A stretch of DNA of 64,000 nucleotides. Origin: Candidatus Methylacidiphilum fumarolicum. GTDB taxonomy: Bacteria > Verrucomicrobiota > Verrucomicrobiia > Methylacidiphilales > Methylacidiphilaceae. The position numbers and the translations under genes are program-made. Within the stretch, counting starts at the first letter, position 1; each line of letters starts with the position of its first letter. Below are positions 1 through 64,000 of the stretch, piece by piece. The notes below the pieces were generated by a model, which was not told the DNA's origin, did no database searches, and saw only the letters and a program-made list of their open reading frames with translations. Location: contig NZ_OX458932.1 in assembly GCF_949774925.1 (NCBI RefSeq), forward strand, positions 682,001 to 746,000, in the 5' to 3' direction.

Positions 1-45
1 TTTGAAAATATTTTTTTGGATGAGGATGTATTATGGCTCTTTTGA
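1..45 (+). CDS. C-terminal tail of an ABC transporter ATP-binding protein (partial)
   Basis: Reading from base 1, an open frame gives FENIFLDEDVLWLF and then TGA. The (L)E-x-I-F-L pattern close to the C-terminus is typical of ABC-2-type ATPase subunits. It overlaps the start of the permease gene by 13 bases, as expected for translationally coupled ABC genes. Only 14 residues are visible, so the ATPase assignment rests on this short motif plus the permease that follows. The gene body lies outside the window. Confidence 0.45.
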   Translation, partial: FENIFLDEDVLWLF

Positions 46-782
46 CTTTATTTCAAAGAGAAATGAAAAGCTACTTTGTCTCTCCAGTAGCTTATATCCT
101 TCTATTTTCTTGTTCTTTGATCAATGGAGCTAGTTTTGTTTTTTGGCTCAACTACCTTTCGATCAATAATATCAAAGAATTTACTCTTTTGCAGGCTTGC
201 ATGAATGCATTTTTTTTCTGGTTTTTGCTCCTTGTTCAAGTACCCGTTTTAACGATGCGGTCTTTTGCTGAAGAATACAAATTGGGTACCATTGAGATGA
301 TTCTGACAGCCCCTGTGAGGGAATGGGAATTAGTGCTATCCAAGTTTTTAGGCTCTGTTTGTTTCTTTTCTGTTCTTTGGATGCCAATGGCATTGTATTT
401 AGCGGTGTTGCGGATAGTTTATGGACATTCCCTTGGGATGAGTGCAGGGATGATTGTTCTCCCTTTCCTAATGCTTCTTCTCATTGGAATGTTCTTTATA
501 TCGATCGGCCTTTTTGTTTCGTCCCTTACGAAAAATCAGATTATTGCTGCCATTCTTTCTTTTGCTCTTATTTTCCTCATTTTCTCATTAAGTTTTTTGA
601 TTTATTTGGGAATTGGTGGTCAGACTCGGGAAATGATTTCTTATCTTTCATTTTTGGATCAAATGGATACTTTTTCACGGGGTATTTTCGATTCTAGACC
701 TGTTGTTTTATTGGGTTCAGCCACTTTCTTTTTCCTCTTTCTTACTGAAAAAATTTTGGAATGGAGAAGGCTCAGAGAATGA
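33..782 (+). CDS. ABC-2 type permease, GldF-like
   Basis: A 249-residue integral membrane protein with about six hydrophobic segments spread over the whole length (roughly residues 15-40, 55-80, 100-130, 135-165, 168-195 and 225-243). The opening FQREMKSYFVSPVAYI and the segment EEYKLGTIEMILTAPV (about residues 82-97) are characteristic of the ABC-2 permease family that pairs with GldG-like proteins in gliding-type ABC systems. It would form the inner-membrane pore driven by the ATPase whose tail lies just upstream. The GldG-like and DUF4340 genes follow in the same direction at 40 and 21 bases, so this is probably one operon. The exported substrate cannot be told from sequence. The family call is firm; any link to gliding motility is not implied. 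Confidence 0.88.
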   Translation: MALLTLFQREMKSYFVSPVAYILLFSCSLINGASFVFWLNYLSINNIKEFTLLQACMNAFFFWFLLLVQVPVLTMRSFAEEYKLGTIEMILTAPVREWELVLSKFLGSVCFFSVLWMPMALYLAVLRIVYGHSLGMSAGMIVLPFLMLLLIGMFFISIGLFVSSLTKNQIIAAILSFALIFLIFSLSFLIYLGIGGQTREMISYLSFLDQMDTFSRGIFDSRPVVLLGSATFFFLFLTEKILEWRRLRE

Positions 783-822
783 CAAGGAAAAAAATTACAA
801 AAAGAAGCTTGGGAAGGCAGCT

Positions 823-2301
823 ATGAAAGGAGTCACGGTGTCTCATCCTTTGAGATTTCAGCTTAGAATCAATAACATACTGACCATTTTATTGATGTTT
901 GCCATAGTTTGGATAGTCAATTATTTGGGATATAAATATTATTATCGTAAGGATTTCTCCAAAGGGGGCATGTATACTCTTTCTTCCAAAACGATTAATG
1001 TTTTAAAGTCTTTACCGGAGCCAGTTAAAATTATCGTTTGTCTCACAAATTCAAAGCTTCAATCCGATATAGACAACCTCCTGAAGGAATATAAATATTA
1101 TGGAGGCAACAAAATCATTATAGAGCATATCGATCCTGCATTAAATCTTGAAAGAGCTGAAGCACTAGCTAAAAGACTTAAATTTGATTTACAAGAAAAT
1201 GTTATTATTTTTGAATACAAAAATTTTCATAAGTTTGTAAATGATAATCAACTAGTTGAGTATGATAATTCGGTAGCAATGTTTGGCCAATCCCCTTCCA
1301 TTAAGGCATTTAAAGGGGAACAACAATTTACAGCAGCTATTTTATCTGTAGTAGAAGGGAAGCCGTCCAAAGTGTACTTTTTGACGGGGCATGGTGAAAG
1401 AAACATAGATAATTACAATCAACCGGGAGGCTATGGGATTATTGCAACTCAAATTCGTAAGGAAAATATGGAACCACTGAACCTGAATTTGCTGGAAAGT
1501 GGGGCTGTTCCAGAAGATGCTGCAGTTGTGGTCATTGCTGGACCCAAAAATCCTCTCTCTCCTTCTGAACTTCAAGCCATAACCCATTACTTGGATTCCA
1601 AAGGTAAATTAATAGTTCTTGAAGGCTCAAACTCCAATTCAGGCTTAGAGCCATTGCTTTCAAAATACGGAATAATCTTTCAAAATGATAAAGTGGTTGC
1701 AATTGGAAGACTAGTTGGAGGCCTTGGAGGAGAGATGCTTATCGATAAAGCCGCAGGGACTCATTTTGCCGATCATCCTGCGGTAAAACCAATGATTGGT
1801 TATACCCTTCAGCTGCCTGATTGCCGCTCCATAGCCTTGTCGACGGATTCTTCTAATCCTAATGTCAAGAAGGTTACAGCCTTAGTAAAAACTCCAGAGG
1901 GATTTTGGGGTGAGGTTAATTGGAAAGAAGAAGAAAGGCCTAAATATGATCCAGGAGTTGATATTCCTGGTCCTCTAATTTTAGCTGCTGTTTATGATGG
2001 GGGTGAGGTTCCTGGCAAGGAAGGGATTCATGTTTTCGGAACAAGGATTGCAGCCGTTGGGTCTTCCTCCTTTCTTGCCAATCAGAATATAAAACCTGAT
2101 GGGGTTGATTTTTTCATTAACTTGCTAAATTGGATGCTTCAGAAAGAAATGGCCCTAGGGATTGCTCCAAAATCTGTTCAGGAATTTGGATTAAGCATTC
2201 CAGCTTCCCAAAGACAGACCGTTGCTATGATCTGCTTGATTACCATTCCTTTTGCGTTTTTGGTGCTTGGGGTAGGGATGTATTTTTCTAGAAGAAGATG
2301 A
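823..2301 (+). CDS. GldG-like ABC transporter auxiliary protein
   Basis: A 492-residue protein with one membrane span near the N-terminus (about residues 18-38), a large extracytoplasmic region, and a second span at the C-terminus (about 465-487) followed by RRR. This is the layout of the GldG/ABC-auxiliary family (ABC_transp_aux). Motifs include GGMYTLSSKT after the first span and YFLTGHGERN (about residue 185), as in that family. I place the start at the ATG at 823, preceded by GGGAAGG. The open frame extends upstream to 703, but that would overlap the permease by 80 bases with an unrelated leader. Its probable job is to form the periplasmic part of the ABC exporter with its neighbours. Confidence 0.85.
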   Translation: MKGVTVSHPLRFQLRINNILTILLMFAIVWIVNYLGYKYYYRKDFSKGGMYTLSSKTINVLKSLPEPVKIIVCLTNSKLQSDIDNLLKEYKYYGGNKIIIEHIDPALNLERAEALAKRLKFDLQENVIIFEYKNFHKFVNDNQLVEYDNSVAMFGQSPSIKAFKGEQQFTAAILSVVEGKPSKVYFLTGHGERNIDNYNQPGGYGIIATQIRKENMEPLNLNLLESGAVPEDAAVVVIAGPKNPLSPSELQAITHYLDSKGKLIVLEGSNSNSGLEPLLSKYGIIFQNDKVVAIGRLVGGLGGEMLIDKAAGTHFADHPAVKPMIGYTLQLPDCRSIALSTDSSNPNVKKVTALVKTPEGFWGEVNWKEEERPKYDPGVDIPGPLILAAVYDGGEVPGKEGIHVFGTRIAAVGSSSFLANQNIKPDGVDFFINLLNWMLQKEMALGIAPKSVQEFGLSIPASQRQTVAMICLITIPFAFLVLGVGMYFSRRR

Positions 2302-2322
2302 CCAAAGACAACGAGAAAGAAG

Positions 2323-4122
2323 ATGAAAAATTTTCGTTCAACCCTCATCCTATCTATCATTGTTGCTTTGTTGACTGGATACATTTATTTTTTTGACAAG
2401 GGTAAGAAGTCTACGGAAGAAAGGCAAAGAACGGAAAATGAACTTTTTCATATTGAAGCGGGTGAAATAAATTGGTTACAAATTAAATCACCTGGTGAAT
2501 CCGTTACCTTGGAGAAAAAAGAAAATCAATGGAAGATAATCTCTCCAATTCATGCTGATGCTGATGAAAGGACAATCGATCGGTATCTGATCGATCTTCA
2601 ATATTTAGAAGTCCGAAGGAAAATTCCCCAGAATGAGATTCCCAGTGGCGATATTTTAAAACAATGGGGATTTTCTAATCCATCTCTAGAAATCTATTTT
2701 AAAACTTCAAAAGAAACACACAGTTTGATTGTTGGTCGGAAAACAGCTGTAAGCGAGTTGGTTTATGCAAAAACCTCTACAGGATCCAATGGCCCAATTT
2801 ATTTGATTAGTTCTAGTATGGCGGAGTCTTTAAAGAAAGGCTTAGATGATTTGCGCAGTCGGGTTGTTTTTCATTTCAATCAGTTTTCGATTGACAAATG
2901 CGGGATTAGACAACTCAATGGCCCTTCCTTTTCTGATTATATAGTCTTAAAGAAAGGAAAGCAGTGGGAACTTCAAAAACCTGTTATGGCAAGGGCTGAT
3001 GGGAGCAAATTAGAGGATTGGTTTAATGAATTGCATTCGCTTCATATTGACAAGTTTATTGCTGATGATGGGTCCAACCTTAATCAATACGGATTAGATA
3101 GCCCAAGATATCAAATTTGGATCAATCAGTCAGATAAGAAGGAGGAAGAGAAGCTTTTGGTTGGTAATTCCTTGCCGTCAGATACAAAGGAGCTATATGC
3201 GAAAATGGCTTCGAGTAATTCGGTCTTTACGATCCAAGCAGATGCAGTCAATAAGATCGTACAGAATTTTTCAGATATTCGTGACAAGCATGTGTTTCCT
3301 ACTTTTTCAGAAGAGCAGGTTGAAAAGATATGGTTTCGGAACAAAGACCTCAAATTGGTTTATGTGAAAAAAGGCAGTGATTGGCAAAGTGAAGAAACAG
3401 AGAAAGGACTTGCCAATAAAAATAAGGTTAATGAGTTTATAGAGGCGTTACGTAATCTGGAAGCCAAAGATATTAAACAAGAACAGATGGAGGTAAAAGG
3501 TTATGGTTTGGAAAATCCCCAAGAGGATATAGAAATTGAATTTAATCCTGGACTAACCACCGACAAATCTCAGCGGGTAGAGCTGTATTTAGGGAAAGAT
3601 GAAAATGGACTAATCTATGCCAAAAACTCTATTGAACCTTTTGTTTATGCTATTAAGGATTCATTTATCAAAACGCTCCCTAAAGATCCATGGGATTGGA
3701 AGGATCTCTCGATTATCCAATTGGATCCTCAAGAAATATCTCAATGGGATGTCATCTCTGGGAATCAATCTTTTACTGTACAGAGAAAAGAGGGGAAGTT
3801 TATAGCCACAGGCATATCCGGACTGGATGAAGAGAAAGCCAAAGATTGCCTTGAGTTGTTAGCGCATCTCAAAGCGGTGAGGTGGATTGGGCCTCCTTCT
3901 CAGGGAATGGAACTTTCCAAGCCCCAAGCGAAAATTACAATCCATGCCAAAAAGAATTACGTAGTACTCATTGGAGTTGCTTCGCCAACAGGTGGCAGGT
4001 ATGCTCTCTTGGAAGGCACTCCGATAGCCTTCGAACTAGAGGATTCAGTTTATAAGAGGCTGGTAGAACCACTACATACAAAAACTACTGTGCAGCAAGC
4101 TATGCCTCAAGCAGCAAAATAG
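2323..4122 (+). CDS. DUF4340 repeat protein of the GldF/GldG locus
   Basis: A 599-residue protein with an N-terminal membrane anchor (residues about 5-23) and a long extracytoplasmic part. That part contains several related units, each with a sequence like WKIISP or WELQKP, then YGL or WGF-(S/D/E)-(N/S)-P, then a beta-rich stretch ending in VG or LG-(R/N/K) and a tyrosine-rich element. This is the DUF4340 pattern, found next to GldG-like genes in many bacteria. The start at 2323 lies 21 bases after the previous stop and has a GAGAAAG ribosome site. Biochemical function is unknown; position implies a role with the ABC exporter. Confidence 0.85.
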   Translation: MKNFRSTLILSIIVALLTGYIYFFDKGKKSTEERQRTENELFHIEAGEINWLQIKSPGESVTLEKKENQWKIISPIHADADERTIDRYLIDLQYLEVRRKIPQNEIPSGDILKQWGFSNPSLEIYFKTSKETHSLIVGRKTAVSELVYAKTSTGSNGPIYLISSSMAESLKKGLDDLRSRVVFHFNQFSIDKCGIRQLNGPSFSDYIVLKKGKQWELQKPVMARADGSKLEDWFNELHSLHIDKFIADDGSNLNQYGLDSPRYQIWINQSDKKEEEKLLVGNSLPSDTKELYAKMASSNSVFTIQADAVNKIVQNFSDIRDKHVFPTFSEEQVEKIWFRNKDLKLVYVKKGSDWQSEETEKGLANKNKVNEFIEALRNLEAKDIKQEQMEVKGYGLENPQEDIEIEFNPGLTTDKSQRVELYLGKDENGLIYAKNSIEPFVYAIKDSFIKTLPKDPWDWKDLSIIQLDPQEISQWDVISGNQSFTVQRKEGKFIATGISGLDEEKAKDCLELLAHLKAVRWIGPPSQGMELSKPQAKITIHAKKNYVVLIGVASPTGGRYALLEGTPIAFELEDSVYKRLVEPLHTKTTVQQAMPQAAK

Positions 4123-4187
4123 GCTTTGGCTATGTTGTTCATGACTAAACACAAAAACTAAGGGTGAGGAATACAAATGGTCGATTC

Positions 4188-4742
4188 TCAGGAAGGATGC
4201 GTTGATTCTTCTTCAGCTTTTTGGATTTCTTGATATTTCTTTATGCTTTTAAAGACTAAAATATAGGAAATGGCTGCCAGAGGCAATCCTATGATCAAGG
4301 AGCCTATGAACATTGGCCATCCTAAATTATAAATCTCCTGCCAACTTATTAATTGTTTGAGCTCTAGGTGTTGGAGTTTGGACAGTGTCTTATTAAATTG
4401 ATGGCTATTTTGACCAAGCACAATCAACCCAATTTTATATTCAAGCCACATTAGTCCGGGAACGAAGGGCAAAGCAATATCATGAGCAGCAACACCTACA
4501 GCTGCTGCAACCTTACTTGCACGAACAAGCCAAGCTGATACAATAGCTAAAATCGTCTTGAATCCCCAAAAAGGAGTAAATCCATAAAAGACGCCAATAG
4601 CAAAACCAAAGGCTATAGAGTGAGCAGATACAGGCAATTTTCGAAGGATGGTATGACTTTTTTTGAAATGATGAGAGACATAGGAAAAAAGATTCTTTTT
4701 TTTAGGTTGTGATTTGACAACTCCTTCAGACGATTTCCCCAT
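4188..4742 (-). CDS. DUF2062 membrane protein
   Basis: A 184-residue protein with about three membrane spans. The signature is the segment around residues 42-80 (AFGFAIGVFYGFTPFWGFKT), the aromatic and glycine-rich core of DUF2062, followed by further hydrophobic stretches near residues 88-108 and 145-165. The function of DUF2062 is not established; it occurs alone or fused to glycosyltransferases in envelope-related contexts. It lies tail-to-tail with the DUF4340 gene and stands alone here. A lysine-rich N-terminus precedes the first span. Confidence 0.8.
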   Translation of the reverse strand: MGKSSEGVVKSQPKKKNLFSYVSHHFKKSHTILRKLPVSAHSIAFGFAIGVFYGFTPFWGFKTILAIVSAWLVRASKVAAAVGVAAHDIALPFVPGLMWLEYKIGLIVLGQNSHQFNKTLSKLQHLELKQLISWQEIYNLGWPMFIGSLIIGLPLAAISYILVFKSIKKYQEIQKAEEESTHPS

Positions 4743-4820
4743 GTATATAGCAATAAGCCTAGCTTAAAGAATAGCAAGATAGATCTTTGGAAGAAAAAAA
4801 AAACTTAAATAAAACTTTTG

Positions 4821-5444
4821 CTATTCTTTTTTACAAGCGCCATTCAGGAAGATTTCAATAAAGTTGTCAATAACTTCTGTTTCTGAAATCTGTGGAGTCT
4901 CTAGTTCGAAAAGAGTATTTGCCACTAGATAATGAGAGATAATACCAATAAAAGCGACAGAGACCAAATAAGGGTTCAATGCTTTGAAAATGTTTCTATC
5001 CATTAACATAGAAACATAATTTTCGAGTTTCTTCCGTAATTCCACTACGAAACATTCGCAAAACATTTTTGATAGCTCATGATGCTCAAGAGCGCTGAAA
5101 TAAAGAAGTCGGAGAAAATCGGAATCTTCTTTAACAGAGCTAAATAATTGGGTAGCTATTTGTTTTAAAAACCCAGGAACCCCTTCCCGGTTCTGCTCAG
5201 GATTTTCTAAGTTTTCCTTAAGCACATTGAGCTGATCAATTTTCGATCGAATGATAGCTAGATAAAGATCTTTTTTGGTTGGATAATATCTATAAATTAA
5301 GGCCTCGTTAACATTGGCATATTGAGCGATATTTCGGGTGGTGGTGCCTGCAAACCCCTTTTGTGCGAACAGTTTTTTAGCTGCGTTAAGAATTTTTTGT
5401 TTTCCAGAGGGGATTTCTCGAGCTTTCTCCATTGACAAGTCCAT
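4821..5444 (-). CDS. TetR/AcrR family transcriptional regulator
   Basis: A 207-residue protein. Residues about 14-60 form the TetR helix-turn-helix: KILNAAKKLFAQKGFAGTTT, then IAQYANVNEALIYRYYPTKK. The remainder is an all-helical ligand domain with no recognisable specificity. It is divergent from the HlyD-type gene at 5529 with an 84-base gap, the usual arrangement for a repressor controlling an efflux gene. The inducing ligand is unknown. An in-frame ATG four codons in (residue 5) is an alternative start. Confidence 0.92.
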   Translation of the reverse strand: MDLSMEKAREIPSGKQKILNAAKKLFAQKGFAGTTTRNIAQYANVNEALIYRYYPTKKDLYLAIIRSKIDQLNVLKENLENPEQNREGVPGFLKQIATQLFSSVKEDSDFLRLLYFSALEHHELSKMFCECFVVELRKKLENYVSMLMDRNIFKALNPYLVSVAFIGIISHYLVANTLFELETPQISETEVIDNFIEIFLNGACKKE

Positions 5445-5466
5445 TTAGGTAAGTAAGTAATCACAT

Positions 5467-5496
5467 ACTGATTTCAGTCAACCCTTTATTTATAAT
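5467..5496 (+). promoter_or_regulatory. Candidate promoter with TetR operator upstream of the HlyD gene
   Basis: A perfect inverted repeat ACTGA-TT-TCAGT lies at 5467-5478, and a perfect -10 box TATAAT lies at 5491-5496. A weak -35 (CTGATT, 5468-5473) with 17-base spacing falls inside the palindrome. The palindrome therefore overlaps the position RNA polymerase would occupy, as expected for repression by the divergent TetR protein. Inferred from sequence only. Confidence 0.35.
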
Positions 5497-5528
5497 TTAT
5501 CTAAATTTTCGTCTCGAAAAGAAAATTT

Positions 5529-6572
5529 ATGGGCTTTAAACTCTTAAACCGCAAAGAAAGTCGAATTAAGCGGGAAGCTATTGGTTCCTCCTCTTCCTGC
5601 GAGCAAGAACCATCTTTGACTACAGTCTCTCAGGGTTCGAAGACAGAGGAGCAAAAGGGTTTGCGTGCATTCCTTATAAAGTCGATTCTCTATGGACTCA
5701 TCTTTAGTCTAATTTTTTTTCTTGCCTATTTGCTTTTCGAGTATTTCTCATCCTACGAAACCACTGATGATGCCTTTATCGCAGGACATATCATTCGCAT
5801 CGCTCCCAAAGTTGCTGGCCATGTTGTGGGCTATTATATTGATGACAATATGGATGTTAAAAAAGGACAGCTGTTAATCGAGATTGATCCCAGAGATTAT
5901 CAATCACGAGTAGCCATTGCTCAAGCCAATAAAGAATGGGCTGAAACGGAGTGGAAAAGAATGAAAGAAATCCTTAGGTCTTCTGCTGTTTCCCAACTTC
6001 AAGTGGATGCCGCTTGGGCTGTTAAACTTTCCACCGAAGCCTTTTTAAAGTTCTATGAACTGCAACTTGGTTATACCAGAATTTATGCTCCGGAAGATGG
6101 CAGAATAACCATGCGATCGGTCGAAAAAGGACAATACGTCGAGGTGGGACAAACCCTTTTTGATATTGTTCCTCCTGATCTTTGGGTAGTAGCGAATTAT
6201 AAAGAAACACAGATTACTTTTATGCGTCCTGGTCAAGCAGCTAAAATCCGAATCGATGCCTATCCTCATCATCGCTATAAGGGCCATGTAGATAGTATTC
6301 AAAGAGGCAGTGGCGCGCAGTTTAGCCTTCTGCCACCAGAAAATGCAACAGGGAATTATGTTAAAGTGGTCCAGAGAGTACCCGTTAAGATCCTTTTTGA
6401 TGAACCCCTAGCTAGTGACGAAACAGTTGGTCCTGGTTTCTCTGTTGTTCCAACGGTAGAAGTTGGAAAATTTCATGTAAGCTTCTTTTGGTCTATTGTC
6501 CTAATTCTTACTGGCTTTGGAATAGGTGTAGTGCTAGCCTTTATTCTTAAAAATACGAAGAAACAAAGATAG
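5529..6572 (+). CDS. HlyD/EmrA-type membrane fusion protein
   Basis: A 347-residue periplasmic adaptor with a cytoplasmic N-terminal tail (about 45 residues), one membrane span (about 48-70), then the HlyD lipoyl/barrel core. YETTDDAFIAGHIIRIAPKV and DNMDVKKGQLLIEIDPRDY are classic EmrA/HlyD motifs. The coiled-coil hairpin is short (about residues 120-175). The second half-motif is YTRIYAPEDGRI. A second hydrophobic segment at the C-terminus (about 315-337) is unusual for EmrA. The divergent TetR gene suggests drug- or solvent-responsive control. No MFS pump or outer-membrane channel gene is adjacent, so the partner must lie elsewhere. Confidence 0.88.
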   Translation: MGFKLLNRKESRIKREAIGSSSSCEQEPSLTTVSQGSKTEEQKGLRAFLIKSILYGLIFSLIFFLAYLLFEYFSSYETTDDAFIAGHIIRIAPKVAGHVVGYYIDDNMDVKKGQLLIEIDPRDYQSRVAIAQANKEWAETEWKRMKEILRSSAVSQLQVDAAWAVKLSTEAFLKFYELQLGYTRIYAPEDGRITMRSVEKGQYVEVGQTLFDIVPPDLWVVANYKETQITFMRPGQAAKIRIDAYPHHRYKGHVDSIQRGSGAQFSLLPPENATGNYVKVVQRVPVKILFDEPLASDETVGPGFSVVPTVEVGKFHVSFFWSIVLILTGFGIGVVLAFILKNTKKQR

Positions 6573-6693
6573 TTTTCTTCTCATTTATTCCCTATTTGCC
6601 TCTATTTCGCTTGCATTCTCTTTCCTATCATCCTAGAAAGGATAAAAAAAAGGGAGTTGATCAATAACCAAGGGCATCACATACACTCTCATA

Positions 6694-7157
6694 GTCAACT
6701 ACCCTTCTCTGAAAGGAGGGGCTTGTAGGTAGCTATAAGCTGAGTTGCCTAGGGTAAGTTACGGAGCTGTGGCAATGCAAAGAAGTAACTACGTGAGCGA
6801 TAGGCAAGACCAGATCTACTCCAGGATGCTTACTCAGTCCTGGATCCTGGAAGAAGGGGATCAGGCTGGCGAAAGGCAAAGCGCCGAAGGTTCCCTTCTC
6901 CTGTGCAGGCGGCTAGCCGGTCGTGTGCTTTTCCGAGGGGATCGAGTTGGGAACGCCAACTCAGCTCCGTTACTGCCGAAGGACGGATGGAATGTAAGCC
7001 TTGGGAAGGGGAGGCTGAGAGAAACCACTTTTCTATCCCCTTATGAATATTTGTGGACCAAGATAGCATTGGAGAAAAGAGATGGGGCAACAGGGGTGGC
7101 TTACGATGCCGCGCTATCCCTTCTCGACCTGAAGGACGGGGTTTCCCCCACAATTGG
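6694..7157 (+). ncRNA. HEARO-type element, copy 1 (IscB-like omega RNA without an IscB)
   Basis: First of three related 462-464 bp elements in the window. It begins GTCAAC, then a 7-bp stem (CCCTTCT paired with AGGAGGG, one G-U pair), then CTTGTAG-GTAG-CTATAAG. The conserved middle contains GGCAATGCAAAGAAGTAACT, and the 3' end is GACGGGGTTTCCCC followed shortly by ATGA at 7158. From family knowledge, HEARO RNAs are mobile IscB guide RNAs that usually lack the protein gene and insert directly before ATGA or GTGA; all three copies fit this. Here the ATGA opens only a 16-codon frame. The guide would be the 16 or so bases ending at 6693. An open frame through the element is not judged to be a gene. 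Confidence 0.7.
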
Positions 7158-7233
7158 ATGACGAAAAGTGATCAAATTAAAATATTTTTCTCTTTTAGAC
7201 ACTAATTTAACATTGCATTTCTTAAAGAAATTT

Positions 7234-7262
7234 TTCATGGTATAGACCCAAACTGCTATAAT
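7234..7262 (+). promoter_or_regulatory. Candidate promoter for the ArnT-like gene
   Basis: A perfect TATAAT lies at 7257-7262 with a weak -35 (TTCATG, 7234-7239) at 17-base spacing. It lies in AT-rich DNA between the HEARO element and the glycosyltransferase start, 59 bases before the ATG. Based on consensus match only. Confidence 0.35.
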
Positions 7263-7321
7263 CTGAAAGGAAAGAAAGTCCTTTAGCCAAGCTCAATGAT
7301 TATTATGGAGTGGAACGACTA

Positions 7322-9130
7322 ATGTGGTTTTTTCGGTTCAATAAAGTTAACGAAGAAGAAATAGAACAACGAACGCTTCCCTTTTTAAAATTATCAGCCT
7401 TTCCTTCGTTTCCTCTAGCCTCGGTTTTCTTCCTATTGGTCCTATCCTTTTTTTATATTGAAGAAAGCCGTGGTCCAGTCATCTTTGATGACAATGAAGG
7501 CCTTTATGCTGGGGCTGCAAAAGAAATGATCCAACGAAATGATTGGATTTTACCAACTGTCAATGGAGTTCCAAGATTACAAAAACCTCCTTTGGTCTAC
7601 TGGAGCATTCTAATATCTTACAAACTTTTTGGCATCAATGAGTTTGCAGCACGACTTCCTGAAGGCATTGCAACAGTCTTATGGATTATTGGCATCTATC
7701 TTCTTGGCAGTGCTATGGGTGGAGAAAAACTTGGACTGTTAGCCTGTCTAATGCTTGGAAGTGCGTTTGGATTTTTCATTTTTACCCACATTTTAATGCC
7801 TGAGCCTTTTTTTTCAGCAGCTGTTACCTATGCTATACTCTTTATTTATCTAGGTATAAGGGATGGCCGAAAACGATATTTCCTAGCTGCGTGGTTTGTC
7901 ATGGCTCTTGGTTCGCTGGCCAAGGGACTGCATGCAGTTTTGTATCCTCTACTCAGTAGTGGACTCTCAGTATTATTTTTCCCCAAACTAAGAAAAAGAT
8001 GGCTGAACTTGTTTTGGTGGCCTGGCATTGTCCTTTTTTTCCTAATGTTTGTGCCATGGTATGTGGCTATTGAGTATAAAGTGCCCGGCTTTCTCCGTGA
8101 GCATTTTTTAAATGAACAGTTCGGGCATGCCCTCAATCATCGGAATCCTCCGGATGCAGGAACAGTACCAATATTGCAGTTTTATCTTGAGCATTTCATT
8201 TTCCTGCTTCCTTGGACCCTCTATTTGGGTTCTTTATGGGAACTAAAAGATAAGCCTTTCTTTAAGTGGGAAAGCTCTCTGTTAATTAGTTGGATCCTAA
8301 CAACCTTTTTGTCTGTGACCTTTTCTTCTTTGCAAGATTACTATGCGATGAGCTGTTGGGGAGCCTTGATTATGATTCTGGCAAAACCTTTTTGTCTTGA
8401 ACAAAAAGAAACGAAGAATCCTATTTATTTTAGCCTGCCCTCGCTTCTTATTGTACTTATAGGGCTTGGTGGGATCTTAGTAGCACTTTTTATTGATCAT
8501 AGTAAGGGTATTCATCCTATATGGGCGAAGCCATTGGAAAAAAGAGACACCTTTTTGTCTGCAATATTCGGGTTTTCCTTTAGCACATGGAAAAATTTTG
8601 TACCTCTTTTGTATAGGGCATCCTTCAGCTTTTTAATTGGTGGAATAATTGCCTATTGGTTATTTTTGAAAAAAGAAAGATTCCTGGCCGGGATATTTCT
8701 TGCCTTCACGATGATTTATCCGCTTCATCAAGCTGGTCAAGGATTTGGCTTGCTCAGTGATTATTTTTCTTCGATGAAGCTAGCTAAAAAAATCAACCAT
8801 ATTATTACTCAGGACGATATTGTTATTTCTGATAGCGAGCCCAATTTTGCTTCGGGTTTGTTTTTTTACTTAAATCATTCTCCGATTTTCTGGGTCCATG
8901 CGAATCCAAAGGCAGAATTTGCACAGAGAAGCCTTCATCTAGGTAGTGAATATTATCTAACTGAAAAGGATGTTGAAAATTATTGGAACGGAAAACGAAA
9001 AGTGTTTCTTATCACTGAAGAAGTCTCAATGCCTTACTGGGCAGAACGTTTTAAAATAGACGCTGCAAAACTCATTCCGATTGAAAAAAGTGGTACTCGC
9101 GTGTTGCTTCTGAACCATAGGAATGAATAA
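7322..9130 (+). CDS. ArnT/PMT-family membrane glycosyltransferase
   Basis: A 602-residue polytopic protein of the dolichyl/undecaprenyl-phosphate-sugar transferase class (PMT_2, ArnT-like). After the first span comes IFDDNEGLYAGAAKEM with the acidic pair that binds substrate, then LPTVNGVPRLQKPPLVYW. This D-E-x-x-Y...G-x-P-x-x-x-KPPL pattern is the ArnT signature. About 10-12 hydrophobic spans follow and then a C-terminal soluble part. It probably moves a sugar from a lipid carrier onto lipid A or another envelope acceptor. The start at ATG 7322 has GGAGTGG upstream; the frame also opens at GTG 7310. A small gene follows 10 bases later. Confidence 0.85.
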   Translation: MWFFRFNKVNEEEIEQRTLPFLKLSAFPSFPLASVFFLLVLSFFYIEESRGPVIFDDNEGLYAGAAKEMIQRNDWILPTVNGVPRLQKPPLVYWSILISYKLFGINEFAARLPEGIATVLWIIGIYLLGSAMGGEKLGLLACLMLGSAFGFFIFTHILMPEPFFSAAVTYAILFIYLGIRDGRKRYFLAAWFVMALGSLAKGLHAVLYPLLSSGLSVLFFPKLRKRWLNLFWWPGIVLFFLMFVPWYVAIEYKVPGFLREHFLNEQFGHALNHRNPPDAGTVPILQFYLEHFIFLLPWTLYLGSLWELKDKPFFKWESSLLISWILTTFLSVTFSSLQDYYAMSCWGALIMILAKPFCLEQKETKNPIYFSLPSLLIVLIGLGGILVALFIDHSKGIHPIWAKPLEKRDTFLSAIFGFSFSTWKNFVPLLYRASFSFLIGGIIAYWLFLKKERFLAGIFLAFTMIYPLHQAGQGFGLLSDYFSSMKLAKKINHIITQDDIVISDSEPNFASGLFFYLNHSPIFWVHANPKAEFAQRSLHLGSEYYLTEKDVENYWNGKRKVFLITEEVSMPYWAERFKIDAAKLIPIEKSGTRVLLLNHRNE

Positions 9131-9140
9131 ATTATAAATC

Positions 9141-9323
9141 ATGATTTCTAACGAGGATTTTAATAAAGCGTTGAAATTATTTGAAGAAGAAGACCAAAGA
9201 TGGAAAGAATTTTATGAAAAGATGTCCTTTTCTCAAAAAGTGCAGTTTACATTAGCTGTGGAAGATAAATGGACGAACGAAGTCCCTGGAGGGGAAAGAC
9301 TTGAAGATGATCCGGAAGATTAA
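9141..9323 (+). CDS. Small acidic hypothetical protein
   Basis: A 60-residue, strongly charged protein (many Asp, Glu and Lys; Trp at two positions) with no signal peptide or membrane span. It begins 10 bases after the ArnT-like gene in the same direction, so co-transcription is likely. The composition looks like a real soluble helical protein, but no family is recognised and the ribosome site is weak. Confidence 0.5.
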   Translation: MISNEDFNKALKLFEEEDQRWKEFYEKMSFSQKVQFTLAVEDKWTNEVPGGERLEDDPED

Positions 9324-9355
9324 TTGCTGGATTGATTCATGACAAAAAGAAAATC

Positions 9356-9796
9356 TTAAGCTTCTTCTTTAGGTGTTTTTCTCGAACAAATTCGAGCATT
9401 TGCCCATTGTAAGATTGGGATAAGATGAATGGGTAAAAGTTTTAATGCTTCTTCGAAATTCACCCAGCGCCACTCGTGGTGTTCAGCTCTTCCAAGTTCT
9501 GGGCTTGGCCTAAGTACGGGTTCTCCTTCTTTTAGTTTTGCAATAAAAAATTTACTGATTTTTCCCTTTGAATAGACTTCTGTTTCTTTTGATTCTAGGT
9601 TAAAAGGAAATTCAAAACAATTTAAAGTAGTCTCTTCTTCGGTTTCCCGGAGGGCAGCTTCAAAATCTGACTCCCCGCTTTGGATGGTTCCCTTGGGGAA
9701 ATCCCAGTTCCTATAAGCCCTAAGAAGCAGATAGAAAGGTTTGCCATTTTCTTCTTTATAAATTACAAAGCCTGCAGCTCTAGTTATTTTTTTCAT
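9356..9796 (-). CDS. Nudix hydrolase, probably diadenosine tetraphosphatase-like
   Basis: A 146-residue protein. A complete Nudix box G-x5-E-x7-R-E-x2-E-E starts at GTIQSGESDFEAALRETEEE (about residues 36-55). The region before it (AAGFVIYKEENGKPFYLLL, WDFPKG) and the C-terminal HHEWRWVNFEEALKLL match the bis(5'-nucleosyl)-tetraphosphatase branch. It would hydrolyse dinucleoside polyphosphates or related nucleoside diphosphate derivatives; substrate is inferred. A single gene between convergent and same-strand neighbours. Confidence 0.88.
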   Translation of the reverse strand: MKKITRAAGFVIYKEENGKPFYLLLRAYRNWDFPKGTIQSGESDFEAALRETEEETTLNCFEFPFNLESKETEVYSKGKISKFFIAKLKEGEPVLRPSPELGRAEHHEWRWVNFEEALKLLPIHLIPILQWANARICSRKTPKEEA

Positions 9797-9898
9797 CCAA
9801 CGTAGATAATGACATGAAATATTTTTCAGTAGAAGTCTTCCTATTAAGGATTATTTTTTATTAAAAAAGATTCTTCCACGAAAATATTTTGAAGATCT

Positions 9899-11257
9899 TT
9901 ATTCTATTAGGGCTTCGAAGAGATTTCTTGCCGACTTGTCCCGAGAGGATAAGGGAGATAAGTTAAATCTCCATTCGATTAGCTTTAAAATAGAAGTCGT
10001 GTCATAATATTTGGAATTAACTTTGCCTCCTTCGCAGAAAGGGGAAATGAGCAGTGCGGGGATTCTTGGGCCAGGTCCCCAGCGATCATTTTTAGGTGGG
10101 GGGACATGGTCCCAAAAACCACCAAATTCATCATAGGTTAGTATAATAAGAAGGTTGTTCCAATAAGGAGAATTTTTTAAAGCTTCTATCAGTTCGATAG
10201 CATGTTTTTCTCCTGCTTCAATGGTTGAATACCCAGGGTGCTCGTTGTATCTGCCGAGGGGTTTAACAAAGCATACTTGAGGTAAAGATCCCTTTTTAAT
10301 ATCCAGGAAAAAATCTGTTTCATCTTTAAGGAATTTTTTCTTTGCTTCAGTAGAACCACCGAAATTTTTAAAGTATACGAAGGGCTGATGATGGAACTGG
10401 AAAGAGGGATCAGCCCTTCCTTGGAGTGCATCGTTCCAGCCACCCGCATACCATGCCCAAGAAATTCCAGCTTCCGACAGTCTATCCCCGATCGTTGGAA
10501 TGGTTAATGGAGGGAGTAGATGGGATTCTTTTTGTGTGGAAGAATGGGGTTGGTAGACGCTTTGTACAGTACCTACAACATACCCATCCGGAGTCAATGG
10601 CCCTTCTTTTTTAATCCCGATCCATTTTCCTTGATTGTCGAATTCCAGCTTAGATTTTAGTTCCTCAGGAGCCTCTCCCCAATAGGGAGTCTGTGCAGCC
10701 ACAAGCCATATGTGATTCAAAAAGGAACCCCCAAAGGCTGCCTGAAAAAAATGATCAAGAACGGTGTACTGCTTTGCATAAGCATAGAGGGGTAGAGATT
10801 GGCTCTGATAATAGCCCATGGGTAAGCCTCCAGTATTACTCCAAGCTACGAATCGGTTGCATTTACCACCATTTATCTGAAGCTGATTCCTGTAAAAACT
10901 ATGGATGGGATCAGGTATGGGGCTGTTTATAGTTAAGAAATCATTTAAAAGAAAAGGACCATTGGGCAGAGGTCGAGAGAATCTTTTGTCTATTGTTTTG
11001 TTCACAGGATCATAAATAGGAGGCAAAGTTTTGTATGGTAGGCCTTGTTTATCCTCTTGTAGCAAGGCATGTTTTGCATTTGCAATACCATCTACTTTTT
11101 CCATGGTACCAAACAAGTTGTCAAAACTGTGGTTTTCTTGGTAAATAATGATGATGTTATGTAGCTGCTCTTTTGAAGGGGCAGCCCTTCCATAAATGGC
11201 AAGAATAACCACTGCAATAAAAGAATAAAGTCTCAAGAACCAGCTATGATTATCCAT
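9899..11257 (-). CDS. Secreted phospholipase C / acid phosphatase family phosphoesterase
   Basis: A 452-residue protein with an N-terminal hydrophobic signal (about residues 7-24). The mature part begins with the family motif NIIIIYQENHSFDNLFGTM (about 35-53) and later has YDEFGGFWDHVPPP (about 375-388), both typical of the alkaline-phosphatase-superfamily phosphoesterases that include phospholipase C and AcpA acid phosphatase. Length is usual for the family. It likely cleaves phosphomonoesters or phospholipids outside the cytoplasm. It is divergent from the small secreted-protein gene at 11348. Confidence 0.85.
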   Translation of the reverse strand: MDNHSWFLRLYSFIAVVILAIYGRAAPSKEQLHNIIIIYQENHSFDNLFGTMEKVDGIANAKHALLQEDKQGLPYKTLPPIYDPVNKTIDKRFSRPLPNGPFLLNDFLTINSPIPDPIHSFYRNQLQINGGKCNRFVAWSNTGGLPMGYYQSQSLPLYAYAKQYTVLDHFFQAAFGGSFLNHIWLVAAQTPYWGEAPEELKSKLEFDNQGKWIGIKKEGPLTPDGYVVGTVQSVYQPHSSTQKESHLLPPLTIPTIGDRLSEAGISWAWYAGGWNDALQGRADPSFQFHHQPFVYFKNFGGSTEAKKKFLKDETDFFLDIKKGSLPQVCFVKPLGRYNEHPGYSTIEAGEKHAIELIEALKNSPYWNNLLIILTYDEFGGFWDHVPPPKNDRWGPGPRIPALLISPFCEGGKVNSKYYDTTSILKLIEWRFNLSPLSSRDKSARNLFEALIE

Positions 11258-11347
11258 GGAAAAAAATTATTGTTGGTCATTTTTGTAACGAAGAGAATTG
11301 AAGAGGCAAAGAAACCATTTTACTTTTTGTTTTATGGTCTAGAAAAG

Positions 11348-11830
11348 ATGCAGAAAAATTTTCTATTTTTTTTATTCTTTTTTCCGGTTGCTTCTCTTTT
11401 AGCTCAAACTGCTCCTGTGCCTCAAGTAAAAGATTTACCTCCATTGAGGATATCTAGGGAGCCCAATCCCGCCCAACCGATTCCTGAATTAAAAGTGCCT
11501 ATAGAAAAATTTTTTAATCAATTGCTACAAGGGGATATACAAAGAGCTTTTCAAGAATTGTTGGTTAATAGTCGATTAGCCTCCCGCAATGAAAATATCA
11601 ATATGCTTATGGATAAAACCAGCCAAGCAATGTCATACTACGGGAAAGCTGATTCTTTTGATATATATGATTCTAAAGCTTTTGGGAATCGACTTTATGT
11701 AGTTACTTATTTGTTAAATCTTGAACTGCAACCTCTTCGCTGGCGATTTGTCTATTACAAGCCAGATAAGGTATGGAAGCTTATTGATATAAGAGTTGAT
11801 GATGCCCTTGAGGATTTAATTAACAAGTAG
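11348..11830 (+). CDS. Small secreted protein of unknown function
   Basis: A 160-residue protein with a clear signal peptide (MQKNFLFFLFFFPVASLLAQ). The mature part has a proline-rich linker and then a compact domain (about residues 50-158) reminiscent of DUF4019/SnoaL-like folds: repeated aromatic residues, WRFVYYKPDKVWKLIDIRVD near the end. The family is not firmly recognised. I choose ATG 11348 because the signal peptide starts there; the longer frame from 11246 runs back across the divergent gene's start. It abuts coaD tail-to-tail. Confidence 0.65.
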   Translation: MQKNFLFFLFFFPVASLLAQTAPVPQVKDLPPLRISREPNPAQPIPELKVPIEKFFNQLLQGDIQRAFQELLVNSRLASRNENINMLMDKTSQAMSYYGKADSFDIYDSKAFGNRLYVVTYLLNLELQPLRWRFVYYKPDKVWKLIDIRVDDALEDLINK

Positions 11831-12355
11831 CTATTGTGCCGAGAGTTGAGAAATAATAGAAAGAGAATTTCTTTTGGACATTTTTTGTTTCAGTGCTTCT
11901 ACAACGGCAACGGGAACAAAGGGCGATATATCCCCGCCAAGCCTGCTTATTTCTTTTACTAAAGAAGAGCTTAAATAAATATGGTTATCTTCGGGCATGA
12001 GAAAAATGGTTTCGATTTTAGGTTCTAATCTGCGATTCATTAGAGCAAGTTGAAACTCACTTTCAAAATCAGATACCGCGCGAAGCCCGCGAATAATGGC
12101 ACAACAGCCTAACTGTTTGGCAAAGTCTACGGTGAGGCCAGTGTAAGACAATGCTCTTAAATTTTGGAAGGACAATTCTTTTATTGTTAACTGAACAAGG
12201 GAGATGCGTTCTTCTAATTGAAAAAGAGTTTCCTTAGGTGATTGACCTGAAACTCCAATAATCACTTCATCAAACAAACGAACCGCTTTGAGTATGACAT
12301 CAACATGTCCAAGGGTAATGGGATCGAAGGTTCCTGGATAAAGGACTTTTTTCAT
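11831..12355 (-). CDS. coaD: Phosphopantetheine adenylyltransferase
   Basis: A 174-residue enzyme that adenylylates 4'-phosphopantetheine to dephospho-CoA (CoA pathway, cytoplasm). The nucleotidyltransferase motif GTFDPITLGHVDVI lies at residues 8-21 (H18 in T-x-G-H), IIRGLRAVSDFESEFQLALM around 89-108, and YLSSSLVKEIS around 126-136, all diagnostic of CoaD. Its start overlaps the murA stop by 4 bases, so it is translationally coupled at the end of the minus-strand block. Compared with E. coli it carries about 15 extra C-terminal residues. Confidence 0.95.
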   Translation of the reverse strand: MKKVLYPGTFDPITLGHVDVILKAVRLFDEVIIGVSGQSPKETLFQLEERISLVQLTIKELSFQNLRALSYTGLTVDFAKQLGCCAIIRGLRAVSDFESEFQLALMNRRLEPKIETIFLMPEDNHIYLSSSLVKEISRLGGDISPFVPVAVVEALKQKMSKRNSLSIISQLSAQ

Positions 12356-13617
12356 GTCTTAGAATACACTCTTTTGATCATTGCTCCTACCGCTAATAGT
12401 TTCTCATCAATCTTCTCATATCCTCTATCTATATGATAGACTCGATGGACTTCCGTAGTGTTGTCGGCTACGAGCCCCGCAAGCACGAGAGCTGCTGAAG
12501 CCCTGAGGTCTGAAGCCATGACAGGAGCTCCGCTTAACCGTTCTATCCCATAAATGTGTACTTCGTTTTTCAATAGTTCGATATTGGCTCCTAGTCGTTT
12601 CAGTTCACTGATATGCATAAACCGGTTTGGAAATATATTTTCGACGACTTTACTCTTTCCGCAGGCAATAGTGGCCATGGCACAAAATTGAGCCTGCATA
12701 TCAGTTGGGAATCCTGGATAAGAAGAAGTCTCGATTTCAAAAGCTTTGAGTGGGCCAGATCTCGATACCCGTAAACCCTTTTCTTCGACTTGAATGGTTA
12801 CCCCGCAGTCTCGCAATTTTTCCAGTACGCTGGTCATGTGGTTGACAGGAGCCTGTTCAAGGAATAAATCGCCTTTAGTCATTGCGGCGCCAACGGCAAA
12901 TGTCCCTGCTTCTATTCTATCTGTAATAATTGTATATTCGCTTCCATGAAGTTCTTTTATCCCTTCGATGATCAAGCGTTGGGAACCGATCCCGCTGATT
13001 TTAGCACCCATTGACACAAGAAATTTGGCTAGGTCTTCTACTTCTGGTTCACAGGCAGCCCCCTCTATAATCGTTGTTCCTTCTGATCGGCAAGCAGCCA
13101 TCATCACGTTATCTGTTCCGAGTACTGTTGAGCCATAAGGACCTCTTAAATTGATAGTAGTGCCTCGCAGCTGCCCGCCCTGAGCCACAACATCACCTTT
13201 GATGATATCGATATTGGCTCCTAGCTTTTGGAGTCCAGAAATGTGAAGATCAATAGGTCTATCTCCAATCACACACCCTCCTGGTAAAGAGACCCTAGCT
13301 TTTCCACATCGAGCTATGAGGGGGCCAAGAATGCAAATGGAGGCTCGCATTTTTCGGACCAAGTCATAGGGGGCTATCCAATTAATAATCTTATTCTTGA
13401 CTCTTACCGTTCCCTTTTCGTAATGAACCTGAGCACCCAGAAATTTTAGAATTTCCAACATATACCGTATATCACTGAGATCGGGAACTCGATGAATGAT
13501 ACATTCTTCCGGTGTCAGGAGCGTTGCAGCCAGGATAGGAAGAGCAGAATTTTTTGATCCACTGATAGTAACTTTTCCAATGAGAGGATTCCCCCCTTTA
13601 ATAACAAATTTATCCAC
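12352..13617 (-). CDS. murA: UDP-N-acetylglucosamine 1-carboxyvinyltransferase
   Basis: A 421-residue enzyme for the first committed step of peptidoglycan synthesis: transfer of enolpyruvate from PEP to UDP-GlcNAc. N-terminal GGNPLIGKVTISGSKNSALP, the active-site loop LPGGCVIGDRPIDLH with the catalytic cysteine (about residue 119; fosfomycin-sensitive type), and YPGFPTDMQAQFCAM (about 305-319) are all present. GTG start at 13617, overlapping the prmC end by 8 bases. Length is normal. Confidence 0.97.
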   Translation of the reverse strand: MDKFVIKGGNPLIGKVTISGSKNSALPILAATLLTPEECIIHRVPDLSDIRYMLEILKFLGAQVHYEKGTVRVKNKIINWIAPYDLVRKMRASICILGPLIARCGKARVSLPGGCVIGDRPIDLHISGLQKLGANIDIIKGDVVAQGGQLRGTTINLRGPYGSTVLGTDNVMMAACRSEGTTIIEGAACEPEVEDLAKFLVSMGAKISGIGSQRLIIEGIKELHGSEYTIITDRIEAGTFAVGAAMTKGDLFLEQAPVNHMTSVLEKLRDCGVTIQVEEKGLRVSRSGPLKAFEIETSSYPGFPTDMQAQFCAMATIACGKSKVVENIFPNRFMHISELKRLGANIELLKNEVHIYGIERLSGAPVMASDLRASAALVLAGLVADNTTEVHRVYHIDRGYEKIDEKLLAVGAMIKRVYSKT

Positions 13618-14437
13618 GATATTTTCCTATAACAACTCGCTCCATTTGGGAAAGATCTTTTTTTACTTGGACAACAGAAAAACCATGGTCTACTAAAAGT
13701 TGCTTGACTGGAAGAAACTGCCCATCTCCTATCTCCAGGATAAGATAACGACACCTGTTTTTTGCTTGAGGAATGAATTTTCTGATCAACTCCAAACCGT
13801 CCTTCCCTCCATCTAGAGCAATACGAGGCTCAAATTGTATTTCTGGAGAAAGCTGAGGAATGATTTCTGAGGGAAGGTAGGGAAGATTAGCAATCATCAG
13901 CTCAAAAAAATCACAAGGAGGCCTATCCAATAAGTTATCCTGATAAAAGAAAAGATTTTTTAATTTCTTTTTATTTTTTTCAGCTATTTGAAGGGCATTA
14001 CTACAGATATCTGTACCGTAAAAGGATAAGTTTGGATAAGCCTGAGCAATCGTCACTGCAATGGCTCCACTGCCTGTTCCAATATCAAGAACAGGCCCCG
14101 TAAGCCTAGGGAGTAATTCCATGGCAGACTCCACGACGAATTCCGTCTCTGGTCTTGGAATAAGAACGGCAGGAGAAATCCAAAATTTTTCTCCATAAAA
14201 TAAACTATAACCGAGTATATAGGCAACCGGTTCCCCCCTTGCCCTTCTTTCCACTCTTTCCCAGATAAGATCGGCGATTTTTGATTCCAATGAGGAGGAT
14301 GGATTGGTATACAGAGCAAGTCTGTCGATTTGGAGAGCGTCGGAAAAAATCAGTTCGCAAGAAAGCCTAGGAGAGTCTATATTTTTTTCTTCTAAATACG
14401 CTAGGGCTTTTTTAAACAATTGACGGCTTTCGGTCAT
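13610..14437 (-). CDS. prmC: Peptide chain release factor N5-glutamine methyltransferase
   Basis: A 275-residue SAM-dependent methyltransferase that modifies the GGQ glutamine of release factors. Its own substrate gene prfA lies directly upstream and overlaps it by 26 bases. Helical N-terminal domain (about 1-75), SAM motif [17 protein letters not shown] (about 115-131), and the catalytic motif as NLPY (about residue 183) where NPPY is the usual form. [10 protein letters not shown] before the SAM motif is typical of PrmC. Length is usual. Confidence 0.94.
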
Positions 14438-15548
14438 CTTCCGTAGCAGTGAAAGGGATGTTTTCTTCGGCTAGTTCTTGAGCGATTCTACTAGCGACTT
14501 CTTTTTGAATTAACTGATCGATTATCGGATCGATATCCCCGTCAAGAAAAGATTGTAAATTATAAAGAGTGATAGGAATTCTATGATCAGTAACTCGTCC
14601 TTGAGGGAAATTGTAAGTCCGTATTTTTTCTGTCCGTTCTCCACTGCCCACCATACTTTTTCTTTCCATAGCACGTTTTTGAGCTTCTTCTTCTTCTTTT
14701 TTGGAAAGAAGTCTTGCTTTAAGGATTTTGAGTGCTTTTTCTCTGTTTTTTAATTGAGATCTCTCATCTTGGCATCTGACCATAATTCCTGAAGGAATGT
14801 GAAAAATCTGAACAGCCGAATCTGTTGTGTTGACTCCTTGACCCCCGGGGCCTCCGGCTCTGCAGACTTCAATCCGCAAATCTTCAGGTTTTATATTTAA
14901 TTCGATTTCTTCTGGTTCCAACAGGACAGCCACTGTTGCTGTTGAAGTGTGGATTCTTCCTTGAGATTCTGTTGCGGGAACTCTTTGGACTCTATGCACT
15001 CCACTTTCATATTTCAATTTTTTGAAAGCCTCTTTTCCTTGGATTGAAAATATAATTTCTTTTAGCCCTCCTAATTCGCTAGGATGAAAATGGAGCAACT
15101 CCTGCTTCCAACCTTTTTTTTCGGCATATTTACTATACATTCTATAAAGATCAGAAGCAAAAAGGGCAGCTTCTTCTCCTCCCGTTCCCGCTCGAATTTC
15201 AATAATCAGGTTTTTCGAACTTTTTTCTTCTTCCGAGGGGAAAAGCGAAGAAAGCACAGCTACTGTAAGTTCATGTATTTTTTGGTCCAGCTTTTCTATT
15301 TCGTGTTGGGCTAATTCTTGGAGTTCTACGTCGGCTGTTTCTTTTGTCAGACTAACAACAGAAGCCTTTGCTTCTTGAAGTGTTGTTAACTGACCATAAA
15401 GATCCAGTATTTCTTTTAAGCGAGTGTGTTCTCTAGCCATTTCAATAGTTTTGGCTGGATTGCTGCTATAGAGGTCTTCCTTAGAAAGTTCTGTCTGGAG
15501 TTTATCGAACTTTTTTTGAATTTTTTCAATATATCGTTCTAAACACAT
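14412..15548 (-). CDS. prfA: Peptide chain release factor 1
   Basis: A 378-residue class I release factor. The codon-recognition tripeptide PAT occurs in [16 protein letters not shown] (about 195-210), which marks RF1 (UAA/UAG) rather than RF2. The hydrolysis motif GGPGGQGVN lies around residue 240. The helical N-terminal domain and the C-terminal INDITLY-like region ([15 protein letters not shown]) are complete. It is followed by prmC, which methylates its GGQ glutamine, and preceded by rpmE at 89 bases. Confidence 0.97.
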
Positions 15549-15637
15549 GTGAATGTTTTATAAATGGAAAGGACAAGAGGAAAGAATAAGTAAGCAAAGG
15601 CTTAGCGTACTTATCAACGGGAAGTCATTGGCTAAAA

Positions 15638-15880
15638 CTACTTATTCTTTTTCTTTCTATTCGCTGCATCACCTAGAAAAGAAACCTTTCCAAAACGTCT
15701 TGCAAATTTCTCTACTCTACCGGCAGTATCGACAAATTTTTGCTGCCCAGTAAATAGGGGATGACAGGAAGCACATATTCCTATCCTAATAGAAGGTTTT
15801 GTGGATTTGGTTGTATAAACTGCTCCACACGCACAACTAATCGTTGTTTCTTGATAATTTGGGTGAATTCCTTTTTTCAT
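15638..15880 (-). CDS. rpmE: Ribosomal protein bL31
   Basis: An 80-residue protein starting MKKGIHPNYQ, the bL31 signature. It carries the zinc-binding cysteines as CAC (about 16-18) and CASC (about 37-40), so it is the C+ (zinc) type rather than the zinc-independent paralogue. The C-terminus has a lysine-rich extension. It lies 28 bases after fabF and 89 before prfA. Confidence 0.96.
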   Translation of the reverse strand: MKKGIHPNYQETTISCACGAVYTTKSTKPSIRIGICASCHPLFTGQQKFVDTAGRVEKFARRFGKVSFLGDAANRKKKNK

Positions 15881-15908
15881 TTAAACTAAAATATTCTTTT
15901 TTTGTTAG

Positions 15909-17153
15909 TCAATCAAATCTTTTTATAATCAGACTGGCATTATGTCCGCCAAAGCCAAAGGAATTGTTCATGGCGATATTCACTTTTTGTCTCCGTGCTA
16001 CATTAGGTACATAATCAAGATCGCAGAGTGGATCAGGTTCTTCTAGATTGATTGTTGGGGGGATGACCCCTTCTTGAATGGTTTTAATGCATGCGATCAA
16101 TTCCACAGCTCCAGCAGCTCCTAAAAGATGGCCTGTCATCGACTTCGTAGAGCTTATTGGTATGGAATAAGCATGTTTACCGAACGCTTTTTTTATTGCC
16201 ATCGTTTCACAAATATCTCCGGGGATGGTACTTGTCGCATGGGCGTTAATATAATCGATGTCTTGAGGATTGAGGTGCGCTTTTCTCATAGCCATCTCCA
16301 TCGCTCGAGTCGCCCCTTCTCCGGAGGGATCAGGCGCAGTAATATGATGTGCATCGGCAGATAGGCCATAGCCGATGATCTCTGCATAAATAGGAGCGTT
16401 TCTTTTTTTAGCGTGCTCCAACTCTTCCAAAACAACCACTCCAGCCCCTTCGCTTAATACGAACCCATCGCGGTGTCTATCAAAGGGTCGCGAAGCTTTT
16501 TGCGGTTCGTTGTTTCGTAGGCTGAGGGCTTTCATATTGGAAAATCCTGCAACTCCTAAAGGCACGATCGAGGCTTCTGATCCACCAGCAACGATGATAT
16601 CGGCATCACTAACCTGGATCATGCGAAAAGCTTCGCCAATTGAATGAGCAGCAGAGGCACAGGCAGTTACGATAGAAAAATTAGGACCTTGTAAATTGTA
16701 TTCTATAGCTATCATGCCTGAAGCCATATTAGAAATCATCATTGGAATCATGAGAGGACTACATCGGGAAGGTCCTTTAGTCAGCAAAATGGTGTGTTGA
16801 TCCTCCAATGTTTTCAAACCACCAATGCCAGAACTCACAATTACCCCTATTTTCGTGGGGTCTTCTCTATCGAAATCGAGGCCACTGCTTTCAATGGCTT
16901 CCTTTGCTGCAGCCATTGCAAACTGGACGAAGCGGTCAGCTCTTCGAGCATCTTTGGGATTTTTAAAGTAGTTACTTGGATTAAAGTTTCTTACTTCTCC
17001 ACCAAACTTGCAATCAAAAGCTTGAGTGTCAAAAGCGGTGATGACCCCAATGCCACTTTTCCCGTTTATAAGGCTTGTCCAGAATTCTTGGACACAGTTG
17101 CCATTTGGAGAGACTAACCCCATCCCGCTTATGATCACTCGCCTCTTACTCAT
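15909..17153 (-). CDS. fabF: 3-oxoacyl-ACP synthase II
   Basis: A 414-residue condensing enzyme (KAS II) of fatty-acid elongation. The catalytic Cys-His-His triad is visible: TACASAAHSIGE (Cys near 165), NAHATSTIPGD (His near 305) and KSMTGHLLGAAGAVE (His near 341). N-terminus RRVIISGMGLVSPNGN is family-typical. It sits 31 bases after acpP in the fabD-fabG-acpP-fabF order common to many bacteria. Confidence 0.97.
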   Translation of the reverse strand: MSKRRVIISGMGLVSPNGNCVQEFWTSLINGKSGIGVITAFDTQAFDCKFGGEVRNFNPSNYFKNPKDARRADRFVQFAMAAAKEAIESSGLDFDREDPTKIGVIVSSGIGGLKTLEDQHTILLTKGPSRCSPLMIPMMISNMASGMIAIEYNLQGPNFSIVTACASAAHSIGEAFRMIQVSDADIIVAGGSEASIVPLGVAGFSNMKALSLRNNEPQKASRPFDRHRDGFVLSEGAGVVVLEELEHAKKRNAPIYAEIIGYGLSADAHHITAPDPSGEGATRAMEMAMRKAHLNPQDIDYINAHATSTIPGDICETMAIKKAFGKHAYSIPISSTKSMTGHLLGAAGAVELIACIKTIQEGVIPPTINLEEPDPLCDLDYVPNVARRQKVNIAMNNSFGFGGHNASLIIKRFD

Positions 17154-17184
17154 ACACTGTGCTTTTGGCTTCTTTTCAATCTTT

Positions 17185-17442
17185 TTAGCTTTCTTCTTCT
17201 TCTAGGTTTTCTTCGATGTACCGAATGACATCTCCTACAGTTTGTAGTTTTTCAGCTTCTTCATCCGGCACTTCAACGTTGAATTCTTCTTCAAAGGCCA
17301 TAACCAGCTCAACTGTATCTAGAGAATCTGCTCCCAAATCCTCTATGAATCTGGCTTTGGGAGTAACCTGTTCAGGATTGACTCCAAGCTGCTCTACAAT
17401 AATGTTTTTCACTCTTTCTTCGATCGATTTTTTTTCTGCCAT
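17185..17442 (-). CDS. acpP: Acyl carrier protein
   Basis: An 85-residue acidic carrier protein. The phosphopantetheine site is Ser in [18 protein letters not shown] (about residue 41). I choose the ATG at 17442 ([12 protein letters not shown]) because GGAGG lies just upstream on the minus strand; the frame remains open to 17505, but that leader is not ACP-like. It carries growing acyl chains for FabF, FabG and FabD, encoded on either side. Confidence 0.96.
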
Positions 17443-17505
17443 ATTTTCCTCCATAATGAGATTTATCTCCTTTATGTAAAAATTTTTTCTATCAGCCAAT
17501 AGCAT

Positions 17506-18246
17506 TTATGCTAACAATCCTCCATCAATGATAAAACTTTGTCCGGTAATATAATCTCCTCCAGGCCCAAGCAAGAAAACTGCTAATTTTGCAACTTCTT
17601 CTGCTTTGCCAAACCTTCCTAAAGGAATTTCTTTGAGTATTTTTTCTTTTCTTTCAAGAGAAAGATGTTCCGTCATGTCGGTTTCTATAAAACCCGGACA
17701 GATGGCATTGCAAGTTATGCCTCGAGGTCCCAATTCTTTGGCAACAGTTTTGGTTAGCCCAATTAGTCCTGCTTTGGATGCAGCATAATTGGCTTGCCCT
17801 GGAATACCTGTCAAGCCAGAAATAGAACTGATATTTATAATTTTGCCATAATTTCTTGAAAGAAAATGCTTTCCTACAAATTTTATCATAAAAAAAGAGG
17901 CCTTTAAATTAAGATCCATAACACTATCCCAATCTGCTTCACTCATGCGTAAAAGCAATCTATCCTCTGTTTTCCCTGCATTATTAACCAAGAAATCTAT
18001 TTGTCCAAATTCATTCAAAATATCATCAATAGTTTTCTTCAACTGTGAAATTTCAGAAATGTCAAGAGCATAACCTTTGGTACGGATGCCTAAATTTTGC
18101 AACATTTTTTCTGTTTGTTCTACATGTATAGGATTTTTACTAATAAAAGCAATAGAGGTCCCCATAAGTGCTAATTCCATGGCAATGGCTTTGCCTATAC
18201 CTCGGCTTGCCCCGGTAATTAAAGCAACTTTATCTTTAAAGTTCAT
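17506..18246 (-). CDS. fabG: 3-oxoacyl-ACP reductase
   Basis: A 246-residue short-chain dehydrogenase. NAD(P) motif TGASRGIG (residues 12-19), NNAG (about 88-91), catalytic Ser in INISSISG and the Y-x3-K in YAASKAGLIG (about 153-157). C-terminus GQSFIIDGGLLA is typical of FabG. It reduces 3-oxoacyl-ACP in each elongation round. It overlaps fabD by 11 bases. Confidence 0.96.
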   Translation of the reverse strand: MNFKDKVALITGASRGIGKAIAMELALMGTSIAFISKNPIHVEQTEKMLQNLGIRTKGYALDISEISQLKKTIDDILNEFGQIDFLVNNAGKTEDRLLLRMSEADWDSVMDLNLKASFFMIKFVGKHFLSRNYGKIINISSISGLTGIPGQANYAASKAGLIGLTKTVAKELGPRGITCNAICPGFIETDMTEHLSLERKEKILKEIPLGRFGKAEEVAKLAVFLLGPGGDYITGQSFIIDGGLLA

Positions 18247-19156
18247 TTTTTAATTCATCCATCGTTTCTACATTCGAAATAGTCAAGCATCGGATTGCAG
18301 GATCTATTCTTTTTAAAAAACTGCCAAATATTTTTCTAGGTGAAATTTCGATAAAAAGTTCGATGTCTAATTTAAGCATAAAATGCAAACTTTCTTCCCA
18401 AAGGACTGGATGGCAAATTTGTTTGCTTAGACTCTGGCGAAGTTCCTCAATTGTTTGAGCAACGGAAGCGGTTGCGTTGGATATAACCGGAATGGAAGGA
18501 ATGTAGAGAGTGAGATTTTTGAGAAGTTCGAAGAATGCCATGGAAGCTTCTTCCATATACCGGCTATGAAAGGGGCCAGAAACATCAAGAGGAATGACCT
18601 TTTTAATTTTAGCTTCACGAGCCAGTTTTATGGCCTCTGCGATGGAACTATGGGATCCACTGAGCACTTGTTGGTCAGCAGCATTGTAGTTGGCTACCTG
18701 GCATCCTGACATCTGGGCAATAGATTCAGCCTGTTTTCTTGTAGATCCAATCAAAGCAACCATCGTCCCTGGATGCTTTTGAGAGGCTTCCTGAATGAGT
18801 CGTGCTCTTTCTCCCACAAGTTTCAGTGCCGTTTTATAATCAAAAGCTCCACAAGCTGCATAAGCTGTTAGTTCGCCAAGTGATAGCCCTGAGGCGCCAA
18901 CGAGCTCCAGTCTAGGTATTTCTTTACGCAAGATCGTGTAAAGAGCATATCCAAAAACAAAGAGAGCAGGTTGGCAGTGATAGGTTTTCGTCAACTCCGA
19001 TTCCGGTCCATGGAAAGAAATAGTGGACAAAGGGAAACCAAGCTGTTGTTCAGCTTCTAAATAAAGGTCCTGGACAAGGGGGTAACGATCGAAAAAATCT
19101 TTACCCATTCCTACTTTTTGAGCGCCTTGTCCACAGAAAAGTATTCCTATCCGCAT
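18236..19156 (-). CDS. fabD: Malonyl-CoA:ACP transacylase
   Basis: A 306-residue acyltransferase loading malonate on ACP. N-terminus IGILFCGQGAQKVGMG; nucleophile serine in GLSLGELTAYA (about residue 90; GLSLG replaces the more common GHSLG); catalytic His in DVSGPFHSRYM (about residue 200). C-terminal LFIEISPRKIF is also family-typical. Head of the fabD-fabG-acpP-fabF run. Confidence 0.95.
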   Translation of the reverse strand: MRIGILFCGQGAQKVGMGKDFFDRYPLVQDLYLEAEQQLGFPLSTISFHGPESELTKTYHCQPALFVFGYALYTILRKEIPRLELVGASGLSLGELTAYAACGAFDYKTALKLVGERARLIQEASQKHPGTMVALIGSTRKQAESIAQMSGCQVANYNAADQQVLSGSHSSIAEAIKLAREAKIKKVIPLDVSGPFHSRYMEEASMAFFELLKNLTLYIPSIPVISNATASVAQTIEELRQSLSKQICHPVLWEESLHFMLKLDIELFIEISPRKIFGSFLKRIDPAIRCLTISNVETMDELKNEL

Positions 19157-19214
19157 GGTTAGATGAAAAAAATAGACGACTCTTATTTTTGGTCAAACCT
19201 TATTCGAAATGAAA

Positions 19215-19892
19215 TTAATTTTTTACCCCTATTTTTGGACAAAGCTCGTTTAGTTCACAATGAGGGCAATCTGGATTTCTTGCTTTACATCTTTTTCTGC
19301 CATGCCAGATTATGAGATTACTGAATTCAGTCCAACTTTCCTTTGGAATGCAACGCATTAAATCTTGTTCAATCTTTTCTGGTTGTTTTTCTTGAGTCAA
19401 TCCTAATCGAAAACTCACCCGGCTTACATGCGTATCGACAACTATGCCATCGTTAATTCCAAAGGCGTTCCCTAAAACCACATTAGCCGTTTTCCTTCCG
19501 ACACCGGGCAAGTTGACTAGTTTTTCCATTTGAGAAGGTACCTCGCCATTGCATTGGGAAGCAAGAATCTGACAAGCGTTTTTTATATTTTTGGCTTTCG
19601 TTTTGTAGAATCCCAAACTATGAATGGCATTTTCTAGCTCTTCAATAGGGGCGGCCGCGTAGTCGGCTGCAGTATGGTATTTTTGAAAAAGCTTGGCGGT
19701 TACCAGATTGACTTGTTCATCAGTGCAGCGCGCTGAAAGAATCGTCGCAATGAGAAGTTCTAAAGGATTTCGGAAAAAAAGAGCAGGCTTTGCATTTGGA
19801 TAAGTCTCTCTCAGTATAGATAGAATCTTTTTTATTCGCTCTGATTCATTGAATTTCTCTAAGTTAAGAGAAGGATTAGTTTTTCGGGGCAT
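19215..19892 (-). CDS. nth: Endonuclease III
   Basis: A 225-residue DNA glycosylase/AP lyase for oxidised pyrimidines. Helix-hairpin-helix LPGVGRKTANVVLGNAFG with the catalytic Lys (about residue 130), catalytic Asp in VVDTHVSR (about 149), and a C-terminal 4Fe-4S cluster with cysteine spacing C-x6-C-x2-C-x5-C (CKARNPDCPHCELNELC). Complete, with about 15 extra N-terminal residues relative to E. coli Nth. Confidence 0.95.
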   Translation of the reverse strand: MPRKTNPSLNLEKFNESERIKKILSILRETYPNAKPALFFRNPLELLIATILSARCTDEQVNLVTAKLFQKYHTAADYAAAPIEELENAIHSLGFYKTKAKNIKNACQILASQCNGEVPSQMEKLVNLPGVGRKTANVVLGNAFGINDGIVVDTHVSRVSFRLGLTQEKQPEKIEQDLMRCIPKESWTEFSNLIIWHGRKRCKARNPDCPHCELNELCPKIGVKN

Positions 19893-19926
19893 AATCTTTT
19901 ATCGTGTTCATTAAAAATCACTGGTC

Positions 19927-21264
19927 TTATTGAGCAATCAGGTCATAATCTTTGAAATCTACAATCTTGACCTCTGCAAATTGACCAGGGGGTAAGCTCA
20001 AAGGCACATGCACCAGTGTGTCCACTTCGGGAGCATCCCATTGACTTCTAGCTAAACCTGGGCGATCAATCAATACCTTTAATTTCTTTCCGATTGCTCC
20101 TCTGTTTTTTTCCCTAACGATCGCTTTTTGTAATTCCATAATCTTTTTTGCGCGTCTTTTTTTTACTTTTTCGGCAACTTGATCCATCATTTTTTCAGCT
20201 TTTGTCCCTTCCTCTGGAGAGTAAGGGAAGACACCAAGCCTGTCAAATTTGAACTCGCAAATAAAATCACATAGTTTTTGATAATCTTCTTCAGATTCTC
20301 CAGGAAAACCAACAATAAGGGTGGTTCTGATAGCAGCCTCCTTTACTTTCTTCCTGATTTCGAATAGCAGCTCTCGAAGATAGGCTTCTGATGTTTTGCG
20401 TTGCATCCTCCCTAGTACTGGATCAGAAATGTGTTGAATGGGAATATCAATATACTTTGCTATTTTTTTGGAGGAGCTGAACTTTTCTATGAGCGCTTCT
20501 GTCCAATGGGCAGGATGGGTATATAAAAGGCGAATCCAGAAATCACCAGGTATCGCTTCTAAACCACTTAAAAGATCCACCAATAGGGAAACTTTCTGAG
20601 TGGATTGATCGATTCCGTAGAAGGTCGTATCCTGAGAAATCAAGATGATTTCTTTTGTTCCTCTTTCTACCATGGCAGATGCTTCCTTCAGTACTGAATC
20701 AATCGAACGACTCCGGTAGCGTCCTCTAATTTTTGGGATGATACAAAAAGTACATGGATGATTACATCCCTCCGCTATCTTTAAATAGCTGAAATGGGGA
20801 GGAGTGAGTTTTAGTCGTGGATGATCGAAATCAGGTATGAACTTTGGTGACTGAGCAAGAGGAATGGAGTCAGAAAGGGGAGTATTGCGATCAATTAACT
20901 CTTTTAAATGAGAATCAATATTCGGAATTTCATCAAGCCCAAGAAAAAGATCAACTTCAGGAAGCAAAGAAGACAGTTCCTTTCCGTACCGCTGGAAAAG
21001 GCAGCCTGTCACCACAATTTTCTGTTTTGTTGCTCCCGTCTCTCTTCGATGGATAGCGGCCAGAATTGTCTCAATAGATTCTTTTTTTGCCGGCAAAATA
21101 AACCCGCAGGTATTAATTAATAAGATATCCGCTCGGTGTGGAGAAGCCGTTAAGGAAGCTCCAGCATCCAGAAGTTTGCCGAGCATTACTTCTGAATCCA
21201 CGAGATTTTTAGAGCAGCCCAAGGAGATCATCGCAATGCTTATGCCTGAAAGAGTCGAGTTCAT
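19927..21264 (-). CDS. rimO: Ribosomal protein uS12 methylthiotransferase
   Basis: A 445-residue radical-SAM enzyme that methylthiolates uS12. N-terminal UPF0004 domain with cysteines ([23 protein letters not shown]), radical SAM motif C-x3-C-x2-C in CNHPCTFC (about residue 168), and a C-terminal TRAM domain ending at [20 protein letters not shown] separates RimO from MiaB. It lies 34 bases before nth in the same direction. Confidence 0.95.
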
Positions 21265-21310
21265 GGAAAATCAATGGATCTTTTAAGAATTTTGTTAAAA
21301 AAAATTAGCA

Positions 21311-22402
21311 TTATGGAGTGGTTGGAATAATGATGTCTTGAGTTGCATCCCCCGCTGAAGCAATAGATACACTTTTCCCATCGAGTATAAATTCAACTTG
21401 AGATATATTGGAAGCACGAATTTGGAACCTTGGACCAATAAATTCTTTTCGTTCCCCTCCGTGCAGAACCCCTGAAAAAACCTGCCTGGGTTTGCCTCCT
21501 TCGATGACTTGAATGAAAATCCAAGAATCTTTCCTAGCTTGGACAACTAGTTTATAATTTTTTTCTGCAAAAGAAACAGCTGGCTCATCGGCACTCTCCT
21601 CCTCATCCTCTGCTGCGTCTGAATTTGTCTCTATTGTCCCATCTTTGCTTCTAGGTTGATCTTCAATGTTAGGAATAGGTTCCGGGCTAACAGGCAAGGC
21701 TCTCATAACCTTAACATTATCGGAGGTAGAGCCATTTTCTTTGTTCGGTGGAATGGGAGAGGAAGGAGGAGAAGAAGGTGAAGGAGGAGAAGATTCTGCA
21801 GTTGGGATAGGATGAATAGGAGTGGCTCTTTTTACAGTTTCATTTCCAACTTTAGAAAGATCGACTGGAGCTTCTTGGGTTGGTTGTTCTTTCCTAACAG
21901 GTTCAAGGATAGGAGGTTTAAGCTCTGGACTTTTTCGAACCATCTCTTCAGGAGAAGAGCTTTTGCCTGGGCCATGTCGAAAAGAAGTGACTTGATAAAT
22001 TCTGTATACTCCAATTCCGCACATTAGAAGGAAAAGAAGGAAAGCAAAGAAAAAGGCGATTCGTTGTGGCGTAAAGAAAGGTTCTTTTTGTAGGGGTGTC
22101 TCCACATATTTTACGGGAAGAGTCATTAATAAAGAGGTAGTTTCTTCTTCCTTAGAACCAAAAATATTATCTAGTTCATTTAAAAGCGGCCTCTCATCCA
22201 TACCTAAGGTTTTTGCATAGATTCTTACGAAGCCACGAACTTGAGCCGAAGCCGGAATTTTGTCATATTGATCTTGTTCCAAGGCTACGAGTTGTTCTGG
22301 AAGAATTTTTGTTATTTTTGAAACTGTTTGTAACGAAAGGCCTTGGGCCTCACGAGCAGCTCGGAGCCTTTGGCCTATTGTTTGTTTCATTCCCTGTTCC
22401 AT
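21311..22402 (-). CDS. RodZ-like helix-turn-helix membrane protein
   Basis: A 363-residue protein. N-terminal HTH_25/Xre-like domain (GQRLRAAREAQGLSLQTVSK, residues about 9-28, then IPASAQVRGFVRIYAK), one membrane span (about 134-154), a long Pro/Ser/Glu-rich linker (about 165-275), and a C-terminal beta domain resembling DUF4115 (about 280-355). This is the RodZ layout, which links MreB to the envelope and supports cell shape. I start at ATG 22402, 19 bases after ftsK; the frame opens at 22444 inside ftsK. The family is likely; the exact orthologue is less certain. Confidence 0.82.
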   Translation of the reverse strand: MEQGMKQTIGQRLRAAREAQGLSLQTVSKITKILPEQLVALEQDQYDKIPASAQVRGFVRIYAKTLGMDERPLLNELDNIFGSKEEETTSLLMTLPVKYVETPLQKEPFFTPQRIAFFFAFLLFLLMCGIGVYRIYQVTSFRHGPGKSSSPEEMVRKSPELKPPILEPVRKEQPTQEAPVDLSKVGNETVKRATPIHPIPTAESSPPSPSSPPSSPIPPNKENGSTSDNVKVMRALPVSPEPIPNIEDQPRSKDGTIETNSDAAEDEEESADEPAVSFAEKNYKLVVQARKDSWIFIQVIEGGKPRQVFSGVLHGGERKEFIGPRFQIRASNISQVEFILDGKSVSIASAGDATQDIIIPTTP

Positions 22403-22421
22403 AAATTCTTCTTTCTCCTTA

Positions 22422-24884
22422 CTAAAAATGGGGAATGGGGCCATTTAAATCGACAAGTATTTCTCTTGGCTTAGCCCCATTTTCCGGACCAACAATTCCT
22501 TTTTCTTCTAAAAGGTCCATCACCCAAGCAGCTCTATTATACCCTAGCCGAAGTCTTCTTTGAAGGAGGGAAGTGCTGGCTCTTTTTTCTTGCCAAATAA
22601 TTTCAAGACATTTTTGGATTAGTTCTCGATCACTCTCAGAAATTTCCAATTCTTTGGTTTCATTATCAATAGCGTTTTGAACTTGAGGGATAGTCGAAGA
22701 AGGATAGAGGCTTTTTATATGCTCGACCACCTCATAGACTTCCTCTTCAGATACATAAGCTCCTTGGCCTCGGATCATTTTAGAAGTGGCTGGAGGGAGA
22801 AATAGGAAATCTCCTTTTCCAATAAGATTTTCGGCTCCATTTTCGTCAAGAATCACTCGAGAATCAAGGGAACTGGCAACTTGAAAAGCGATACGCGAGG
22901 GTATATTGGCTTTGATTACCCCAGTGATCACTTCTCTTCGCGGAGTTTGAGTGGCAACGATAAGATGGATACCAGCGGCTCTAGCTTTTGCAGAAAGTCG
23001 TGCTATTGCCACTTCGACTTCAGCAGGGGTCGTCTGCATCAAATCAGCCAGTTCATCAATCACAACCACAATCCAGGGGAGTTTTTCTTTTTTTTCTTCT
23101 TCTTCTTTAATAGTCGAAGTCGTGCGCTCTAATTTTGAGTTGTAAGCAATGATATTCCTAGTTCCAGCTTCAGCCAGCAAGCCATAACGCCTTTCCATTT
23201 CTTGAATGAGCCACTTCAGTCCGTTAAGAACTTTTTTAGAATCAATGATCACAGGTACAATTAAATGGGCGATTCCATTATAGGCCTGAAGTTCAACTTG
23301 TTTTGGATCGACAAGAATGATTCTAAGATCGGATGGACCAAACTTGTAAAGCAAACTCAGCAATATCGAATTAAGGCATACCGATTTGCCTGAGCCAGTG
23401 GCTCCAGCAATAAGAAGATGAGGCATCTCGAACAGATCAGCAATAAGAGCTTCTCCATAGACATTTTTCCCTAGGGCTAAGGGAATCTTTGCTTTGGAAT
23501 TATTCCAATCTGGACTTTCTAGGATATCTCTTAGAAAAACTGGAATTTTCTTTGCATTAGGTAATTCCACTCCCACGCTATCTTTTCCTGGGATCGGTGC
23601 CAAAATATTGACTCTTTCTGCGCGCATAGAGCGGGCTATGTCTCTTTGAAGATTTTTGATTCTATCAACTCTCACTCCTGCAGCTGGATAAAGTTCAAAG
23701 CGTGTAATTGTAGGTCCATAAGTGATCGCTCCAGGATTCACTTCAATACCAAAACTCGCTAAAGTTTCAATGAGAAGTTGAGCCTGATTGCGTAGTTCAG
23801 ATTCTGGTACAGCGACTTTCCCAAGATAGGGATTTTGCCGGAGGAGAGAAATTGGAGGAGAAGCATAGGTAGAGGACTCAGCAGAGAGTTTTTCTGGTTT
23901 TGAGCTCTCCTTGGAAGGATTTTTGAGGATAGTAGAAGTCGACTTTTCTTTTGCTCCCAAAGATGGGGAGAAAATAAGAGGATCGTTCTTTGAATCATTC
24001 TTAGGGGATTCAAAGGAATTTGAGGTTGATGTATTTTGGTTTTCTCCCTCTTTTTCTTTGTTACCAAATAAATTCATTTTTTTAAACAGCGAAGGCTTCT
24101 GTTGCGGTATGGGATTATTGTCCAAGTCCTTGGAGTTGCCAATGATTCCAGAAATCCCAGAGGTATCGTTTTTTCTGCGAAATAGGCTGTCGACACATAA
24201 AGGAGGAGGGGACTGTTTTTTTAAAACTTTTTCTATTTCTTTCTCTTCTTTCCTTAGCTTCTTATGAGCGAGTTCTAACTGACCAGATAGCCCTTTTTGC
24301 TGCAGAAGGGCTTCTTGATGTGCTTCTATTTTTTCTTTCAGATAAATGGCCAGTCTAATCAAACTTCTTACCGGCTCTGTTTCATACAAAAGCACAAAGA
24401 AAAGGATCAGCAATATGATGAGCAAGACTAAACTTCCAGGTTCGCCTAAGAAACGAACGAGTAAGAGGCGCTTCGCTATATCCCCAATGAGGCCACCTGG
24501 AGTAAAAATTTCCCGATTTTGTTCTGTAATTTTACCAAGCAACGGCTGCAATTCCAAAAGGGCTGCAATGGAGGAGAGTAGCAAAAAACTTAATGGGATT
24601 TTTTTCCACCAGCAGATTTTAGCATGGATTCCTAGGGCTATTCCAGCAGTAATCAAAAGAACTGGCACAGTGTAAGCCCCAAAACCAAAAAACATAAAGA
24701 GGAAAAAAGCCGTGTACGCTCCTAGTGGACCTACCGCATTGGAGGTCGCTGTTTTAGGTGGCCATTGATTAAAAGCAATATCCGTTGCATGAAAAGAAGC
24801 CAAACTTAGGATGAGTAAAATGGCTGCTCCAAAACAAACAATACTAAAGATTTCAAACAATATAGAATTGCGTTCCGTAAACAT
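22422..24884 (-). CDS. ftsK: DNA translocase FtsK/SpoIIIE
   Basis: An 820-residue DNA pump for chromosome segregation at the septum. Four or five N-terminal membrane spans (about residues 10-165), a variable Ser/Lys-rich linker (about 200-350), then the alpha/beta motor with YGPTITRFELYPAAGVRVDR, Walker A IAGATGSGKSVCLNSILLSL (about 470-489) and Walker B IVVVIDELADLM (about 590-601). The C-terminal gamma winged helix is also visible (LLQRRLRLGYNRAAWVMDLL, about 770-789). First gene of the long minus-strand block. Confidence 0.96.
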   Translation of the reverse strand: MFTERNSILFEIFSIVCFGAAILLILSLASFHATDIAFNQWPPKTATSNAVGPLGAYTAFFLFMFFGFGAYTVPVLLITAGIALGIHAKICWWKKIPLSFLLLSSIAALLELQPLLGKITEQNREIFTPGGLIGDIAKRLLLVRFLGEPGSLVLLIILLILFFVLLYETEPVRSLIRLAIYLKEKIEAHQEALLQQKGLSGQLELAHKKLRKEEKEIEKVLKKQSPPPLCVDSLFRRKNDTSGISGIIGNSKDLDNNPIPQQKPSLFKKMNLFGNKEKEGENQNTSTSNSFESPKNDSKNDPLIFSPSLGAKEKSTSTILKNPSKESSKPEKLSAESSTYASPPISLLRQNPYLGKVAVPESELRNQAQLLIETLASFGIEVNPGAITYGPTITRFELYPAAGVRVDRIKNLQRDIARSMRAERVNILAPIPGKDSVGVELPNAKKIPVFLRDILESPDWNNSKAKIPLALGKNVYGEALIADLFEMPHLLIAGATGSGKSVCLNSILLSLLYKFGPSDLRIILVDPKQVELQAYNGIAHLIVPVIIDSKKVLNGLKWLIQEMERRYGLLAEAGTRNIIAYNSKLERTTSTIKEEEEKKEKLPWIVVVIDELADLMQTTPAEVEVAIARLSAKARAAGIHLIVATQTPRREVITGVIKANIPSRIAFQVASSLDSRVILDENGAENLIGKGDFLFLPPATSKMIRGQGAYVSEEEVYEVVEHIKSLYPSSTIPQVQNAIDNETKELEISESDRELIQKCLEIIWQEKRASTSLLQRRLRLGYNRAAWVMDLLEEKGIVGPENGAKPREILVDLNGPIPHF

Positions 24885-25044
24885 AATCTTAGTTTTAAGA
24901 TCAAGAGGTATCGATGATGCTTAAAACCAATACCATCCTTGTCAGTTTACAATATCAAAAAATAATTAAAAAAAAGAATTCATTTTTCTTCTTGTTGAAG
25001 AACATTTTTTTTATTAATCAAAAAGCTTAATATAAATTCGTTAT

Positions 25045-25090
25045 TATAATTAGTATTCCTTAGGAGAAAATTCTTCAACTTAAAAAGGAG
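25045..25090 (+). promoter_or_regulatory. -10 box candidate and strong ribosome site of sodB
   Basis: TATAAT at 25045-25050 in the 213-base AT-rich gap before sodB, without a convincing -35 at the right spacing. AAGGAG at 25085-25090 lies 7 bases before the ATG at 25098 and is one of the strongest ribosome sites in the window. The rest of the gap shows nothing recognisable. Confidence 0.35.
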
Positions 25091-25097
25091 ATCGACC

Positions 25098-25733
25098 ATG
25101 GCTTATCAATTACCACCATTACCTTATGCTTTGGATGCTTTAGAACCTCATATTAATACCATGACCATGGATTGTCATTATAATGGACATCATAAAGCTT
25201 ATGTACAGAACTTAAATAAAGCCTTAGCTGATTATCCTGACTTTCAGAGGAAAAGGCCTGAAGAATTACTTATGGCCTTAGATTCTATCCCTCAAAATAT
25301 AAGAACAGCTGTAAGAAATAATGGAGGGGGCCATGTTAATCACAGTTTTTTTTGGAGAATAATGGCTCCAAATGCTGGAGGCAAACCTACGGGGAAACTC
25401 TACGAAGACATTCTATCTCAATTTGGGAGCTTCGAAGCTTTTCAGGAAAAATTTGAGGCTGCAGGCCTTGCTCGTTTTGGAAGTGGTTGGGTATGGTTAG
25501 TTGTGAATAAAGAAGGGAAGCTGGAAGTCCTCTCTACTCCCAATCAGGATAATCCTCTTTCTGATGGAAACCAGCCATTTTTTGGCTGTGATGTGTGGGA
25601 GCATGCGTATTATCTCAAATATCAATTCCGGAGAGGGGAGTGGCTCAAAGCTTTTTGGAATGTGGTGAATTGGAAAGCGGTCGAAGAGTTCTATTCGCAG
25701 GCATTAGCAAAAAACCTTTCCTTTTGCCCATAG
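25098..25733 (+). CDS. sodB: Superoxide dismutase (Fe/Mn)
   Basis: A 211-residue enzyme that dismutates superoxide. Opening [17 protein letters not shown] supplies the first metal His, [14 protein letters not shown] is the second helix, NHSFFWRIM holds the second ligand, and [12 protein letters not shown] contains the last Asp and His ligands (about residues 172 and 176). Complete and of usual length. The choice of Fe or Mn is not settled from sequence; the gene symbol follows common usage. It lies tail-to-tail with the DsrE-like gene. Confidence 0.93.
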
Positions 25734-25735
25734 GC

Positions 25736-26032
25736 TTAAAATGATTCGGTCTTATCGCTATGTACGATAAGATCAGCTAAAAGCCCTAAGCCTCCATAAC
25801 AAACTGATTCAATCGCTGAGAGATTTCTCGATTGAATGGCATAGGCGCAGGCGAAGATGTGAAAATCTTTGGAAGCAGCGAGAAGGGATTTGATCTCTCT
25901 AACCCCTTCGTCCAGACAGAAAATATAGATTTGATGTCCTTTCTCTTTATAGAAAAAGAGTTTTTTAAGAAATTCTTCGTATTTTTGACTCTGTCTAGAG
26001 ACTGTAAGAATAAGAGTCAGCGTCGAAGCCAT
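25736..26032 (-). CDS. DsrE/F-like small protein
   Basis: A 98-residue protein with the alternating beta-alpha pattern of DsrE/DsrF: TLILTVSRQS opening, GHQIYIFCLDEGVREI, then a conserved cysteine in HIFACAYAIQSRNLSA (about residue 61) and VCYGGLGLLADLI. The cysteine position matches the sulfur-relay site of this family, suggesting sulfur trafficking, but the partner proteins are not nearby. The usual bacterial DsrE-like proteins are 110-120 residues, so it is slightly short. Confidence 0.65.
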   Translation of the reverse strand: MASTLTLILTVSRQSQKYEEFLKKLFFYKEKGHQIYIFCLDEGVREIKSLLAASKDFHIFACAYAIQSRNLSAIESVCYGGLGLLADLIVHSDKTESF

Positions 26033-26208
26033 GAGGTAATGTAAAATAAAAAAGATGATATTCCAATAAGACTGATGGGCAAGTTATAGTTTTTGAGTTT
26101 GAATAGGTATCTAAAAGATGCTCCAGTTGTACAATTGAAAACAGATGAAAACAACAAAAAAGCTTGAAGGCTCTCTTTTTTTTTAAATTTTTGAAGCATG
26201 GAAAAAGA

Positions 26209-26688
26209 ATGATCTGCAGTCGGTTTATGCTTCTTTTTACAGTCAGTCCTTTGCTTTTAGCTTTTTGGATCAGAGGAGAGGAAAAGGTTGGCTCTATTGA
26301 TTTGGTAGGGAAATTGCCAGAACAGCATCTTTTGGTAGAAGTTGTATGGAAACCAAAAGACCTTGCTCGGGGTTTGATGTATCGGGAAAGCCTACCTGAA
26401 AATCAAGGTATGCTTTTTGTTTTGCCTTTTGAACAAAAAGCTGTTTTTTGGATGAAGAACACTCGTATACCTTTATCTATAGCGTATATGGATAATAGAG
26501 GAAAGATCCTTGAGATCTATTCGATGAAACCTTTTGATCTGACACCTATCCCTAGTCAATCCTCATTTGTCAAATTCGCATTAGAAGTAAACGAAGGATG
26601 GTTTGAAAGACATAAGCTTTTACCGGGTGATCAACTAACTCCAAAGGATACAACTTGGGAGAAACTGCTTCTTCTTTTGAAAAATTGA
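26209..26688 (+). CDS. DUF192 secreted/periplasmic protein
   Basis: A 159-residue protein with an N-terminal hydrophobic signal (about residues 5-22) and a DUF192 domain: ARGLMYRESLPENQGMLFVL, VFWMKNTRIPLSIAYMD and ALEVNEGWFERHKLLPGD. The domain is a small beta fold of unknown biochemical role. ATG 26209 is chosen because the signal peptide begins there; the frame also opens at TTG 26164. The PHP gene follows 11 bases later. Confidence 0.85.
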   Translation: MICSRFMLLFTVSPLLLAFWIRGEEKVGSIDLVGKLPEQHLLVEVVWKPKDLARGLMYRESLPENQGMLFVLPFEQKAVFWMKNTRIPLSIAYMDNRGKILEIYSMKPFDLTPIPSQSSFVKFALEVNEGWFERHKLLPGDQLTPKDTTWEKLLLLLKN

Positions 26689-26699
26689 CTATTTATCTT

Positions 26700-27476
26700 A
26701 TGAAAATATTTGCTGATTATCATATGCATCCCCAAGGGCATAAATTACAACCCTACACCTTTAAACTTCTTGATCCTTGGGCAGAATCTTGTTTCCAAAA
26801 AGGGGTGGTAGATTTTTGCTTTACCGATCATGATAGGTATAGAGAAGGGATCGATTTTCAAGTGTTCGACCAATGGAAACAGAAATTTCCAACCCTTAAT
26901 GTTCGCTTAGGGATAGAAAGGGACAACGATCCGGTCAGCGGGCATTCAGGCTTGATTTGGGTAAAAGAAAATTGGGAAAAACTCGATTTTGTCCTTGGAT
27001 CTGTGCATTTTATTGGAGACTGGCCTTTCGACAGAAATGGTTTTGAAGATGGTTTTTCAAAGAGACCTATCGAAGATATTTATCGAGATTATGTAAAAAA
27101 TTTACTGCAATTGATTGATCAAGGTTTTATCGATTCGGTGGCCCATTTGGATTTGATAAAAATTTTTAATTATAGACCTAAAGGAAAAATAGTGGATTAT
27201 TTCGAACCTGTTTTGGAAAAAATCAAAGAAAAAGATCTTTGTTTAGAGATTAATACAGCAGGTTGGAGAAAACCTGTAAAAGAGCAGTATCCAGCCGAAG
27301 AAATTCTTTTTAAGGCCGTGGAAATGAAAATTCCTATTTCTATTGGTTCAGATGCGCATTCATGGCTGGAAGTAGGAAAGGGGTTCTCTGAACTTTTACC
27401 GTTGATGAATAAACTGGGGATTAAAGAATTTGCAGTTTTTCGATCCCATACTAGACAAATGGTGGCAGTGAGCTAG
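26700..27476 (+). CDS. PHP-domain phosphoesterase, histidinol-phosphatase-like
   Basis: A 258-residue metal-dependent hydrolase. The four PHP motifs are visible: DYHMHPQ (residues 5-11), FTDHDRY (about 41), LGSVHFI (about 100) and the late DSVAHLDL plus IGSDAHSWLEVG (about 217-228). The family includes HisK-type histidinol phosphatases, which end histidine synthesis, but no other his genes are adjacent, so the substrate stays open. Start ATG 26700 lies 11 bases after the DUF192 stop. Confidence 0.85.
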   Translation: MKIFADYHMHPQGHKLQPYTFKLLDPWAESCFQKGVVDFCFTDHDRYREGIDFQVFDQWKQKFPTLNVRLGIERDNDPVSGHSGLIWVKENWEKLDFVLGSVHFIGDWPFDRNGFEDGFSKRPIEDIYRDYVKNLLQLIDQGFIDSVAHLDLIKIFNYRPKGKIVDYFEPVLEKIKEKDLCLEINTAGWRKPVKEQYPAEEILFKAVEMKIPISIGSDAHSWLEVGKGFSELLPLMNKLGIKEFAVFRSHTRQMVAVS

Positions 27477-27569
27477 AGGATAAAGGCTTGCTCTTACTCC
27501 TTGGAAGGATGCATTCTCATGAGGCTTTTTTTTAAACGGAGATAAACTAAGGTCTTAGAAAAGGGAAAT

Positions 27570-28457
27570 TTATCGATTTGCTTTTTTCCTACAAATCATT
27601 CGTAATGATTTGAAAAGGAGTGAGGGGACATCCTTATAGCCTAACTTTGGCCTGAAAGCTAATGTGTTGTAGTTTATTTTTTTAATCTTATCAAGAATGG
27701 TTTTCCCACCATACCAGGTTAATGCAATTTCTAGCTTTAAGGGCCATTCAAGGGTATCAATCAAAACTTTTCCTTTATCAAAAAGCTCCTCAGTACGCTT
27801 GACTTGAAAAGAGAGCAAGTCTCTGAAATTGGAACTAAAATGCCTAGCGAATAGTTCGGCTTCGCTAACCTTGTATTGTTCCATTTCGTCTTTAGGCAAA
27901 TAGATTCTGTTTTTTTTAAGGTCTATAGAGATGTCCTGCCAAAAATTGGCGAGCTGAAGAGCCGTACATATAAAATCTGAACTAAGCAGTTGCAAATCGG
28001 TCGTTTGACGGTGAAGATAAAGAACGAGTCTTCCAATTGGATTGGCACTTTTTTTGCAATAATCCAATACTTCTTCAAAATTTTTATATCGATCTTTTAG
28101 GACATCTTGCTTGAAGGCATCTAGAAGATCTGTAAAAAGGTTTAGGGGCAGTTGAAATTTTTCAATGGTGTCGTGGAGAGCTAAGAAAACAGGATTTTTA
28201 GCACAAAGCTTGGGATCAAGTAGATAGGCACGCCATGTATCTAAGCTATCCAGCCTTTTTTTTCTTTTTTGCTCATCCTCCCTTTCTTTCTCATTTAATG
28301 AGTATCCTTCATCGGCATAATCATCAGCGATTCGTGAAAAGGCATAGATAGCATGGACATGAGGGGCAAGATTTTTAGCAACAAGAAGACCGACAGGAAA
28401 GTTTTCGTAGTGAGAAGCAATATGTTTACAATAAGAATAGGCTTCGGTAAGATTCAT
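27570..28457 (-). CDS. hpnC: Squalene-synthase-type prenyltransferase HpnC
   Basis: A 295-residue trans-isoprenyl enzyme of the hopanoid/squalene branch. SHYENFPVG near the N-terminus is the hallmark of HpnC. First aspartate motif DDYADE (residues 45-50); second in QDISIDLKKNRIYLPKDE (about 168-185). HpnC acts with HpnD and HpnE to make squalene by way of presqualene diphosphate and hydroxysqualene. The start is the ATG at 28457, directly at the 3' junction of a HEARO element; the frame runs on into that element, but those residues are element sequence. There is no clear ribosome site upstream of the ATG (element end AAATTGG), so expression may have been altered by the insertion. Confidence 0.9.
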   Translation of the reverse strand: MNLTEAYSYCKHIASHYENFPVGLLVAKNLAPHVHAIYAFSRIADDYADEGYSLNEKEREDEQKRKKRLDSLDTWRAYLLDPKLCAKNPVFLALHDTIEKFQLPLNLFTDLLDAFKQDVLKDRYKNFEEVLDYCKKSANPIGRLVLYLHRQTTDLQLLSSDFICTALQLANFWQDISIDLKKNRIYLPKDEMEQYKVSEAELFARHFSSNFRDLLSFQVKRTEELFDKGKVLIDTLEWPLKLEIALTWYGGKTILDKIKKINYNTLAFRPKLGYKDVPSLLFKSLRMICRKKANR

Positions 28458-28921
28458 CCAATTTCGCGGGAAACCCCGACGTTCAGGCCGGAGAGGGATA
28501 GCGCGGCGGCATGAGCCGCCCCTGTTCCCGCAACTCCTTTCTCCAATGCTATCTTGGTCCACGACTATCCATAAGCGTATAGAGAGACGGGGTGAACTGC
28601 TTCCCATTCCCAGGGCTTCCCCTCCATCCGGCTTTCGCCGGTGACGGAGTCGGGTTGGCGTTCTCGACTCGCTCCCCTCGGGAATGTGCGCGACCGGCTA
28701 TCTGCGCGCGCAGGAAAAGAGAACCGTTGGCGCTTTGCCTTTCGCCAGCATGATCCCCTCCTTCCAGAGCCCCAGACTGAGGAAGCATCCCGGAGTGGGT
28801 CTGGTCTTGCCTATCGTTCACGTAGTTACTTCTTTGCATTGCCACGGCCCCGTAACGTTCCTTGGTCAACCCGACTTGTAGTTACCTACAAGCTCCTCCC
28901 ATTTAAGGATGGATTGTTGAC
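28458..28921 (-). ncRNA. HEARO-type element, copy 2, flush against the hpnC start codon
   Basis: On the minus strand it begins GTCAAC (28921 downward) and has a 5' stem with a mismatch. It then has a perfect hairpin CTTGTAG-GTAA-CTACAAG with a GNRA loop. The conserved GGCAATGCAAAGAAGTAACT follows and the end is GTCGGGGTTTCCCGC, then AAATTGG. The next bases are ATGA, whose ATG starts hpnC. Same length (464 bp) as copy 1. The guide would be the complement of 28922-28937. No protein gene is carried. Confidence 0.72.
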
Positions 28922-29074
28922 GAAAATTTTCTTTATTACATTGCTTTTTAATAAAAAAATAACTCAAAAACAATCGTTTTTTGAAGAAACATCGATACTT
29001 TCAGCTAATAAATAGGTATTTTTATATTTGATTAACAATCAAAAATCCTAAAATAGCCTTTTAGGCATCTACAT

Positions 29075-29686
29075 ATGAATTATTTTGGTCTGACAGGAGG
29101 TATTGGCTGTGGAAAAACGACTTTGTCTAGTTGGCTTATGAAAGAAGGTTTTGAGATTATCGATACGGATCGAATCGCACAAGAGCTTCTTCAGCCGGGA
29201 AGAGAAAATTGGAAAAAAGTAGTTGACGAGTTTGGGAAAGAAATCTTAAATAATGATAATACAATAAATCGTAGGTTATTAGGCCAACTGGTTTTTCAGA
29301 ATCCGAAGTTGTTGGAAACATTAAATAGATTAACGCATCCTTCAATACGCCAACAGTGGAAAATAAAAGTTATTGAAGCCAAAAAAAGCGATCCGAGGAA
29401 ACGTATAATTGTTGTTATACCACTTTTGTTCGAGGAAAAACTCGAAAAAGAATTTGATAAGGTCTTGTGTGTTGGCTGTTCTCCATCGGTACAGTTCAAA
29501 AGACTTTTGGATAGAGGATTGATTTCAAGGGAAATAAGAATGAGGATTGAAAGTCAATGGCCTTTGGAAAAGAAAATGGAAAATAGTGACTTTGTTTTTT
29601 GGAATGATGGTTCCATTCATTTGCTTCATGATCAGGCTCGTATGTTTTTGGACCAGCTTCGATCATATAATGCAGGCTGTTCATAA
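29075..29686 (+). CDS. coaE: Dephospho-CoA kinase
   Basis: A 203-residue P-loop kinase for the last step of CoA synthesis. N-terminal FGLTGGIGCGKTTLSSWL (Walker A, residues 4-21), DTDRIAQELLQPG (about 30-42), and VIPLLFEEKLEKEFDKVLCV (about 112-131) are family-typical. Complete. Its upstream gap of about 150 bases is AT-rich without a clear signal. Confidence 0.93.
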   Translation: MNYFGLTGGIGCGKTTLSSWLMKEGFEIIDTDRIAQELLQPGRENWKKVVDEFGKEILNNDNTINRRLLGQLVFQNPKLLETLNRLTHPSIRQQWKIKVIEAKKSDPRKRIIVVIPLLFEEKLEKEFDKVLCVGCSPSVQFKRLLDRGLISREIRMRIESQWPLEKKMENSDFVFWNDGSIHLLHDQARMFLDQLRSYNAGCS

Positions 29687-29837
29687 TTTTCTTTTGTGAA
29701 ATTTTCGAATAAAGCGGGTCAAAGAATCTAAAAACCCTATTCAATCAACAATGTAAACCTGAGGATTGTTTAATTCAGTGTTGTTACAATAATTTAAAAT
29801 GAGAGCATCAAAAAAAAATCATTCAGAGGGTGAGCCG

Positions 29838-31286
29838 ATGAAAGCGCAGGAAACTTTTGATTCTAACAACGATATGCCTTCTTCTATGAAGGCCGAAAAT
29901 GAAGAAGGAAAGAAAATTCAAGAATATTCTGAACAAAAAGAAGAACATATGGAAATTAAAAAATCTATTCAAGAGACAATAACTCAAACGAAAAATAATG
30001 GAATGGAGGAATCTGTAAGCTTAGGTCCTACGCTGGATCTGAGTAAGCTTCAACAGTTATCCTTTTCAGAGCTGCAGATTAAAGCTGCAGAATACCAGAT
30101 TGAAAATCCTGGGTTAATGAGAAAGCATGAGGTAATTTTTGAAATCTTGCGGCGCAATGCGCAAAGAAATGGGGCGATTTACGGAGGAGGGGTTTTGGAG
30201 ATATTACCCGAAGGATATGGATTTTTAAGATCTGAGGCATACAACTATTTCCCTTGTCAAGAGGATGTGTATGTTTCTCCTGCTTTAATCCGAAAATATG
30301 GGTTGAAGAAAGGCAATTTGGTTTCTGGACCTATTCGACCGCCTAAGGAAAAAGAACGGTATTTTTCACTGCTCCAAGTTGAAAAAATTGAGAATGAGGA
30401 ACCCGAAAAGATTCGTGGTAGAATTATTTTTGACAATTTAACACCAATTTTCCCGAATAGAAGAATCTTTTTGGAGGGTAAAAGTGGAGATCTTTCCATG
30501 CGAGTCATGGATCTGATCACTCCCATTGGATTTGGTCAAAGAGGCTTAATCGTTGCTCCTCCAAGAACAGGTAAAACAGTTTTGATTCAGAAAATAGCCA
30601 ATGCCATTACTGAAAATCATCCTGAAGCCCATCTTATCGTCCTGCTTGTTGATGAACGGCCTGAAGAAGTAACTGACATGGAAAGATCGGTAAAAGGAGA
30701 GGTTATTAGTTCCACTTTTGATGAAACTCCCGATAGACACGTACAGGTGGCCGAAATGGTTATAGAAAGGGCGAAAAGAATGGCCGAAAATAAGATTGAT
30801 GTGGTGATTCTTTTGGATTCTTTGACAAGACTTGCTCGGGCTTATAATACGCTACAACCGCATAGTGGCAAAATTTTAACTGGAGGAGTCGATGCCAATG
30901 CTCTTCAAAAGCCTAGGCGTTTTTTTGCAACAGCAAGAAATCTTGAGGAAGGCGGCAGCGTTACCATTATTGCAACCGCGCTGATTGATACAGGCTCAAA
31001 GATGGACGATGTTATTTTCGAAGAATTCAAAGGAACCGGAAATATGGAATTACATCTGGATAGAGCACTTGTCGATAAAAGAATTTATCCAGCGATCAAC
31101 ATTCCTAAATCTGGGACCCGTAGAGAAGAACTACTCTATCATCCAGATGAGCTTGTAAGGATTCATGTGCTCCGTAGAGCCTTATCGTCGGTCCCTCCGA
31201 TAGAAGCCATGGAATTATTACTCGAAAGACTGAAAAAGACTAAAAATAACGTTGAATTTCTTCTTTCGATGAATCTTAAGGATTAA
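29838..31286 (+). CDS. rho: Transcription termination factor Rho
   Basis: A 482-residue hexameric RNA helicase. After a charged, low-complexity N-terminal extension (about residues 1-65) come the Rho N domain ([16 protein letters not shown]), the cold-shock-like RNA-binding domain ([15 protein letters not shown]), Walker [17 protein letters not shown] (about 235-250), [15 protein letters not shown] (about 317-331), and [21 protein letters not shown] 29838 is preceded by GAGGGTGAG; an upstream ATG at 29799 lacks such a site. Complete, single gene. Confidence 0.96.
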
Positions 31287-31445
31287 GAGCTATCAGCTAT
31301 CATTTTCCCTTTTCCATAATAAGACTGATAGAATTAATGCATGATGCTTGTTTAGAAACGATACACAAGCGCACTTTGCTTACGCAAGCCATTGCACACC
31401 CTTGTGCTTTTAGATCTGCCTTTGATCTGAAAAACTCGCCGCAAA

Positions 31446-31465
31446 CCTCTTCCTGAAGGAAGAGG
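31446..31465. repeat. Left-end hairpin of the IS605-type element
   Basis: CCTCTTCC-TGAA-GGAAGAGG is a perfect 8-bp stem with a 4-base loop, directly beyond the tnpA stop. Such imperfect palindromes at both ends are what the single-strand TnpA transposase of IS605 elements recognises. Confidence 0.6.
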
Positions 31466-31475
31466 ATAAGGCGCG

Positions 31476-31899
31476 TCATTCCGGTGTTCTCTGCCCCTCG
31501 ACATACTGTCTGATAAAGGACAGCGGAGCGCCCCCACTGCTCCCGGTGAAATAACCTGGGGGACCAGAGAGGTCCACCTAAGAGCTTTCGGCGAATTTGC
31601 CTAAAGTATTTCTTTCGAATCAGGCGGCTGGCCCCCCCTTTTTAGACTGTTCATCACCATGTCTATAGCCACTTTGGGTGGATAGATCACCAAAAGGAGC
31701 CCGTGTGGTTATCTTCTCCATTAACTTCCAACCATTCGGATCCAAAATCTTTATAGACAGAGTCTATAAACTGGCACAGGTCTTTCAAAATCTCTTTGGG
31801 GATCCCTCCGTGCTGATATTTAGTAACAAAGACCAAATGGACATGAAGGTTATATACGCAAGTGTCACCACCTGTAGGGCTTTCGTTTGACTTTGTCAT
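31476..31899 (-). pseudogene. tnpA: IS200/IS605 Y1 transposase TnpA, frameshifted
   Basis: About 141 codons, near full length. It starts with a normal TnpA N-terminus (VYNLHVHLVFVTKYQ) to NGEDNH at residue 66. A one-base deletion follows, then VIYPPKVAIDMVMNSLK, another shift to RLIRKKYFRQIRRKLLGGPL, and a further shift to YFTGSSGGAPLSFIRQYVEG and the stop. The HUH metal motif, normally D-H-V-H, is broken (DNHTG), so activity is lost even apart from the frameshifts. Confidence 0.8.
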
Positions 31900-31923
31900 A
31901 AACCAAGTAAAGACTAAAAATAA

Positions 31924-32620
31924 TTGAAAATTCTCTAGGCATTTCGATTCCGTTTGGAACCTATCACCGAACCAGACCTGCGTCTCCCCCCGTTACCGGG
32001 GAGGGGTGCGGTGGGTCTGGAACAAAGCGCTGGCCTTGCAAAAGCAGCTGGAGGCCGACTACCTTTTGCTCTCGTATTACGAGCATGCCTGGTCTCTGGC
32101 ACTCTGGAGACACAGTGAGGAATATGGTTGTTTATACAACGCCCCTACGTTCCCTTTACAATGGACGCTCAAGTTCCTGGATCAGGCAATCCAGGCGGTG
32201 TTTGACAAGTTCCCCCCCAGCACGGTTCCAGCGGCGTGAAAAGCAACTGGCTTGGGAAATACGGAAGCTGTCGCAGAAGAAAGGGTTCTTGCACAACTAG
32301 CAGATACAGAAGGCCAGCCTTCAGCCTCTTCAGGTGTCTATCGTGAATGCCCGTCGGGATTTTCTGTATAAGACTTCCACGGACATCAGCAAAACCCACG
32401 CGATTGGGTTGGTGGAGGATTTGTCGATCGAGAAGATGAGGCGGTCAGCAAGGAGACAAGGGAGAATCTAGGGAGGAACGGGTAGGCGAAGAGTGGGTTG
32501 AACAAATCGATCCTGGAACAAGGGGGGGTATGTTTCTAAGGTTTTTGGGCTACAAGCTCCATTGGTTGGGCGGGTTGGCTGTGGGCCGTACCGGCCCCAT
32601 ACACGAGCTAGAATGAGACC
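31924..32620 (+). pseudogene. tnpB: TnpB (RNA-guided nuclease ancestor), degraded
   Basis: Pieces in order: AFRFRLEP (31939 on), VWNKALALQKQLEADY (about 32010), LKFLDQAIQAVFDKF (about 32170), EKQLAWEIRKLSQKKGF (about 32235), NARRDFLYKTSTDISKTHAI and VEDLSIEKMRRSA (about 32345-32450). All are recognisable TnpB segments but lie in different frames, with in-frame stops and a missing middle. The zinc-finger and last catalytic region are not recognisable. Clearly a pseudogene. Confidence 0.78.
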
Positions 32621-32669
32621 CCTGGTAGCAGGAAAGCATCCTCTGCCTTTAGGCGGGGGAGGAGGTCAA
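32560..32669 (+). ncRNA. Right end / candidate omega RNA 3' region of the IS605-type element
   Basis: The 3' part of tnpB elements doubles as the guide RNA scaffold and ends at the element boundary. Here the terminal hairpin CCTCTGCC-TTTA-GGCGGGGGAGG and the boundary GAGGTCAA (ending 32669) remain well preserved although tnpB is ruined. Bases after 32669 would be the guide. Identified by resemblance to IS605 right ends only. Confidence 0.35.
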
Positions 32670-32856
32670 GGTGAAATCAACTTAAAAAAGCATCTATTGA
32701 GTTTTGAGTGAAGAAAAGAAAACAAATATATCTATCTGATAGTCTTTCTTGTCTTGCAAAAGAAGGATAAAAATTCAATTGATTGGAGCTTTTCTTAACA
32801 AAATTTTTTTCGTTAAGCTACGCTATGTATTTTAAAGAAAGGGGAGGGGCATATCC

Positions 32857-33822
32857 TTGAAGGTCCTTGTCACAGGCGGTGCAGGATATATTGGTAGTAT
32901 ATGTGTGGAGAGATTGATAGATCGTGGCTATCAAGTCATTGTCCTTGATAATCTTTCAGAGGGACATATCAAAGCCGTAGAATCAAGAGCCTTATTTATC
33001 AAAGGGGATATTGCTGATCGGAATCTGCTTTTATCTATCTTCATGAATGAAAAGCCTCAGGCTGTGATCCATTTTGCTGCCAAGGCCTTAGTTGCAGAAT
33101 CGATGAGGGATCCTTCCTTATATTTTCAAAATAACGTGGCTTATGGAATCAATCTTTTAGATGCCATGGTAGCGTATGGGTTAAAGAGAATAGTCTTTTC
33201 TTCCACTTGTTCAATCTATGGCTCGGTTACAAAAGTGCCCATTGACGAAAATTTTCCGGCAAATCCAGAAAATCCGTATGGGGAATCCAAATTTCTATTT
33301 GAAAAAATTCTTGAATGGTACCGGAAGATTCATGGGATCAGTCCTGTTATTTTTAGATATTTTAATGCAGCCGGAGCAACTCTTTACCATGGAGAACATC
33401 ACAGGAAGGAGACTCATTTGATCCCTAGAATTTTACAAGCGGCTTTGGGTATATTATCGAAGGTAGAGATTTATGGTGTTGACTATCCGACTGCTGATGG
33501 CTCTGCGATTAGAGATTATATCCATGTAGTAGATCTTGTTGATGCGCATATTAAAGCTTTGGAAAATCCGTTTGAAGGAGTGTTTAATTTAGGTAGTGCA
33601 AAAGGCTACTCTGTGCTTGAGGTTATAGAAGCTGCTCGAGCGATTACGGCAATGCCTATTCCTGCTGTAGTGTGTTCTCGTCGTACTGGTGACCCCCCAA
33701 TTCTTGTGGCTAATTTCAGAAAAGCTTTTGAAACATTTGGTTGGAAGCCAAACTATGATCTAAATGCAATCATTCAAAGCGCATGGTCATGGCATAAATC
33801 CCACCCTCGAGGCTACGAGTAA
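32857..33822 (+). CDS. galE: UDP-glucose 4-epimerase
   Basis: A 321-residue extended short-chain dehydrogenase interconverting UDP-glucose and UDP-galactose for envelope sugars. NAD motif TGGAGYIGS (residues 6-14), catalytic Ser in FSSTCSIYGS, Y-x3-K in NPYGESKFLFEKILEWY (about 143-159) and YFNAAGA are all typical. TTG start at 32857 behind a strong GGGGAGGGG site. It lies directly downstream of the IS605 remnant and ends 4 bases from the oppC-like stop, tail-to-tail. Confidence 0.92.
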   Translation: MKVLVTGGAGYIGSICVERLIDRGYQVIVLDNLSEGHIKAVESRALFIKGDIADRNLLLSIFMNEKPQAVIHFAAKALVAESMRDPSLYFQNNVAYGINLLDAMVAYGLKRIVFSSTCSIYGSVTKVPIDENFPANPENPYGESKFLFEKILEWYRKIHGISPVIFRYFNAAGATLYHGEHHRKETHLIPRILQAALGILSKVEIYGVDYPTADGSAIRDYIHVVDLVDAHIKALENPFEGVFNLGSAKGYSVLEVIEAARAITAMPIPAVVCSRRTGDPPILVANFRKAFETFGWKPNYDLNAIIQSAWSWHKSHPRGYE

Positions 33823-33825
33823 TTC

Positions 33826-34731
33826 TTATCTTGTTTTAGGATCGAGTTTATCTCTTAACCATTCGCCAAAAACATTCAATGACCAAAGGGTAAGACTTAA
33901 GTATAGTCCTGGAAAGAAAAGAAGCCACCAAGATATCTTGACGGGATTGATTGCATTTGCTCCGTCAGATAAAAGACTTCCTAGACTAGAGGAAGGAGGT
34001 TCAACTCCTAGTCCTAAAAAACTCAAAAAAGATTCTTCCAGAATGACTGTTGGAATGGTCAACGTCAGATAAACAATCACAAGGCCTGCGATATTGGGAA
34101 AAATATGTTTAAGAAGTATCTTAAAACTGTTTTGTCCTAGAACTTTTGCGGCTTGTACAAAAAGAGATTCTTTTAAGATCAATACACGGCTTCGAACAAC
34201 CCTTGCCATTGTGAGCCATTCGACAAAACCCAGTCCTACTAGAAGAAGGATAATACGCGAGTAGGGAAGCAGCGATTCCAAGTGGCTATGAAATAGAAAA
34301 GTGCGTAGAGGATTTTCAAATATGGCTATGAGTACGATGACAAAAACCAACACAGGTAAGGAATAAAGAAGATCGACAAGCTGCATCATCATCCTGTCAA
34401 TTTTTCCGCCAGCATAGGCGGCAATGGATCCATAAGCGACCCCTATAAAAAGACTAATCAAAGAACCACTGAAGCCCACTCCGAAAGAAATTCTTGCTCC
34501 GAAAAGGATTCTGATAAACAGATCCCGTCCATGGATATCAGTTCCGAATATATGTTGAAGGCTAGGCGGCAGTAAGATTTCGTTTGTTGTTTTATAGAGA
34601 GATTGAGGATAAAACCAAGGACCGATAAGAGACAAAAGGACCAATAAAAAAAATAAAGAGAATGTTATAAAGGGAAACCCATTTTTCCCTTTTTTTATTC
34701 CAAAACAATTCTTTTGTCGAACAGGAGGCAT
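33826..34731 (-). CDS. Peptide/nickel-type ABC transporter permease (OppC/DppC-like)
   Basis: A 301-residue permease with about six membrane spans, N-terminal OppC_N-type region and the conserved LQHIFGTDIHGRDLFIRILF (about residues 55-74). The ABC permease EAA loop is AAKVLGQNSFKILLKHIFPN (about 196-215). It overlaps the OppB-like gene by 37 bases. No ATPase or substrate-binding protein is adjacent, so the transporter is incomplete here and the substrate (peptide, nickel, other) is open. Confidence 0.88.
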   Translation of the reverse strand: MPPVRQKNCFGIKKGKNGFPFITFSLFFLLVLLSLIGPWFYPQSLYKTTNEILLPPSLQHIFGTDIHGRDLFIRILFGARISFGVGFSGSLISLFIGVAYGSIAAYAGGKIDRMMMQLVDLLYSLPVLVFVIVLIAIFENPLRTFLFHSHLESLLPYSRIILLLVGLGFVEWLTMARVVRSRVLILKESLFVQAAKVLGQNSFKILLKHIFPNIAGLVIVYLTLTIPTVILEESFLSFLGLGVEPPSSSLGSLLSDGANAINPVKISWWLLFFPGLYLSLTLWSLNVFGEWLRDKLDPKTR

Positions 34732-35612
34732 AGCATATCGGCCAGGAGATTAAACAAGATGAGTAAAAGAGAATATACGAGTGTGACGCCGCTTACTAGA
34801 AAAACATCTCTATTGAGCACTCCATCGACAAAAAAAGAACCCATACCACTGATCCCAAAAATCTGTTCGATAACCATCGATCCTGTCAGCAAATTAGCGG
34901 CTAAAGGCCCACTGTAGGCAATTATGGGACTGGCTGCTGCTTTTAAGCCATGCACAAAGAGAATGGATGATTCGGTCAATCCTTTGGCTTTAGCAGTCCG
35001 TATATAGTCGGAATGAAGTACTTCAAGCATTGCACTTCTAGTTAATCGGGAAACCACGCACCCATAAGGAATACCAAGGCAGAAAGCAGGGAGGATGATT
35101 TTTTCTATTGATCCCCAGCCAGCGGGGGGAAGGAGTCTCAAAAGGATTGCAAACACCAGCACGCAAATAGGAGCAAGCACAAAACTTGGAATTGAAATTC
35201 CCATTAGAGTGATCCCTTGAGTAATCTTGTCAAAAGGTTTATTCCAAAAAAAAGCGCTTAAACAACCACTGCTAATACCAAAGGCAAGGGCTAAAGCAAA
35301 AGAGCAACCCCCAAGGGTTATCGAAACAGGTAGAGTTTGACCAATGATTTCGTTTACTGAGCGATTGCGATACCTGGTAGAAAGCATTAAGTCGCCATGA
35401 CAAAGGTTCAATAGGTAATTTTTGTACTGTTCGAGTAGTGATCCACTAAGCTTATAACGGGCTTCAAGATTTCGAAGAATAGCAGGAGAAATATTCCTTT
35501 CGGCACTAAAGGGATTGCCTGGAGCGAGTCTGACAAGAAAAAAGGTTAGAGATATAATTCCAAAAAGCACAAAAAGAGAAGAGAGAATACGTCTGACAAA
35601 ATATATAAACAT
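34695..35612 (-). CDS. Peptide/nickel-type ABC transporter permease (OppB/DppB-like)
   Basis: A 305-residue permease with six spans. MFIYFVRRILSSLFVLFG and FFLVRLAPGNPF are typical of the OppB/DppB N-terminus, and the EAA loop appears as YIRTAKAKGLTESSILFVHG (about 205-224). I choose ATG 35612; the frame also opens at TTG 35630. It lies 56 bases after rbfA, so it may be read with the nusA-infB-rbfA block. Confidence 0.88.
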   Translation of the reverse strand: MFIYFVRRILSSLFVLFGIISLTFFLVRLAPGNPFSAERNISPAILRNLEARYKLSGSLLEQYKNYLLNLCHGDLMLSTRYRNRSVNEIIGQTLPVSITLGGCSFALALAFGISSGCLSAFFWNKPFDKITQGITLMGISIPSFVLAPICVLVFAILLRLLPPAGWGSIEKIILPAFCLGIPYGCVVSRLTRSAMLEVLHSDYIRTAKAKGLTESSILFVHGLKAAASPIIAYSGPLAANLLTGSMVIEQIFGISGMGSFFVDGVLNRDVFLVSGVTLVYSLLLILFNLLADMLCLLFDKRIVLE

Positions 35613-35668
35613 TGATGGAGAACTTTTCAATTGGAGACCACAGAATCTTTTTGATTCAACACCTAGAA

Positions 35669-36022
35669 CTATGAGTCTGTATTTGTTTCTTTGTCAAGTT
35701 CTTCAATGAGACGTAATACTCGGTCTCCTCTATCTAATGAATTATCGATTTTAAAAGTCAACCGTGGTGTAAATTTGCTTTGCAATCTTTTTCCAATCCA
35801 CTTTTGCCATTCGTTTCGGTGCCTATTTAAAATCATAAGCAAGTTTTCCTCAGGGATGGAGGCATCAAAAAGGCTCACAAAAATGGAAGCTTCTTTAAGA
35901 TCAGCGGAAGTTTCTACGGCAGATATAGTTAACACTAAGCCTTCGAGTTCTACTTCTCGTTGAAAGCACCAAGATAACTCTCGACGAATGACTTCCGAAA
36001 CCCTAATCGCTCTTGTTGTCAT
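35669..36022 (-). CDS. rbfA: Ribosome-binding factor A
   Basis: A 117-residue KH-type small-subunit assembly factor. RAIRVSEVIRRELSWCFQRE (residues 4-23), the ALSPDLR-like section here as TSADLKEASIFVSLFD (about 38-53), and FTPRLTFKIDNSLDRGDRV (about 86-104) match RbfA. It follows infB by 30 bases in the usual nusA-infB-rbfA order. Confidence 0.93.
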   Translation of the reverse strand: MTTRAIRVSEVIRRELSWCFQREVELEGLVLTISAVETSADLKEASIFVSLFDASIPEENLLMILNRHRNEWQKWIGKRLQSKFTPRLTFKIDNSLDRGDRVLRLIEELDKETNTDS

Positions 36023-36052
36023 CGGATCAATCTCAATGGCTCTAATATAGAA

Positions 36053-38140
36053 TTATAAACTTTGTGGCACCTTTTCCAATTGATAACATTGAATAATATC
36101 ATCAGGCTCATAATCATTGAAATTTCCTAGACGAATACCACATTCAAACCCCATCCTCACTTCTGATACTTCATCTTGAAAGCGCTTCAGCGAAAGAATT
36201 TCACCATCGTATATGGGCTGTTTACCCCGTAAAACTCTAGCTAATCCACCTCGAATAATCCGTCCAGATTGGACCATACAACCTGCTACTTTGTATTTAG
36301 ACAATTCAAAGACTTTCTTGACTATGGCTGTGCCGACAATAGACTCTCGTAGTTCAGGTTCTAGAAGACCAGACATTGCTTCTTTGACTTGGTCAACTAG
36401 TTCATAAATAACACTGAAAAGCTTAATTTGAACTCCTTCTCTTTTTGCCAACGCAGCTGCAGCAGAGTCAGTTTTTGTATTAAATCCGATGACAAGTCCA
36501 CCGGCAGCCTTTGCTAGAAGGATATCAGATTCTGAAATGGAACCCACGCCAGAATGAATGATGTCTAAATCGACTTTTTGACTGGAGATTTTTTTCAATT
36601 GACCAATGAGAGCTTCCAGTGAGCCTTGAACATCGGCTTTAAGAACAATATTCAAAGTCTTTTTTTGACCTTCTTCAATTGCCTGGAAGATGTTTTCTAG
36701 AGTGACTTTAGGTGTAAGAGAGGCTTCTCGGTCTTTCTTAAGGGCTTCGATTCTTTCCTGAACTATTTCTTTTACCTTCTTTTCATCCTTTTCAACGACC
36801 AATTCTTCTCCAGGGAGAGGGGCTCCGTTGAGACCAAGAATCTTGACGGGCATAGAAGGGAATGCCTCTTTGAGGTTCTTCCCGGTATCATCAATAAGAG
36901 CTCGGACTTTCCCATAATAAATCCCACAAAGAACAATATCTCCGACTTTTAGATGACCCGATTGGATAATCACTGTGGCCGTTGGCCCCCTGCCTTTTTC
37001 TATCTGCGATTCGATCACCCTAGCTTTGGCATTGCCTTCATAATTGGCTTTTAATTCAAGGATTTCAGCTTGAAGTAAAATCATATCGAGGAGGTTGTCG
37101 ATACCAATTTTTTTGATAGCTGAGACTTCACAAAAAATGGTATCTCCCCCATATTCCTCGGGAACAAGACCGATCTCTTGAAGTTGAGATTTTACCCGTA
37201 GAGGATTAGCTCCTGGCAGGTCTATTTTGTTTATAGCAACGATAATAGGAACTTTGGCGTTGCGGGCATGATTAATGGCTTCTAAGGTTTGAGGCATGAC
37301 TCCATCATCGGCAGCTACAACTAAAACCACAATATCAGTGATCGAAGCTCCGCGGGCACGCATAGCTGTGAAAGCTTCATGTCCAGGAGTATCAATAAAT
37401 GTTATGGATCGTCCATCTTTAACCACTGTATAAGCACCAATATGTTGGGTTATTCCACCGGCTTCTCCTGCCGCAACTTTTGTTTGTCTTATGGCATCAA
37501 GTAGCGAAGTCTTCCCATGATCCACATGCCCCATGAAAGTTACTACAGGCGCTCTTAATTTAATATTAGATACGGGTTGGGGGGGTGGGGTTTGAGCCTT
37601 TGGCTTGACTAAGGGTGCTGCATGAACTTGTGCATGCCGTTCCTTTTTGTCAGTCTGTATAATTATTCCAAGTCTCTGACATACTCCCTGAATGACCCCT
37701 TCGTCTAGCAACTGGGTCATGGAAGCGAATATGTTCATTTCCATCAAATGGTGAATAAGCTGAAAAGGTTTGATTCCAATCAAGGCAGCTAATTCTTTTA
37801 CTGAGACTGGCCCTTTGATAGCAATCACGCGCTTTTCCCCTTCCTTGGGGGCGGTTTGCTTAGATGCTTCTAGAACTGGAATAGCTTTATTGTTTTCTTT
37901 CTCTAGAGGAGGAAGAATGGATAGAGAAGAATCTTTTTTGTCTTCTTTTTTGGTTTTTTCTTTTCTCTCTTCTGCATCCACGGTAGTGGCAACCACTGCT
38001 TTAGGTTTTTTTTCTTTTGCAGTCAATGAAAAATCAGCCTCCTTGGTGGACTTCTTAGGTTTGTCTAAAGAAAGTCTATTGGGCGAATTGCTAGCAAACG
38101 ATTTTATTTCATTTGTTGGTGAACATTTTTTCGAATTCAT
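36053..38140 (-). CDS. infB: Translation initiation factor IF-2
   Basis: A 695-residue GTPase that delivers initiator tRNA. N-terminal lysine-rich linker (about 1-110), IF2_N domain ([20 protein letters not shown], about 113-132), G1 [12 protein letters not shown] (about 206-217), G3 DTPGHEAF (about 252), G4 NKIDLPGA (about 306), then domains II-IV. The disordered N-terminus is short compared with E. coli. Between nusA and rbfA, as in most bacteria. Confidence 0.96.
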
Positions 38141-38174
38141 GTATATACTATTAAATTTTCTTTAGTTTATGATT

Positions 38175-39431
38175 TCAATTTGTTTTTCCTGCCAAGTGAG
38201 CTGCTTCTTTTAAGCGATGGATCAACTGCGGATCCAGTTCAGGAAGAGCAGACATAAGGTCTTCTTCTTCACTTTCAGCCACAGCTTCAGGATTAATAAA
38301 GCCTGCTCTTACTATTTGTTCAGCCACGCTTTGATCAATAGAAAGCGTAGAAGCCATCTCTTCAGCGGCTTTGGTAAGCTTTTGTGTGAAATTATCCACG
38401 GCTTCTGATGGCTCTTTGACAACGTCTATATCCCAGCCCACAATTTTGGATGCAAGCCAAATATTTTTCCCTTTTCTGCCAAGCGCTATTGAATAATTTT
38501 CTTCATCCACTGTTACTTTTACCCGATGGTGCTCTTGATCCACTTCCACTTTTTTTACTTTTGCGGGTTTCAAAGCTTCAATAGTTAGTTCTTCTACATT
38601 GGGTGACCATTTGAATAAATCGATCTTTTCGCTATGCAACTCTCTGACAATATTTTTTACACGTGCTCCCCGGACACCGACACAGGAACCGACAGGATCT
38701 ATTTTAGGATTGTTTGTCCAAACGGCAATTTTTGTGCGAAATCCAGGTTCTCTAGCAATGGCTTTTACTTCGACAATTTTATCTGCTACTTCACTGACCT
38801 CTAATTCAAGAAGGCGTAATATGAAATTAGGATGGCTCCGAGACAAAATAATCATAGGACCATGGGGAGTGTCTTCTACGGAAAGTACATAAGCCTTGAT
38901 TCTTTCCCCAACAACGTACTCTTCTGTAGGTACTCTTTCTTTAGCAGGCATTACGCCTTCATATCTTCCCAAGTCTATTATTACATCGGATCTCTCTATT
39001 CTTCGGATGGTGCCGCTAACAATATTGTTAATGCGATCTTTAAATTCTGACAGAACCATTTTTCTTTCTATGCCTTTGAGGGCTTGGTTGATAGTCTGTT
39101 TAAAAACTTGAGCTGCAATTCTGCCAAAATCTTTCGGAGTCACTTCCACTTCAATCAGATCTCCAAGCTTGACATTTGGATCGATTTCTTTTGCTCTTTT
39201 GATGGAAATTTGATCATGGCTGTTCTGGACTTTTTCAACAACTTCGAGTTTGGCTCGAACATTGATTCGTCCAGTTTTAGGATGGATCTCTACCCTAAGA
39301 TCCCTGGCAGGTCCAATGCTTTTTTTTGCGGCCGCCAATAAAGCTGACTGCATCGCTTCGATGAACACCTGCCTATTGATCCCTTTTTCCTTTTCCATGT
39401 ATTCCATGATAGCTAGGACTTCCTGATTCAT
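38175..39431 (-). CDS. nusA: Transcription termination/antitermination factor NusA
   Basis: A 418-residue RNA polymerase-associated factor. N-terminal NusA domain (about 1-125), S1 domain (VSGTIRRIERSDVIIDLGRY, about 138-157), two KH domains (CVGVRGARVKNIVRELHSEK, about 240-259, and ALGRKGKNIWLASKI, about 315-329), and a short C-terminal helical part with VRAGFINPEAVAESEEEDL. AAGGAG ribosome site upstream. rimP, usually before nusA, is absent here; lpxI is divergent instead. Confidence 0.95.
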   Translation of the reverse strand: MNQEVLAIMEYMEKEKGINRQVFIEAMQSALLAAAKKSIGPARDLRVEIHPKTGRINVRAKLEVVEKVQNSHDQISIKRAKEIDPNVKLGDLIEVEVTPKDFGRIAAQVFKQTINQALKGIERKMVLSEFKDRINNIVSGTIRRIERSDVIIDLGRYEGVMPAKERVPTEEYVVGERIKAYVLSVEDTPHGPMIILSRSHPNFILRLLELEVSEVADKIVEVKAIAREPGFRTKIAVWTNNPKIDPVGSCVGVRGARVKNIVRELHSEKIDLFKWSPNVEELTIEALKPAKVKKVEVDQEHHRVKVTVDEENYSIALGRKGKNIWLASKIVGWDIDVVKEPSEAVDNFTQKLTKAAEEMASTLSIDQSVAEQIVRAGFINPEAVAESEEEDLMSALPELDPQLIHRLKEAAHLAGKTN

Positions 39432-39619
39432 GGCTTTCTCCTTAATTTTAAAGAAAAAAGTGGAAACTTTAACACAGTTTCCACTCTTAAAATCAAAAAA
39501 ATCAGTGGTGCAATAATTTACTCTTATCGTTCTCTATGGTCAAGATTTGATTTTCTTTCTTTCTCTTTCTATAAAAGATTCTTATTTTAAAAAAAAATAT
39601 AAAAAAAAAATATATAGGG

Positions 39620-40462
39620 GTGACTACTAAGAATCAAAAAAAATCAATTCTTGAGTCGGCTAATCGACTTGGCATTATTGCTGGCCGGGGTGTTTATCCA
39701 TTGCTTGTGGCAAAAGGAGCAAAAAGATCCGGAGTAGAGAAGATTTTCTCGGTCTGTTTTGTGTCCGAAACAGATCATCAGATGGAAACTCTTTCGACTG
39801 CAGTGGAATGGATTCGGGTTGGTCAGCTTTCTAAATTAATTCAATTTTTCAAAAAAAATGAAGTCAACACAGCAATCATGGCTGGAGGGATAGCTCCATC
39901 CCATCTTTTTGAATTAAGACCTGATCTGCGAGCTATTTTGCTTTTAGCAAAACTAAAGGAAAGAAATGCGCATACAATTTTTGGTGCTATTGCTCAAGAG
40001 CTTGAAAAAAATGGAGTCATTCTTTTAAGTGCCACTACTTTTTTGGAAGACCAATTAGCCCCTTCTGGACAATTTGGAGGTCCCCAAATTAAAAAAAGAT
40101 ATTGGGAGGATGTTGAGTTTGGGTTTAGAATCGCCAAAGAAATCGCAAGGCTTGATATAGGTCAATCGGTTGTGGTTAAAAATGGGACGGTGCTATCGGT
40201 TGAGGCATTTGAAGGAACTGATGAGGCCATGAAAAGGGGCGGAGAATTGGGAAGAGGGAGTGCCATGCTAGTGAAAGTTAGTAAGCCTAATCAAGATTTT
40301 AGGTTTGATGTTCCTGTTATAGGGATCAAGACGATTGAGTCAGCCCAACGTTTTGGCATTGGTACCATTGTGTGCGAATCAGCAAAGACACTTATTTTGG
40401 AGAAGGAAAAGGTAGTAAGTTTAGCCGATCAGACTAAAATAAGTCTGATTGGATTTCCATAG
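39620..40462 (+). CDS. lpxI: UDP-2,3-diacylglucosamine pyrophosphatase LpxI
   Basis: A 280-residue protein of the LpxI (formerly DUF1009) family, which hydrolyses UDP-2,3-diacylglucosamine to lipid X in lipid A synthesis in bacteria lacking LpxH. Motifs: LGIIAGRGVYPLLVAKGAKR (about 12-31), NTAIMAGGIAPSHLF, and the C-terminal GRGSAMLVKVSKPNQDFRFD with VPVIGIKTIESA. GTG start at 39620; the upstream region is very A-rich. It is followed by the Gfo/Idh gene (8 bases) and lpxB (12 bases), which supports the lipid A role. Confidence 0.92.
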   Translation: MTTKNQKKSILESANRLGIIAGRGVYPLLVAKGAKRSGVEKIFSVCFVSETDHQMETLSTAVEWIRVGQLSKLIQFFKKNEVNTAIMAGGIAPSHLFELRPDLRAILLLAKLKERNAHTIFGAIAQELEKNGVILLSATTFLEDQLAPSGQFGGPQIKKRYWEDVEFGFRIAKEIARLDIGQSVVVKNGTVLSVEAFEGTDEAMKRGGELGRGSAMLVKVSKPNQDFRFDVPVIGIKTIESAQRFGIGTIVCESAKTLILEKEKVVSLADQTKISLIGFP

Positions 40463-40470
40463 GATGAATT

Positions 40471-41397
40471 ATGAGCCCGATCAAACTTGGCGTCATTGGC
40501 ATAGGGCATATCGGCAAACATCATGCTCGGATATATGCCCAGATGGATGGAGTCCATTATGTGGGATGTTTTGATATTAAAAAGGATGCGGCAGGAAGAC
40601 TTGCAGAAGCCATTGGTGGAAAAGTCTTTGAGTCTCTAGAGGAACTATTAAAAGAAGTGGATGCAGTTTCGATAGCTACCCCGACTTCTACTCATTTCAC
40701 TATTGGTTCAAAATGTTTAGAAGCTGGTGTTCATGTGCTAATTGAAAAACCGATTACTGATAGCCTACTGGAGGCAAAATTGCTTGTGGAAATTGCCAAA
40801 AAAAATGATGTCATTTTACAAGTAGGCCATGTGGAAAGATATAATCCTGCTTTTAGAGTTCTCGAAGGATATTTGAGTCAACCTCGATTTATCGAATGCC
40901 ACAGGCTCTGTCCCTATCCAGGAAGAAATACTGAGCTTGGAGTCGTACTGGATCTTATGATCCATGACTTGGAGGCAATACTGCATCTGGTGCATTCCGA
41001 AGTTCAGTCAGTTGATGCGGTGGGAGTTTCTGTTTTAAGCCTTACAGAAGACATTGCCAATGCAAGAATCAAATTTAAAAATGGGGCTATTGCTAACATA
41101 ACCACTAGTCGGATAAGCCCTGAAAAAATGCGAAAAATTAGGATTTTTCAAGACGACGCTTACATTTCGTTAAACTATCTTGAGCAAAAAGGCGAAATCT
41201 ATCGAAAGCGGGATCATGGCATCGAATGCCTACCCATGCCTATTGAAAAAGGGGAGCCTTTATTCTTTGAATTGCGATCTTTTATTGACTGTATCTATTC
41301 CAAAGATTCTCCTCTTGTTGGCGGGAAGGAAGCGGTTGAAGCCCTCAAATTAGCAGTAGAAATCACAGAAATCATTCGCTCGAATAAAGTGAATTGA
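40471..41397 (+). CDS. Gfo/Idh/MocA-family oxidoreductase in the lipid A cluster
   Basis: A 308-residue NAD(P)-dependent oxidoreductase. Rossmann motif GVIGIGHIGKHHARIYA (residues 7-23), IATPTSTHF (about 68-76), the family-diagnostic EKP in HVLIEKPITDS (about 90-100), and VGHVERYNPAF. Members between lpxI/lpxA and lpxB in some phyla oxidise UDP-GlcNAc at C3 (GnnA) so that an aminotransferase can make 3-amino lipid A; no aminotransferase is adjacent here, so that role is only a possibility. Tightly packed between lpxI and lpxB. Confidence 0.85.
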   Translation: MSPIKLGVIGIGHIGKHHARIYAQMDGVHYVGCFDIKKDAAGRLAEAIGGKVFESLEELLKEVDAVSIATPTSTHFTIGSKCLEAGVHVLIEKPITDSLLEAKLLVEIAKKNDVILQVGHVERYNPAFRVLEGYLSQPRFIECHRLCPYPGRNTELGVVLDLMIHDLEAILHLVHSEVQSVDAVGVSVLSLTEDIANARIKFKNGAIANITTSRISPEKMRKIRIFQDDAYISLNYLEQKGEIYRKRDHGIECLPMPIEKGEPLFFELRSFIDCIYSKDSPLVGGKEAVEALKLAVEITEIIRSNKVN

Positions 41398-41409
41398 CAA
41401 GACAAAACA

Positions 41410-42594
41410 ATGATGCAAGTCAAACCATCCAAAAAAAAGTTTTTGTTGGTTGCTGGAGAAACAAGTGGAGATCTTTACGGAGCCCTGCTGATTGAAGCAC
41501 TTCGAAAGTCTTTTCCAGAAGCCGTTTTTTTAGGAGTGGGAGGATCAAGGATGGCGGCTGCTGGACAGATACAACTTTATGAACTTTCTAAATTGGCTGT
41601 TGTGGGACTCGTAGAAGTCATCAAAAATTTAGCTGAAATCAGAAAGATTTTTAAAGAGCTTTTGCATTGCGCCATTGTTGAAAAACCTGATTGTGTGATT
41701 TTAATAGATTATCCTGGCTTTAATCTTCGGTTTGCCTCCAAACTTCGCAAAGAATTACCTACTACTAAGATCGTTTATTATATAAGCCCTCAAGTCTGGG
41801 CATGGAATAGCCAAAGAGCAGCACGCTTCCATCAGCTCTTTGATCTTATGGTGGTTATTTTTCCATTTGAGAAGCCATGGTTTGAGAAAAATGCCCCCAC
41901 CTTGCGAGTGGAATGGGTAGGGCACCCCTTGTTGGATCGGCTGCTTCCTAATCCTTTGCCAAATTCTCAATTTAGTTCTAACAAAATAGCCCTGCTTCCA
42001 GGAAGCCGGAGGATGGAAATTATTAGGCATTTGCCCATTCTTTATCAAGTGGCATGGAAGATGGTTATGAAGAACCAGGATTATGAATTTTTATGGATTG
42101 CACCCAACGAAGAACTGATCGAACTGGGATTGGCGCATCTTGGAGAAAAACATCTTCCGGAATGGTTGAAGATTCAGATAGGCTATCCACTTTCTCATGT
42201 CTCCAGATGTCGATTGGCTATTTTAGCCTCTGGATCAGTATCTTTGGAGTGCGCTATCCTTGGGGTCCCTCAGATCGTTATCTATAAAACCAATCCTTTG
42301 ACGTATCAAGTGGGTAAAAGGCTTGTTAAAGTCCCTTTCTTGAGTATTGTCAATGTGCTTGCTTCCGAGCAGATTGTGCCAGAATTCGTTCAAGATAATG
42401 CACATCCAGATAGAATAGTCCCAATAGCTTTGCGCCTGATGGAAGACGAAGAACTAAGGACTTGGATGAAAAAAAGAATGAAAGAAGTTATCGATTCCCT
42501 CGGTTCAACTGGAGCAAGCCAAAAAACAAGTAATCTAATTGTTGATCTGCTTAACGAGGAGAAGAAGGAGCAGCCATTACATCTTAGGAGTTAA
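41410..42594 (+). CDS. lpxB: Lipid-A-disaccharide synthase
   Basis: A 394-residue GT19 enzyme joining lipid X and UDP-2,3-diacylglucosamine. FLLVAGETSGDLYGALLIEA (about residues 11-30), GVGGSRMAAAG, IDYPGFNLRFA (about 98-108), YYISPQVWAWNSQRAARF (about 122-139), LLPGSRRMEI and LASGSVSLECAILGVPQIVIYK all match LpxB. It closes the lpxI-Gfo/Idh-lpxB run and overlaps the convergent gene's end by 18 bases. Confidence 0.95.
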   Translation: MMQVKPSKKKFLLVAGETSGDLYGALLIEALRKSFPEAVFLGVGGSRMAAAGQIQLYELSKLAVVGLVEVIKNLAEIRKIFKELLHCAIVEKPDCVILIDYPGFNLRFASKLRKELPTTKIVYYISPQVWAWNSQRAARFHQLFDLMVVIFPFEKPWFEKNAPTLRVEWVGHPLLDRLLPNPLPNSQFSSNKIALLPGSRRMEIIRHLPILYQVAWKMVMKNQDYEFLWIAPNEELIELGLAHLGEKHLPEWLKIQIGYPLSHVSRCRLAILASGSVSLECAILGVPQIVIYKTNPLTYQVGKRLVKVPFLSIVNVLASEQIVPEFVQDNAHPDRIVPIALRLMEDEELRTWMKKRMKEVIDSLGSTGASQKTSNLIVDLLNEEKKEQPLHLRS

Positions 42595-43635
42595 ACCAGG
42601 AAGGCGGGTTAGCAGTTCAGGGGGATCAGCAATTTGATCCTGAAGCTGCCCACAATAAAAAATCCGAATAATGTACCCATAAAACTTTTGGTTTTGAACG
42701 GGACGTTCTAATTTGTAATTAATCCGAAGGATTTCTGTTTGGTGTATAGTCCAAGTAGGAAGAGGGTTCTCAAATGAGCTAGTAATTTTGGCATTTGATT
42801 GTAAAATAATGCCTTTGTCTATCTCATCATAAATATAAATTTGGTAACGGATCTGTTTGGGATCAATGCGAATGGAAGGATCGGAAAGAAAAATGGGCAC
42901 CCGCAGAGTGACTTCTTGTCCCCAAGGGGTATTAGAAAGATTACTTTTCTCAACACGTATTTTTTCAAGACTTAACGTCTTGCCCATTGCTTGAATTCCT
43001 TTTAGGGCCGAGTGGATAAGAGATGGAGAGGCATTGTCTTTTTTAGACTGACTTCTAAAGGCAGCTACTTTTTGACGGGCTGTTTTATAAAGGGGACTAG
43101 AAGAGCTAGATTTGCGATCGAGCTCAGCAATTTTACTCCAGTAGGTATAGGCTCTTTGTCCATCTTTCTGACGTTCAGCTAGTTGAGCTTGTCTGACAAG
43201 CACATCGCAATTGAGAGGATCTACTTCTTCGGCGTTGTTTAGAGCATCACGAGCTAGGCTCAATTCTCCTTCTCTTTCAAATCGTTCGGCATCCTTGATA
43301 AAGGCATCGAGTTTTTCTTCTTTATTTTCTTCTGCTAAAAAAGAAGCCTCCTTTTTCAATTCTTTGGAGTGAATTACTGGTAAGGCTGGAGGCTTAGGAG
43401 AGAGAAAAGAAGGCAACTTAAAAGAATTGTTTGCAGCTGTCAATCGATCTTTTTTTGAAACTTGATTAAAAACATAATGTCTTAACCAGAATATGGAAAG
43501 AAGGGAGAACATTTGAAAGAATACGACAAGCACAACCAGCTTAATTGCCCAAGAATAGATAGGAGGTGAGAGGTGTTTATTAGAAACCCTATCTTTTGAA
43601 GTAACTTTATCTAGTTGCATGAATTGATCAGGCAT
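42577..43635 (-). CDS. Membrane-anchored TPR-like protein of unknown function
   Basis: A 352-residue protein with a cytoplasmic N-terminus of about 28 residues, one membrane span (about 29-52), a linker, and a helical repeat region (about 105-175) with TPR-like spacing: AFIKDAERFEREGELSLARD then PLNCDVLVRQAQLAERQKDG. The last 150 residues are beta-rich with RVPIFLSDPSIRIDPKQIRY. No enzymatic motif. Similar architectures are common in Verrucomicrobiota; function unknown. It shares a divergent 184-base intergenic region with the sigma factor. Confidence 0.7.
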   Translation of the reverse strand: MPDQFMQLDKVTSKDRVSNKHLSPPIYSWAIKLVVLVVFFQMFSLLSIFWLRHYVFNQVSKKDRLTAANNSFKLPSFLSPKPPALPVIHSKELKKEASFLAEENKEEKLDAFIKDAERFEREGELSLARDALNNAEEVDPLNCDVLVRQAQLAERQKDGQRAYTYWSKIAELDRKSSSSSPLYKTARQKVAAFRSQSKKDNASPSLIHSALKGIQAMGKTLSLEKIRVEKSNLSNTPWGQEVTLRVPIFLSDPSIRIDPKQIRYQIYIYDEIDKGIILQSNAKITSSFENPLPTWTIHQTEILRINYKLERPVQNQKFYGYIIRIFYCGQLQDQIADPPELLTRLPGLTPKM

Positions 43636-43819
43636 TATTTCTAAAAATTAGAAAGATGACAAGCATCTTTTTTTCTTTTCTGTTGTTTCTATAGAATAGA
43701 ACTAGAGAACAGAACTAGACATTTTAGCAAAAAAATGAATTTATTGGAGTCAATATTACTTGATTTTTTCTTATTAGCTGCTTTAAGGTAAAAAAACAAC
43801 TCTTTTTGATACAAAAAGA

Positions 43820-44434
43820 ATGAAAAAAGCTATTCCAGAAGTACTCGATCAGTCTCCAACTGATCAGGAGCTCATTCTCCGAATGAAATCGGGTGAATTG
43901 GATGCTTTCGATATTTTAGTCGAACGCTATCAAAAAAGATTATATAGGGTCATTTATGGGGTGCTGCTGCACCATGAAGATACAAACGACGTTTTAATGG
44001 AAACTTTTATCAAAGCCTACAAAAACATTGGGGGATTTCGAATTGGAGCTTCTTTCTACACATGGATCTATCGTATCGCCATTAATACCGCTATAAGTTT
44101 TAAAAGAAAATCGAAATTCAACCCACAACCCTATCCTTATTTTCCAGACGATGAGGAGGGGCAAATGGAAAAGGAATTTGTCGATTACCGTTCGGCAGAG
44201 CAAGCGGTACGACAAATGGAAATTAAGGAACTGAACAAGGTTTTGAATGATGCCTTATCTAAGCTTTCCGAAAAGCATCGAGCCGTTGTTGTTCTTTTTG
44301 ATTTAGAGGAGCTCAGCCATTCGGAAATAGCTAAAATTATGGGATGTTCGGAAGGAACAATTCGTTCTAGATTGTTCTATGCACATAAGCAACTGCAAAA
44401 GCTATTGAAAAATGACAACAGCTTCATAAGTTAA
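43820..44434 (+). CDS. ECF RNA polymerase sigma factor (RpoE-like)
   Basis: A 204-residue sigma factor. Region 2 (about residues 20-90) has FDILVERYQKRLYRVIYGVL, then DTNDVLMETFIKAYKNIGGF and YTWIYRIAINTAISFKR. Region 4 (about 140-200) has LSEKHRAVVVLFDLEELSHS and IMGCSEGTIRSRLFYAHKQL. It belongs to the extracytoplasmic-function group. The next gene encodes a one-span membrane protein suited to be its anti-sigma factor, followed by HtrA-like and OmpA-like genes, which points to envelope-stress control. Confidence 0.92.
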   Translation: MKKAIPEVLDQSPTDQELILRMKSGELDAFDILVERYQKRLYRVIYGVLLHHEDTNDVLMETFIKAYKNIGGFRIGASFYTWIYRIAINTAISFKRKSKFNPQPYPYFPDDEEGQMEKEFVDYRSAEQAVRQMEIKELNKVLNDALSKLSEKHRAVVVLFDLEELSHSEIAKIMGCSEGTIRSRLFYAHKQLQKLLKNDNSFIS

Positions 44435-44468
44435 AAAATGTGGAAGATGTAGAATGGGAGGCTTGGAT

Positions 44469-45011
44469 ATGGAGAGAAAATATCTTCGAACTGTGGATGT
44501 AGAAATGAAAAAATGGATAAAAACACACTTAGAGAAACAGACAGAAAAGCTTGCCACTCCAGAATATTTTGAACAAATGCATCAAAATCTTCACAGAAGG
44601 CTCCGTGTTGAAATGATCAAAGAAAAGAGTTTTTCAGAAATGTTTTTAGAAAAACTCCAAAGAGTGTTTCTTGTTTGTGATCATAACAGAATGTTCCAAA
44701 CAGCGGTCGCAGGAAGTTTCCTTTTTGTATTTTTTCTAGGCATTGTGAGTTTCAATCTACTTAAAAACAACAGTAAGGAGATACCAAATTCTTTGATTAC
44801 AAAGTATGAGTCTCCAAAAATAGAAAAGGTTGAAAAAAGCCAACTTTCACAAGCCCTTTCCCCTTCTGCTCCTCCTCATCTTTCCTTACCATCCAAACAA
44901 GAGCTTGAAGTGGAATCTACCAAACTTGCTCCCAATTTCCCCAATTCTAAAGATCCACATTATGTCATTCGTGATGCGTTAACTCATTATGAAGCGATGG
45001 TTGCTTTTTAA
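44469..45011 (+). CDS. Probable membrane anti-sigma factor
   Basis: A 180-residue protein with a charged cytoplasmic N-terminal part (about 1-73; HLEKQTEKLATPEYFEQMHQ), one membrane span (about 78-98) and a Pro/Ser-rich extracytoplasmic tail. Size, topology and position 34 bases after an ECF sigma gene fit an anti-sigma factor, although no zinc-binding ZAS motif (HxxxCxxC) is present. I start at ATG 44469 behind GGGAGG; ATG 44454 is also possible. The end overlaps the next gene by 23 bases. Confidence 0.6.
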   Translation: MERKYLRTVDVEMKKWIKTHLEKQTEKLATPEYFEQMHQNLHRRLRVEMIKEKSFSEMFLEKLQRVFLVCDHNRMFQTAVAGSFLFVFFLGIVSFNLLKNNSKEIPNSLITKYESPKIEKVEKSQLSQALSPSAPPHLSLPSKQELEVESTKLAPNFPNSKDPHYVIRDALTHYEAMVAF

Positions 45012-46107
45012 AGATTCTATTGTGGAGGCCTCATCGGCTTGCCTTTTTTTTTTCTTCCTCGTTTTAGGAAGATTGCCACTGATAGGAGCTGAAAGTCTTT
45101 TTGATACTATAGGAAGAGAAGTTAACAAGATTTTTGAAGAGAACAAAAACGCTGTCGTCCGTGTTAGAATAGAGCATAGAAATGGCGGGGAAAGTTTCTG
45201 TTCAGGTTTTTTTATAAATTCCGAAGGAGTATTGGTTACAGCACCCGATAGCCAGTTAGCCGATTCGCTGTTTTATGTTGATTACAACGCTCAATGGCAT
45301 TTAGCCAAGGTTATAGGCATTGATGAGCGAAGTGGAGTAGCTGTTCTTCAAGTTGAAGAGGGTCCCAAACCCTTTCCTTTTCTAAAGCTTGCTTACGGTC
45401 AAGAGATCCCTACCGGGACACCTGTTGTAGGCATAGGCTATCCGTATAATCTTCCCGCTTGCCCTTCCTTTGGATTGGTTGTAGGAAAAGATTGCGAATA
45501 TTTAAACCATTTTTTCCCCACGACCCATTATAGGATTAATACAAAGGTGAATCCCGGCCAGATTGGTGGGCCATTAATTAATTCGAGGGGATTAGTTGTT
45601 GGAATGATAACGATGAGTCTAAAAGAAGAAGAATGGAGTTATGCTTTACCAAGCAAAGCAATAAGAAAAGTCGTTGACGATACCACTCGCTATGGGAAGG
45701 TACGTTATGGGTGGGTTGGAGTGGCTGTTACCAAAATAGGAAGAGAGGAGGCTGCTGGGAAAGTGGTTGTTGCCCGTCTATTTCCTAATACACCTGTATC
45801 TGGTAGTGGGTTAAGGGAAGGGGATATTGTTGTCTCGATCAATGGGAAAAAGATTACTAGCTTGTCAGATGTAATGGATGCATCGTTCTTTGTTTCTGTG
45901 GGACAAAAAATACCCGTAAAGGTATTAAGAGATGGTAAGCCAATACAGTTCGAGTTTTTAGTTGGAGAAAGGCCGATTGACGCCCCTTCAGGTTCTACGA
46001 TTTTACCAAACAATCCTGACGAACTTAAAAAGAATTGGTCACAAAGCCTACCCGTAAGCTCTTCTCCAATGACTGCACCTGTGGAAAAAACAGATAATAC
46101 ACATTAA
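44989..46107 (+). CDS. HtrA/DegP-like protein lacking the catalytic triad
   Basis: A 372-residue secreted protein: signal peptide (about 1-34), trypsin-like fold (about 50-230) and one PDZ domain (about 235-322; VVVARLFPNTPVSGSGLREG). Structural motifs of HtrA remain (GFFINSEGVLVTA, YALPSKAIRKVVDD), but all three active residues are replaced: the TNNHV His site reads TAPDSQ (about 84-89), the SD(I/L)A Asp site reads SGVAVLQ (Gly116), and the GNSGG Ser site reads NPGQIGG (Ile192). It should bind but not cleave. It overlaps the anti-sigma gene by 23 bases and precedes an OmpA-like gene, suggesting a sensor or chaperone role in envelope stress. Confidence 0.85.
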   Translation: MKRWLLFKDSIVEASSACLFFFFLVLGRLPLIGAESLFDTIGREVNKIFEENKNAVVRVRIEHRNGGESFCSGFFINSEGVLVTAPDSQLADSLFYVDYNAQWHLAKVIGIDERSGVAVLQVEEGPKPFPFLKLAYGQEIPTGTPVVGIGYPYNLPACPSFGLVVGKDCEYLNHFFPTTHYRINTKVNPGQIGGPLINSRGLVVGMITMSLKEEEWSYALPSKAIRKVVDDTTRYGKVRYGWVGVAVTKIGREEAAGKVVVARLFPNTPVSGSGLREGDIVVSINGKKITSLSDVMDASFFVSVGQKIPVKVLRDGKPIQFEFLVGERPIDAPSGSTILPNNPDELKKNWSQSLPVSSSPMTAPVEKTDNTH

Positions 46108-46162
46108 AGAAGATTTTTTTTCTTTTCTTGTTGTTATTTGATAAAAAAGTTATTTTAAAGAA

Positions 46163-47089
46163 ATGGATCAAAAACCGGCCGTAGTACCTGTCAAAGTGCA
46201 AAAGAAAAAACAGTCGGTTTTGCCGGCAGGAGGGTTTGGAGCTGTTTTTTTTTGGGTTTCATTAAGTGTTTTTTTAGCTGCTACGGCGGTATACTTTTAT
46301 AGCCAATACATTTCACTGGAAAAGACCATTCGAGTACTAAAAGAGGAGGATGAACTTCTCAAACAAGAAAACCAAAAGCAACGGGCGGTTGTTGATCAAC
46401 TCCAAGCCGAATTGTCCCAGACAGGAAGCCTATTGAAAAGCCAAGAAGAGCTTCTTGAGAAAACCACTCAATCACTCAAAGCAGTCGAATCCAAAAAAAT
46501 GGAGGAAGCAAATGGTTCGACTAAAGAAAATTCTTCTTTAACCAAAGAACTTGAAAATAAGTTAAAAGCGGCGCTTTCTGAAGAAATACAAAAAGGGGAA
46601 TCAACAGTGATGCTGCAAAAAAATGGAGTGGTTGTCCGATTCGCTAAGAGTGCCTTATTTGCTTATGGAGGCATAAAGTTAAGTACACAAGGAAAAGTGC
46701 TTTTGTCAAAATTCCTCTCTGTAACAAAGCCTTTTTTGGTTAAAACTCAGGAATCAAAAATAGAAGTTTGTTCTTTTACGGATAATGATCCGCCTGCTCA
46801 GGAAGTACAAGATATCTATCCTACTAATTGGGAAATTTCAGCCATTCGTTCAGCTGCTGTTATCAGGGCATTAATCCAGATTGGGCAACTGCCTGAAGGT
46901 ATGTTTTCTCTTGCTGCTGGAGGAGAAACCAATCCAATAGCTGATAACGGTTTGTTAGAGGGAAAGGAAAAAAATAGAAGGGTTGAAATTACTGTCTATC
47001 CAGCATCCCCTAATGCGGATTTTCGCGCTACTGTAAATCCTTCCTTGATTAATTTAGAAAAAACTAAGCAGTTGCAGCCTCACGATTAG
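46163..47089 (+). CDS. OmpA/MotB-domain cell-wall-binding protein
   Basis: A 308-residue inner-membrane protein: one N-terminal span (about 25-48), a coiled coil (about 50-115, rich in Glu, Lys and Gln), then a C-terminal peptidoglycan-binding OmpA/MotB domain (about 150-285; RFAKSALFAYGGIKLSTQGK, NWEISAIRSAAVIRALIQIG, KNRRVEITVYP). It resembles MotB-like proteins but has no MotA partner or channel Asp. Likely anchors the membrane to the wall; last gene of the sigma module. Confidence 0.85.
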   Translation: MDQKPAVVPVKVQKKKQSVLPAGGFGAVFFWVSLSVFLAATAVYFYSQYISLEKTIRVLKEEDELLKQENQKQRAVVDQLQAELSQTGSLLKSQEELLEKTTQSLKAVESKKMEEANGSTKENSSLTKELENKLKAALSEEIQKGESTVMLQKNGVVVRFAKSALFAYGGIKLSTQGKVLLSKFLSVTKPFLVKTQESKIEVCSFTDNDPPAQEVQDIYPTNWEISAIRSAAVIRALIQIGQLPEGMFSLAAGGETNPIADNGLLEGKEKNRRVEITVYPASPNADFRATVNPSLINLEKTKQLQPHD

Positions 47090-47169
47090 ACTGAGGATCA
47101 TATAAGAAGAGGCGAAAATCTAAGCAAACGGATAGATAATGGATGATGATAAGGAACGAAACCTAGGAA

Positions 47170-47355
47170 TTAATAAAAGGAAGAATAAATTTTTAATCGA
47201 GCTTCTTTTGCTTTCCTTCTTCTTCGATTGCAAGGTTTTTCGAAGGCTTTTCTTAATCTTGCTTCTCGAAGTGTACCTTCTCTATCAAGCTTTCTTTTTA
47301 GTCGTCGTAAAGCTTTGTCGATAGATTCTCCTTTTTTTACTTTTACTTCAGTCAT
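47170..47355 (-). CDS. rpsU: Ribosomal protein bS21
   Basis: A 61-residue, very basic protein with the bS21 pattern: MTEVKVKKGESIDKALRRLK and LREARLRKAFEKPCNRRRRK. Ribosome site GGAAAA just before the ATG on the minus strand. The 445-base gap upstream holds no gene. Confidence 0.95.
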   Translation of the reverse strand: MTEVKVKKGESIDKALRRLKRKLDREGTLREARLRKAFEKPCNRRRRKAKEARLKIYSSFY

Positions 47356-47800
47356 ATTTTCCTTTCGGTAATTAACACATTAACGCAAATGAAAACATAT
47401 TCAACATTCAGATTCTTATATTAGAGTCTAAGAAAATAGGATTTACTAAATGACAGATAAAAAAGAAAAAGCAAGTTTTTTTTATGATAAATTTGGTGGA
47501 TTTAGATCTTAAACAATGAGTTATTATCCGTGCTGGTGAGTTGGGTTGGGCTCTGGAAGGCAGAAGCGAACACATCTCATTCTATTTGGGCATGATCGTA
47601 CGTTTATATAGCCCTTAAAGTATGGGCCTATATATGGAATGAACATTCAAAGGAATTTAACTTTCTTCCCTTTTTAATTACAAAGATTTGCTAGAAACAA
47701 AATGAAGGAGCGTCAAATATGAGGCGTCCTAAGCCTTTCTCATCTAGACATTTTCAGAGTGGTGAGGGAATACAACAAGAAAATTTTAACCGCTTTTTTT
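47356..47800. other. Intergenic region with an inverted repeat, no gene
   Basis: A 445-base stretch between rpsU and the alcohol dehydrogenase gene without a credible ORF. It contains TATATAGCCC (47605-47614) and GGGCCTATATA (47624-47634), which pair with one bulged base to give a hairpin of about 10 bp with a 9-base loop. It could be a terminator, a small RNA or an IS end; no T-run follows. No tRNA or riboswitch pattern was recognised. Confidence 0.3.
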
Positions 47801-48796
47801 TTAGCATTCTTTGTTAGGAATTAAGGCAAGGGCCCCTTGAACTTTTCCCTTTCTTAGCCGTTCAAGGGCTTCATTGGCTTCATTTAAAGGGAAGACTTCG
47901 ACATGGGTTTGAATCTTAAAGTTGGATGCGATTTTAAAAAATTCTTCACCATCTTGTCTTGTGAGGTTTGCCACAGAAACTATTTGGCGTTCTCCCCATA
48001 AAATTTTGTATGGAAAAGATGGAATATCAGTCATATAGATCCCTGCGCAGACTACCTTTCCCCCTTTTTCTACGGCTTGAAGGGCTTGTGGAATTAAGGA
48101 TCCAACAGGAGCAAAAATAATGGCACCTTCTAGTGGAACGGGCGGAGAAGAAGTGGAATCACCAGCCCATACGGCTCCCAGAGAAAGAGCGAATTGTTGA
48201 CTGTCTTTATCTCCAGGCCTTGAAAAAGAATAAACGGCTTTAGCTTGATAATTAGCGATCTGAATAAGGATATGGGCTGCAGCGCCAAATCCATAAAAAC
48301 CAATACGTTCAGAACCTGCTAAATGTCTATAGGAGCGAAAACCAATTAAACCGGCGCAAAGCAAAGGAGCTGCTTCTTTGTCAGTATAAAGAGTTGGTAT
48401 TGGATAGCAGAACCTCTCGTCTGCTTTCATCCATTCGGCATAGCCACCATCAAGCGTATAGCCAGTAAATTCGGGATGATCACAAAGATTTTCTTTTCCA
48501 GAGAGGCAAAACTTGCATTGCCCGCATGTCTTGCCTAACCAAGGAACACCAACTCTTTGTCCTATAGAAAACCTTTTGGCTCCGGCTCCCAACTTCCTGA
48601 CGATGCCAACAACTTCATGTCCTGGAACTAGGTTTGGTTTTGGATTTGGCAACTCTCCATCCACTACGTGTAAGTCTGTCCGGCAAATCCCGCAAACAAG
48701 GACCTCCAAGAGTATTTCTCCAGGACCTGGATCGGGTATGGGAATATCTTTTAAGATCAAAGGAGCTTGTGGTTTTTCTAAGACCATTGCTTTCAT
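47801..48796 (-). CDS. Zinc-dependent alcohol dehydrogenase (AdhA/AdhP-like)
   Basis: A 331-residue medium-chain dehydrogenase. Catalytic zinc site CGICRTDLHVVDGELP (about residues 36-51) and GHEVVG (about 60), structural zinc cysteines CGQCKFCLSGKENLC (about 94-108), and a Rossmann region (IGFYGFGAAAHILIQIA, about 168-184) that departs from the usual GxGxxG as GFGAAA. It oxidises or reduces short alcohols/aldehydes; substrate open. The start codon at 48796 is the ATG of the ATGA at a HEARO junction; the longer frame upstream is element sequence. No ribosome site is evident at the junction. Confidence 0.9.
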   Translation of the reverse strand: MKAMVLEKPQAPLILKDIPIPDPGPGEILLEVLVCGICRTDLHVVDGELPNPKPNLVPGHEVVGIVRKLGAGAKRFSIGQRVGVPWLGKTCGQCKFCLSGKENLCDHPEFTGYTLDGGYAEWMKADERFCYPIPTLYTDKEAAPLLCAGLIGFRSYRHLAGSERIGFYGFGAAAHILIQIANYQAKAVYSFSRPGDKDSQQFALSLGAVWAGDSTSSPPVPLEGAIIFAPVGSLIPQALQAVEKGGKVVCAGIYMTDIPSFPYKILWGERQIVSVANLTRQDGEEFFKIASNFKIQTHVEVFPLNEANEALERLRKGKVQGALALIPNKEC

Positions 48797-49258
48797 CGAA
48801 TTTTGCGGGAAACCCCTGCGTTCAGGCCAGGGAGGGATAGCGCGGCGGCGTGAGCCGCCCCTGTTCCCGCATCTCCTTTCTCCAATGCTATCTTGGTTCA
48901 CGAATATCCATAAGGGAATAGAGAGGCGGGTTCACTCTGCCCCCCTTCCCAGGGTGTACGTCCCAACCAGCTTTTGCCAGTGACGGAGCCTGGCTGGCGT
49001 TCCTGACTCGCTTCCCTTGGGAAAGAGCGCAACCGGCTACCCGCATGCATAGGAGAAGGGGACCTTCGGCGCTTTGCCTTTCTCCTGCATGACCCCCTCC
49101 TTCCAGGGGCCGGGACTGAAGAAGTACCCCGGAATGGATCTTGTATAGCTTATCATTTACGTAGTTACTTCTTTGCATCGATCTGCTCCGTAATTATCCT
49201 GATCAACCCGACTTGTAATTACCTACAAGCCCCTCCCATTAAGGGAGGGATAGTTGAC
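48797..49258 (-). ncRNA. HEARO-type element, copy 3, flush against the alcohol dehydrogenase start
   Basis: On the minus strand: GTCAAC (49258 downward), perfect 7-bp stem CCCTCCC-TTAAT-GGGAGGG, hairpin CTTGTAG-GTAA-TTACAAG with one G-U pair, conserved ATGCAAAGAAGTAACTACGT, and a 3' end GCAGGGGTTTCCCGC, then AAATTCG and ATGA. The ATG of that ATGA begins the alcohol dehydrogenase. Length 462 bp. The guide would be the complement of 49259-49274. The base changes between copies keep the two 5' stems paired (only copy 2 has one mismatch in the first stem), which supports a selected RNA fold. Confidence 0.72.
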
Positions 49259-49447
49259 TTTTACAATCAGCTTAATAAGCTACTCTTTAATCAATTTCTT
49301 TAGCTTATCAACTTCTTTCGATTGCTGATCTTTTCCTAGCAGCCTTTTTTATCATCTTTTTCTTCTCTTTTTTTGATGATTAAAAGAGGTAGGAAAGGAA
49401 AGGGTCCCTTTATATGACACTCAAATATTACGGCTAGTTAGCTGGTA

Positions 49448-49850
49448 CTACGCCATGTATCGGCGGATGACTTCCGCTGATACGGTCCCAGCCGTTCTCA
49501 CATAAAGGCTTGCGTCCATAGATGTTCCCGGCGATATCCAATATTCTTGAGCTTCAGGAACCGTTTTCGATAGCCCCGCGGGATATATAACCCTTGAGCA
49601 GTCTTACGATCGTTGAAAGAGCCCAACGAGGCATGGCCGATACGAAGCAATGCACATGGTCGACGCCCATTTCCAAAGCTGGCAGCCGAAAGGCGAATTG
49701 TCGACAGCATTCGGCGAGGAGAGCCTTACAGACCGCGTTCACCTCGCCGGATAGGATTCAGCGACAGTATTTTGGTTTCCATAGGAAGGGATAGGCGAGC
49801 TAATAATGTGTCCATCTCGTTTTTTCGGTTTACAATGGATCAGTTATAAC
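49448..49850 (-). pseudogene. tnpA: IS200/IS605 TnpA with stop and frameshift
   Basis: Readable as YPFLWKPKYCR, then an in-frame TGA, then ILSGEVNAVCKALLAECCRQ, the intact HUH motif in DHVHCFVSAMPRW, and LKGYISR. A frameshift and a stop follow before VRTAGTVSAEVIRRYMA and TAG at 49448. The order and motifs are those of the IS200-type Y1 transposase; the start is not identifiable. Confidence 0.75.
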
Positions 49851-49855
49851 GCGAA

Positions 49856-50900
49856 GATACCAACTATGGAACTGGTCCGTCTCCTATCCTTGAAGCGTAT
49901 CTCCAAAAGAGAGGCTTCCCATCATTCGGCAAGGCCAGATAGTGGCGGCCAAGATCTGTATGGCCTGCCGAGACAGGCATTTCAAGGCTCGCTAGACGAA
50001 TGAGACATGGCCTGGAGATAGAGAATCCCAAAAATCCACCGCCGCAGGTCGCTACGGCTGGCATGCTCAAAGCGCACAGCAGGTCGTTTACGTCTTCAAG
50101 TAGCTGTAGAAGCAACTGGCAGGAGCCGCCGCGCAGGCCGCAAGACCATCCGCTATCCATATAAGGACAGGCGCTATTTTCCCCAGATGTGGGCAGCCTA
50201 AGCAATGGGATGAGAGGAAGAGCGGAGGGTTCTCCCTATAAGACGAAGAGGTTCGTCTCTGATATTGCCACGTCCAGCTTGGCTCTCAGGCAAATCCGCT
50301 TGCCTGATCTTCAGGAATTGTTTGCCCAACGAATGGCACCTATCCCTGGTCGAATCGACTGTCGATTCGGACTCGCAATCAGTCATGGAACGGCATGCGA
50401 CGGTGGATTTCATCCAGATACACCAGATCACCGTAGTCTCTAACAACGGGAATGCCTCGGTTGTTTCCGAGAGATGCCTGCGCTACAAAAGCATTCGGAA
50501 TGTCGTGAAATTCTGCCTGTATCATGGAATTCAGTCCCTATTCGCTGGCAATTCTGATGGCGTTAGCCGCGGCGCCTGCAGAGGCGATCACAACCAGCGG
50601 ATGAGCCAGTGGGAATCTGGCAAGGTGATAGACTATTTGATACAGAAGAGAGAGGAAACCTGCATGGAGTGCTTCACTGGTGACAAGCGATGCAGGTCTG
50701 GCCGGTGTCAAGAATGCGGCCATGGTCATAAGCCTAATGGATGGAATGGGCGATACCCGGAATGTGGCTTTCAGGGCACCGGGATGTAGTCGGTGGTGTC
50801 AACAGGCATCCGTTAGCTTTCGGTCAGGTGGTGTCGTACCCAACGCGCATCATGTATCTGCTACCCAGCCCTCTGCCAGGACTGGTCGCCGGGGTAAATA
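49856..50900 (+). pseudogene. tnpB: TnpB, heavily degraded
   Basis: Only scattered fragments read as TnpB: KTIRYPYKDRRYFPQMW (about 50140-50200), CMECFTGDKRCRSGRCQECG near 50660, and GHRDVVGGVNRHPLAFGQVV (about 50777-50835), which is the zinc-finger and terminal region with the last catalytic Asp. Frames change repeatedly with many stops. Placement rests on position opposite tnpA and on the zinc-finger remnant. Confidence 0.6.
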
Positions 50901-51022
50901 ATCGGCAGGCGGGAAGCAGGTGTAGCCTGGACATGGACCAAAGTTGTCTAGCTGCAGCACAGCCTCAAGCACCATCGGTTCCTCGGCGGGTTCCCCATGA
51001 GGATGCCCACAAGCCGTGCATA
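50813..51022 (+). repeat. IS right end, copy A (210 bp)
   Basis: End of tnpB plus the non-coding right end: GTCGTACCCAACGCG, ACCCAGCCCTCTG, GCAGGTGTAGCCTGGACA, AAAGTTGTCTAGCT and the final CCCACAAGCCGTGCATA. The same ordered blocks occur on the minus strand at 54071-54281. In tnpB elements this stretch also acts as the guide RNA scaffold; the following bases would be the guide. Confidence 0.7.
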
Positions 51023-51232
51023 CTAGCTAGAAACTCATCCGCTTTAGTGGGTGTTACTATTTGGTCTTGTAGAAGTATAAAGTTTGTTGAAATTCTCCCT
51101 CCTTTTAGAGGCCGACTCCCATGACTCCAAAAGACAGAAAAGTATGATTATTTTGAGGCAATGCGCTGTTAAAAAAAGAGTTTAAAAATGCGTTGACCCT
51201 CCTCTTCATTTTGCTTATAAGGGTCAAGTTGA

Positions 51233-53710
51233 ATGATTTTTCCCGCACGTTCTCAAGGGGTCCACTATTTTTATTTTATTGAAAAACCCGCTCGACCTTT
51301 TCTTTACTTAAGAAACTCAAAGTTTTATGTCTGTGGTTGGTTTTTTGATGCTGAGGGGAAAGCAGCCAAACAAATTAAGGTGCAAAGCAAAAAAGATGTG
51401 TTTTTTTGTCACCCCATGGAAAGGACCGATATCCAAAAAAAATATGCCTCGGCTGATCTTTCGGTGGATCCAATGTGTGGTTTTGAACGGTTTTGTGATC
51501 TTAGTAGAGGTATTAAGTTTGTTCAAATCTTTGCACTCCTTTCTTCGGGCTCATGGATAGAGTTGAGTCGACACCTTGTCGTCGTGTTCAAGTCCAAACA
51601 TTGGAGGAAGAAAAGAATCGAAAAAAAAATTGAAGTTTTTTCTGCCTTCCCTAAACCTGAAACTCCCTCTTTAAGTCCAATCACTCAAAATACCCAATGG
51701 CTTAAACATTCACTATTGTTTTTTTTGAACAATCCTAAGACAACTCTTAAATTCCCTGTTTTTTCAAACCCTCTTTTGAGTATTGTCATATCCACCAGGA
51801 ATAGAGCCGAATTACTCTATCAATGCTTTCAATCCATTCTGGCATATGTAGGATTGCCTTACGAATTGATCGTTGCTGATAATGCTTCAACAGATGAGAC
51901 GCCCCTGCTCCTGGCCAAAACCGAAGGCATCAAAACCTTTAGGAATGATACTGATCTGGAGTATTTGCTTAGCGTTAATAAAGCCGCGTTGCTGGCTAAA
52001 GCCCCATACCTTCTCCTATTGAACAATGATATTATTCTTAGCCCACAAAGTGTAGACCAAATGATAAGAACTATGGAATCTTATCCGCGCTGTGCTGCTG
52101 TGGGCTGTAAGCTTGTTAGGCCAGATGGGACTCTACAGGAAGCAGGGTCTATTGTTTGGGCTGATGGGAGTGCCCTTGCCTACGGAAGGAATGATCCAGA
52201 TCCAATGAGGTCTGAGTATAACTTTGTACGAGAGGTGGATTATTGTTCAGCGGCTTGTCTGCTAGTGCGTAGAGAATTATGGGAAAAACTTGGCGGCTAT
52301 GATCCACAGTATGCTCCCGCCTATTATGAAGATAGTGATCTTTGTATGAGTCTTTGGGCCATGGGTTATAAAGTTCTGTACCAGCCGGCAGCCTTGGTTT
52401 TTCATTATGAATTTGGAAGCCGTCCACTTGAAACTATCAAAGCCATGATGGAAAAAAACCGGTGGAAATTCTTAGAAAAATGGAAGCAACAATTGCAATT
52501 GATGCACAGAGATGATGGTGATGTGTTGAAAGCCCGAGACAAGCGACATCAATCCGTCTATTTAGCAGAGAAGGAGAAAAAAAGTAGCTGTTTTAAAGGC
52601 AGGATATTAGTTCTGGATGATTGTGTTCCTCATTTCATGATGGGAAAAGGCTTTCCTAGGGCAATTACAATATTGCAGCTTCTCGATCAGTTAGGATATT
52701 TTGTGACCTTTTATCCCATGCTCTCCCAAGAGTATTCTAAGAAACATTTGGAAATGACTTTTATGGAAAAAATTGAGCTGATGATTGGATGGAGCTCAGA
52801 ACGACTTGAAGATTTTTTGCAGGAAAGAAAGGATTATTACGATTTTATTTTTGTGAGTCGTATCCACAACTTTGTGCCTGTGGCTAAGCTTATTAAAAAA
52901 AGACCTGATTTATTTAGCAACACCAGAGTTATCTACGATGCCGAAGCGATCTTTGCAAGAAGAGAAATTTTGAAGAAAAGCCTTGAAGGTTTTGCACTGA
53001 AGGAAAACGAAAAAAAAGAATTAATCGATAAAGAGCTTCTAATAGCCCAATATGCTCACAGGGTTGTTGCGGTCTCCAAAGAAGAAGCTCAATATTTTCA
53101 GCAAAAGGGTTTTGATGTGCATATTCTTGGCCATTCGATTCATTGCAAGCCTACTGAGGGTAGCTTTGAACAAAGATCGGGCTTTCTTTTTGTTGGGTAT
53201 ATGGGCGAGGAAAGTCCTAATACCGATGGCTTATCATGGTTTTCCCACTATGTGCTTCCGCATTTAAAAAAGAAAATCCCCTCTAGCTTTGAGGTGCTAG
53301 CTATAGGTCAGGTTTCAGAAGAGTTTGTAGAACAACTTAGCCCTTTGGGAATAAAGTTCTTGGGCCTTGTGGAAGATCTTCAACCCTTCTTTGAAAAATG
53401 CAGAGTTTTTATTGCTCCAACCCGTTATGCAGCTGGAATTCCAATGAAAGTGCATGAAGCAGCTTCCTATGGCTTGCCGGTTGTGGCAAGCCAGCTTTTA
53501 GCTAAGCAACTCGCATGGATCCCAGGAGAAGAATTGCTTGCTGCTGATTCTCCAGAAGATTTTGCTGTCTGTTGTGAAAAACTTTATCAAGATGCATTCT
53601 TATGGAAAAAGATAAGAGAGAGCGCGCTCAACAAGGTCAAAATTGATTGTGATCCTAAACGGTTCGAAGAAAATCTTCTATCCTTATTTGTATTTCCTAG
53701 GAATCAATAA
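51233..53710 (+). CDS. Two-domain glycosyltransferase (GT2 plus GT4)
   Basis: An 825-residue protein. Residues about 1-140 form an unassigned N-terminal domain (FYVCGWFFDAEGKAAKQIKV), also seen before GT2 domains in other large glycosyltransferases. Residues about 180-430 are a GT2 domain (SIVISTRNRAELLYQCFQSI, NND metal motif in LLLLNNDIILS, ED in YYEDSDLCMSLWAMGYKVLY). Residues about 455-815 are a GT4/GT-B domain (FLFVGYMGEESPNTDGLSWF, IAPTRYAAGIPMKVHEAASY). Such fusions build cell-surface polysaccharide or O-antigen. AT-rich like the core genome, yet bracketed by inverted IS right ends. No other polysaccharide genes adjoin it. The ribosome site is weak. Confidence 0.88.
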   Translation: MIFPARSQGVHYFYFIEKPARPFLYLRNSKFYVCGWFFDAEGKAAKQIKVQSKKDVFFCHPMERTDIQKKYASADLSVDPMCGFERFCDLSRGIKFVQIFALLSSGSWIELSRHLVVVFKSKHWRKKRIEKKIEVFSAFPKPETPSLSPITQNTQWLKHSLLFFLNNPKTTLKFPVFSNPLLSIVISTRNRAELLYQCFQSILAYVGLPYELIVADNASTDETPLLLAKTEGIKTFRNDTDLEYLLSVNKAALLAKAPYLLLLNNDIILSPQSVDQMIRTMESYPRCAAVGCKLVRPDGTLQEAGSIVWADGSALAYGRNDPDPMRSEYNFVREVDYCSAACLLVRRELWEKLGGYDPQYAPAYYEDSDLCMSLWAMGYKVLYQPAALVFHYEFGSRPLETIKAMMEKNRWKFLEKWKQQLQLMHRDDGDVLKARDKRHQSVYLAEKEKKSSCFKGRILVLDDCVPHFMMGKGFPRAITILQLLDQLGYFVTFYPMLSQEYSKKHLEMTFMEKIELMIGWSSERLEDFLQERKDYYDFIFVSRIHNFVPVAKLIKKRPDLFSNTRVIYDAEAIFARREILKKSLEGFALKENEKKELIDKELLIAQYAHRVVAVSKEEAQYFQQKGFDVHILGHSIHCKPTEGSFEQRSGFLFVGYMGEESPNTDGLSWFSHYVLPHLKKKIPSSFEVLAIGQVSEEFVEQLSPLGIKFLGLVEDLQPFFEKCRVFIAPTRYAAGIPMKVHEAASYGLPVVASQLLAKQLAWIPGEELLAADSPEDFAVCCEKLYQDAFLWKKIRESALNKVKIDCDPKRFEENLLSLFVFPRNQ

Positions 53711-54070
53711 AGCATGTGAGATAGGTTGCTATTAGCGTTGCTGTTGGGACGATTCCTATCAAGCGAAACCAAAATGCTAGCCACATCTTGGAGTAAGATG
53801 TTGAAGATGCTTTGGATGAAAAAAAAATTCTTCCCGCTTAGAGACTAGCCAGCATGGTCTTGTCCGGGGAGTTATATTAGGAGGTCGAGGAAAGGTGATA
53901 TTGGTAAAATGCCTGCAAGAAACTCCATCGCGTATATATCGTAGCTTTAGAGGAATTTTTTCGAAGACAAGCCATCAGTCTCTTATCCAACTTGAGGAAT
54001 ATGCCATAATGAGCAGCATCAGTTCGGTTGTGACACTCTCAACCCTCTGAACGGGTGATCTTCTTGTTAA
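53711..54070. other. Intergenic region, nothing recognised
   Basis: A 360-base gap between the glycosyltransferase stop and the inverted IS right end. A minor open frame through 53890-54050 has no recognisable motif. No hairpin with T-run and no RNA gene was seen. Confidence 0.4.
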
Positions 54071-54281
54071 TATGCACGGCTTGTGGGAAGTCCCCGTGGA
54101 GAACCCGCCGGCGAACCGGCGGTGTTTGAGGCCGTGCTTTAGCTAGACAACTTTGGCCCGTGTCCAGGCTACACCTGCTTTCTGGCTGCCAGTTGTTCAT
54201 CCCGGCGGCCCGCCCTCACAGAGGGCTGGGTCGCAAATATGTGATACTCGTTGGGTACGGCACCACCTGCCCGAAGGCTAG
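54071..54281 (-). repeat. IS right end, copy B (inverted relative to copy A)
   Basis: On the minus strand it carries the same blocks as 50813-51022: GTGCCGTACCCAACGAG, ACCCAGCCCTCTG, GCAGGTGTAGCCTGGACA, AAAGTTGTCTAGCT and CCCACAAGCCGTGCATA. It also keeps a clear hairpin CCGCCGG-TTCG-CCGGCGG. The tnpB body that should lie at higher coordinates is missing, because the group II intron begins 13 bases beyond. Confidence 0.7.
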
Positions 54282-54813
54282 CTGATCTTCCGCGTGCGCC
54301 GTGGAAAGGGTGCATCGCCCAGTGGGGTGGCAGTGAACCCCATCCGGCAACTATTGCTCCAGCCGGAAGCGCTTGGGGCGGCTACTGGCGGCAACGCTGG
54401 TGGTCGAAGCCCCTGGGAAAAGGCTCGGAAAGCGGGTCAGCGAGCAAGCAGGCCGTAATGCGAATGAACGCTGAACAAAGCCTCGAAAAGGGCAATGCGG
54501 ACGCCGAGCTGGTGCCAAATAGGCGAAGGCCGATGTTTCCCCGGGAAGGAGAGCAATGGAGGCACTGGGGAAAGCCGCCGGGGTATTGGGCGACGGCATG
54601 CTTGCAAAGGGAGATGCATCAACACGGGAGACCCATCCGGTTGGGATCCTGGCGGAGCCAGGCGGACCGACCGCTGCCCTGCGAGGGACGGAGCGGAATC
54701 AGGTGGGAATCGGATAGGTCCATAGTACCTGGGAAGTCGGAGAAAGGCCGATGGAGGGAAGGGACCTTAGTTCAAGGGAAACGCCCGAAAGAGCGAGAGC
54801 AGGGAGATTGGCA

Positions 54814-56132
54814 GTGAGTCTAGAACCTCCCGAGAGTGTTTGGAAGCTCCAGATGGCGTTGCAGGAGAAAGCGAAGGCAAATCTGACCTATCGCTTCTAT
54901 ACTCTCTACGACAAGCTCTACCGCAAGGACGTGCTCGAACACGCCTGGGTAGTCTGCCGGAAGAACGGCGGAGCGGCCGGAGTGGATGGGCAGAGGTTTG
55001 AGCGGATCGAGGAAGAGGGTGTGGATGGCTGGTTGGATCGACTGGCGGAGGAACTCCGCAACAAGACCTATATGCCGGAAGCGGTTCGGCGGGTATGGAT
55101 TCCCAACCCGACGGAAAGCAGAGGCCCTTAGGGGTACCGACGATCCGGGATCGGGTGGCACAGATGGCAGCGGTCCTTGTGCTGGCACCGATCTTCGAGG
55201 TCGATTTACCGGAAGAACAGTATGCCTACCGAGAAGGGCGAAGCGCCCTGGACGCGGTAAAGCAGGTGCATGCCCTCCTAAGGAAGGGCTATACTGAGGT
55301 GATCGACGCCGACCTCTGCGGCTACTTCGATAGCATTCCCCATGATCCACTTCTTAAGAGCCTGGCCCGACGGATCTCCGACGGGACGATGCTCGCTCTG
55401 TTGAAGGCATGGTTGGAGATGGCCGTCGAAGAAGAAGACGAGGATGGGAGGAAGCAGCGGCGGACCCAGGCCAAGGATAGCGGGCGGGGGACCCCGCAAG
55501 GAGCCCCCCTCTCTCCACTCCTGGCCAACCTCTATATGAGGCGGTTTATTTTGGACTGGAAGCGGCAAGGCTGGGAAGCAAAGTAAAAGGCGCGAATCGT
55601 TTCGTAAGCCGACGACTAGGTGATTCTCTGCCGCCGCTCCGCCCAGGAAGCAAGAAAATCAATGGAACAGATCATGACGCGGATCGGGCTTAGGGTAAAC
55701 TCGGAAAAGACCCGGATCTGCCGAGTGCCGGAGCAGAGATTCGACTTTCTCGGCTAGACCTTTGGTCTCTGCTACCAGCCCATCACGGGACGTAGCTATC
55801 TGGGAACTCGGCTCTCCAAGAAACGGGTGTTACGGCTTCTCCTCAGCGTGAGCGAGGCGACTTGCTGGAGTACCCAAGGAAAGGAAAGCGCCGAGAGGGT
55901 CTCGTTCCTCAACTGTCGGCTGCAAGGATGGGCGAACTACTTCTGGCTTGGATCGGTAAGCCGATCCTATCGGGCGGTGGACCGCCACGTGAGGGATCGG
56001 CTCCGCCGGTGGCTCTGTCGAAAGCATAAAATCTCTAGGCAGGGAAGGACTCGTTTCCCGAATCAATATCACTTGGAGAAACTGGCTCTTATCTCGCTGG
56101 TGGACTTTGCGCGGAGCCTGCCGTGGGCGTAA
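54814..56132 (+). pseudogene. Group II intron reverse transcriptase/maturase, inactivated
   Basis: GTG start behind AGGGAGA. Reads ALQEKAKANLTYRFYTLYDK, then NGGAAGVDG and RRVWIPNP, where a one-base deletion (about 55110) shifts to DGKQRPLGVPTIRDRV. It continues with DADLCGYFDSIPHDPL and GTPQGAPLSPLLANLYMRRF. A TAA follows WEAK, and the catalytic YADD is written TAA-GCC-GAC-GAC-TAG: both the Tyr and the residue after the second Asp are stops. Another TAG interrupts FLG-TFGLCY. The maturase thumb (LNCRLQGWANYFWLGSVSRS) remains. At least four stops and one frameshift, so not functional. Confidence 0.85.
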
Positions 56133-56152
56133 TCCTGCCCCACTCTTGTCCG

Positions 56153-56187
56153 AAAGCCGGATGCGGGAAACCCGCTCATCCGATTTG
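56153..56187 (+). ncRNA. Group II intron domain V
   Basis: AAAGCCGGATGCGGGAAACC followed by CGCTCATCCGATTT folds as an outer CGGAT/ATCCG stem and an inner GCGGG-AAA-CCCGC hairpin, with AGC at the base: the catalytic triad position of domain V. It follows the maturase stop by about 20 bases, the normal place. Confidence 0.6.
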
Positions 56188-56327
56188 ACGAGCGGGGAGT
56201 GGAATCGGACGGTAGGGAGAAATACTCAGGCACTGTCATACCGAAAGGGGCAGCCCCCGCTATGGCCCTCCTACGTCGCACCGCGCCACTCCTCGACTCT
56301 ACAAAATTGCGTCATAAGTGATAGCAA

Positions 56328-56353
56328 CAGAACGAAATAGATTTTTCGTTCTG
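56328..56353 (-). terminator. Hairpin after the IS1634 transposase
   Basis: CAGAACGAAA-TAGATT-TTTCGTTCTG is a perfect 10-bp stem with a 6-base loop, starting 2 bases beyond the transposase stop. There is no long T-run, so it may act as a terminator or as protection against readthrough. Confidence 0.45.
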
Positions 56354-56354
56354 C

Positions 56355-57974
56355 CTACATTGCCCACTTGGGCGGAGAAGCGAAGAGGGAAAGCAGATCG
56401 AGCTTTTGAAGCAGGGCATTCAACTCAGGGGGAATCTGAGAGAAGAGCCCAATCAGCGGTTGTCCTTTTAGAGAGAGTTTGACCAAGCGGATCGTCTGAA
56501 GACGCCGAAGCACCTTGGGCACCTCTTCGGTAAAGCCCTTAGCCGCCCATTCGGCTCCGAGCAGCGCACTTATCCAGAAGGCCAGGAAGCAGATCCTTAC
56601 ATGGTTGCGGACCCGGTCCGGTCGCCAGTGATAGACGGGAAGGACTTCCAGGTAGCTCTTGAGCTCCGAGAAGGCGGCTTCGACCACAGCTAGCTGCTTA
56701 TAGTGGGTGAGCACCGCCTGGCCCGAAGCCTTGGTCGCCGGGAGATTGGTCTCCAAGAGATACCAACCGTCGGTCGCCTCTTCTTCCTTGACCCGCTCCT
56801 GATCCAGTTTCCACCAGAACCGGCCGCTTGCGTCGACGCCGTACTGGAAGTATTTGTGCGCTTGAAGCCTCTGCAGCGCTCGGCCAACCCGGCTGCCGAG
56901 ATTCACGGGATTCACCTCTCGGCGTGTCGCCTTCGTGATCTGGAGGAGCACCTCTTCTGCTTGGGCAATGCGGCTTTGCCGCCGTTCGCGGTCCCGCTGA
57001 GCCCGCCATTCTCCTCCCGCAATGACATAGCGCACTCCCTCCTGTTCAATCTCCAGTACCCGCGTCCGGTCCGTTAGCCAAAGCTGCCGATCTTCTGGCA
57101 GACGACTGAGAATCTCCAGAAGCTTGGCCCGAGTCGACCGGGTCACGTACTCCAGCTCCATGCCAGTCAGGATCTCCAAGTTCCAACAACTCCTCATCCC
57201 CCCGTCGAAGACGAAGGTCGCCTCTTGGATCCCAAACCTCCGTCTGAGCGTGACCAAGAGCCCCGTCAAGGTCGTGCGGTCCGCCCGATTCCCTCTCAGC
57301 ACTTCCACATGGAACGGAATCCCCCGACCATCCGTAGCCACCGCCAGAAGAACTTGTCGCCGATCCTGCCGGTGATCCCGACTATAGCCATATTGCGCTA
57401 GTCCCTCAGGGCCCTCCCCTTCGAAGTAAACACTCGAAAGATCATAGAGCACCAGGCTCGCCCCCTGCGGCTGACTTCCTTGGTAAAGCTTCTTCTCAAT
57501 CCCACTCCAACAGCCGTTCAACTCATCCATCGCCCGGTAGAGCTCGTCTTCCTCCAGATCCTTCTCTTCGAGCCCACAAGCCTTGGCCAGAAGAGTCCCC
57601 CGCGCTTCCTCCCGAAGGGCCAGCTTCGAGGAAGGAAAGAGAATCCGGCCAAAGATCATTGCCTTCAAAAGCCTTCGTTTCCGCTCCGAGCCAATACTGG
57701 CAAAGACTTCATCGAGGCCAAAGCGACCCCAGGCTTCTTCGAGAACGGCCAATCCTCCATAATCAAGTGCCTCCTGGGCTTCGAGCCCCTCTACAGGGAC
57801 AAGACGCTTCTTTTGCAAGGCCGCCGCTAGCACTTCCCGAGCTTCTTCTGGCAACCGGGTCACGTTGGCGATCCGGCGTGCCTTCACCTGCTTCCCCACC
57901 CGGTGGGACTCTCGGACAATATAGGATCGATAGATCTTCCCTTTGTGGCGTGTGCGGACCTCCTGCAAATACAC
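56355..57974 (-). CDS. IS1634-family transposase (DDE)
   Basis: A 539-residue transposase of the IS4 superfamily. DDE residues fit VLYDLSSVYFEGEG (about residue 178), ATFVFDGGMRS (about 255) and the YREK-like YKQLAVVEAAFSELKSYLEV (about 427-446). N-terminal YLQEVRTRHKGKIYRSYIVR and PVYHWRPDRVRNHVRICFLA are typical of IS1634. The frame is uninterrupted with a GTG start, so it may be active. GC-rich, unlike the core genes of the window. Confidence 0.9.
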   Translation of the reverse strand: MYLQEVRTRHKGKIYRSYIVRESHRVGKQVKARRIANVTRLPEEAREVLAAALQKKRLVPVEGLEAQEALDYGGLAVLEEAWGRFGLDEVFASIGSERKRRLLKAMIFGRILFPSSKLALREEARGTLLAKACGLEEKDLEEDELYRAMDELNGCWSGIEKKLYQGSQPQGASLVLYDLSSVYFEGEGPEGLAQYGYSRDHRQDRRQVLLAVATDGRGIPFHVEVLRGNRADRTTLTGLLVTLRRRFGIQEATFVFDGGMRSCWNLEILTGMELEYVTRSTRAKLLEILSRLPEDRQLWLTDRTRVLEIEQEGVRYVIAGGEWRAQRDRERRQSRIAQAEEVLLQITKATRREVNPVNLGSRVGRALQRLQAHKYFQYGVDASGRFWWKLDQERVKEEEATDGWYLLETNLPATKASGQAVLTHYKQLAVVEAAFSELKSYLEVLPVYHWRPDRVRNHVRICFLAFWISALLGAEWAAKGFTEEVPKVLRRLQTIRLVKLSLKGQPLIGLFSQIPPELNALLQKLDLLSLFASPPKWAM

Positions 57975-58008
57975 GTCTACCTAACTAACAAGTCCTTACT
58001 ACGATGCC

Positions 58009-58694
58009 AACAATATAATGAAAATAAAAAATATTATTTAGTCCTACACGAATATATATAAGTCATTGATACATCAACAAAATGGTCAAAAACTTGCGGA
58101 AGATGGGCTAGTGTTATGCGCCAGCTTGGACGGCTCAAGCCTGAATTGGGCCTCCTTGTCAGGGATGAAGGTCCTTCCTCTGAAAGTCAGCAAACCACTG
58201 TACCAGCCGTCTTCTCTGTTTTCCTTTTCCTCTGCTTAGGATAGAGGATCTCGACGTTCGTGCCCGGCAGACATGCCATCAGAGCGGCAAAAAGTCAGGA
58301 AACGAACACCCTTGCAAGCCTTACATTCACTTCCCGCAATCGATAAGGTCTAGTCCCACCTCTCCTCAGTGGCATCCTTTCGCGTTTTCCCAAAAGAAAA
58401 TTTCGATTGGCTATATGCAAAATCTGGTTGGGAACGTATGGCCTCCGGGACTAAAACCCTGATAATCCTTGCTTGTTATTTGTTGGTAGGTGAAAACGGT
58501 GAGGACCGTGTTCAGAATGCTTCTGGTAGGAATGAGATGGAGTCCAGTTTATTGAACCATGATCTGTGCCATCACCTTTCAAAGCATGTCTGTAGAGTTT
58601 TTTGGTGAAGGGCAGATACAGACTCCGAGCGGTCATTCGTTGCCAATGGTCGCATGACAGCATCCTGAATAAAGGTAGACATCGCGCAACCGTC
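58009..58694. other. Intergenic region, nothing recognised
   Basis: A 686-base gap between the IS and the NTPase gene. Short frames at 58369-58608 (+) and 58451-58753 (-) have no family motif and lack ribosome sites. No RNA gene or repeat was identified. It may be decayed accessory DNA. Confidence 0.4.
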
Positions 58695-61600
58695 CTAGAT
58701 GATCTTCGAGTCCTTGACAGACCATAGAAAAAACGCGCGGTGAATGTGGCCATGTGCTTCGTAGATCCGTTCCCTGACAGGGTCGTGGATCTTGTCGTGA
58801 CCTTCCATCTTCTTCAACCAGTCCCGTTCGCCCCAAATGCACCAGGCTAGAGCTTGGCGCGTGTCTTTCAGGTAACGCCGAAGGAGATCGGCACGGACGT
58901 ATAATAAGCTGTGTTGATTTCCCTTACAACCGTCCCCGGCCTCACGATATAGAGTCCCGGCTTTGCCCATTGTATCGTAGAAATCGATCTCGCGATTCTT
59001 GCTCGCTAGGCCAGCGCACTGGATCAACTTGGGCGCGGGGAGATAGAAATCTGAAAAATCATTAATCGACGAAGGATATGATTCCCAGCCGAAATGAATG
59101 TACGGAATCTCTACGCGGATGCCTGGGACGTGGCGCTTCGGAATCGAGCCTAATGGAATGTCCGTCTCTATTGCTTCGTCAGACGTCGATCCAGTCTTGA
59201 CGGTGTCGGGCGCAGTCTTCTCTTTCAGAAACATAGGCACGTGTCGGTCGAACGCCTCCGCGATTTGTGGACGGTACCGGCCGTTCCGCTGGTATAGCTG
59301 CCGCGCATAGTTTTGACGGCGACCAGCCTCCCCCGCGTAGAGATAATATTCAGTTGCTCCTTTGGGGATTGCGTTACTCCCGGGGTACTCCACCGCAAGA
59401 AACTTCGCTCTAAAGCTGGCCACATCTCTTTGTGCAACGAAGACTCCGCGCAAGGAGGCAAAGAGCTCTCGATCATGACTCTCGTCAACACCGTAGATAA
59501 ACCCTTGCACAAGCACCCAATCACCGGGGTGTCCGTTGATCTCAGGAACCACGAGCAGTGGACGCCAGTTCGGTATGAAACTGCTCTCGACCCAGGATTC
59601 GGTGGCAACACCCGGGTCGCCAAACAGATCAGGGATTGGAGGCGTCCAGCCGGGCGGTCGCTTCGGAAAACTTGGATCAATTGAGCAATCTGGCGTTCTC
59701 TCTCCGATGCTCCAATCCGGCAACTTTCTTGCAGCTTCTCGCTCGCCCCACATCTCGAAATAGGCAATCCACGAGTACTTCTTTCCGTACCGATCCACCT
59801 TCTCCTGGTCGCGTGCATTCCATGACGCATCGTAGATCTCCATATCGGCTTCTTTGAACCGATCTGCTCGGTACCCCAAGTCGAAAATGCGTCGCTCGAT
59901 CTTCGCAAGAACCTGGACATAATCTGTGTTCTTACAGTCGTAGTTCTCCCGATTGGAAATCAAGCGTCCTATCGTATAGTTGCCAAAATCCATACGAATG
60001 GCTTGACCAATAGCTTCTTTCACAGCTGGATCAGGCGTGCCGTCACTTGCAAATGGTGAAGGTGTGTTCGGAAACGGCGGCGCAAGATATCGGCTAGCGG
60101 CTTTGGGTAGCGCAACGACACCCGCGCGCTGGGCGATCTGAATGATACCAAGCGCGTAGTCCCTCATCAGAGTGTGGTGGGTTGCGTAGCGCGCACCAGG
60201 TCCGAACATCTCTTCGTACAGGGTGTTCGCAAAATCCCCGAGTAAGGGTCGAAACGTCGGTGCCTCTTCCGAGTCCACCAAAGACAACGTCGTCCCGTAC
60301 GCAGCCGCTAACATGCGTTCCGGCACATAGGGATCATTGAATCCGAGGCTCGTCACGACGTGGGTGAACAGCTCTTTGGGAAACTTTTCGCCGATCAACA
60401 CAAGCGCCTTTGTGGCTAGGTCGCGGTCGCGGCGAACGACCGTTGTAAGGACTAGGGAAAGCAATGGAACGACCTCCGTCACAGAGCACTCCGTCATTTT
60501 TACCGCGTCGAGCTTCTCTACCCAGGTCAGTAACCGGTGAATGGTGGGCGATGTGTGCCGTCTCCGAAGGTATTCAGACCACTTAAGATCGCGTTCCGCC
60601 ATCGGGTAGCGCGCCAGGAAATCATATAGATGCCGGGCGCTGCACGGATGCTTTGGCTTGATCGAGACGGCTGCCAAGGCATCAACCATTCGTTCCCAGA
60701 CCAGCGACCCAGCGTTCAAATATTTATTGATGAGAGCCTGCGTACCCTGGGTGAAAGACTTAGAGGCGCGCCAAAAGACACCTTCGATGAATGGGTCGCG
60801 GTAGGCATCCAAATCCTGAGCGCGCTTAGGTAAGACAAAGAACAGTTCTCGCTGCTCAGGCGGCAATCGCTCCCCCGCACGCTCCGGAAATTCGGTAATC
60901 AGCGCTTGCGCCAAGTTCGGTTTTGCGTACACTCGCTGGTATCCTTTGGGCATTTGGAAAATCCGCGCGAGCGGGGATTTGGCAGTGAAGCTTCGCTTGA
61001 TTGTTGCAACCGAAGAAACATCGAGATGCGTCTTCAGCAAATACCGTGCGATCAAGTGGTCGCTGAATCGTTGGTAGGGAAGACGGAAGACAACCCGGAA
61101 TTTATGCCTGGAGTTGGTTGAATACCAGACGGCATCCTCTTCGATGAGGCCGTTTGTCCGTAGCTCGTCAAGAAGCTGGCGCCGCCGTGACGGTTCCAAT
61201 TTCTGGTAGTTGGCTGCGATGATGCGATCTGCCTGCAATCGGCTAACATAGTCCCGCAGATTCTCTGCCATGCACGGCGCGAAGCCGGAGAGCTTCCTGT
61301 CGCGGATTTGATCGCTTCCCTTTAGTAGTTCCCAGCACCCATTGGGCCTCAGACCATATTTCTTCTCAATCGGCTTGCCAACGCGCTTGACGAATGACTC
61401 GAGGACATAAGTCATTCCCTTTTGACCCGAGGCGATACCTGTAAACCCCTGTTCCAACTTCTTTCCTGTAAGGTCTTGGAATGATTGGCAGATCAGCTTC
61501 AGTGTGAGCGGCCGTGAGAATTCTTTGTCCAGCAGCGGTACTTCGGGCAAAGGCAAGTTGTAGTATTGAAAGAAGGCCGCCTGAGCATCGAATTCTTGAT

Positions 61601-62573
61601 CTTCGAATCCGTCGTGACGGATCACATGAAATTTCTCGAGGTTTTTTTTCTTGAGGGCGATGGACTCAAACGGCGTTCGGCACGAGACGATTAGCCCAAT
61701 GTTCGGTCGGTCTGCAACGAGTGCTTGAAAAGTGGCAACCGCTTTTCTCCACTCATGACGATGGCCTTCGTTTACTCCGTCAAGGATGACAACCGCCCGC
61801 TCATCACTCTCGCTTGCCAATTCTTCAAGTAGGTCGAATATCTTCGCTACCTTGAGGCGTGCATCAAGTCGTTTGCAGATTTCCGCAACAACGCTGCCTT
61901 GAAAGTTTTTGGCCAGAACAAAAAGGGTGGATTGGCCGCGATCGAGCCGATCTTGCGTGACATCGCACAGCAGATGCGTCTTACCCGTGCCCCATTCACC
62001 AATTACCAGGAGCTGCGGATCAAGCAGAACTTTGAACGCTGGACTCTGGATGTATTCCTTCTCCTTATGCACAATGGCCAGACATTGGCGGATGGAGATC
62101 AAGTTGTTGCGAACAGTGTTATGCACAGAGGAGTAGCCGCTCTCTCTGTCGGCCGGCAACAGCTTCGTCTCCTCGGCACGCCAGCGCTTCATATCCGCCA
62201 TTAAGTCGACTTCAATGTCGGAGAGGAGCTTCGACCACTCTTCCGCCGCCCCTGTGTCACGCGCGCGCAGGCGATACATCAACAGTGGCAAGAACGCGCG
62301 AGCATTCTCCACTCGTATCTGAATTGCGTCGGGCTTCTGACTGTAGTATTTGGCGCGACGCCAAGCCTTGGAAAATTCATCCAGCATCGACTGAAATCTA
62401 GCAAGAGCAGCCTCTCCACAGGCGAGGTTCTGGATCGCAGTGAAGAGTGAGTGAATCCGGATATTTGGTGCATTAGTATCCATTCCTGGCGTGTATCTCT
62501 GCCCGGCTTGACGGATTTGCTCTTTGCTGAGATCAGTCAGTGCTGCACAGAATGATTGGTGAGTGGGACACAT
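58695..62573 (-). CDS. Large STAND-type P-loop NTPase, candidate anti-phage defence protein
   Basis: A 1292-residue protein with three parts. Residues 1-180 are helical, starting with the segment AGQRYTPGMD (about 23-32). The NTPase follows, with Walker A GEWGTGKTH (about 192-200), Walker B AVVILDGVNEG (about 260-270) and a sensor-like LIVSCRTPFE (about 295-304); hhhhDG-h-(D/N)-E is typical of STAND/NACHT ATPases. About 850 residues of helical repeats and a C-terminal domain (QALAWCIWGERDWL) follow. There is no recognisable effector nuclease, TIR or SIR2 domain. From memory, similar large ATP-binding proteins resemble AVAST/Avs defence proteins; not verified. ATG 62573 is preferred over TTG 62579. 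GC-rich and flanked by mobile DNA, so probably acquired. Intact frame. Confidence 0.75.
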   Translation of the reverse strand: MCPTHQSFCAALTDLSKEQIRQAGQRYTPGMDTNAPNIRIHSLFTAIQNLACGEAALARFQSMLDEFSKAWRRAKYYSQKPDAIQIRVENARAFLPLLMYRLRARDTGAAEEWSKLLSDIEVDLMADMKRWRAEETKLLPADRESGYSSVHNTVRNNLISIRQCLAIVHKEKEYIQSPAFKVLLDPQLLVIGEWGTGKTHLLCDVTQDRLDRGQSTLFVLAKNFQGSVVAEICKRLDARLKVAKIFDLLEELASESDERAVVILDGVNEGHRHEWRKAVATFQALVADRPNIGLIVSCRTPFESIALKKKNLEKFHVIRHDGFEDQEFDAQAAFFQYYNLPLPEVPLLDKEFSRPLTLKLICQSFQDLTGKKLEQGFTGIASGQKGMTYVLESFVKRVGKPIEKKYGLRPNGCWELLKGSDQIRDRKLSGFAPCMAENLRDYVSRLQADRIIAANYQKLEPSRRRQLLDELRTNGLIEEDAVWYSTNSRHKFRVVFRLPYQRFSDHLIARYLLKTHLDVSSVATIKRSFTAKSPLARIFQMPKGYQRVYAKPNLAQALITEFPERAGERLPPEQRELFFVLPKRAQDLDAYRDPFIEGVFWRASKSFTQGTQALINKYLNAGSLVWERMVDALAAVSIKPKHPCSARHLYDFLARYPMAERDLKWSEYLRRRHTSPTIHRLLTWVEKLDAVKMTECSVTEVVPLLSLVLTTVVRRDRDLATKALVLIGEKFPKELFTHVVTSLGFNDPYVPERMLAAAYGTTLSLVDSEEAPTFRPLLGDFANTLYEEMFGPGARYATHHTLMRDYALGIIQIAQRAGVVALPKAASRYLAPPFPNTPSPFASDGTPDPAVKEAIGQAIRMDFGNYTIGRLISNRENYDCKNTDYVQVLAKIERRIFDLGYRADRFKEADMEIYDASWNARDQEKVDRYGKKYSWIAYFEMWGEREAARKLPDWSIGERTPDCSIDPSFPKRPPGWTPPIPDLFGDPGVATESWVESSFIPNWRPLLVVPEINGHPGDWVLVQGFIYGVDESHDRELFASLRGVFVAQRDVASFRAKFLAVEYPGSNAIPKGATEYYLYAGEAGRRQNYARQLYQRNGRYRPQIAEAFDRHVPMFLKEKTAPDTVKTGSTSDEAIETDIPLGSIPKRHVPGIRVEIPYIHFGWESYPSSINDFSDFYLPAPKLIQCAGLASKNREIDFYDTMGKAGTLYREAGDGCKGNQHSLLYVRADLLRRYLKDTRQALAWCIWGERDWLKKMEGHDKIHDPVRERIYEAHGHIHRAFFLWSVKDSKII

Positions 62574-63115
62574 AGTCAAATTATAGGGACAGTCAAGCTC
62601 ACGCGTCGGACCGATTCCTCTGCGTTGCGATGAAGCTCAAACGCGAGCAATGGGCGCATAGTATCTTTCCGATCCTCAATATAACCACTTAATAGTATAT
62701 AGTGTTGTCATCAAAACGCAATCCACTCGACCAACCAACCTTAATGACCTCTTCCTCTTCCAAGCCATCGTTTACGCACTCAACGTTCGATTGACGTGGC
62801 TAAACGTCCTATCTAATTCGCTTATGCAAAATATGCTAGAGGATTGGAAGTGCTCTGTCCAACTAGGGTTTGCACGCGACCGGCATTTCTCCCACTACGT
62901 TTTCATAAGCTTTGACCAACCTCAGAATGCAAATAGTTTTTCGATTTTCCAGGATGAGCCAGTCGTCAGTCACCACTCGTTGAGTCGCGAAAAAGGAAGG
63001 CCAGGCCCCATTCTTCCCGAGCCGTCAGCATCTCAACGCGCTGACGAGGGAGGTTTCGTCAATCCTGACGGAACGTCGTGCTTTTCCTAACCAGCTCCTT
63101 TGAGTGATTCGGAAA
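62574..63115. other. Intergenic region, possible gene decay
   Basis: A 542-base gap. A 99-codon frame at 62791-63090 (+) shows no motif. On the minus strand a run RQRVEMLTAREEWGLAFLFR (about 63045) looks coding-like but is soon interrupted. It is probably a continuation of the decayed DNA beyond 63116. Nothing firm. Confidence 0.3.
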
Positions 63116-63828
63116 TCAGATGCGTTTGGCCTTCGCGCTTGATTTGAGCCGCCAATACTCGTCATCGATCGACTGAAACGAATAGTCGGGCAATAGTCTA
63201 TTTACCTCTTCGAGCAGGCTCTTTCTTTGAACACTCTTTTTTTCTGAGTTCAATTCGTTTTTCTTTGCCAGAACTCAAAGACCCTAGTGCCAATGCGTTG
63301 AATGTTTCTCCATTCAGCAACGTGACTTTGGCGTTTTGTCCTTTGACCGTGACGGTGCAATTTTCCGACCGCATTTCTTTGGCTTTTTGGTAGCGGGGGG
63401 AACCATTCCATTCAAGTCACTCGCCACAGCAGTTCGTCAAGACCTTTGATGCTTTTGTTCTGCTAGTTTCCATTCCGCCAGCGCGGCTATAGCGTCCGGG
63501 TCTGCCTCACAATACTCGTGCGATTTCAGTCAGAATGTGGCTCACACTTCCACAGGATCTTAGAATTTGACCCTGTTGTACATTTTGGAGCAGTGGTGCC
63601 AATTAGAGAGGCCGCGCAGAACCGCCGCACTAATGCCTCCGACACTCCTGACGCCTTCGATGCGGGACGTAACTCTCTCCTGTATGCGTCTAGATCATTG
63701 TACCTCATTGAAAACTCTTCGCAATATCCATCCATATCGTTGCCATCCAACCGATCTGTTCAGAAAACAGAATCTGATTCTCTTTTCGATTCCTCTTCGA
63801 GCCATTTCCTCAGATCTCGCTTTGCCAT
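63116..63828 (-). pseudogene. Decayed gene of unknown function
   Basis: Coding-like pieces in order, in shifting frames: MAKRDLRKWLEEE (63828 down), SHEYCEADPDAIAALAEWKL (about 63500), KSIKGLDELLWRV, RYQKAKEMRSENCTVTVKGQ, AKVTLLNGETFNALALGSLS, then, after a shift at an A-run, KSLLEEVNRLLPDYSFQSID and WRLKSSAKAKRI with a stop at 63116. The pieces read smoothly across single-base shifts, the mark of a recently broken gene. No family recognised. Confidence 0.5.
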
Positions 63829-63854
63829 AAATTTTTTCCGGGCCGTTGGTTGGC

Positions 63855-64000
63855 TTATCGCATGACTGCTTGTGAACGCTCCTTCATTTCATTAAGCACC
63901 CGCTCTTTGGTTGTGCCATACTCAAGGGGCAAGAACCCATCCGCTCTCATGAGGCAGATGATTGCGCGAGAGAGATTAAAACATTCGCCTTTTACATGCG
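63855..64000 (-). CDS. C-terminal end of an unknown gene (partial)
   Basis: An open frame enters from the window's right edge and ends at a TAA at 63855: FNLSRAIICLMRADGFLPLE, YGTTKERVLNEMKERSQAVM, R. About 48 residues are visible. It lies 26 bases before the start of the decayed gene on the same strand, so both may be from one operon. No family recognised from this tail. Confidence 0.45.
   Translation of the reverse strand, partial: HVKGECFNLSRAIICLMRADGFLPLEYGTTKERVLNEMKERSQAVMR

Follow-up and report, generated by a model that had tools for sequence, protein, structure and literature searches.

Does the structured RNA that ends directly before the hpnC start codon of Candidatus Methylacidiphilum fumarolicum belong to the gene as a leader, or to a mobile element that landed there, and why at this very position? 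The locus lies in a stretch of 64,000 nucleotides (contig NZ_OX458932.1, positions 682,001–746,000), which we call the window and to which coordinates refer unless another locus is named. The features around hpnC are as follows.

27570–28457, minus strand: hpnC, intact, encoding the squalene synthase HpnC of 295 amino acids (TIGR03464, 290.6 bits).
28454–28457, minus strand: target motif ATGA, that is, the hpnC start codon plus A; it follows the right end in 9/9 copies of the genome and in nearly all family copies checked.
28458–28921, minus strand: the whole iscB-less HEARO/IscB-type element, 464 bp, with borders taken from the empty sites in two relatives (G010 and G011) and from the other copies of the genome.
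28458–28573, minus strand: right end of the element, 116 bp with a terminal hairpin, found in copies with and without iscB, both here and in related genomes.
28458–28607, minus strand: element-borne in-frame extension of the hpnC reading frame, 50 codons from an ATG at 28607, giving a 345-amino acid frame (27570–28607).
28666–28921, minus strand: HEARO RNA (RF02033; IscB ω-RNA scaffold), covariance model score 65.0 bits, E 9.4e-13, model positions 1–211.
28922–28937, minus strand: former hpnC leader AATAAAGAAAATTTTC, the 16 nt outside the left end and the presumed guide position of the ω-RNA, a role suggested by known IscB biology.

The element begins with GTCAAC at 28921 and, read on the minus strand, terminates with ...CGGGGTTTCCCGCGAAATTGG (last bases AAATTGG) at 28458. 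The opening of hpnC, ATGAATC, follows from 28457 downwards with zero bases between the right end and the ATG. The initial annotation had placed a HEARO insertion exactly at this start codon and its far end at 28921; element borders and empty sites bear out both, and the old leader now lies beyond 28922. The first 256 bases of the G+C-rich element make up a full-length match to the HEARO model. This match stays below the gathering score of RF02033 (65.0 versus 83 bits), so that a default Rfam scan misses the copy, whereas two sister copies pass with 94.9 and 88.4 bits; judged by its sequence, the RNA at hpnC is a diverged HEARO akin to these. With the left part of L096, an element with intact iscB, the hpnC element shares 83% identity over 284 bp, and through L096 it is homologous to elements that carry the RNA ahead of an iscB frame. 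No iscB is present within 28458–28921, and the 464 bp consist of left end and right end only; in iscB-bearing relatives, the right end lies behind the 3' end of iscB or shares bases with it. Folding the complete element gave z −1.6, which was not informative. Being without iscB and below the Rfam gathering score, the copy at hpnC may be inert.

The same region in G010 and in Methylacidiphilum sp. Yel (G011, locus L011) reads ...AATAAAGAAATTTTTC|ATGAATCTTACC, joined directly. The 464 bp are missing at exactly the position of the element, with flanks that are otherwise nearly identical, a gap that is not due to chance. The join predicted by the initial annotation (...GAAATTTTTC to ATGAATC) was found in both relatives apart from one flank base, by which the 16-nt flank AATAAAGAAAATTTTC differs from either empty site before ATGA follows. 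This agreement between the guide flank and the empty site is a consequence of insertion and no proof of activity. The insertion is clean and lacks a target duplication. At the other seven testable copies of the genome, relatives are likewise without the element at each site and have ATGA at the junction. Because two close relatives keep the empty site, the element is an insertion, and one that occurred in this lineage only. That it is instead a fixed cis-regulatory leader RNA of hpnC, as a structured, conserved RNA directly ahead of a start codon might suggest, is rejected, since the clean empty sites in G010 and G011 rule it out, the other family genomes have no such sequence ahead of hpnC, and unrelated genes are preceded by the same element.

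Two filled sites depart slightly from their empty counterparts. At L099 (2472–2934), 24 bp that G010 carries between successive ATGA/ATG-like points (ATGAATCC... and ATGAAAATT...) are absent, which is what a shift of the right junction from one ATGA to the next would leave. At the copy at 6.7 kb of the window, the bases after the ATG differ slightly from the empty site.

The genome (2,476,671 bp) contains nine loci of the same element, which score 47–95 bits with the HEARO covariance model. Among the nine, iscB is intact in one and truncated in another. The intact iscB (NF040563, 397.7 bits) belongs to the same element family as the hpnC copy and, as the single one of the genome, could act in trans. 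The window holds two further copies.

48797–49258, minus strand: second copy (462 bp), directly ahead of the start codon of a zinc alcohol dehydrogenase gene (from 48796 downwards); its site is empty in G010.
6694–7157, plus strand: third copy, 464 bp, abutting the ATGA of a 15-codon reading frame; its site is empty in G010 and G011.

The 15-codon frame behind the third copy lies about 100 nt upstream of a 622-codon open reading frame. At L096 (1090–2667), no stop interrupts the iscB frame upstream through the HEARO RNA as far as an ATG at 1090, so that a 525-codon frame takes in the RNA region. None of the 48 Y1 transposase matches in the genome is linked to the hpnC element, and HEARO nucleases are described as rarely being near IS200/IS605 transposases (PMC9755519). 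The window also contains degenerate Y1 transposase remnants of the IS200/IS605 type with several stops (31549–31860 and 49578–49808, both minus strand), the second of them near another HEARO copy, as well as a group II intron match (D1-D4-4, 54325–54463, plus strand, 80.4 bits).

An insertion directly upstream of ATGA or GTGA, as reportedly given for HEARO integration in its 2009 description, is found at hpnC, as ATGA is at each of the nine copies of the genome. Beyond the motif itself, seven of the nine copies abut the start codon of an open reading frame of at least 77 codons. The same holds for 4/5 placeable right ends in G009 and 12/12 in G005; in Methylacidiphilum sp. Yel, only 2/9 copies have their ATGA at a start codon, which is no enrichment. 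These counts cover elements with a placeable right end. For comparison, we counted non-genic ATGA motifs over 464, 200, and 128 kb of the three enriched genomes, using a simple gene caller; gene starts in these Methylacidiphilaceae are therefore those of open reading frames, not of curated annotation. Start codons make up 14–16% of the ATGA not inside genes, and the excess at the elements corresponds to P values of 3e-5 (this genome), 3e-3 (G009), and 3e-10 (G005). If every gene began with ATGA, the values would be 8e-4, 0.016, and 2e-5, respectively. Start codons are thus favored far above random intergenic ATGA in three of four family genomes, and the position at hpnC is typical for the element, not special. 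The proposal that the insertion couples hopanoid synthesis to the mobile RNA finds no support here. The position is common to most mapped copies and not peculiar to hpnC.

The genes behind the elements include dapA, ksgA, cobA, a miaB-like gene, and pgl. All tested ones (four from G005, one from G009) match curated families, namely uroporphyrinogen-III methyltransferase, MiaB/RimO-like (at the subfamily cutoff only), RsmA/KsgA, DapA, and 6-phosphogluconolactonase. One G005 element abuts ATGG instead of ATGA, and three G009 copies have two successive ATG codons at the junction. For three genes, the same start codon is occupied by different element subfamilies in different species: a gene beginning MKKQLRSAVV (this genome and Yel, empty in G010), the zinc alcohol dehydrogenase gene (this genome and G009), and a gene beginning MN(A/P)NH(L/M)I... 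(Yel and G005). The MKKQLRSAVV pair could also be one old insertion in which the element was later replaced. Yel further contains a separate family of small repeats (G011 loci L121–L127 and L129) with a HEARO-like right end, GGCGGGGACTCCCGCGCAAATTTG, that stop before TTGA and are not at start codons. Among 387 genomes of the phylum searched for HEARO with stricter filters, only one genome beyond the family had matches, and these were weak.

The same arrangement is seen for several iscB elements on plasmids from other phyla, all with independent annotation. The next gene has its annotated start right at the element in Pseudomonas veronii, Cupriavidus basilensis, Cupriavidus sp. USMAA2-4, Pseudomonas paraeruginosa, Polaromonas CJ2, Polaromonas JS666, and Deinococcus KNUC1210; the Deinococcus element (L252) sits between parA and parB and abuts the parB start codon. 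The plasmid elements of Allochromatium, Methylobacter, Cupriavidus necator, and Pontibacillus, the last with GTGA instead of ATGA behind it, do not abut a start, and several further ones are ambiguous. For the P. veronii insertion, 14 related Pseudomonas plasmids have the empty site, and the filled site contains the 4-base ATGA one extra time; a search for the empty counterpart of the Polaromonas CJ2 element found none. The right-end motif, picked without regard to start codons, also matched 18 viral contigs, most with ATGA directly behind. Of 12 distinct viral matches with ATGA, eight open a frame of at least 58 codons, as compared with 33% of all ATGA there (P 0.018).

What does the insertion mean for hpnC itself? 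The gene product is identified as HpnC by NCBIfam TIGR03464 (290.6 bits against a cutoff of 250.45). Its dN/dS is 0.05 versus G010 and 0.07 versus G011, and the changes special to this lineage comprise 26 synonymous and five nonsynonymous ones. These values indicate that hpnC is still under purifying selection; part of these changes (26:5) may be older than the insertion.

The initial annotation had assumed that the native ribosome site was displaced by the element. The old leader has indeed moved beyond 28922, but it contains no Shine–Dalgarno sequence, the best pairing of its last 20 bases with the 16S tail being −1.0 kcal/mol; because of this, no recognizable ribosome site was displaced. 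A displaced native Shine–Dalgarno sequence is accordingly discarded as a candidate. The stronger pairing of the new leader comes solely from a GGGG 17–20 bases upstream, too distant for normal initiation, and the right end of this copy offers no correctly spaced Shine–Dalgarno sequence. In the empty site, TAATAA sits 11 nt before the old ATG, and the native transcript might have almost no leader. The element pushed away the upstream region, perhaps together with a promoter that contains this TAATAA. The scan for terminators found none within the element, and the scan for promoters gave a single promoter-like match on the opposite strand, within chance. Read-through from the old hpnC promoter into the gene is plausible because the element is without a terminator. 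TAATAA, as part of a possible −10 box, overlaps the guide position at 28922–28937; were the RNA made from the old hpnC promoter, the guide would be cut short.

Ribosomes probably begin hpnC at its own ATG, on a long transcript that includes the HEARO RNA. A less likely alternative is an N-terminally extended HpnC from the ATG at 28607. The extension encodes peptides such as LWIVVDQDSIGER and is absent in the relatives, whose HpnC begins MNLTEAY. With the frame open for 50 codons into the element, the concern raised by the initial annotation that homology-based annotation might over-extend HpnC describes a possible error.

Some right ends carry sequences that could spare the host gene. Two iscB copies of this genome, the full and the truncated one, end GAGGAG(G)TTT(T) before the ATG, an element-carried Shine–Dalgarno sequence; the L097-type right end reads GAGGAGGTTT, and a GGAG is similarly placed ahead of the ATG in the Deinococcus element. 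The iscB of L096 lacks a stop of its own; the TGA within the target ATGA supplies the stop codon, and the frame overlaps the host start. TG and the first A of the target together form the iscB stop in Polaromonas CJ2 and JS666, C. basilensis, and several G005 copies. About a third of the iscB lineages examined have such an overlap of stop and start. It looks like translational coupling, but its frequency is what frame and chance could give, and we would call it an arrangement and not a device. Because no more than about a third of the lineages have the iscB join, we do not claim coupling by design. We also considered that a coding frame might be conserved across the right end, where the peptide ALSLPGLNAGVSRAN recurs, and rejected this, as the DNA itself is conserved there. 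Both an intact iscB frame and a Shine–Dalgarno sequence are lacking from the copy at hpnC.

Taken together, the hpnC element is an iscB-less, presumably non-autonomous derivative of the IscB/HEARO family with ATGA as target, and we consider it probable that the excess at start codons arises from the retention of transcribed copies. The element, presumably moved by a Y1 transposase, went in directly before the ATGA that opens hpnC. Sense copies between promoter and gene would be transcribed, yielding ω-RNA with a guide from the upstream flank. This RNA could protect the copy from loss, and intragenic insertions would be purged. The host gene would survive, probably because transcription passes through the terminator-less element, and in some subfamilies the right end may in addition provide a ribosome site or a stop/start overlap. 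A further-reaching proposal holds that start codons are an adapted safe harbor, in which the leader becomes the guide, host transcription makes the ω-RNA, and the right end returns the ribosome by means of a Shine–Dalgarno sequence or a stop/start overlap; this is possible but on balance rather doubtful.

The main alternative to retention is a direct preference of the single-strand transposase for ATGA exposed near promoters and start regions, for example in open complexes or R-loops. The occupation of one start codon by different subfamilies in different species (MKKQLRSAVV, zinc alcohol dehydrogenase, and MN(A/P)NH(L/M)I) is what such targeting predicts, as would be a nearly leaderless hpnC with its TAATAA close to the ATG. 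However, leaders with Shine–Dalgarno sequences at several targets (L096, L097, and L101) imply that the ATGA is not always at a transcription start, and we regard this preference as unlikely. Still less probable is random insertion into any ATGA, with the start-codon excess coming only from the loss of intragenic insertions. ATGA is the target throughout, and the Yel copies lie mostly off start codons. Nevertheless, the 14–16% expectation already leaves out intragenic ATGA and is far exceeded in the other three genomes, and a copy in the gap between leader and start codon should do more harm than one at other non-coding sites. Selection against intragenic insertion alone does not account for the counts.

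The hpnC element has parallels among known systems. It resembles HEARO RNA (RF02033) and IscB OMEGA systems in its model-matching RNA, the ATGA directly 3', and the guide position in the 5' flank, but differs by the lack of iscB and the score below the gathering threshold. As in non-autonomous IS200/IS605-type elements (MITE- or PATE-like), left and right ends are kept, the coding part is gone, and no target is duplicated, whereas the copy at hpnC carries a full guide-RNA scaffold. IStrons, in which an IS605-type element is fused to a group I intron, are likewise mobile guide-RNA elements that spare the host gene; the hpnC element has no sign of splicing, and its place before the start codon would spare the protein instead.

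HEARO/IscB is a known family, and the landing at start codons is the larger result; no description of it was found in the literature searched, a search outside which the founding HEARO, ISC, and OMEGA papers lay. Cas9 is regarded as descended from IscB, and little is known about the life of iscB elements in genomes. If the start-codon habit is true, it would explain how these elements spread without killing their hosts and would give the ATGA motif a natural reason. A gene's leader would then hold the guide, and how genes behind the elements are expressed could be tested directly. For annotation, the habit is a warning that part of a mobile element can be mistaken for the N-terminus of proteins such as HpnC.
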